27,780 nucleotides of DNA, from the IMG/VR virus record IMGVR_UViG_3300044993_000085, positions 1 through 27,780 of that record; one strand, 5' to 3'. Both the position numbers and the translations under genes were made by a program. Under the pieces are notes generated by a model. The model was given only the letters and a program-made list of their open reading frames with translations. It was not told the DNA's origin and made no database searches. This document shows, piece after piece, positions 1-27,780 of this stretch (the first letter of the stretch is position 1; every line of letters starts with the position of its first letter). Source of the stretch: a virus.

Positions 1-16
1 AAATTAAATTAAAAAG

Positions 17-1141
17 ATGAAAATAATAGAAAAACTTATAAAGCATATAAAGCATAAAAAACACAAAGCACCCATTACCCAAGAAGAAAAAAAGAGAGAG
101 CTATTAAAAAGGCTAGGATATAACACAGAAGCTGACAAGGCAGAATGGTTGATTAGTGCAGAAGCTGATAAGTGGGGATGGTTGAATAGAGCAAGAGCTG
201 ATAAGGCGGGATGGTTGATTAGAGAAGGAGAATATAAAAATATGGAACTATTAGGAGAATTAAAAATAGATATGTATACGGACTATGGGGCTAATATGGC
301 GGTATATGGTATATACGAAAATATAAAGCTATTAGGCGAGTTGGGAGTGGATATGGCTAAAGATTACGGTAGCTGGACGGCACAATTTGGGGAGCCTGAG
401 AATATAAAGCTATTAGGCGAGTTTGGAGTAGATATGACAACAGAATATGGTTATCGTACGGCTCAAGATGGGGAGCCAGAAAATATAAAGCTACTAGGCA
501 AATTAGGTGTAGACATGACTACAGAATATGGGTATCGCACAGCTGAAGATGGAAAACTTGAGAATATAAAGCTATTAGGTGAGCTGGGTGTGGATATGAC
601 TACAGAATATGGGAGTTATACGGCATGCAATGGGAAACTTGAAAATATAGAGTTATTAGAAGAGTTGGGTGTGGATATGACTACAGAATACGGTAGTTAT
701 ACGGCATGCAATGGGAAACTTGAAAATATAAAGCTACTAGGTGAGCTGGGGGTAGATATGTCTAAACACTACGGTAGTAGGACGGCTGAATATGGCAAAT
801 ACAAGAATATAAAGTTACTCGGCAAATTAGGAGTTGATATGACTACAGAATACGGGAGCAATACGGCAATTCATGGGAAATATGCAAATATAAAACTATT
901 AGGCGCGTTGGGTGTAGATATGTCTCAACAATATGGTAGCTACACAGCAGTTCAAGGGAAATTGGGGAGTATTGAGTTATTAAGCAGGCTGGGAATAGAC
1001 ATGACTAAAGAAAAGGGTTTCTTGTTAGCCACCATAGCAGAAAAAGAAATAATAAATCAAATAAAAGACAAGTCTACAAAAGAGATTCTAGAAAAAATTA
1101 AAGAATTGCTAGAAAAAATAAGAAATAAAAAGTACAATTAA
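17..1141 (+). CDS. Ankyrin-like 27-residue-repeat protein, copy 1
   Basis: Function unknown; it looks like a solenoid binding protein. The 374-residue product has a basic Lys/His-rich N terminus (1-35), three 11-residue repeats (about 39-71), ten 27-residue repeats (72-341) and a charged helical C-terminal cap (342-374). Each repeat reads roughly LENIKLLGELGVDM, then TTEYGxxTAxxG. That matches the second helix and the G-x-D turn of ankyrin repeats, but the unit is about six residues shorter because the TPLHLAA stretch is reduced to TA. No signal peptide or membrane segment is visible, so a cytoplasmic product is expected unless it is exported by an unrecognised route. The ATG at 17 has an A-rich upstream and no Shine-Dalgarno. 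Two paralogues lie at 25401 and 27606. The repeat architecture is seen directly; the ankyrin relationship is inferred from motif spacing. Confidence 0.85.
   Translation: MKIIEKLIKHIKHKKHKAPITQEEKKRELLKRLGYNTEADKAEWLISAEADKWGWLNRARADKAGWLIREGEYKNMELLGELKIDMYTDYGANMAVYGIYENIKLLGELGVDMAKDYGSWTAQFGEPENIKLLGEFGVDMTTEYGYRTAQDGEPENIKLLGKLGVDMTTEYGYRTAEDGKLENIKLLGELGVDMTTEYGSYTACNGKLENIELLEELGVDMTTEYGSYTACNGKLENIKLLGELGVDMSKHYGSRTAEYGKYKNIKLLGKLGVDMTTEYGSNTAIHGKYANIKLLGALGVDMSQQYGSYTAVQGKLGSIELLSRLGIDMTKEKGFLLATIAEKEIINQIKDKSTKEILEKIKELLEKIRNKKYN
131..229 (+). repeat. Three tandem 33-bp (11-residue) repeats inside ankyrin-like copy 1
   Basis: Three head-to-tail units encode ADKAEWLISAE, ADKWGWLNRAR and ADKAGWLIREG, at 131-163, 164-196 and 197-229. 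The invariant ADK and W-L positions make an amphipathic, Trp-rich array directly in front of the 27-residue repeats. The other two paralogues lack this block. Confidence 0.85.
230..1039 (+). repeat. Ten tandem 81-bp repeats (27 residues each)
   Basis: Ten in-frame 81-bp units fill the body of the first ankyrin-like gene. Units 5 and 6 are the most alike: a 36-base stretch at 614-649 recurs exactly at 695-730, an offset of 81. The last unit is diverged (TKEKGFLLA) and acts as a cap. Differences cluster in the residue pair after YG, the pair after TA, and the residues between DM and YG. Confidence 0.9.
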
Positions 1142-1192
1142 ATGAAAACAAAACAAATAATAAAGGAAGCTCAAAAAATCTTAACATTATGA
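1142..1192 (+). CDS. Possible 16-residue mini-ORF linking two genes
   Basis: An ATG directly follows the TAA of the upstream ankyrin-like gene. The frame encodes MKTKQIIKEAQKILTL and ends with a TGA that overlaps the ATG of the ParB-like gene. The start-stop fit on both sides would suit translational coupling. A 16-codon open frame can occur by chance in AT-rich DNA, and no homologue is recognised, so this is only a candidate. Confidence 0.25.
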   Translation: MKTKQIIKEAQKILTL

Positions 1193-1743
1193 AAATACAT
1201 GAAATCAAAATATCACAACTGAAGCCAGCAGATTATAACCCTAGAATAATTACAAAAAAAGAATTTAAGGGGCTGATAAATTCTCTTAAGACGTTTGGGC
1301 TAGTAGAGCCAATAGTAATCAACAAAGATTATACGGTAATAGGAGGGCATCAGAGACTTAAAGCATGGCAGAGTCTAGGACATAACACCATATCGTGCTA
1401 TATTGTAGATCTTGATAAAAGACAAGAGAAAAAATTAAACGTAGTTCTTAATTCAGACAAAATATCAGGTAAATACGATGAGATAAAGCTTGCTGAAATA
1501 TTAGAAGAGTTGAGACTTGATAATGATTTTGAAGAATTAAATCTAATAGATTTACAACAATTAGATTTAAGCAAAGAAAGTACTGAACTTGATATTACAA
1601 ATTTAGAAAATCAAGAATTTACAATTTTATTTAAATATAAAGAAGAAGAATATTTAAATGTTTTAGATGCCTTGAATAAATATAGGGATAAAAATAATTT
1701 TAAAACCAATGAAGAAGCTTTAAAAAAATTATTAAATGTTTGA
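1189..1743 (+). CDS. ParB-like nuclease domain protein
   Basis: A 184-residue protein whose first ~95 residues match the ParB/Spo0J N-terminal (ParB-like nuclease, sulfiredoxin-fold) domain. Visible motifs are the LKPADYNPR segment (11-19), FGLVEPIVIN (36-45) and GGHQR (52-56), the nucleotide-binding signature. The usual helix-turn-helix of partition ParB is absent. Instead the C-terminal half is acidic and helical with an EEALKKLLNV end. Phage proteins of this type often sit directly upstream of DNA methyltransferase genes, and here the stop codon overlaps the ATG of a methyltransferase fragment (1736). A role with DNA modification is therefore more likely than genome partition. The start at 1189 has no Shine-Dalgarno. 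Confidence 0.8.
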   Translation: MKIHEIKISQLKPADYNPRIITKKEFKGLINSLKTFGLVEPIVINKDYTVIGGHQRLKAWQSLGHNTISCYIVDLDKRQEKKLNVVLNSDKISGKYDEIKLAEILEELRLDNDFEELNLIDLQQLDLSKESTELDITNLENQEFTILFKYKEEEYLNVLDALNKYRDKNNFKTNEEALKKLLNV

Positions 1744-1906
1744 TTATAATTGGAAATTAAAAGAAAAAAATAATTTTTCAGATTATCATGGATCAACTGT
1801 ATATAGTACTTTTTCTTGTGGTGGTGGTTCATCTATAGAAGCAAAAAATATATATACTAGCAAGCTAATAAACTTAAAAAATAAAAATTTTAATGTTATG
1901 GAATAA
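1736..1906 (+). pseudogene. Truncated C5 cytosine DNA methyltransferase (N-terminal fragment)
   Basis: A 56-codon frame starts within the last codons of the ParB-like gene (overlap 1736-1743). Residues 21-33 (TVYSTFSCGGGSS) match motif I, the S-adenosylmethionine-binding FSCGGGSS segment of phage and Dcm-type C5 methyltransferases. In intact relatives this is followed by a MGY-like helix and hundreds of residues carrying the PC, ENV and QRR motifs. Here the match stops at residue 33, an unrelated Lys/Asn-rich tail follows and the frame closes at TAA 1904-1906. No other part of the enzyme is seen in the next 140 bases or elsewhere in the window. The fragment cannot be catalytic. A deletion or insertion event near 1835 is the simplest explanation. 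Confidence 0.7.
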
Positions 1907-1919
1907 TATAACATTAAAA
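1888..1919 (+). other. Perfect 12-bp inverted repeat at the methyltransferase break
   Basis: TTTTAATGTTAT (1888-1899) pairs without mismatch with ATAACATTAAAA (1908-1919) around an 8-base loop. It overlaps the stop codon of the methyltransferase fragment. No T-run follows on the plus strand, so it is a poor plus-strand terminator. It could be a processing site, a scar of the event that truncated the gene, or a chance AT-rich palindrome. The remainder of this gap (1907-2046) holds a putative promoter and no recognisable gene. Confidence 0.5.
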
Positions 1920-1984
1920 ATGATTAAAGGCGTGAACATGGTAAAGATTAAGAAATGATATTATGCTTATCTATATAACAGATC

Positions 1985-2012
1985 TTTACAAATAATATTA
2001 TTCAATTATAAT
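1985..2012 (+). promoter_or_regulatory. Putative sigma70-type promoter upstream of the terminase genes
   Basis: TTTACA at 1985-1990 and TATAAT at 2007-2012 are separated by 16 bp, with the first terminase gene starting 34 bases downstream. It is the only promoter-like element in the gap before the structural operon. Chance matches are common in DNA this AT-rich, so confidence is limited. Confidence 0.4.
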
Positions 2013-2046
2013 TAATATAATACAAATGCTAGATATTAATTAAGAT

Positions 2047-2478
2047 ATGAAAAAGCAAAATAAAACATTACAAAAAACAGTAAGAAGACCACCCAAAGCA
2101 GGGAGGTTAGCTACAGAGCCGCAGCCATCACCAGAGGCAAAAAAAGCGGGATGGGAGCGCAGGCGGGAAAGGCTTAAAATAGCAGATACAATTGCAAAAT
2201 ATAAAGACATTCCGCTTGAAGATATATTAGAAGCTCAGAAAATAATAAGACTGAGTAAAGCGAACGGGTTCACCAAAGAAAAGATCAAAAAGCTGCAAAA
2301 GTTATTGAAAATAGAAAGTACAATGACATTGCAAGACTATCAACTGCTACAGTATGCAACAGATTCAAAATTAGTTTTAGACTGGATAGATAGGAATCTT
2401 GAAAAGGCACCAACTAGGATAGCAGGAGAAGATGGAGGGCAGTTTACAATAATAATAAAAAAGTACAACGAAGATTAA
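2047..2478 (+). CDS. Probable terminase small subunit
   Basis: A 143-residue basic protein directly upstream of the terminase large subunit (16-base gap). The assignment rests on position, size and composition: an Arg/Lys/Pro-rich N terminus (1-45), then a helical region with a possible helix-turn-helix around KANGFTKEKIKKLQKL (residues ~76-91), and a conserved-looking C terminus TRIAGEDGGQFTIII. The small subunit normally recognises the packaging site and hands DNA to the ATPase. No diagnostic motif is decisive, and an unrelated DNA-binding protein at this locus is possible. It is the first gene after the putative promoter at 1985. Confidence 0.6.
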   Translation: MKKQNKTLQKTVRRPPKAGRLATEPQPSPEAKKAGWERRRERLKIADTIAKYKDIPLEDILEAQKIIRLSKANGFTKEKIKKLQKLLKIESTMTLQDYQLLQYATDSKLVLDWIDRNLEKAPTRIAGEDGGQFTIIIKKYNED

Positions 2479-2493
2479 GAAATAAAAAGTAAA

Positions 2494-3834
2494 ATGAAGA
2501 TAGAAGTGCCATATAACTTTAAGCCGAGGAATTATCAAAAACCGATACTAGCTGCTTTTGATTCAGGGGTGAAGAATATCGAGATAGTAGCACATAGGAG
2601 ATCGGGGAAAGACAAAGTATGTTTTAATATATTATCTAGAGCGATGATAGAAGAGATAGGGGGATATTATTATGTATTTCCACAATTTAATCAAGGACGC
2701 AAAGCATTGTGGGATAACATAGATACAGATGGATTTAGGACACTGCATCATATACCGAGGGAATTAGTAGAAAAGATGAATGAATCAGAAATGAAACTTA
2801 CACTAAAGAATGGGAGTTATTTTCAAGTAGTGGGGAGCAATGATGTAGATAAATTACTAGGAACAAATCCGCGAGGGATAATATATTCAGAATACTCATT
2901 GCAATCTCCAATTGTATATGGATATTTATCACCAATAATAAAAGCCAATGGAGGTTGGCAAATATTCAATTACACGCCTAGGGGGCAAAATCACGCTTTG
3001 ACATTACACAAGATGGCGCAGAATAATCCTGATTTTCGATCATTTGTAATAACCGCAGATGATACAGGGTTATTTACACAAGAGCAGTTAGAAGCGATTA
3101 GAAATGAATATATAACATTATATAATACAGACGCTTTATTTTATCAAGAGTATTATTGTAGTTTTGAAAAACCAGTACTAGGTTCTTACTATGGTCATTT
3201 TTTACAGCAAGCAGAGCAAGAAGGTAGAATATCAGAGAATGTGGTATATAATGAAGATTATGGAGTTTATACAGCATGGGATTTAGGGGTAAATGATTCA
3301 ACAGCTATATGGTTTTATCAGCAAGTGGGGAGTTCATTTAGATTTATAGATTATTATGAAACATATAATGCGGGGCTAGAACATTTTACACAGCTTTTAG
3401 AAAGTAAAGGTTATAGATATATTAAGCACTATTTACCGCATGATGTAGAGAATAAACAACAAGGTAAAGATGAGCGGGTATTTACAAGAAAAGACATGCT
3501 TAAAGAACTAGGATTAAAAAATATAGAGGTAGTGTCAAAAATAGGAGTTATAGATGGGATACAAAAAGTAAGGCAAATTTTGCCCTTTTGTTTTTTTAAT
3601 TCAAAGGCATGCGAAAGAGGATTGGATTGTTTAAGAGAATATCATCAAGAATATTCAGAAAAAAACAAAGTATTTTCAACAACACCTGTACATGATTGGA
3701 GTTCACACGGTGCAGATGCTTTTAGATATTTTGCAACGGGACATAGTAATGATGTTGATAAGGACAATGAGGTATTTATTGACCCCAATATTTCAAGAAT
3801 TAAGAAATTTTCAGCATTAGAAGAAAGCTGGTAA
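2494..3834 (+). CDS. terL: Terminase large subunit (packaging ATPase-nuclease)
   Basis: DNA-packaging motor and concatemer nuclease, 446 residues, near the normal length. The N-terminal ATPase carries a Walker A variant in AHRRSGKDK (33-41) and a Walker B-like strand with acidic residue in GIIYSEYS (128-135). A coupling-type motif lies near FNYTPRG (158-164). The C-terminal RNase H-like nuclease shows its acidic residues in TAWDLGVNDS (D263), YLPHDVEN (D317) and HGADAFRYF (D408). All expected motifs are present, so it should be active. It follows the putative small subunit and precedes the portal, separated by one coiled-coil gene. The start at 2494 has no Shine-Dalgarno. Confidence 0.93.
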   Translation: MKIEVPYNFKPRNYQKPILAAFDSGVKNIEIVAHRRSGKDKVCFNILSRAMIEEIGGYYYVFPQFNQGRKALWDNIDTDGFRTLHHIPRELVEKMNESEMKLTLKNGSYFQVVGSNDVDKLLGTNPRGIIYSEYSLQSPIVYGYLSPIIKANGGWQIFNYTPRGQNHALTLHKMAQNNPDFRSFVITADDTGLFTQEQLEAIRNEYITLYNTDALFYQEYYCSFEKPVLGSYYGHFLQQAEQEGRISENVVYNEDYGVYTAWDLGVNDSTAIWFYQQVGSSFRFIDYYETYNAGLEHFTQLLESKGYRYIKHYLPHDVENKQQGKDERVFTRKDMLKELGLKNIEVVSKIGVIDGIQKVRQILPFCFFNSKACERGLDCLREYHQEYSEKNKVFSTTPVHDWSSHGADAFRYFATGHSNDVDKDNEVFIDPNISRIKKFSALEESW

Positions 3835-3878
3835 AATGAATAAATTTATTATACAATTAATAAAGAAAAATTAAACAT

Positions 3879-4358
3879 ATGGATGACTTTGGCTTAGTAA
3901 TTAAAACAATCCAAACAATTAATGATGCTAAGAAATTTACAGATCGATTTAAGCAGATGGATGAAAAGGTTACAAAGTATACAGAAGCGGTTAAAAATGC
4001 TATAGAAAATATAAAAAAAGATATAATAATTTTAAATAAAGAAGCTAAGGAAGTAAAACTCAGTAGTATTGAAGCAATAAAGAAAGTAGTAGAAGCTATA
4101 AACAATACTTTACAGGAATTAAACTATAAAATTGAAACCTTAAATCAAAATCATGAAGAATTAGTAAAAAATATAATACCGGACTATCAAAAAGATAAAA
4201 CTAAGATAGAAGCAGCGGTTTTAAAGGTGGAAACATTTGACAGGCGACTGAAAACGTTACAGTCAACTATTAGTAAAGCAGAAAGCAAAATAAAAAAAAT
4301 AGAGCAAGTGCTAGGTAATTCATCAAAAACAATCGAGCAAGTACCGTGCAATGATTAA
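3879..4358 (+). CDS. Coiled-coil protein of unknown function
   Basis: A 159-residue, Lys/Glu/Ile-rich protein that is helical nearly throughout, with heptad-like hydrophobic spacing from about residue 20 to 150. There is no signal peptide, membrane segment or Cys/His cluster apart from a lone Cys near the C terminus. It sits between the terminase and portal genes, so a role in packaging or head assembly is possible, but no family is recognised. The short gaps on both sides suggest co-transcription with the structural operon. The ATG at 3879 is the first in frame. Confidence 0.75.
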   Translation: MDDFGLVIKTIQTINDAKKFTDRFKQMDEKVTKYTEAVKNAIENIKKDIIILNKEAKEVKLSSIEAIKKVVEAINNTLQELNYKIETLNQNHEELVKNIIPDYQKDKTKIEAAVLKVETFDRRLKTLQSTISKAESKIKKIEQVLGNSSKTIEQVPCND

Positions 4359-4402
4359 CACAGTTAAAGTAAAAATAAATATTTTGTAATTACAATAAAC
4401 AA

Positions 4403-6196
4403 ATGGACGAGAAACAAAAAGAAATTATACAAAAAGTCGAAGAGTGTTATCAGCATTCTTATAATGAATTACACCCATTACATAAAAAATTTAATGAATT
4501 TGAAAATATGTATTGGGCGTATTTACCAAAATCAAAGAATTCAGCAAAAAGTAATGTATATGATCCAATAGCTTATGAAATGGTAGAACATGATGTATCA
4601 CATTTAGTTGCAAGTATACCAAGTGGATATTTTTCACCAATGGAGCCAAATGATGTAAATAATGCAATGATTCTTGATAGTTTGATTAAATATCAGTTTA
4701 ATAGACCACAGGCAAATTTTTTGCAAAGTCTGAGAAGTATGAGAAGAAGAGCGAGTTTATATGGTACAGCATTTGGATTATTAACATGGAGATACGAAAG
4801 AAAATTAAACAAAACATACGGGAAACATTATACAGTACACAATGATCCATATTTTGAAGATTTAGATATTTATAGATGTTTTCCTGATCCTGATGCTTTA
4901 TCAGTTGAAGACATGCAATATTTTATATACGATGACTATTCAACATTACAAGATTTAAAATCTCAGAATGTGGAAATAAAGTTAGAGGATGGAACTAAGA
5001 TAAAAAGATATATAAATGTAGATGTTTTAGAAAAGAAAATACAAGACAATCCAAGTACAGTTAGAGATAGTTATGCAACTAACTCAGACAGAAGGCAAGG
5101 TAAAACACAAAGCGACACAATAAAGAGGTTATTAATACGAAGATATTTTACTCGTAGTAGATGGATAAGCATTGCATGGGATTATAAGATAGTTATTGAA
5201 GACAGACCAAACCCATATAATCATGGAGAGCTTCCAATACATATGTTAAGAAACCTAGACTATCCTGGGCTTTTATATGGTATATCAGACCTACAGCCGA
5301 CACAGAAAATAATTACAGCACACAATCAGTTTTTAAATATGCGGTTAGATAATGTAAAGCAGATAATGAATCCGACATATTTGGCAAGAGCAAAGTCATT
5401 AAAATACAAAGATACATGGTTAAATACGCCAAATCAGATTAAGGTTGTTGAAGATTTAAATGATTTACAGATAGACTATACGCCGGATGTAACGGGAAAT
5501 ACATTTGTTCAGACGGTTAACTATTTTAATGATCAGATAGCTAGGCGGATAGGTAAGACAGACTTTTTGTCACGTACAGAATCAGGAAGAAATAGGACAG
5601 CTACAGAGTTGAAGCTAATGGCTGGAGAACAAAATGCTAGAAAGGCATATAAAGCGGGATTGTTTGATGATTTTTTTAAAAAGGTTATGGTACAAGCAGT
5701 TGATCTTAACCAACAATACATACAATTTAATAAAGTAATAAGAATTATGGGGATAGAAGTTATAGATAAGTTTACAGAAGAGCAAAAGCTACGATTACAG
5801 AAAAGTGGAGATGAGTTGTTTTTTACTATAAAGCCTGAGGATATAATGGGAAGGTATGATTACATAGTTGCAACAGAATCAAGTGTAATGGCAGATAAAG
5901 AAGCTCAATTAGCAAGGTTAACGCAAGCATTAAATACAGTTGCTAATTATGCGCCATTGTTACAACAGGAAGGAATTAAGATAAATATAAAGCCACTGAT
6001 AGAAAAGTATTTAAAAGCAGTGGATATAGACTTTACAGATAAAATATTTGTTAGAAAAGAACAAAATGGAGCAATACCAATGGAGCAGGCTGAAGAGCTT
6101 GTGCAAAATGCAAGAATACCAAGCTATGAGGGACTATTTACAAATGAAAATGGAGGAGTGCAAGGAGGAGATGGTTTTACTATGCAGGGATATTGA
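4403..6196 (+). CDS. Portal (head-tail connector) protein
   Basis: A 597-residue protein in the slot between terminase and scaffold/capsid, forming the DNA gateway at the capsid vertex. Its length is typical of podovirus-type portals. Recognisable features are a helical N terminus, an early segment SLRSMRRRASLYGTAFGLL (about 110-128) typical of the portal clip/wing, a mid-protein region PYNHGELPIHMLRN, and a conserved stem-like region RTESGRNRTATELKLM followed by a long helix. The C terminus is flexible and Gly/Gln-rich, ending in QGY. The call rests on position plus these family-like segments. A second reading frame is open across its 3' end. Confidence 0.88.
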   Translation: MDEKQKEIIQKVEECYQHSYNELHPLHKKFNEFENMYWAYLPKSKNSAKSNVYDPIAYEMVEHDVSHLVASIPSGYFSPMEPNDVNNAMILDSLIKYQFNRPQANFLQSLRSMRRRASLYGTAFGLLTWRYERKLNKTYGKHYTVHNDPYFEDLDIYRCFPDPDALSVEDMQYFIYDDYSTLQDLKSQNVEIKLEDGTKIKRYINVDVLEKKIQDNPSTVRDSYATNSDRRQGKTQSDTIKRLLIRRYFTRSRWISIAWDYKIVIEDRPNPYNHGELPIHMLRNLDYPGLLYGISDLQPTQKIITAHNQFLNMRLDNVKQIMNPTYLARAKSLKYKDTWLNTPNQIKVVEDLNDLQIDYTPDVTGNTFVQTVNYFNDQIARRIGKTDFLSRTESGRNRTATELKLMAGEQNARKAYKAGLFDDFFKKVMVQAVDLNQQYIQFNKVIRIMGIEVIDKFTEEQKLRLQKSGDELFFTIKPEDIMGRYDYIVATESSVMADKEAQLARLTQALNTVANYAPLLQQEGIKINIKPLIEKYLKAVDIDFTDKIFVRKEQNGAIPMEQAEELVQNARIPSYEGLFTNENGGVQGGDGFTMQGY

Positions 6197-6287
6197 AAAT
6201 AACAAACAAAGCATTATTATACTTAGTAGTCAAATAGAAACTTATAAAAGCTTATTAAATTTAGAAGAAATTCTTAAAACAATTTGA
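6171..6287 (+). CDS. Possible small ORF overlapping the portal 3' end
   Basis: A 38-codon frame (starting MVLLCRDIENNK) opens inside the last codons of the portal gene and runs 91 bases past its stop. It is preceded by GGAGGAG-type Shine-Dalgarno sequence, unusual in this window. The frame extends upstream to an ATG at 6048, but that part is only the portal gene read out of frame. The segment after the portal stop encodes an amphipathic helix-like stretch with no recognised family. Its TGA lies inside the TTGACA of the next promoter. It is real only if its translation is confirmed. Confidence 0.25.
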   Translation: MVLLCRDIENNKQSIIILSSQIETYKSLLNLEEILKTI

Positions 6288-6312
6288 CAAACCCCAAATT
6301 AATGTATAAAAT
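6284..6312 (+). promoter_or_regulatory. Putative sigma70-type promoter upstream of scaffold and capsid
   Basis: TTGACA (6284-6289) and TAAAAT (6307-6312) lie 17 bp apart, 24 bases before the scaffold ATG. The -35 box continues as TTGACAAAC, the same extended sequence as at 24293 and 24646. The position suits an extra promoter giving high capsid expression up to the terminator at 8016. Confidence 0.55.
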
Positions 6313-6336
6313 ATTAATACAATTAATAATTACAAA

Positions 6337-7083
6337 ATGGATACAACAACACGACCAATGGCAGTACAAGGGACTTCGCCAATCCCACAAGGTCAATTCC
6401 CTTCTGAGGGAGTATTTGCAGAGTCTAGCGAAGACTTTAACGCTCCAAATACAATACCCGCAGAAGCTGAACAGCCTAATATTACTCAAAAAGATGACCT
6501 CTCGGAGAAGTCACAAAACAGATTTCAAGAACTTGCAAATACTAACAGAGATTTACAGCAACAGCTGGTAAATTATCAGTTAGAAATGCAAAGGCAACAA
6601 GAATACCTACGGCAAGTACAAGATTATTTGCAATCAGTAGGACAAGTGCAGGAACCAAACAATGAGACTTTAGTACAAAAATTAGCTTTAGAGCTAGAGC
6701 AAATAAAAGCTAATCAGCGAGCAGAGCAATACAAGGCAATGTGGAATGAAGCTATATCAGCATATCCAGAAATAGAGCGAGATGTTGATTTAGACAACTT
6801 AATATTTTCTTTATATGAGTCACAAACTAGCAAAGGTATACAAACAACACCAAAGCAGGTAGCGGATCAAGTAATGAAATATTTGGAAAAAATAAAAACA
6901 TCAACATCAGATGAAGCTTACAGAAAAGCTGAGAGCAATTTGTCACAAGCTATGGGGGCAGGATTAAAGATGGATAACTCCAAAACTAATCAAACAGACC
7001 CTAACGCAGATTTGCTTAAAAGAGTAGAAGCTGGAGACTCAGACGCTTGGAGTGAGGCACTTGGAAAAGGATTATTAAGTTAA
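6337..7083 (+). CDS. Probable capsid scaffolding protein
   Basis: A 248-residue acidic, Gln/Glu-rich protein immediately before the major capsid gene (11-base gap), the standard place for a scaffold. The N terminus (1-60) is Pro/Ser/Gln-rich and disordered-looking. Residues ~62-150 form a strong coiled coil, and the C-terminal third is helical and charged, ending DAWSEALGKGLLS, like the capsid-binding tail of scaffolds. No protease motif is visible, so the scaffold would be removed by release rather than by a fused protease. The call is by position and composition rather than sequence motif. Translation in a second frame at 6284-6571 is a shadow. Confidence 0.75.
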   Translation: MDTTTRPMAVQGTSPIPQGQFPSEGVFAESSEDFNAPNTIPAEAEQPNITQKDDLSEKSQNRFQELANTNRDLQQQLVNYQLEMQRQQEYLRQVQDYLQSVGQVQEPNNETLVQKLALELEQIKANQRAEQYKAMWNEAISAYPEIERDVDLDNLIFSLYESQTSKGIQTTPKQVADQVMKYLEKIKTSTSDEAYRKAESNLSQAMGAGLKMDNSKTNQTDPNADLLKRVEAGDSDAWSEALGKGLLS

Positions 7084-7094
7084 GAATAAAATAA

Positions 7095-8006
7095 ATGTCA
7101 AGGTATACATTCTCGGCTAATACAGTCGAAAACAAGCAATCGCTAAAAAATTATTTAGCAAATTTATCGCCCAGTGACACCCCTATTTTGTCAAAATTAG
7201 GAACATCTGAGGCAACAGCAACAGTCCATGAGTTTGTGAGATATGAACGCGCAAGACCAACGGACAACGGAGCTACAATAGAAGGAGGAACAGCAACATC
7301 CACACCAGCTACCCCACCTATTAGAGCAACTAATTATGTACAATCAATTACTGAAGATTTTACTGTTACATATGAGCAAAACGCAACCAGTAGAGTAGGA
7401 GGCGAGAAAGAATTTGGTTTCCGAAAGAAAGACGCTTTGCTAATATGGAAGATGAAGTTGGAAAGATCAATTTTATTAAACGCAGGAGCTGCAGGTTCAC
7501 CAACAATTCCTAGACAGATGTTGGGAATGATGAATGGAGCTGGGGTTGTAGATAATGTAGCAACTTTAGGAGGAACGCTAACAGAAATAAAATTGAATCA
7601 ATATCTGCAAAAAGTTTGGGAGAAAACAAATGAAACTAGTGATTTATTAGGTTATTTTGCACCCGAAGTAAAGAGTTCATTTATTCAAGTGTTCAGCAAT
7701 TCATTTGTAAGAAATCTAGACGCAACCAATATAAACAAAGTAAGTAATTACGTGACATATTATGAGTCAGAGTACGGAATATTACAAATGATGCCACATA
7801 GAGACATGATTGCATCAAACAACGTAGCAGGTACAGCACTAATCTTTAGTAAAGCAGCTTATAAAGTAGCTTATCTAAAGGAGCCAGAGATAATGGATAC
7901 AACAACCCATCAATCGAACAGCTGGACAGGTAAAGTTTTTGGTATGGCAACTCTTGAATATCTATTTCCAAAAGCAGCTATCAAGATTTATAATATTTCT
8001 GTATAA
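7095..8006 (+). CDS. Major capsid protein, DUF5309/SU10-like
   Basis: A 303-residue protein resembling the DUF5309 (SU10-type) HK97-fold capsid family. The signature area is residues ~70-100, where a Thr/Pro-rich loop leads into RATNYVQSITEDFTVTYEQ, the N-rich strand and E-loop-like region. Further on, WKMKLERSILLNAG resembles the spine helix, and the C terminus (YLFPKAAIKIYNISV) is a beta-rich P-domain. Size and position after the scaffold agree. A strong terminator follows at once, fitting high-level expression of a scaffold-capsid unit. The nearest distinguishable alternative would be another HK97-fold capsid family. Confidence 0.88.
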   Translation: MSRYTFSANTVENKQSLKNYLANLSPSDTPILSKLGTSEATATVHEFVRYERARPTDNGATIEGGTATSTPATPPIRATNYVQSITEDFTVTYEQNATSRVGGEKEFGFRKKDALLIWKMKLERSILLNAGAAGSPTIPRQMLGMMNGAGVVDNVATLGGTLTEIKLNQYLQKVWEKTNETSDLLGYFAPEVKSSFIQVFSNSFVRNLDATNINKVSNYVTYYESEYGILQMMPHRDMIASNNVAGTALIFSKAAYKVAYLKEPEIMDTTTHQSNSWTGKVFGMATLEYLFPKAAIKIYNISV

Positions 8007-8015
8007 GGAAATACT

Positions 8016-8042
8016 ACAGGGGGGGATTCCCCCTGTTTTTTT
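8016..8042 (+). terminator. Rho-independent terminator after the capsid gene
   Basis: ACAGGGGG (8016-8023) pairs with CCCCCTGT (8029-8036) around a five-base loop and is followed by a run of six T. It is the strongest hairpin in the window and lies 10 bases after the capsid stop codon. Confidence 0.92.
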
Positions 8043-8063
8043 ATAATTTTAAGATGTACAAAG

Positions 8064-8345
8064 ATGAAAAAAATAAAAGACACCGGACTAATAGCAAGTT
8101 TATATTCTCATGGATTTGAAGCCACAAAGAGAGTAGTGGAGAATAAAGTAGTTTTCTATTTATTTGAAGACTCTGAGCTATTAAGTGGCACCATAACGTT
8201 GTATAATGTTGGACAACTTCAGGTAAATGCAAGGACCAACAACGGATGGTATAAAGCCATTATAAAAGATATTAAACAATTATTAGCTGAAGATGAAAAA
8301 AATAACACCGCAAAACCAATTGCAAATAAAGAAACAGCTAAGTGA
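8064..8345 (+). CDS. DUF5659-like small protein
   Basis: A 93-residue protein whose first 70 residues resemble the DUF5659 pattern: a leading strand, LIASLYSHGFEATKR, a hydrophobic strand VVFYLFEDSE and a final helix WYKAIIKDIKQLL. Such small proteins are common in phage genomes next to capsid genes, and their role is not established. The C terminus is Lys/Asn-rich and overlaps the next gene by 53 bases in another frame. It is the first gene after the capsid terminator, so it needs readthrough or its own promoter. Confidence 0.7.
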   Translation: MKKIKDTGLIASLYSHGFEATKRVVENKVVFYLFEDSELLSGTITLYNVGQLQVNARTNNGWYKAIIKDIKQLLAEDEKNNTAKPIANKETAK

Positions 8346-8691
8346 TGACAAACTAATCACTGAAATACTAGAAGGCAAAACAAGTGATCCATTAAAATTT
8401 TGGGATCATATTTCTGCAATATTAGCACTAACAGAAAAGCATTATCCAGAAGAAGTACGCGCTGCAGAAATGGGAGCTTGGAATCACCGTCAGAAATCAA
8501 TCAATAAATTTGGAGAATCAACAAAGGGACTTGGTTCTCGTTTTTTATGTACAATTCCTGAGCGTATTGAGCTTATAATATCGCTAATATATGGGGATAA
8601 TTATGAGGAAACACCATATAAAAGTAAAAAAGAATTTTTAAGAGCTTTTGCACGGAAATTTTCTCAATTTTCAATACCAAATAAAATTTAA
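8293..8691 (+). CDS. Conserved-looking phage protein of unknown function
   Basis: A 132-residue soluble protein. The core includes HYPEEVRAAEMGAWNHRQ (about 49-66), GLGSRFLCTIPERIELI (78-95) and a basic C terminus FLRAFARKFSQFSIPNKI. The ERI and R-K-F-x-x-F patterns look conserved rather than random, but no function is recognised. The ATG at 8293 lies inside the preceding gene, giving a 53-base overlap. No in-frame ATG exists before the conserved part, so either this start or a non-ATG codon closer to 8345 is used. It lies nine bases upstream of the glycosyltransferase. Confidence 0.7.
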   Translation: MKKITPQNQLQIKKQLSDDKLITEILEGKTSDPLKFWDHISAILALTEKHYPEEVRAAEMGAWNHRQKSINKFGESTKGLGSRFLCTIPERIELIISLIYGDNYEETPYKSKKEFLRAFARKFSQFSIPNKI

Positions 8692-8700
8692 AATAAAAAA

Positions 8701-10977
8701 ATGAAAACATTAGGATTAAATATAATAACTAACCAGCAATTACCAGATGAAAAAATCAAAGATTATTTAAAGGTATTTGATGAAGTGTGTATATTGTACA
8801 ATTCATTTGAACAAAAAAAGTTTAAAAAGGTAAAAGGTGCAAAAACACAGATAGTAAGCAAAGAAAATTTTGCACATGGATGGATGATAATAGATGGAGA
8901 GGTTTACCCTAACTTTAGCAAGTTAAGACAACGAAATTTGGAGATGTCTACTACTGATTGGGTAATGTATTTGGATTCAGATGATGAGATGGATATTACA
9001 GATGTAGCATTAATAAAAAAATCAATCCAAGTTAAAGATATAACAGCTTTTGGCATTTTATATGCGTATGATTATGGCGTTTATAATGAAGTAAAATTTA
9101 CGCATCCTTCTCCTAGAGTATTTAAACGTCTTAGTTACAACTGGGGAGATAGATTTGTACATGAAAGGATAGAGTACATTGGGAAAGGTGAGGCTAAGGA
9201 ACTATTATTGGATAAGGTGATAATTAAGCACATGAGAAAAGAGCATAAACAGTCAAGTAGAAATTTACCATTATTACAAGCTTATTCTTCTTATAAAGAA
9301 CATAAAGATCCATTAACGCTTTACTACATTGGGAGAGAATATGCTCATAGTGATGCGCAACGTTCTGAATATTGGCTAAAGGAAGCTTTAAAACTTGCAA
9401 CTGAACCATTTATAATAAGATCAGCACATGATTTATTATCTACTATATATTTTGAAAATGGGGATTTATTAAAAGCAATTGAGCATGCTCAAGCAATTAC
9501 AGCTAAAGATCCTGAAGATATTATAGGGTTACTAATGGAAGCGAAGCTATACTTAGCAATAGGGTGGTACGAACAAAGCGAAGTAAAGTGTGAAAAATTG
9601 TATAATAGATTTATACAAAATCACGAATCAATACAGCACTTAAAATTAAATGTAGAAGGGGTAAACATTGAAACTATACGAGATCAAATTATATTTATTG
9701 CGGCAGGATTGGCAAAAGTAAAAAAGCTATACGATGAAGTTATTACTTTATTATCATCTATTAATAGAACTGGGGATTTGGATATAGTTATAACAGAAAT
9801 GCAATATTTAAAAGAATCAGAGGCTAAAGCAAAAATACAATCAGAAATAGCATACAAGCTAGAAGATCCTAAACAAGCGTTTGACACACAAACTAAATTC
9901 ACACAGATTTATATTGACACAATACAAAGACTAAAAAAACAGACAAAAAGGAAATCAAGTGTTGTTATAGTAGTCACTCAGAATTTTGAAGAGTGGGATG
10001 AAGACACAATAATTAATAAAGGGGGAGGTGGAAGTGAAACTGCAGTCGTGGAAATGGCAAAGAGAATGAGACAAGACTTTGACGAGGTTATTATTTATGC
10101 AAATCCAGATAAAGAAAAAGTCATTAATGGGGTGACATATAAGAAATTAAATGAAATAGATTTTTCTGATGAGTTTGATGTTTTTATAGGGTTTAGAGAT
10201 GTAGAAATATTTCATAACCGAAAAATAAAAGCAAATAAGAAATTGTTATGGTTACAAGATGTAGGACGTGTTGAAAGGTACACACCAGAGCTTTTAAGTG
10301 AAGTTGATAAAATAATAGTGCTATCAAAATATCATCGAAGTACATTAGCACATGTACCAGAAGAGAAATTTTTTTATACAACAAACGGAATTAATGTAGA
10401 GTTAATAGAAGAAGTTGAAAAGACTATTACAGAAGATAGAGAATTAAACAAGATGCTTTACTGTAGTTCTGCAGACCGAGGACTTGAGGGTTTATGTGAA
10501 ATGAAAAAAATATATAATTTTAATGCAGAATTTGAATGGTATTATGGATGGAATTCCTGGAATACAAAAATTCAAACAAAAATTGATTTTAGGCAAAAAA
10601 TAGAAGATTTATTAAAAGAAAGCGGTATAGTAGCAAAAGGTAGAGTATCCAAAAAAGAGTTATACAAAGCAATGTTTACAGCAGATTTTCTAACATATCC
10701 ACTAATAGGGAGGGCAGAAACAAGTTGTATAGTGGTAATGGAAGCTCAAGCATGTGGGCTAATACCTATAACCACAGGGATAACAGCACTAGAGGAGACA
10801 CAGCAATGGGGACTTAAGGTTGATATTGAAAATTATGGTGAAGCTTTGTATAATATTATTGAACAGAATACAGAGTCTAATAATAAAAAAATGATGCGAA
10901 AAGACATGATGGCATGGGCGAGAGAGAAGTTTAACTGGGATAATGTATATAAACAGTGGTTAAAAGAATTAAAATGA
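8701..10977 (+). CDS. Two-domain glycosyltransferase (GT2-like + TPR + GT4-like)
   Basis: A 758-residue fusion. Residues 1-~190 form a GT-A domain like family GT2, with the metal/nucleotide-sugar signature YLDSDDEM (90-97) and WGDRFVHERIEY further on. Residues ~200-410 are helical repeats resembling TPRs (LYYIGREYAHSD, then KAIEHAQAITAKDPED). Residues ~417-758 form a GT-B domain like family GT4, with a glycine loop KGGGGSETA (about 440-448), TTNGIN, and the E-x7-E pair E673/E681 in AETSCIVVMEAQACG. It should transfer two sugars, or build a disaccharide, using activated sugar donors. Placement among the structural genes suggests decoration of a virion protein. Modification of host surface glycans is an alternative. 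Both catalytic motifs look intact. Confidence 0.85.
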   Translation: MKTLGLNIITNQQLPDEKIKDYLKVFDEVCILYNSFEQKKFKKVKGAKTQIVSKENFAHGWMIIDGEVYPNFSKLRQRNLEMSTTDWVMYLDSDDEMDITDVALIKKSIQVKDITAFGILYAYDYGVYNEVKFTHPSPRVFKRLSYNWGDRFVHERIEYIGKGEAKELLLDKVIIKHMRKEHKQSSRNLPLLQAYSSYKEHKDPLTLYYIGREYAHSDAQRSEYWLKEALKLATEPFIIRSAHDLLSTIYFENGDLLKAIEHAQAITAKDPEDIIGLLMEAKLYLAIGWYEQSEVKCEKLYNRFIQNHESIQHLKLNVEGVNIETIRDQIIFIAAGLAKVKKLYDEVITLLSSINRTGDLDIVITEMQYLKESEAKAKIQSEIAYKLEDPKQAFDTQTKFTQIYIDTIQRLKKQTKRKSSVVIVVTQNFEEWDEDTIINKGGGGSETAVVEMAKRMRQDFDEVIIYANPDKEKVINGVTYKKLNEIDFSDEFDVFIGFRDVEIFHNRKIKANKKLLWLQDVGRVERYTPELLSEVDKIIVLSKYHRSTLAHVPEEKFFYTTNGINVELIEEVEKTITEDRELNKMLYCSSADRGLEGLCEMKKIYNFNAEFEWYYGWNSWNTKIQTKIDFRQKIEDLLKESGIVAKGRVSKKELYKAMFTADFLTYPLIGRAETSCIVVMEAQACGLIPITTGITALEETQQWGLKVDIENYGEALYNIIEQNTESNNKKMMRKDMMAWAREKFNWDNVYKQWLKELK

Positions 10978-11186
10978 TTTATATTTATAAAAAAGAAGAT
11001 AAACAATTAGGTATAGTTCGCAGGGAAATAGCGGAGGCTAGATTAGAATTGGAAAGGTGGGAAAAAAAAACAAATTCACCTTACAGAAATGTTCAGATTA
11101 AAAAATTAAAAGAATTTATTGAAGAAAAAGAAATAATAATGAAAGAATTGTTAGCTAAAATACGCTTAAGAAGTAGATTTAGATGA
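10974..11186 (+). CDS. Small charged coiled-coil protein
   Basis: A 70-residue basic protein. I place the start at the ATG of the ATGA that overlaps the glycosyltransferase stop (10974). An in-frame ATG at 10956 would add six residues. The product is a single amphipathic helix, Glu/Lys/Arg-rich, with a basic RLRSRFR tail. It also ends in an ATGA overlap with the adaptor gene, so it is translationally coupled on both sides. No function is recognised; a small head-completion or chaperone-like role is possible from position only. Confidence 0.7.
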   Translation: MIYIYKKEDKQLGIVRREIAEARLELERWEKKTNSPYRNVQIKKLKEFIEEKEIIMKELLAKIRLRSRFR

Positions 11187-11866
11187 TTACACTTGATCAA
11201 ATACAAAAAGAAATATCTGCTAGATATGACATTTCGAATACAGCAATAGCAAGTACCAGTAATGAATATGCTAGAAGAACCACACTAATTAATATTGCTT
11301 TGCGCAAGTGGGCAGATGAAGAGCTTTGGAAAGAGCTTTTAAAATCGGCTACTTTAACAGTTTCTAATTCATCAGTTACATTGCCTACAGACATAGACAA
11401 GCTAAATGTATTTTTAGATAAACACGGGTATATACAAATTGGAAGTTATAGTTATAGATTAGTAACATTAGAAGAAAAAACACAAGAGGCTAATGAAGAA
11501 ACAAGAGTTATATGCTGGATAGATTCTGGGGTTTTACATTTTGCGCCTAATTTAACAGCAAGTACAATAACTTTAAGATACAAAACAAAAAATAAAGCTA
11601 CTGATTCGTCTCTTGTTGATAAAGAGGAATTAGAATTTCCAAGTGATTTTGCAAAAATTCCAGAAGGTGATTATTTAGTAAACTGGGTATTATCCGATTT
11701 ATATTTAACTAATGATGAAGTTTCAAAAGCTCAGTTCTATCGAGACCAAGCACAGATGGACTTAAGAGACTTGGTATCAAAACACTACATGCAAACTTCA
11801 AACATGCAAATATTGTTTAATGAAAACGTAAGTAATGGATACGAAATAATAGGAGAATATGATTAA
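11183..11866 (+). CDS. Head-tail adaptor protein (gp4/gp11-type)
   Basis: A 227-residue protein with the layout of podovirus adaptor / tail tubular A proteins that bind under the portal. An N-terminal helical segment (1-55, NIALRKWADEELWKELL) is followed by beta strands with short repeated turns (TLTVSNSSVTLPTDIDKL, TITLRYKTKN) and C-terminal helices ending KAQFYRDQAQMDLRDLV. The pattern of strands, then LEFPSDF, then a helix is typical of the family. It starts at an ATGA overlap with the upstream gene and overlaps the nozzle-like gene by 8 bases. The exact subfamily is uncertain. Confidence 0.7.
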   Translation: MITLDQIQKEISARYDISNTAIASTSNEYARRTTLINIALRKWADEELWKELLKSATLTVSNSSVTLPTDIDKLNVFLDKHGYIQIGSYSYRLVTLEEKTQEANEETRVICWIDSGVLHFAPNLTASTITLRYKTKNKATDSSLVDKEELEFPSDFAKIPEGDYLVNWVLSDLYLTNDEVSKAQFYRDQAQMDLRDLVSKHYMQTSNMQILFNENVSNGYEIIGEYD

Positions 11867-13790
11867 TAAAAACACAGACCGTAGATTTATAAAAAAAATT
11901 TCTAATTTTCGGAAAGGATTAAACAATTTTCTTGAAAAAAACAAAATAGATGATGATGAGTTATCAGTAGCGGAAAATATTAGATATATAGACAATGGAG
12001 CTCCTCAATCCAGAGGAGGGACAAAACGATTTGGAAATATACAATCAAATGTTATAACATTATTAGCAAATTTTATATCTACTAGTGCAACAGAAATAAA
12101 TATAATAACAGGAGGTAATTTTAAAAAATATAATATTGGTACTGAAAATTTTGATACAATTCAAGGGCTGACCTTTGAAGCTAATGCAGTAGGTACATCA
12201 ACAATGTTAGGCGAAAAGCTTTATATATCAAATGGTATTGATCCATTGACAATTTATAATGGGACAACATTAACAAGATTTACAAGCATATCAGCACCCA
12301 CAGGATTAAGTGCTACATTAGGCACGTCATTATCGGCCGGTAGTTACAGCTACAGTTATAGAGTAACTGCAACAAATGATGTAGGAGAAACAGAATCATC
12401 TACAGCAGTAACAGTGACAACAAATAAAAGAAGAGAAGAGTGGAACTTTGATCCAAACTCACCTAATGCAAACTTTTCAATATTACTTAGCTGGACAGCA
12501 GTTACAGGTGCTAAAGCATATAATATATATGGTGTTAAACAAGGGAGCGAAACGTATCTTGATACAGTTACTACAGGAACAAGTTATAGAGATTATGGAC
12601 TTAAAGAATCTTCTTTATTATTTTCAGCTCCTACAGGAAATACAACAATAGCACCTAAAGGAAATGTTATAGCTACCTATAACTCATCAATATTTATTGC
12701 AGGAGATGAGGAAGCGCCATCAAGATTATATTATTCAGCAGGATTAGACCAACCGGAGAATTTCACAATTGGAGCGGGAGGGGGTTATGTAGACATACAA
12801 GCAGGATCTGATGATGGGAAAATAACGGCTTTATATCCTTTTCAAAATCAATTAATAGTATTTAAAAATAGAAGTATTTGGAGTTTTAGATTTGGCACCG
12901 AAGCTCCTCAAGTGCAGAACATTTCAAACTTAGTGGGGTGTATAAACCCGCGATGTGTGACGCAAGTTGAAAATGATTTATTTTTTGTATTTGAGAAAAA
13001 TGATGGTATTGCAGTATATAGTTTAGGTTATGAGCCAAACTTTCAAAACGTATTAAGAACTGCGGAAGTATCTGTTCGAGTAAAAAATAGTATTAATAAT
13101 GTAAGAACATCAAATTTAAAAAATGTATGCGTTTGTTATGCGGATGGAAAGCTTTATGTTAATTATGCAGAAGGAAATTCAGCAAAAAACAATAGGGTGC
13201 TAGTTTATGATAGGGAAAGGGCTAGTTATTCTGTAGACACGGGTATATCAGCAAGACAAATGATATTAGCACGAGATAATAACCAAAATCCTAGATTGCT
13301 TTGGATAGATGATGCAGATAATACAGTAACAGAATACAATAGTAATTTTTTAGATGACAAGGGGGCATTAATTAAGTGGAAATATAGAACAAAAGATTTT
13401 GATCTTGATTTACCTATGGATACAAAAAAACTACATTGGGTTTTTTTAAGTTTTTTGCAAGGAGAAAAAAAGGTAAGAATAAATATATATACTGATGAAA
13501 AAGTATATACTACAACGTTACAAATTACACCGCAATTAATTTCAACTATATTAGGGATAGGAAGGTTGGGGGTTGCTAGAATAGGGGTTGTAGGGGTTAC
13601 TGAAGTTTTGTATAATAATATTGTACGAATACCAATAGAAAGACTTGGAGTTAATGCTCTTTGTAAACGATTTAGTATAGAAGTTTTAGGGGAATCAGTT
13701 GGATCTAGAGGTGCACTACAAAATGCAGAAATGATTTATAAAATTAAAAATTCAAAAATGAATACAATAACAGAAATTATTCAAATATAG
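11859..13790 (+). CDS. Tail nozzle / stabilisation-like structural protein
   Basis: A 643-residue beta-rich protein following the adaptor, where P22 gp10-like or tail tubular B-type nozzle proteins sit. The N terminus NFRKGLNNFL...VAENIRYIDNGAPQ, then RGGTKRFG, is typical of this class. A fibronectin III-like domain occupies about residues 144-245 (SAPTGLSATL, SYRVTATNDVGETES, LSWTAVTGAKAYNIY). After it come repeated beta-propeller-like blades (RLYYSAGLDQPENF, QNQLIVFKNRSIWSF, DGKLYVNYAEG). It probably forms the tail tube below the adaptor. The FN3-like insertion suggests surface exposure and carbohydrate contact. A short Gly/Ile/Val-rich segment (about 560-585) is unusual. Confidence 0.75.
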   Translation: MINKNTDRRFIKKISNFRKGLNNFLEKNKIDDDELSVAENIRYIDNGAPQSRGGTKRFGNIQSNVITLLANFISTSATEINIITGGNFKKYNIGTENFDTIQGLTFEANAVGTSTMLGEKLYISNGIDPLTIYNGTTLTRFTSISAPTGLSATLGTSLSAGSYSYSYRVTATNDVGETESSTAVTVTTNKRREEWNFDPNSPNANFSILLSWTAVTGAKAYNIYGVKQGSETYLDTVTTGTSYRDYGLKESSLLFSAPTGNTTIAPKGNVIATYNSSIFIAGDEEAPSRLYYSAGLDQPENFTIGAGGGYVDIQAGSDDGKITALYPFQNQLIVFKNRSIWSFRFGTEAPQVQNISNLVGCINPRCVTQVENDLFFVFEKNDGIAVYSLGYEPNFQNVLRTAEVSVRVKNSINNVRTSNLKNVCVCYADGKLYVNYAEGNSAKNNRVLVYDRERASYSVDTGISARQMILARDNNQNPRLLWIDDADNTVTEYNSNFLDDKGALIKWKYRTKDFDLDLPMDTKKLHWVFLSFLQGEKKVRINIYTDEKVYTTTLQITPQLISTILGIGRLGVARIGVVGVTEVLYNNIVRIPIERLGVNALCKRFSIEVLGESVGSRGALQNAEMIYKIKNSKMNTITEIIQI

Positions 13791-13791
13791 T

Positions 13792-14772
13792 ATGGATCAA
13801 ACAAAAACACAATCATTAAGAACACTAGCTTATAGACAAATTCCAGACTTCCTCAAAAAAATAGTAGGAAGCACATATGAGTCAAAAAATCCTTTTTCAA
13901 TAGATATAAACCAAATAGAAGCAGAAGCTCGACCATATGCACAGGGACTAAATGCGACATTACAAGACTTACAGAGAAGAGAAGAGAATGCTAGACAGGA
14001 AGCTTTAAGAGCGCAAGAATTATTACAAAGAAATATTGAACAAGGATTTTTGGGTGCAGAGCAAGCTAGAGACTCAAGGAGAGAAGCGCTGAGACAATTA
14101 AACCAAGAGACTCAATTACAAAACAGATTAAGATTAAGAGCAATGGGCGGAATGCCAGGCTCCGCACTACAGGAAATACAAAATAGAGCAGATAGAGACC
14201 TAAACCGTAACTTTGCTAATGTAGACGCCGATTATAATTCAAGATTAAATGAACTTGAAAACAAAGCATTTGAACAATTGGGCTCGCTTGAAGGTGAATT
14301 AAGAAATAGATTATCAGGAATTGATGAACAAAGAACAATGAGTTTAAGGGAGCTTGAGCAAATAAGAGAACAGGCACGCGAACGAGCCAGAGCAAGAGCA
14401 TTACAAGCATCCATGATGGGCAACTGGTCAAACATGATGGGCAATAATGCAGGCTATATGCAAGAAAGTACTGGAAATGTATTGGGAGTTAATACAATGG
14501 AGCCGGCTGGATTAGTAGACGCTAATTTAGCAGAACAAAATGAACAAGCGCTAAGGCAAGTAAAATCCACGGCACTTGCAAGGCTTAATGATCCTAATGA
14601 CATATCACAAACAAATCCAAGAATTCGAGCAGAATTACAAAGAATTGCACAGATGCAACTACAACCATCATATGAAAGTCCTTTAGAATTATTGAGAAGG
14701 CGATTACAGCAAGTTTTTGATCCAAGCTCAAATGATAATTCAAAATATAAAGATTGGAAAATAGTTTATTAA
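13792..14772 (+). CDS. Coiled-coil internal virion / ejection protein candidate
   Basis: A 326-residue Gln/Arg/Glu-rich protein. Residues ~40-205 are an almost unbroken helical coiled coil interrupted by a Gly-rich turn RAMGGMPGSALQEI. Then come Met/Gly/Asn-rich loops (ASMMGNWSNMMGNNAGYM) and a final charged region with LELLRRRLQQVFD. The MPGS turn between long helices is typical of phage proteins that follow the nozzle gene and are thought to be ejected with the DNA. No enzymatic motif is seen. It starts one base after the preceding stop, implying coupled translation, and precedes a second ejection-type protein. Confidence 0.6.
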   Translation: MDQTKTQSLRTLAYRQIPDFLKKIVGSTYESKNPFSIDINQIEAEARPYAQGLNATLQDLQRREENARQEALRAQELLQRNIEQGFLGAEQARDSRREALRQLNQETQLQNRLRLRAMGGMPGSALQEIQNRADRDLNRNFANVDADYNSRLNELENKAFEQLGSLEGELRNRLSGIDEQRTMSLRELEQIREQARERARARALQASMMGNWSNMMGNNAGYMQESTGNVLGVNTMEPAGLVDANLAEQNEQALRQVKSTALARLNDPNDISQTNPRIRAELQRIAQMQLQPSYESPLELLRRRLQQVFDPSSNDNSKYKDWKIVY

Positions 14773-14791
14773 ATTTTTATAAAAAATAGAG

Positions 14792-16831
14792 ATGAGTCAA
14801 AATACGCAACTAAGCTTTAATTTCAACACTGGAAAAAGAATACTTAGAGGAAAGGAGCTTGAAGATTATATTAAGGCAAATCCTACTAAAGATGTTGCTT
14901 TACTTGACCCTGTTAAACTAGCTCAAGGTCAACAATACATTTTGGGTTATAAAGAAGGGGATCAAGGAATACTAGGTAATTTAGCGAGAGAAATAATCAG
15001 ACCTTTTTACAATGTAGCAAGAGATATAAAGGGTGATGAAATGCTAACAGATGCCGAAAAGGATAATAGAACACGATTTAGACTTCAGAATATAGCAGGT
15101 ATTGGAGCTAATTTTATACCCATAGGAAAGGTTGCAAGTATAGGAAATATAGCAAGGGCTGGGGCTATAGCAGGTGGTTTGCAATCCTTGTCTACAGCAG
15201 ATCTTAATAAACCAATAAATATAAACGAAATAGCAACTGGGGCATTAACAGGCGGGGCATTAGCAGGTAGTTTAGGTTTAATTGCAAAAAAAATTAACCA
15301 AGTAAAGGGGGCAACGTCTGCTACAAAACAACAGGTTAATCCAGCAAAACGAACTTTAGAAGAAATAGCAGACGATGCGGGAGACGCAATGCTAGCTGGA
15401 AAATTTAAAATAGAAAAAACGCCGCAAGGAATGCCTATAGTACCGGGAAATAAAATTGAAAAGTTTGGTAAAAATCTTCAATTAAATGACATGTTAAAAG
15501 CTAGTCCTAAAAGAGGGAATGTAGACTTTTTCAGAGATTTTGAATTTAGAAAAGCTAATATAGCGAATACATTAGATCAACTTCAGTTGCCATATACACC
15601 AGAGGGAATGCAGATTGCAGTTGATGCACTACGCAAAGGATCAAAGCAAATAGTACAAAATGCAGATATTAAAACACCAACAATTAAAGAGATTACACAA
15701 GAGGCTTTAAAGAAGGCTGTTAATTATTCTCCAAGTGCTAACACAGAACAACTCCGGGGGCTTATTAATAATCAATTAGGAAATGCCTTTAAAGCAGGGA
15801 AAGACTTAGCAAAGGGTCAATCATTAAAAAACTTAACACCTGCAGAACTTTTTGATGTAATGACAGATAATGCAATAAGAAGAATCAAGTTAGAAACTCA
15901 ACTTAGGGCAGGTATACAAGTTCCACGAGAGGAAATGGTAGCAGCTGCAGGTATTGAGCAAACTATAAGAGATTTGTTAAATTCAAAAATCCCTGGGTTT
16001 GCAGACCGTTCAGGAGCTTTATATAGTTTTATAGAGTCAAGTCCTGATTTAGCAAACTATATGAATAGAACCGGTATGGTGTCACAACAAGGGATTGTAA
16101 ATCCGCTAAATCTAGCTAACAAAACAATTACTCAATCAATAGGTTCGGGTATAAGAAGACTAGGGGGGGTCAATCCAACCCAAGCTATAAGCAATTTAAA
16201 AACAAATATAACCGCACCTATACCTAATTTAGATTTAAAAACAGCTTTTACACTTGGACAATCTGGAAGGATACCAAATACAGGGCAAACGGTACAACCA
16301 GTAAATGAACCCACGGCAGAACCTGGATTCTATATTAATCAGCCAGATAATGGATTTGAAACAAATAATAGACAGCAAAAGTTAACGAAACAAGAAGCAT
16401 TTGCAACGGCAATGCAAATAACTAACGGGAATGTATCTCAAGCAATTCAGCTGGCTAATTTTTTAATGTCAGGAGAAAAAGATAGTGCTCAAATAAGCAA
16501 AGAAAAGAAAAATGTTGAGATAGCAGAAGCTAATCTTAACATGTTAATGAGAGACTTAGAAAATAATCAATCAAGATTCAATCCACTTATTAATTCTGTA
16601 TCTGGACTTGCTAACATAATAGATCCAGAAAGAGCAAGGCTTGAAACTAAGTATAAATCAGTTGTTCAACAAATAGCCAAAGACTTAGAGGGCGGAAGGA
16701 TGACAGATCAAGACCGAAGATTTTATGAGCAATTTATGCCAACTTTGGGAGATACCGCAGATGTTGTCAGACAAAAATTGAAAGGTCTTCAAGAAATGAT
16801 AAATGTAAAAAAACAAACGTTACTTAACTAA
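14792..16831 (+). CDS. Large internal virion / ejection protein candidate
   Basis: A 679-residue protein with an N-terminal soluble region. At about residues 105-170 it carries Gly/Ala/Ile-rich segments that look membrane-active (IAGIGANFIPIGKVASIG, GALTGGALAGSLGLIAKKI). The rest is helical and Gln/Asn-rich, with a Pro-rich linker near 500-520. This composition fits a protein injected into the host envelope to form a DNA conduit. No lytic transglycosylase or protease signature is visible in it. It lies between the coiled-coil protein and the fibre gene in the same operon. Function is inferred from context and composition. Confidence 0.6.
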   Translation: MSQNTQLSFNFNTGKRILRGKELEDYIKANPTKDVALLDPVKLAQGQQYILGYKEGDQGILGNLAREIIRPFYNVARDIKGDEMLTDAEKDNRTRFRLQNIAGIGANFIPIGKVASIGNIARAGAIAGGLQSLSTADLNKPININEIATGALTGGALAGSLGLIAKKINQVKGATSATKQQVNPAKRTLEEIADDAGDAMLAGKFKIEKTPQGMPIVPGNKIEKFGKNLQLNDMLKASPKRGNVDFFRDFEFRKANIANTLDQLQLPYTPEGMQIAVDALRKGSKQIVQNADIKTPTIKEITQEALKKAVNYSPSANTEQLRGLINNQLGNAFKAGKDLAKGQSLKNLTPAELFDVMTDNAIRRIKLETQLRAGIQVPREEMVAAAGIEQTIRDLLNSKIPGFADRSGALYSFIESSPDLANYMNRTGMVSQQGIVNPLNLANKTITQSIGSGIRRLGGVNPTQAISNLKTNITAPIPNLDLKTAFTLGQSGRIPNTGQTVQPVNEPTAEPGFYINQPDNGFETNNRQQKLTKQEAFATAMQITNGNVSQAIQLANFLMSGEKDSAQISKEKKNVEIAEANLNMLMRDLENNQSRFNPLINSVSGLANIIDPERARLETKYKSVVQQIAKDLEGGRMTDQDRRFYEQFMPTLGDTADVVRQKLKGLQEMINVKKQTLLN

Positions 16832-16834
16832 AAT

Positions 16835-18055
16835 ATGGCAAACGTACCAAACACAGTACAGACAATCGGAGATAAAATATCAACAACCCTAACAGCGTCT
16901 ATCAGTGCATCTGATACAACAATAACAGTAAATTCTGGGGCTGGAATGAATCCAAATGGAGGTTATATTATTATAGACCCAAACACATCGACTGAAGAAA
17001 TAGTATATATTGAGTCAGTATCCGGAAATACGTTAACAGTTGCTTCAAATGGAAGGGGGAGAGGCGCAACCATTGCTACATCACACAACGTAGGGGCAGT
17101 TGTAACTGATATAATAACAAATGAAATGTTTAATAGACCACGCACAGCATTTGTTGCAGAACATAACGACAACGGCACACACAAATTAGAAACTAATACT
17201 TTTGATAACTTTATTAGCGCTGCCGGTTTAATTAGTGGCAAAATAACAGCAAGTACAGCATCAAATAATTTACTAGTTAGCATTGTATATGCAGATGGAA
17301 GTACACCTTCAAGTACAAATCCAGTAAGGGTAATGATAAATAACACAGTCCGAAGAATTACTTCATCTTTATCTGTGACAGTCTCTGGAGGTTCTAATAA
17401 TTTTGATACAGATTCTTTAGGCACAAATAAAACATTGAATTTATTTATATTTGCATTTTGGTCAAGTGCAGATCAAAAAATAGGAATAGGAGTAAGCAGG
17501 GCAAATTTGGGATCTTTATATTCTGATTATTCTAATAGTTCAAGTAACGCCAGATATATGGCAACAGGTGGTGCTGCAGTTTCATCATCAGATGTATTTG
17601 TAAACATTGGAAAATTTGCAGTTACCATGACGGGTCAAAACTATACCGGGGTGTCTAGAATACAGCAAGGATCTAATTTAGAAATTAGTGAAAAATTTAA
17701 CTACTCACCAACTGTAACAGGAAGTGGTTCAATGACAATTACAAGTTTATCAATTAATAATGCAACATATCAAATAAACGGTCAATTAGTGAGCGTACAG
17801 GCTGACTTATCATTTACTACAGGAGGAACAGCAAGCAGTGCGGTAAGAATATCATTACCAATTCCAGCAGTATTAGCAGGTGGGCGTATAATAGGGGTTA
17901 CTCAATATGTAGGAGGTGGTTCAAATGCACCAAACTATACTTGTTCTATAATAAACTCTACACCCACGCTTGCAATTATTGAAAGAGATACCGGAGCTAA
18001 TTTTACTCTTGGTTCATCTTTTGCACGTATTAATATTACATATCCTATAGTATGA
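16835..18055 (+). CDS. Tail fibre / receptor-binding protein candidate
   Basis: A 406-residue Ser/Thr/Asn-rich beta protein with very little charge. Residues ~14-95 match a common phage module: LTASISASDTTITVNS, then EEIVYIESVSGNTLTV, GRGRGATIATSHNVGA and AVVTDIITNEMF. This module anchors fibre or tail-tip proteins in many phages. The remainder is repetitive beta sequence with no enzymatic motif. It is the last structural gene and overlaps the holin-like gene by an ATGA. Receptor binding is the likely role but cannot be proven from sequence; a minor virion decoration protein is the main alternative. Confidence 0.7.
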   Translation: MANVPNTVQTIGDKISTTLTASISASDTTITVNSGAGMNPNGGYIIIDPNTSTEEIVYIESVSGNTLTVASNGRGRGATIATSHNVGAVVTDIITNEMFNRPRTAFVAEHNDNGTHKLETNTFDNFISAAGLISGKITASTASNNLLVSIVYADGSTPSSTNPVRVMINNTVRRITSSLSVTVSGGSNNFDTDSLGTNKTLNLFIFAFWSSADQKIGIGVSRANLGSLYSDYSNSSSNARYMATGGAAVSSSDVFVNIGKFAVTMTGQNYTGVSRIQQGSNLEISEKFNYSPTVTGSGSMTITSLSINNATYQINGQLVSVQADLSFTTGGTASSAVRISLPIPAVLAGGRIIGVTQYVGGGSNAPNYTCSIINSTPTLAIIERDTGANFTLGSSFARINITYPIV

Positions 18056-18408
18056 TAGAGGGTGAGGTAGTAAAATTACTAATAGACAACGGTTTTGCTA
18101 CACTCTCAAGTGCGGCTTTATTTATATGTTTAGTCTGGGTAGTAAAAAAACAAGCTCAAGTTGTAGATATACAACGAGAACAAAGCCAAAAAAATTTAGA
18201 AAAGATGGCAGAAATGTCTTTGCAATTTGCCAAATCTGTTGATGCTATAACTTATGAATTTCATTCATTTATAGAAAATTCAAGCTCAAAACAAGCTCAA
18301 ATATTGTCAAATACAGAAAAAATTGATAATAAAACAGACTTCATAATTAATCAAGCCAATTCAATAATTAACTTGGTAAAATCTAAAAAAACAATTTCTA
18401 AAAGTTAA
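18052..18408 (+). CDS. One-TM holin-like protein with cytoplasmic coiled coil
   Basis: A 118-residue protein with a single hydrophobic segment at about residues 14-31 (GFATLSSAALFICLVWVV), immediately followed by Lys-Lys and a long Gln/Glu/Lys coiled coil. This matches the layout of BhlA/UviB-type holin-like proteins: short N terminus, one TM and a charged helical tail. It starts at an ATGA overlap with the fibre gene, at the end of the late operon. Its 3' end overlaps the convergent minus-strand gene by 4 bases. A membrane-anchored structural or spanin-like role is possible. Confidence 0.6.
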   Translation: MIEGEVVKLLIDNGFATLSSAALFICLVWVVKKQAQVVDIQREQSQKNLEKMAEMSLQFAKSVDAITYEFHSFIENSSSKQAQILSNTEKIDNKTDFIINQANSIINLVKSKKTISKS

Positions 18409-18623
18409 TCTGTAGTTTTAGATTTAAAGTTTAAGGCAATATATAACAAAATATTCACAGTTGTCATTATTAGAATATCAATATATTCATTAGTACCCTT
18501 CAAAGCTTCCAAGTCTCGCACAATTAGCAAAGTAAAAGCATTTAACATAATATAGAAACATGCTTTAATTTCCTTAGGCAGCTTATTAAATTTATCAGAT
18601 ACTTTATTGAGTAAATTAATCAT
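18405..18623 (-). CDS. Two-TM holin-like membrane protein
   Basis: A 72-residue protein with two predicted membrane spans, about residues 20-36 (IKACFYIMLNAFTLLIV) and 47-66 (YIDILIMTTVNILLYIALNF), separated by a charged loop RDLEALKGTNE. It has a basic C terminus. Size and topology fit a class II-type holin. It lies just downstream of the amidase on the same strand (32-base gap), the usual holin-endolysin pairing. Its tail overlaps the convergent one-TM gene by 4 bases. Two candidate holins facing each other raises the possibility of a holin/antiholin pair. Confidence 0.65.
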   Translation of the reverse strand: MINLLNKVSDKFNKLPKEIKACFYIMLNAFTLLIVRDLEALKGTNEYIDILIMTTVNILLYIALNFKSKTTD

Positions 18624-18655
18624 ATTAATTATTTTATGTAGTAAATTATATTAAA

Positions 18656-19585
18656 TTATTTTTTACCTAGCAATAGTTTAATATATTTCCATAGCCAAAT
18701 AAACAAATTAAAAGGTTTTTTGTTGTCAATTACTTCCTGTTTAGGGTTTAAAAGCTCACTTATTTTTTCATCTAAATCAACAACATTATTATTTTGAGAA
18801 TTATCTTCTGTGGTTTCGTTGTCATTGTTAACTGTGGTTTCGTTGTTATTGTTAACTGCGGTTTGTTGATTATTAGTTAATTCTTCATTTCTATATCTTA
18901 ACTCTACAGCTAAAAAAGCATGAGGAATGTTATTTTTAAAACTATATTCAGTCATTAAGAAACCATCTTTTTTGTATTTTGTAACTATTTCAGTATTTTT
19001 AGAAAAAACCGCTTTTTTTTCATGTGTAATAATATCATACAAATAAACGTCGCAGTCTGGTGTATTACTTTCCTCATGTTCAACAAAGCCAGATTTCCAA
19101 TTATTACCGTTTAAAATTTCATAAACTCGGGCTCTTATTTTGTAAAAATCTAAACCGCCTGGGCATCCGGTAGGTGCATAACTATAATGAGGCATTATCA
19201 AATCCATATTTGTTTTATCCCATCCATAAGTATTAAATAAGCTAGCAATTAACTGTGCAGAGGATTCATAGAGGCTATTGGTACGCACACTATCGCCAGG
19301 ATTCCCATCATCTTGATGCTCAATTCCTATGCTGTAAAGATTAGCTTCCCAATTACCTGCATGAAAAGCAGTATCCTTATCTAAAACGTATTGTTCAATA
19401 TTGCCATTTTTAAATATGGCATAATGTGCAGATACATTGCTATTGGGATTATTAAACCAATTATAAAGACTTTCACCTTTTCCATTATAAGTGTGAACTA
19501 TGACATATTCAGGTTTATTAATTTTTTGCCTACCTTTTTGGAAATTATGTTGAATAATTTTTTTAGTTATAGATAAATTTGACAT
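18656..19585 (-). CDS. N-acetylmuramoyl-L-alanine amidase endolysin
   Basis: A 309-residue zinc amidase (Amidase_2/PGRP fold) that cuts the muramic acid-peptide bond of peptidoglycan. The catalytic domain spans about 20-155. Zinc-ligand candidates are H31 (YVIVHTYNG), H133 and C141 (HYSYAPTGCPGG). SAHYAIFKNG, TAFHAG and SIGIEH are family hallmarks. No signal peptide is seen, so release through a holin is expected. After ~240 comes an Asn/Thr-rich repetitive linker (TTVNN units), then a hydrophobic, basic C-terminal stretch (FNLFIWLWKYIKLLLGKK) that could insert into membrane. The gene is preceded by AGAGG eight bases before the ATG, one of few good Shine-Dalgarno sequences here, and by a hairpin leader. 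Confidence 0.9.
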   Translation of the reverse strand: MSNLSITKKIIQHNFQKGRQKINKPEYVIVHTYNGKGESLYNWFNNPNSNVSAHYAIFKNGNIEQYVLDKDTAFHAGNWEANLYSIGIEHQDDGNPGDSVRTNSLYESSAQLIASLFNTYGWDKTNMDLIMPHYSYAPTGCPGGLDFYKIRARVYEILNGNNWKSGFVEHEESNTPDCDVYLYDIITHEKKAVFSKNTEIVTKYKKDGFLMTEYSFKNNIPHAFLAVELRYRNEELTNNQQTAVNNNNETTVNNDNETTEDNSQNNNVVDLDEKISELLNPKQEVIDNKKPFNLFIWLWKYIKLLLGKK

Positions 19586-19618
19586 ATAAGAAACCTCTTT
19601 ATAAATTATGAATAGGCA

Positions 19619-19649
19619 GGAGTAGGCAACTTTTGCAGTTACCTACTCC
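19619..19649 (-). promoter_or_regulatory. Hairpin in the endolysin 5' leader
   Basis: GGAGTAGGCAAC (19619-19630) and GTTACCTACTCC (19638-19649) form a 12-bp stem with one mismatch around a 7-base loop. It lies 34 bases upstream of the amidase start, within the 152-base gap after the resolvase gene. On the minus strand a GGAGG followed by ATG GAG TAG lies at its edge. It could attenuate or delay endolysin synthesis, or act as an upstream terminator. It lacks a clear U-tract in the minus direction. Confidence 0.5.
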
Positions 19650-19737
19650 ATACCTCCAGAAGAAATTAAGTAAGAACTTACTAATCAAACCCAGAGGCAG
19701 GGAGAAGATAACTTTTAAATTAATTATAACATAAATA

Positions 19738-20166
19738 TTAAAGTAAATGATTTATTTTGCTTGTTTTCGATAAATATCCTGCTCTTGCTATAAAATAAGC
19801 ACTGCGTTCATGTTCATTTGTTTTGCCTTGAAATTTAGAAATAGATTTAAACAATTTATCATGATTTGCCATTACAGAAAAACCGCTAGGTTTAATAGCA
19901 ATATAATTAAATTTATTTTTTTCTAAAAAGTCTTGTATTATTTGTGAAACTGCTTTATTTTTGCCTACATTACCACGTGCTGATGCATTATGCCAGTTAC
20001 CTTTTATTAAATTGCTATTTTCAAAAACTATCAATGCGTTTTCTTTTTTTTGTTCTAGAAATTTGAACAATTCCCATAAGTGTAGATACATGACTTGCAA
20101 AAGCTTTTCTTTTTCCACAATAGCAACGCCTGATTTTGTAATTCCCGGATCAATACCTATAATCAT
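19738..20166 (-). CDS. RuvC-like Holliday junction resolvase
   Basis: A 142-residue RNase H-fold nuclease, typical length for phage RuvC-like resolvases that trim branched DNA before packaging. The first strand MIIGIDPGITKSG supplies catalytic D6, and ALIVFENS supplies E49. Helix and strand order then follow the family through YIAIKPSG. The final acidic motif reads TNEHERSAYFIA, where the family usually has an Asp directly before the Ala. Here it is Ser122, with Glu118 and Glu120 nearby. The enzyme may use a neighbouring Glu or be impaired. Its ATG overlaps the TAA of the HNH gene by one base, so the two are coupled. Confidence 0.8.
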   Translation of the reverse strand: MIIGIDPGITKSGVAIVEKEKLLQVMYLHLWELFKFLEQKKENALIVFENSNLIKGNWHNASARGNVGKNKAVSQIIQDFLEKNKFNYIAIKPSGFSVMANHDKLFKSISKFQGKTNEHERSAYFIARAGYLSKTSKINHLL

Positions 20167-20597
20167 TACATTTCACCATAAAAAGGGATTGCTAAATAAT
20201 AAGCCCAAAAATTCCAGGCTTGTGCTATTAATTTTTGTTGTTCATCTTGTGTTAATTCTTCAAACATAATACCGTGATATTTTGCTAAATATTCAATTCC
20301 ACGTTTTCTACATTGTTCTATAGCAAATTCATTTTGGGGTTCGTAATTTTTGAATATACTTTGCAAATTTAAACCTATAAGCTTTGCTTTGTGTCTAAAC
20401 ATTAAATGATATACATAATGTTCAAAAGGGGTACACATAACAATAACATCTTGACTTAAATACACAGCTTCATCTCTTTTATTATGATCTAGATGACTAG
20501 CTTCTAGACAACCTTCAGCCTCCGATAGTTCTGAGCGACCACCGCAACGGTTTAGTCCTTCTTTTCGCTGTTTAAATCTTGTATATTTATTTATCAT
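20166..20597 (-). CDS. HNH-type endonuclease-like protein
   Basis: A 143-residue protein with a likely HNH/beta-beta-alpha-metal core. C18 in RCGG is followed by ASHLDHNK (H35, D37, H38) and then VMCTPFEHYVYHL (H60, H64). The H-x-D-H and later H-x3-H spacing resembles small phage HNH proteins. Such proteins may be freestanding homing-type nucleases or participate in packaging. The C-terminal half is helical, with EFAIEQCRKRGIEYLAKYHG. It is the first gene of the minus-strand operon, coupled to the resolvase by a TAATG overlap, which suggests joint DNA processing. Zinc-binding completeness cannot be judged by eye. Confidence 0.7.
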   Translation of the reverse strand: MINKYTRFKQRKEGLNRCGGRSELSEAEGCLEASHLDHNKRDEAVYLSQDVIVMCTPFEHYVYHLMFRHKAKLIGLNLQSIFKNYEPQNEFAIEQCRKRGIEYLAKYHGIMFEELTQDEQQKLIAQAWNFWAYYLAIPFYGEM

Positions 20598-20624
20598 AAG
20601 ATCTGAGAAAATAATAAATATATA

Positions 20625-20653
20625 TTGACATTTTAAAAAGGTTATTATAATAT
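20625..20653 (+). promoter_or_regulatory. Putative sigma70-type promoter for the rightward early region
   Basis: TTGACA (20625-20630) with TAATAT (20648-20653) at 17 bp, or TATAAT (20646-20651) at 15 bp. It lies in the 79-base divergent gap and ends 23 bases before the ATG at 20677. No clear promoter was found for the minus-strand operon in the same gap. Confidence 0.6.
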
Positions 20654-20676
20654 ATATTTATTAATATTATACTAAA

Positions 20677-21342
20677 ATGAAAAGAAAAAACAAAAAAAAT
20701 AAAAAAAATCTTGCAAACCTTTTTCTATTTAGTTATTTGCTTTTAGGCGTATTTGGTATAAATTATTTTAATAGACAATCTTATCATTATGAAGTGCAAG
20801 CAGAGCAAATAAAAGAGAGCGTAATAATAACAGAGGATAAAGAAGAGGAAGATAAAGAATTTTATCCGGTGCGCTTTGTAGAATCCCCAGAAAACTATGT
20901 AGGAGCATCCATGAGGTACATTGAAAACCCAACAAAAATACAAATATTAGCTTATTTACATTTTATTGGAGAAAGTGAAAACATAGATAAGTGGGGTAAA
21001 ATAATAGAAACTGAATCAAAGTGGGACGTAAACTCAAAAGCTCCTACATACTGGAGCATTTGCAAGCATCCTGTCACATATACACTATGGGGATACAGAC
21101 AGCATCCGACAAGATTCATCGAATTACGCGATTATGATGCGGGCAGGGTATGGCAAGCAACTTGTGAGGAGTTAGGGTCAGAAACGATAGAAAGAGGCGT
21201 TACAGGCGGTTTAGTTCACATTTTGTCCATTGTTTGGAAGGAGGTAGGATGCAATGGCAAAATGCAAAATTGGCATGATGAGCTAAATTGCGCTAAAAAA
21301 ATAAAAGACACAAGAGGATGGAGTGCATGGAGTTATATTTAA
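20677..21342 (+). CDS. Membrane-anchored lysozyme-like (lytic transglycosylase) protein
   Basis: A 221-residue protein with a Lys-rich N terminus and one hydrophobic span at 11-29 (NLANLFLFSYLLLGVFGIN), acting as signal anchor or SAR-type sequence. An acidic linker (45-62) follows. The C-terminal domain (about 85-221) has a lysozyme/SLT arrangement: catalytic Glu candidate E111 in KIIETESKWD, a GLVHI turn (178-182) in place of the usual G-L-x-Q-I, and NCAKKI...RGWSAW (204-218). It would cleave the glycan backbone outside the membrane. It is the first gene of the rightward early/replication region rather than the late operon. It may therefore act during entry or as a second, export-dependent lysin. 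Family placement is by motif only. Confidence 0.7.
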   Translation: MKRKNKKNKKNLANLFLFSYLLLGVFGINYFNRQSYHYEVQAEQIKESVIITEDKEEEDKEFYPVRFVESPENYVGASMRYIENPTKIQILAYLHFIGESENIDKWGKIIETESKWDVNSKAPTYWSICKHPVTYTLWGYRQHPTRFIELRDYDAGRVWQATCEELGSETIERGVTGGLVHILSIVWKEVGCNGKMQNWHDELNCAKKIKDTRGWSAWSYI

Positions 21343-21359
21343 TTATTAATAATTTAAAA

Positions 21360-21629
21360 ATGAAAATTAAAAAAATTAAAAAAACAATTAAAAATTTTGT
21401 TATCAACGTTATTATATACCTTCAAGACTTTTATAAAACAACACAAATAGTAAGAAAAAGTCAAATAAAAGAAAGAGCTTATAATTTGCTAGAAAACGAA
21501 CTAAATCAGCTAGTTTCTGAATATATATATACAAAAATAAATAATGTTGAATTAACTACTACAAGATATACAATGACTGATAGAGCAACATTATATGCAA
21601 TTAAAAAGTGGCTTGACTTAAAAAAATAG
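21360..21629 (+). CDS. Small basic protein of unknown function
   Basis: An 89-residue Lys/Ile-rich protein. The ATG at 21360 is preferred over the in-frame ATG at 21318, which would overlap the lysozyme-like gene by 25 bases. The N terminus is very basic (KIKKIKKTIKNF), followed by a mildly hydrophobic helix (VINVIIYLQDFY) and a charged helical domain ending IKKWLDLKK. The moderate hydrophobic run could be a membrane-associated helix. No family is recognised. Confidence 0.6.
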   Translation: MKIKKIKKTIKNFVINVIIYLQDFYKTTQIVRKSQIKERAYNLLENELNQLVSEYIYTKINNVELTTTRYTMTDRATLYAIKKWLDLKK

Positions 21630-21668
21630 TTTTAAAAAATAAGATTAATAAATGTGAAAGGAAAAAAT

Positions 21669-21869
21669 ATGAAACTTAAAGAAAAAGAATTAAATAAAAC
21701 AGACCTTATAAACCTTTATATAAACAATAATAATCAAGAAGTATGCAAAATTTTAAACATTTCGCATAATACACTACTTAGAATGCTAAAAAAAGCAAAT
21801 ATAAAACTAAAGGGTAAAGGTAATAAAAATCCAGTAGGGAATCACAAAAGCAAATATCAAATTAAATAA
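21669..21869 (+). CDS. Small helix-turn-helix protein
   Basis: A 66-residue basic protein. The segment VCKILNISHNTLLRMLKKANI looks like a helix-turn-helix: helix, turn at NIS, then the recognition helix HNTLLRMLKKA. This pattern is seen in small phage DNA-binding and homing-endonuclease tail domains. ATG 21669 is chosen because AAAGGA lies six bases upstream, one of few Shine-Dalgarno sequences here; a GTG at 21654 would add five residues. A hairpin terminator follows at 21875. It may regulate the adjacent replication genes. Confidence 0.6.
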   Translation: MKLKEKELNKTDLINLYINNNNQEVCKILNISHNTLLRMLKKANIKLKGKGNKNPVGNHKSKYQIK

Positions 21870-21872
21870 AAA

Positions 21873-21900
21873 TTCCCCTGTAAATACAGGGGATATTTTA
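21873..21900 (+). terminator. Hairpin terminator before the replication genes
   Basis: CCCCTG (21875-21880) pairs with CAGGGG (21887-21892) around TAAATA, with a short T-containing tail (ATATTTTA). The GC-rich stem stands out in AT-rich DNA, directly after the HTH gene stop codon. The T-run is weak, so termination may be partial. Confidence 0.65.
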
Positions 21901-21928
21901 AATATTTTATTTACTTATCAATAAAAAT

Positions 21929-22681
21929 ATGATAACAGATAAACAAACAGAAGTCAACACTTTAGAAAATAATAATGATTTAATTTTTTCTCCCCAATAT
22001 TTAATATATCAACTAAAAGTACAAAATGATTATGGATTAAGTGACTTGGAAACTAAAGTCTATAGCTTTGTATTATACTTTTTATCGGATCCATCAAAAA
22101 GGTTTTATTTTACAAACGAACAAATAGGAAAAATATTTAATGTAAATGATTATTCAATTTCGCGTGTTTTTTCTCGATTAAAACAATTAAAACTTTTAGA
22201 TTTTGAATACAAGACAAAAGCAAACGGTGGAAAAGTAAGATTTGTTTCTTTACCAGATAATAAAAATGAAAAAGCCGACTTGACAAAAAAGTCAATTCAG
22301 ACTTGCGGAAAAAGTCAAACAAAAGAAAATAATATAAATAATATATATATATATGCCGAGAAGATGGCAAATGAAGTTAAAGAATATATAAATAAAATAT
22401 GTAATAGAAACTTTAAAGTATTAGATAACAAAACTATACAAAACTGTAAATCATTAATTAAAAATAATATTTCTTTAGAAGAAATATATATTGCAATAGA
22501 TGAAGCTGCAAAGGATAAATATCACAAAGAAACCAAATATAAATATCTAACTCCTGAATTTATAACTAGGGCTGATAAGTTTAATAGATTTTATACAGAT
22601 AAGTTAAAAGTAAAAACCGAACTAATAGGTGTTGATGAGAATGGTATTATATACGATGCAACAGAAAATGGTTATTTTTAA
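21929..22681 (+). CDS. Replication initiation protein (winged helix, phage C-terminal domain)
   Basis: A 250-residue protein organised like phage O-type or DnaD-like initiators. Residues ~35-110 are a winged helix-turn-helix (LSDLETKVYSFVLYF, FTNEQIGKIFNVNDYSISRVFSRLKQLKLL). After a short Asn-rich linker, residues ~140-225 match the conserved phage C-terminal domain (Phg_2220_C type). Marks of that domain are EYINKICNRNFK, a helix SLEEIYIAIDEAAKD, and KYLTPEFITRADKFNRFY in place of the usual yLRPeTLF. It should bind the origin and load the helicase encoded next, four bases away. No iteron array was spotted inside the gene, although the AT-rich linker DNA near 22320-22350 could be an unwinding region. 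Confidence 0.75.
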   Translation: MITDKQTEVNTLENNNDLIFSPQYLIYQLKVQNDYGLSDLETKVYSFVLYFLSDPSKRFYFTNEQIGKIFNVNDYSISRVFSRLKQLKLLDFEYKTKANGGKVRFVSLPDNKNEKADLTKKSIQTCGKSQTKENNINNIYIYAEKMANEVKEYINKICNRNFKVLDNKTIQNCKSLIKNNISLEEIYIAIDEAAKDKYHKETKYKYLTPEFITRADKFNRFYTDKLKVKTELIGVDENGIIYDATENGYF

Positions 22682-22684
22682 TGT

Positions 22685-23569
22685 ATGAGCAGAACAGCAT
22701 TAACATCAAAACAGTTATCAGATACATACGCACAGTTAGCAGACATAAAAAATTATTTAAAAAGTGGAATTGATTTTGGTTATGAGTCAATACAAGATCT
22801 TACAGGGAAAATGAGAAAGGGGCAGTTGTGGACTGTAGGGGGATTAACAGGGATAGGAAAATCATATTTTATACTAAATATAATTAACGGGATTAGTAAA
22901 TATAAAAAATTGAACATTTGTATTTTTGCTGTAGAAATGAGCACGCAAGAATATTTTAAAAGATTAGCTTGCATGAGGGAGGGAATATATACCAGTCAGT
23001 TATATGCAAATCCAGATAAATATGTAGAAAACATCAAAAAACAAATTGACAAGCTATCTCAAGACTTTCCAGAACAAGACAGAATATTTGAAGTGCACGG
23101 AAATATATTTAGTTTTGAGCAAATAGAGAAGATTTTAGGAACTAGAGAAATAGACTTAATAATAATTGATTATGTTCAGGAGTTGACGGTACAAAACAAA
23201 TATAGTGAACATGAAACCATGCCAATATTAGCCAAAAAAATACACAACTTAGTAAATAAACATAATGCTATTGTAGTAGCGGTTTCACAACTTAATAATT
23301 ACGCAACTAATATAGATGCGGCTAAATCACAATCTCAGCCTTTTAGTTTTGGAAAGCAGTTGATAAATGCAAGTGATGTAGCATTGCAGCTATTTAGAAT
23401 GAAAAAAGATGGGGTATTACAAAAACATTTAATTGTGCACGCATCAAAAGTAAGGGATGGTATTCAAGGAATTACAGCATTAAATATTAATGATGGATAC
23501 AGATTATCAGATCTTGATTATATAGAAAGGCAGCTAATAGTTGCAGATTATTTAAAATCAACAAAATGA
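22685..23569 (+). CDS. DnaB-like replicative helicase (RecA-type core)
   Basis: A 294-residue protein with the hexameric helicase core. Walker A is GLTGIGKS (53-60) and Walker B DLIIIDYVQ (157-165). A sensor/Q segment AVSQLNN and the basic-finger loop ASKVRDG (253-259) are also visible. FAVEMSTQEYFKRL matches the H1a-type motif of DnaB. It lacks the ~150-residue N-terminal primase-binding domain of bacterial DnaB, so it is a core-only helicase that may rely on the upstream initiator for loading and on the host primase. It ends in an ATGA overlap with the next gene. Confidence 0.9.
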   Translation: MSRTALTSKQLSDTYAQLADIKNYLKSGIDFGYESIQDLTGKMRKGQLWTVGGLTGIGKSYFILNIINGISKYKKLNICIFAVEMSTQEYFKRLACMREGIYTSQLYANPDKYVENIKKQIDKLSQDFPEQDRIFEVHGNIFSFEQIEKILGTREIDLIIIDYVQELTVQNKYSEHETMPILAKKIHNLVNKHNAIVVAVSQLNNYATNIDAAKSQSQPFSFGKQLINASDVALQLFRMKKDGVLQKHLIVHASKVRDGIQGITALNINDGYRLSDLDYIERQLIVADYLKSTK

Positions 23570-23880
23570 AAATAACGCATAATGTTATAGAATTTAAGGA
23601 AAGGTATGAAAAGATTGAGTATAAGCTAAAACAAGAGACACATACTATTAATCAATTAATAGAATTGACTTTAGAGTATAGCTATTTGATGGATCTTATT
23701 GATGAATATATAAGACCAGAACTAGCAAAAAAGGCAAACAAGTTATTAGATATTATAACTAGTAAACTAGAGAATTTAATAGAAGAAAAAAAACAAAAGC
23801 TTTTAAATTGTGAAAAGGATGAAATATTAAAATCACTAATAATTAAATTAAAAAGTTTAACAATTAAGAATAATTTATGA
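23566..23880 (+). CDS. Small coiled-coil protein downstream of helicase
   Basis: A 104-residue charged helical protein starting at an ATGA overlap with the helicase and ending in another ATGA overlap with the next gene. Heptad-like Leu/Ile spacing runs from about 15 to 100, with an E-K-K-rich stretch near 76-82. No family is recognised. Tight coupling to the helicase suggests a replication accessory role, but this is inference only. Confidence 0.65.
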   Translation: MKITHNVIEFKERYEKIEYKLKQETHTINQLIELTLEYSYLMDLIDEYIRPELAKKANKLLDIITSKLENLIEEKKQKLLNCEKDEILKSLIIKLKSLTIKNNL

Positions 23881-24275
23881 AAGAAATTAAACTATACAGA
23901 AGTCAAGAAGTAGATGAAGCTTGGCAAAAAAGAAAAAGCGAATTAATAGAAAAATGGCATTTAGAAAATCCAGAAAAAACATTTACACATTTATTTGATG
24001 TTAACAATGGTACTTTACACTGGTTAAAAACTCAAAACGTACCAATTACTATAAATTTATTTGAAAATATTGCAATTATTAAAAATGACTATAAATATAT
24101 TGATTGTATAGAACATTATACATTTATTCCACTAAGACCGGTAAAAATGAATAATATAATTAAATCAATTGAGGACTTTATAAATCAAAAACCAATAACA
24201 CCTAAAAATTATGCAATAGTTAAAAAAGACGAAGGAAGTATAAACTTCCCACACTGGCATCTATTAATCTATTAA
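23877..24275 (+). CDS. Unknown soluble protein
   Basis: A 132-residue protein with a mix of helices and strands and many aromatic residues (TFTHLFDVNNGTLHWLK, YIDCIEHYTFIPLRP, NFPHWHLLIY). The aromatic/His-rich C terminus looks conserved rather than random. It is coupled by ATGA to the coiled-coil gene. No catalytic motif is recognised. A new promoter (24293) follows 17 bases after its stop codon, so it ends the helicase unit. Confidence 0.65.
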   Translation: MKEIKLYRSQEVDEAWQKRKSELIEKWHLENPEKTFTHLFDVNNGTLHWLKTQNVPITINLFENIAIIKNDYKYIDCIEHYTFIPLRPVKMNNIIKSIEDFINQKPITPKNYAIVKKDEGSINFPHWHLLIY

Positions 24276-24292
24276 AAATATTTTATAAATAC

Positions 24293-24321
24293 TTGACAAA
24301 CGAAGAAAAAAGTTAGATAAT
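24293..24321 (+). promoter_or_regulatory. Sigma70-type promoter before the 92-residue unknown gene
   Basis: TTGACA (24293-24298) and GATAAT (24316-24321) at exactly 17 bp, with the extended -35 ACTTGACAAACG shared with the promoter at 24646. An imperfect inverted repeat (TTAGAT ... ATCTTAA) straddles the -10 region and start site, echoing the operator downstream. Confidence 0.7.
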
Positions 24322-24352
24322 TATATATCTTAATTTAAATTAATTTATAATA

Positions 24353-24631
24353 ATGAAACAAATTATCAAAAATAAAAAAAGTGACAAAACAAAACTAAAA
24401 GAAGTTTTAAAAGATGTTAAGGAAACTGTGAAATATTGGCAACACAAAATGTATATGGATGTTTTAAATGCAAATAGGAATAAAGAAGAATATAAATCAC
24501 AATATATAAAGTTTTTAGAAATATATAAAACAATCAAAGAAAAGGGTATTTCTCAACTAAAAAATAAAGCAGATAGAGAATATTATGAGACCCTTTTTTT
24601 TCAAAAAGGTTTTACAGAAAAAAACATATAA
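24353..24631 (+). CDS. Small Lys-rich helical protein of unknown function
   Basis: A 92-residue, highly basic (Lys-rich) helical protein. It has its own promoter upstream and a second, stronger promoter immediately downstream, making it a monocistronic early-type gene. The C terminus (YYETLFFQKGFTEKNI) is aromatic. No homologous family is recognised. The paired promoters suggest coordinated regulation with the recombination operon, so an early regulator or host-takeover protein is conceivable. Confidence 0.65.
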   Translation: MKQIIKNKKSDKTKLKEVLKDVKETVKYWQHKMYMDVLNANRNKEEYKSQYIKFLEIYKTIKEKGISQLKNKADREYYETLFFQKGFTEKNI

Positions 24632-24645
24632 TTTATATAAATTAC

Positions 24646-24674
24646 TTGACAAACGCTAAAATATATATTATAAT
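24646..24674 (+). promoter_or_regulatory. Full-consensus sigma70 promoter of the recombination/ankyrin operon
   Basis: TTGACA (24646-24651) and TATAAT (24669-24674) are perfect consensus boxes separated by exactly 17 bp. The predicted start falls near 24681, inside the palindrome at 24679-24693. A 95-base leader precedes the ERF gene. Confidence 0.85.
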
Positions 24675-24678
24675 ATAG

Positions 24679-24693
24679 TTAAGATTATCTTAA
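24679..24693. promoter_or_regulatory. Operator-like perfect palindrome over the transcription start
   Basis: TTAAGAT-T-ATCTTAA is a perfect 7-1-7 palindrome beginning four bases after the -10 box, a classic repressor position. A related interrupted palindrome (ACTTTTAA ... TTAAAGT, 24734-24752) lies further into the leader, and TTAGAT...ATCTTAA occurs at the upstream promoter. The GGGAGG at 24699-24704 is a Shine-Dalgarno-like sequence with no start codon in range. The rest of the leader up to 24775 holds no recognised gene. Confidence 0.6.
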
Positions 24694-24775
24694 AGTTTGG
24701 GAGGTTAAAGGTAAAAATCAATAGCCTTACTGGACTTTTAAATAATTAAAGTATTTTATTTATTATCAATTAATT

Positions 24776-25399
24776 ATGGCAGGAAAGGAAAAAACACTCC
24801 ATACAAAACTTATATTAATACAGCATGAGCTAAAAGCGCCAAAGCTACAAGAAAACAAATTTGGAGAATATATGTATCGCTCATGTGAAGACATATTGGA
24901 AGCGGTCAAACCTTTACTATACAAACAAGGGCTTTTACTAACTATTACTGATAGCTTAGTAGATATTGGGGGTAGAGTATATGTAAAAGCAACCGCAACT
25001 TTAACAGACGGTAATTCAACAATAACAACAGATGCATATGCTAAAGAAGAACTAGAAAGAAAAAAAATGGATTCTTCTCAAATAACAGGCGCAACTTCAA
25101 GCTATGCTAGAAAATACGCATTAAATGGTCTGTTTTTAATAGATGATACAAAAGACGCAGACGCAACTAATACCCATGAAGACAAATCAATTACAAAAAT
25201 CACCGCAAAACAACCTATACAAGACACTAAAGTAAAGGATGCAGAAATGTTTGCAAACTTTCAAAAGTTAAAAGCAGTAGGTGAAACTAAAAACTGGGAC
25301 GCAGCTTTGGCATATTTTAAAAACAGTAAGTATGAAAAACATATTTTAGAAATGTATCAGAAAGCAATTGAAAAACAAAAACAATTAATTAATAAATAA
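24776..25399 (+). CDS. erf: ERF-family single-strand DNA annealing recombinase
   Basis: A 207-residue recombinase that anneals complementary single strands in phage recombination and genome circularisation. The ERF signature is clear: FGEYMYRSCEDILEAVKPLL (29-48), YVKATATLTDG, and the hallmark QITGATSSYARKYALNGLF followed by the acidic IDDTKDAD. The C terminus is a charged helical tail after a Thr/Lys linker. It is the first gene after the strongest promoter. The matching exonuclease lies at 26530, with a repeat-protein gene inserted between them. The start has no Shine-Dalgarno. Confidence 0.92.
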   Translation: MAGKEKTLHTKLILIQHELKAPKLQENKFGEYMYRSCEDILEAVKPLLYKQGLLLTITDSLVDIGGRVYVKATATLTDGNSTITTDAYAKEELERKKMDSSQITGATSSYARKYALNGLFLIDDTKDADATNTHEDKSITKITAKQPIQDTKVKDAEMFANFQKLKAVGETKNWDAALAYFKNSKYEKHILEMYQKAIEKQKQLINK

Positions 25400-25400
25400 T

Positions 25401-26507
25401 ATGACAGAAAAAGAAAAAATTAATAAATTAAAGCAAATCATGCGGCAAAAGAAAAAAAAGTTATGTAAAAAGTATAATGTAAATGTAGATACAATACACG
25501 GAAAAAATGTATTAATGAACGGCAAAATTGCGAATATTCAATTATTAGGCGAGTTGGGTGTAGATATGTCTACAGAATATGGTTGTCGTACAGCTGTATA
25601 TGGAAAACTTGAAAATATAGAGCTATTAGGCAAGTTGGGAGTGGATATGGCTACAAAATATGGGTATTATACAGCTGAAGATGGGAAACTTGAAAATATA
25701 AAGCTATTAGGAAAGTTGGGTGTGGGTATGGCTACAATGTACGGAAGCAATACGGCAATTCACGGAAAATATGAAAATATAAAGTTATTAGGCAAGCTAG
25801 GAGTGGATATGACAACAGAACATGGGTATCGTACAGCTGAAAATGGAAAACTTAAAAATATAAAGTTACTAAGCAAGTTTGGGGTGGATATGACTAAACC
25901 ATACGGGAGCGATACGGCAATTCACGGGAAATATGAAAACATAGAGCTACTAGGCGAGTTAGGTGTGGATATGACCACAGAACATGGGTATCTTACGGCA
26001 CGTTGGGGCAAACTCGAAAATATAAAGTTATTAGGCAAGCTAGGAGTAGATATGACAACAGAACATGGGTATTGTACAGCTGCATATGGAAAACTTGAAA
26101 ACATAGAGCTATTAGGCAAGTTGGGTGTGGATATGGCTACAAAATATGGTTATCGTACAGCTGAAAAGGGAAAACTTGAAAATATAAAACTATTAGGCGA
26201 GTTGGGTGTAGACATAAATAAACAATATGGGCACTATATGGCAATTTATGGCAATTATGAAAACATAAAGCTACTAGGAAAGTTAGGTGTAGACATAACT
26301 AAACCATACGGTAGTAGGACGGCTGAATATGGAAAACTTGAAAATATAGAGCTACTGGGAAAGTTAGGTGTAGACATGACCACAGAATATGGGTATTTAT
26401 TAGCTAGCGAAGCGGACACTGAAATAATAAAACAATTACAAACTAAAGAAATGACACTTGAAGAAATTGTTAAAAGATTAAAAAAAAGCCAAAAATTAAG
26501 AATTTAA
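25401..26507 (+). CDS. Ankyrin-like 27-residue-repeat protein, copy 2
   Basis: A 368-residue paralogue of the protein at 17-1141. A basic coiled N terminus (EKINKLKQIMRQKKKKL, 5-21) is followed by eleven 27-residue repeats (42-338) and a helical cap ending RLKKSQKLRI. The N terminus resembles that of copy 3 (27606), not copy 1, so copies 2 and 3 are closer relatives. The repeat core LENIKLLGKLGVDM is nearly invariant. Variation lies at TTEY/TTEH/ATKY/TKPY and at the residues around TA. It starts one base after the ERF stop and precedes the exonuclease, so it is co-expressed with recombination functions. Its binding partner is unknown. Confidence 0.85.
   Translation: MTEKEKINKLKQIMRQKKKKLCKKYNVNVDTIHGKNVLMNGKIANIQLLGELGVDMSTEYGCRTAVYGKLENIELLGKLGVDMATKYGYYTAEDGKLENIKLLGKLGVGMATMYGSNTAIHGKYENIKLLGKLGVDMTTEHGYRTAENGKLKNIKLLSKFGVDMTKPYGSDTAIHGKYENIELLGELGVDMTTEHGYLTARWGKLENIKLLGKLGVDMTTEHGYCTAAYGKLENIELLGKLGVDMATKYGYRTAEKGKLENIKLLGELGVDINKQYGHYMAIYGNYENIKLLGKLGVDITKPYGSRTAEYGKLENIELLGKLGVDMTTEYGYLLASEADTEIIKQLQTKEMTLEEIVKRLKKSQKLRI
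25524..26414 (+). repeat. Eleven tandem 81-bp repeats (27 residues each)
   Basis: In-frame 81-bp units form the body of ankyrin-like copy 2. A 31-base run starting at 25774 recurs exactly at 26017, three units away. A 26-base stretch at 26307-26332 is identical to 770-795 in copy 1, about 25 kb away. The last unit ends in LLAS, a cap similar to the LLAT end of copy 1. Confidence 0.9.
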
Positions 26508-26529
26508 ACTAATAGTTAAATTAAAAAAT

Positions 26530-27363
26530 ATGTCTATTTTTAAAAATCACAAAGTTAGATGCTCATCAATATGGCAAATAATGGGAAATAGTAGGGACGG
26601 TATAACAGAAAAGCAGCTTGAAGAGTTAGAAATGTTAGAGAAAAAAGAGAAATTAACAGAAAAGCAAAAAGAGAGGTTACAGGAGTTAAAAGAAAAAAAA
26701 GAATCGCCGCCAAAGTTATCACAGCAAGCCATAACATATTTAGAAGAAGAGGCAACGTATATAGAAACGGGTAGGCGAGAAGAGATACAAACTAAAGCTA
26801 TGCAAAAAGGGACAGAACAGGAAGGGGAAAGTATAAAACTTTTAAATGAATTAACAAAGAATCAGTATGAAAAAAATACTACATTTTTTGAAAATGACTA
26901 TATTTTAGGTATACCAGATATAATACATGATTATGAACTGATAGACGGGGAGGAGAGTGGGCATTTAAGAGTGGTTAGAGATATAAAGTCTTGTGAAAGT
27001 ATATTTACTTTGCCGTATTATGAAAAAGAAGTTCCAAATATAAAATATTATTATCAATTACAAGGATATATGTGGCTAACAGGTGCAAGTGTAGCATATC
27101 TTGACTATATAGCAGTTAATCACCCAGAGTGGTTAATACAAAAGAAATTAAAAGCAAAGTATTTTGAATATATAGATAAAGGGATAGCAGAAGAAGAGAT
27201 AGAGAAAGAAATGCAAGATTTTGAAATGTTAACTAGATTTAATTATACATATGATGATTTACCATTAAAACGTAGAATAAAAACATTTGAAATACAAAGA
27301 TCAGAAAAGGTAATAGAGCAGATAAAAACACAAATAGAATTAATAAGGAAATTTACATTTTAA
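26530..27363 (+). CDS. PD-(D/E)XK exonuclease (YqaJ / lambda-exo-like)
   Basis: A 277-residue nuclease of the YqaJ/RecB-like family, which resects double-stranded ends for the annealing protein. Motifs in order: GTEQEG (E96/E98), YILGIPDII (D130), VVRDIKSC (D151 and K153) and the helix YYYQLQGYMWLTG (Q176). An unusual Lys/Glu coiled insertion (about 25-62) lies near the N terminus, and a helical C-terminal tail follows. Together with ERF at 24776 it makes a two-component recombination system like lambda exo/beta. All catalytic residues are present. The ankyrin-like gene separating the two partners is unexpected. Confidence 0.85.
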   Translation: MSIFKNHKVRCSSIWQIMGNSRDGITEKQLEELEMLEKKEKLTEKQKERLQELKEKKESPPKLSQQAITYLEEEATYIETGRREEIQTKAMQKGTEQEGESIKLLNELTKNQYEKNTTFFENDYILGIPDIIHDYELIDGEESGHLRVVRDIKSCESIFTLPYYEKEVPNIKYYYQLQGYMWLTGASVAYLDYIAVNHPEWLIQKKLKAKYFEYIDKGIAEEEIEKEMQDFEMLTRFNYTYDDLPLKRRIKTFEIQRSEKVIEQIKTQIELIRKFTF

Positions 27364-27378
27364 TATTAAATAAATATT

Positions 27379-27600
27379 ATGAAAAAAGGAAGAAAAGCAA
27401 AATATCCAGTAAAAGAAATATTAAAAGACATACAAGTAGTAAAAAAAAATAAGCAGAAAATACAACAAGCAAAACAAAAGCTAAAAGAAATAAAGAATTT
27501 GACACCTAAAAGCTATGCAGACATAGCACGTAAATATGGTGTGACGAGAGAGTATATATGCCAGCTAGCAACATTAAAAAATAAATTAAAATTAAAATAA
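27379..27600 (+). CDS. Small helix-turn-helix protein before ankyrin-like copy 3
   Basis: A 73-residue, very basic protein. The C-terminal part SYADIARKYGVTREYICQLA is a clear helix-turn-helix (helix SYADIARKY, turn GVT, recognition helix REYICQLAT). The N-terminal half is a Lys-rich helix. It lies 15 bases after the exonuclease and 5 bases before the next ankyrin-like gene. It could be the repressor for the palindrome at 24679 or a general DNA-binding factor; neither is shown by the sequence. Confidence 0.7.
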   Translation: MKKGRKAKYPVKEILKDIQVVKKNKQKIQQAKQKLKEIKNLTPKSYADIARKYGVTREYICQLATLKNKLKLK

Positions 27601-27605
27601 AAAAA

Positions 27606-27780
27606 ATGGCAGAAAAAGGTAAAATTAACAAATTAAAACAGATCATACAAAAAACGATAAAAAAGCTGAGCGAAAAGTATAATGCAGGTATTAATATATT
27701 ATACGGGAAAAAAGATGTAGTCAAAAGCGTCAAACTCGAAAACATCAAGTTACTAGGCGAGTTGGGAGTGGATATGGCTA
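27606..27780 (+). CDS. Ankyrin-like 27-residue-repeat protein, copy 3 (partial, runs off the window)
   Basis: An open frame from ATG 27606 to the window end (58 complete codons). The N terminus MAEKGKINKLKQIIQK aligns with MTEKEKINKLKQIMRQ of copy 2. It is followed by a linker (YNAGINILYGKK) matching YNVNVDTIHGKN, and then the first repeat core LENIKLLGELGVDMA. It is therefore a full-length-type start of a third family member; repeat number and end are unknown. The spacing of five bases from the HTH gene implies the same operon. Confidence 0.85.
   Translation, partial: MAEKGKINKLKQIIQKTIKKLSEKYNAGINILYGKKDVVKSVKLENIKLLGELGVDMA

What the first reader, a model, noticed from the sequence alone, without database searches (positions are those of the whole stretch)
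17..1141. A phage family of proteins built from unusually short, 27-residue ankyrin-like repeats
Seen: ten repeats here and eleven at 25401, each exactly 27 residues, with a rigid core (ENIKLLGELGVDM) and a few variable positions. Known: canonical ankyrin repeats are about 33 residues, and phage-borne ankyrin proteins (for example in Ankyphages of sponge symbionts and Wolbachia phage WO) have been linked to eukaryote interaction. Inference: these are shortened ankyrin solenoids with the first helix trimmed, forming a scaffold with a variable face. A 27-residue phage family with several paralogues appears to be a distinct architecture.
Basis: partly seen in the sequence, partly recalled or inferred. 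Interest (0 to 1): 0.75.

Follow-up and report, generated by a model that had tools for sequence, protein, structure and literature searches.

The report
Hairpin-less ankyrin-like phage repeat proteins
A small AT-rich virus of bacteria carries three sister genes for proteins built from exact 27-residue helical repeats, which look like ankyrin repeats that have lost their hairpin and are probably modular protein-binding scaffolds with a fast-changing binding face.

Summary
The gene at 17-1141 has ten tandem 27-residue repeats, the gene at 25401-26507 has eleven, and a third gene (from 27606) is cut off by the contig end. The "ankyrin" reading is half right. By sequence, the array's only listed relatives among solved proteins are ankyrins/DARPins. 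The proposed anatomy is wrong: AlphaFold2 (5-repeat unit, pLDDT 97.5, all five models agreeing) shows the first helix intact at 9 residues. What is missing is the beta-hairpin finger, shrunk to a 6-7-residue loop. TPLH, the hairpin and the 30-34-residue length, all defining ankyrin features, are absent, and Foldseek finds no ankyrin and nothing convincing in the PDB or BFVD (best: weak TAL-effector superhelices). I call it an ankyrin-derived, hairpin-less alpha-solenoid: a new variant. Core positions are under strong purifying selection; five positions on one face of helix 1 vary freely, are Tyr-rich and net acidic, like a protein-binding face. Gene order and a perfect sigma70-type promoter put the second gene, and probably the third, in the early replication/recombination operon. 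Most likely they are intracellular binders of host proteins; the target is unknown. I found no relatives in 2.9 million viral contigs, isolate phages, plasmids or sampled genomes.

The parts
17..1141 (+). Repeat protein A, 374 aa: basic N-terminal region, ten 27-residue repeats (197-1006), helical C-cap (1007-1138)
126..224 (+). Three 11-residue (33-bp) repeats ahead of the array in A; the last 28 bp overlap its first, degenerate 27-mer
   Evidence: TRF period 33, 3.0 copies; no relative of the N-terminal 60 residues in the PDB
197..1006 (+). Array of ten 27-residue repeats (81-bp units)
24293..24321 (+). sigma70-type promoter-like site (11/12), shares TTGACAAAC with the site at 24646
24646..24674 (+). 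Perfect sigma70 consensus (TTGACA-17-TATAAT) upstream of the ERF gene and repeat gene B; likely early promoter
25401..26507 (+). Repeat protein B, 368 aa: basic N-terminal helix, eleven 27-residue repeats (25491-26381), helical C-cap (26382-26504); starts 2 nt after the ERF stop codon
25491..26381 (+). Array of eleven 27-residue repeats; predicted hairpin-less alpha-solenoid
27606..27780 (+). Repeat protein C, third paralogue, truncated by the contig end inside its first repeats

Best explanation
The three genes encode ankyrin-derived, hairpin-less alpha-solenoids used as modular protein-binding scaffolds. Each 27-residue unit is helix 1 (positions 2-10), a 2-residue turn, helix 2 (13-22) and a 6-7-residue loop in place of the ankyrin beta-hairpin. 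The conserved small positions G4, T7, A8 and G11 lie on the packed face of helix 1; the hydrophobic residues of helix 2 and the LGVDM loop form the core. Positions 2, 5, 6, 9 and 10 line up on the opposite face of helix 1 and, across 10-11 repeats, make a continuous Tyr/Glu/Arg/Ser/Asn-rich surface that binds a partner. The phage makes B, and probably C, early from a sigma70-type promoter together with its recombination/replication genes. The paralogues with different faces would capture different or variable host proteins inside the infected cell (takeover or counter-defence). Shown by sequence or computation: repeats, paralogues, purifying/diversifying pattern, gene order. Predicted: fold. 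Inferred: ankyrin ancestry, protein binding, early timing. Unproven: the target.
For: Fold: AF2 of a 5-repeat unit with 13 repeat-window rows gives pLDDT 97.5 and pTM 0.89; the five models score 95.5-97.5, ten helices, no strand. Full-length B gives pLDDT 89.7 with the same helix pattern. Ankyrin ancestry: the profile's 60 best of 169 PDB sequence hits are ankyrins or DARPin chains, best E 2e-18, with about 6 residues of gap per repeat before the A-x-x-G motif; phmmer best hit is a consensus ankyrin, E 1e-12. Selection: dN/dS about 0.04 at core positions, 0.69 at the five variable ones; in close repeat pairs pN/pS is 1.34 at the variable positions against 0.26 elsewhere. Variability is on one face of helix 1 (permutation p 0.015), composition Tyr 18, Glu 16, Arg 9, Ser 9, Asn 8, Asp 7 of 105. 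Operon: perfect promoter at 24646, ERF immediately upstream of B, exonuclease downstream.
Against: No partner or experiment. In full-length B only one of five AF2 models was confident (the others 56-64). E-values with repetitive queries are inflated: Pfam Ank_4 passes its cut-off for B but so does an unrelated ribosomal family, A has no ankyrin hit at all, and the six-frame Ank_4 search did not ring in this genome. The ankyrin resemblance could be convergence of a G-x-L-E-x-I-x-L-L repeat. pN/pS above 1 rests on few, non-independent repeat pairs.
Confidence: 0.58

Rival explanations
1. Accessory scaffold for phage proteins: the solenoids bind the phage's own recombination/replication proteins (ERF, exonuclease, helicase) or ParB-like protein rather than host proteins.
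For: B lies directly between ERF and exonuclease, C after the exonuclease, A before the ParB-like gene.
Against: Diversification of the face among repeats and paralogues is more than a fixed internal partner needs; none of the 45 terminase-related phage records carries such a protein, though many are fragments.
Confidence: 0.15
2. Sequence-specific nucleic-acid binding, TAL-effector-like: a superhelix that reads bases with the residue pair at the end of helix 1 (positions 9-10).
For: Best Foldseek hits of full-length B are DNA-binding TAL-effector structures (E 1e-3, probability 0.99). Repeats differ mainly at a few positions, with a pair next to a conserved G-K; some pair types recur (IH three times; VY, ED, CN, EY twice).
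Against: TM-scores are low (0.2 full length, at most 0.47 for the 5-repeat unit) and E is 1 or worse for the unit. The 60 best profile hits in the PDB are all ankyrins, none a TAL effector. The variable face is net acidic (23 Glu/Asp against 13 Arg/Lys) and the array of A has charge -16.
Confidence: 0.08
3. Eukaryote-interacting ankyrin protein as in ankyphages of sponge symbionts or phage WO of Wolbachia.
For: Phage-borne ankyrin-like proteins with several paralogues; AT-rich genome.
Against: Proteins lack the ankyrin hairpin and TPLH; gene B sits in the phage replication/recombination operon; I noticed no signal peptide or membrane anchor (by eye only); nothing else in the window is eukaryote-like; the host is unknown.
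Confidence: 0.08
4. No selected function: a selfish or drifting minisatellite, or an assembly artefact.
For: Tandem 81-bp DNA repeats; the contig ends inside one.
Against: Synonymous sites are near saturation (pS about 0.6) while the core is frozen (dN/dS about 0.04); reading frames are intact, with conserved N- and C-terminal caps.
Confidence: 0.03

Closest known systems
Ankyrin repeats / DARPins (Pfam Ank, Ank_2, Ank_4)
   Same: Helix-turn-helix unit; A-x-x-G turn and G-[AV]-D motif; helix 2 L-E-x-I-x-L-L; variable binding residues on the helix-1 face; best sequence relatives in the PDB
   Different: 27 instead of 30-34 residues; no beta-hairpin; no TPLH; G4/T7 inside helix 1; fold not matched to any ankyrin by Foldseek
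TAL-effector type repeats
   Same: Two-helix repeats that vary mainly at a few positions near the end of helix 1; only natural repeat family among the top Foldseek hits
   Different: 27 against 34 residues; low TM; no TAL effector among the 60 best sequence hits; acidic variable face
Phage ankyrin proteins (ankyphages; phage WO)
   Same: Ankyrin-type repeat proteins in phages, often several (PMC9203015)
   Different: Those are ankyrin-repeat proteins proposed to act on eukaryotic hosts; here the unit is 27 residues, in an SU10-type phage of unknown host, next to recombination genes

Membership tests
Ankyrin repeat | Helix-turn-helix unit | tested here: met
   AF2: helices at 2-10 and 13-21/22 of each unit
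Ankyrin repeat | Repeat length 30-34 residues (PMC11514114) | tested here: not met
   Exactly 27 in all 19 spacings
Ankyrin repeat | Beta-hairpin connecting repeats, L-shaped cross-section | tested here: not met
   DSSP shows no strand; 6-7-residue coil between helix 2 and the next helix 1
Ankyrin repeat | TPLH motif | tested here: not met
   Helix 1 reads [EDQK]-[YH]-G-x-x-T-A-x-x
Ankyrin repeat | Conserved Gly after helix 1 and after helix 2 | tested here: met
   G11 21/21, G23 20/21
Ankyrin repeat | Profile score above Pfam cut-off | tested here: inconclusive
   B: Ank_4 32.4 bits against 22.7, but no single stretch passes and an unrelated family also passes; A: none; six-frame search silent
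Ankyrin repeat | Best sequence relatives among solved proteins are ankyrins | tested here: met
   All 60 listed profile hits
TAL-effector-like repeats | 33-35-residue repeats with a repeat-variable di-residue | tested here: not met
   27 residues; five to six variable positions
TAL-effector-like repeats | Superhelical fold similar to TAL effectors | tested here: inconclusive
   E 1e-3, probability 0.99 but TM 0.22 full length; E 1.3 or worse for the 5-repeat unit
TAL-effector-like repeats | Sequence-specific DNA binding | not testable with these tools
   Needs EMSA or SELEX; acidic variable face speaks against it

The most novel reading that the evidence does not exclude
A distinct alpha-solenoid subfold outside the eight described ones (ANK, HEAT, ARM, TPR, PPR, PUF, TAL, Sel1): a 27-residue, two-helix, loop-only repeat that a phage uses as a natural, rapidly diversifying, Tyr-rich binder scaffold against bacterial (defence) proteins.
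Probability: 0.27. Interest if true: 0.75.

Novelty: new variant of a known kind. Interest (0 to 1): 0.52.

Why it matters
If real, this is an unusually compact two-helix solenoid repeat, with conserved and variable positions already separated by evolution: a natural small-unit counterpart of the DARPin. It would show how an ankyrin can lose its hairpin and still stack, and would give a testable set of phage intracellular binders whose targets may be host defence proteins.

Tried and rejected
Relatives: tblastn with A and B in isolate phages gave none, with B in plasmids one weak hit (Geminocystis, 27%, annotated PD40; taken as chance, not opened). The genome-contig scan gave one Planococcus locus; the repeat profile finds no repeats in it and its reading frame looks like a type I restriction subunit, so rejected. 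Degenerate scans of viral contigs with B, with the A/B alignment and with a single-motif 27-spaced pattern: nothing real. One pattern was mis-spaced and void. The correct two-repeat 27-spaced pattern: 0 in viral contigs; the same pattern with 33-residue spacing as control: 9 loci, six of which read as ankyrins on translation. 45 phages sharing the terminase: none. 398 Bacillota genomes: none, but host phylum unknown and no positive control there. The MCP scan for relatives found none. Literature: no paper on 27-residue ankyrin-type repeats found; a TALE-inspired repeat screen covered only 30-43 residues (PMC5472282). The 'first helix trimmed' reading, suggested by naive alignment, is rejected by the structure models. 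PADLOC and NCBIfam gave nothing useful; no Rfam family or tRNA in the window.

Full report
Setting. The window is an entire IMG/VR virus record, linear, 27,780 bases, 31% G+C. It carries SU10-type head genes (portal, major capsid, adaptor), a large terminase 30-44% identical to those of many phages, an amidase, a DnaB-type helicase, ERF annealing protein, a YqaJ/RecE-like exonuclease and a ParB-like protein. I found no close relative: the portal has one weak isolate hit and the capsid scan none. The host is unknown; only 2 of 33 starts have a Shine-Dalgarno-like sequence.

Observation. Both arrays are as described, ten and eleven units of exactly 27 residues, far beyond chance (17 pattern matches against 0 in 100 shuffles). 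The two proteins share a helical C-cap (42% identity). A third gene from 27606 shares the N-terminus of B (55%) and is cut off by the contig end inside its repeats. Because the right end stops in repeat DNA identical to part of A, and A begins 16 bases from the left end, it is likely (inference) that C and A are neighbours in the intact genome. The three genes would then form one cluster around ERF, exonuclease and the ParB-like gene.

Anatomy. A 5-repeat unit predicted with 13 rows of repeat windows folds with pLDDT 97.5 and agreement of all five models. Full-length B gives the same pattern with pLDDT 89.7 in the best model, but the other four models were poor. Each unit has helix 1 at positions 2-10, a two-residue turn, helix 2 at 13-21/22, and a 6-7-residue loop. 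No strand is assigned.

Relationship. The profile of the arrays finds 169 PDB sequences at E up to 1; the 60 listed are all ankyrins or DARPin chains, best 2e-18, with about six extra residues per repeat in the ankyrin. phmmer with A agrees (1e-12). These values are inflated by repetition, and Pfam is equivocal, so I treat ankyrin ancestry as likely, not proven. Three defining features of ankyrin repeats as given in PMC11514114 (length 30-34, beta-hairpin, TPLH) were tested and not met, so I do not file it as an ankyrin repeat. By fold, no PDB or BFVD entry matches well. Full-length B is nearest to TAL-effector superhelices (E 1e-3, TM 0.22), the unit to the same at E 1.3 or worse and TM up to 0.47, and BFVD gives nothing below E 0.49.

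Selection and binding face. Between repeats, synonymous differences are near saturation (pS about 0.6) while core positions hardly change (dN/dS 0.04). Positions 2, 5, 6, 9 and 10 change freely (0.69), and among the 20 closest repeat pairs pN exceeds pS there (1.34) but not elsewhere (0.26). The pairs are not independent, so I read this as relaxed to diversifying selection. These positions fall on one face of helix 1 (permutation p 0.015), opposite G4, T7, A8 and G11. Their composition, Tyr-rich with Glu, Arg, Ser, Asn and Asp and net acidic, resembles protein-binding paratopes (general knowledge) and speaks against nucleic acid. Some modules recur in both proteins in a different order (SN/SD-IH, YR-E[DNK], SR-EY), which suggests shuffling of units.

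Expression. A perfect TTGACA-17-TATAAT lies at 24646, the only 12/12 site with 17-base spacing in the window, and an 11/12 site with the same TTGACAAAC start lies at 24293. Downstream come ERF, B two bases after its stop, exonuclease, a small HTH protein and C. Early expression is the natural inference.

Mechanism. The best account is a stack of short two-helix units whose exposed helix-1 faces form a long variable surface, made early, that captures proteins in the infected bacterium. Host takeover or counter-defence is my preferred role because of timing, paralogy and diversification. A scaffold for the phage's own recombination proteins is the main rival; nucleic-acid binding and eukaryote interaction are less likely.

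Distribution. No relative was found in isolate phages, plasmids, the viral collection, terminase-related phages or 398 Bacillota genomes. The pattern method did recover ordinary 33-residue ankyrins as a control.

Noticed in passing
126-224: Three 11-residue repeats ([ER]-A-D-K-x-x-W-L-type) ahead of the 27-mer array of protein A, overlapping its first, degenerate unit; no PDB relative.
   Followed up: partly
24293-24321, 24646-24674, 6284-6312: Three promoter-like sites share TTGACAAAC; the one at 24646 is a perfect sigma70 consensus.
   Followed up: partly
window, 33 gene starts: Almost no Shine-Dalgarno sequences (2 of 33), although promoters are sigma70-like; may hint at the host group.
   Followed up: partly
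8701-10977: Large protein with two glycosyltransferase-like regions inside the head/structural module of a small phage.
   Followed up: no
18808-18880: 24-bp tandem repeat (3 copies, Asn/Thr-rich linker) within the amidase endolysin gene.
   Followed up: no
27606-27780: Contig ends in repeat DNA whose last 20 bases recur at about position 340, so the record is probably broken at the C-A repeat cluster.
   Followed up: partly
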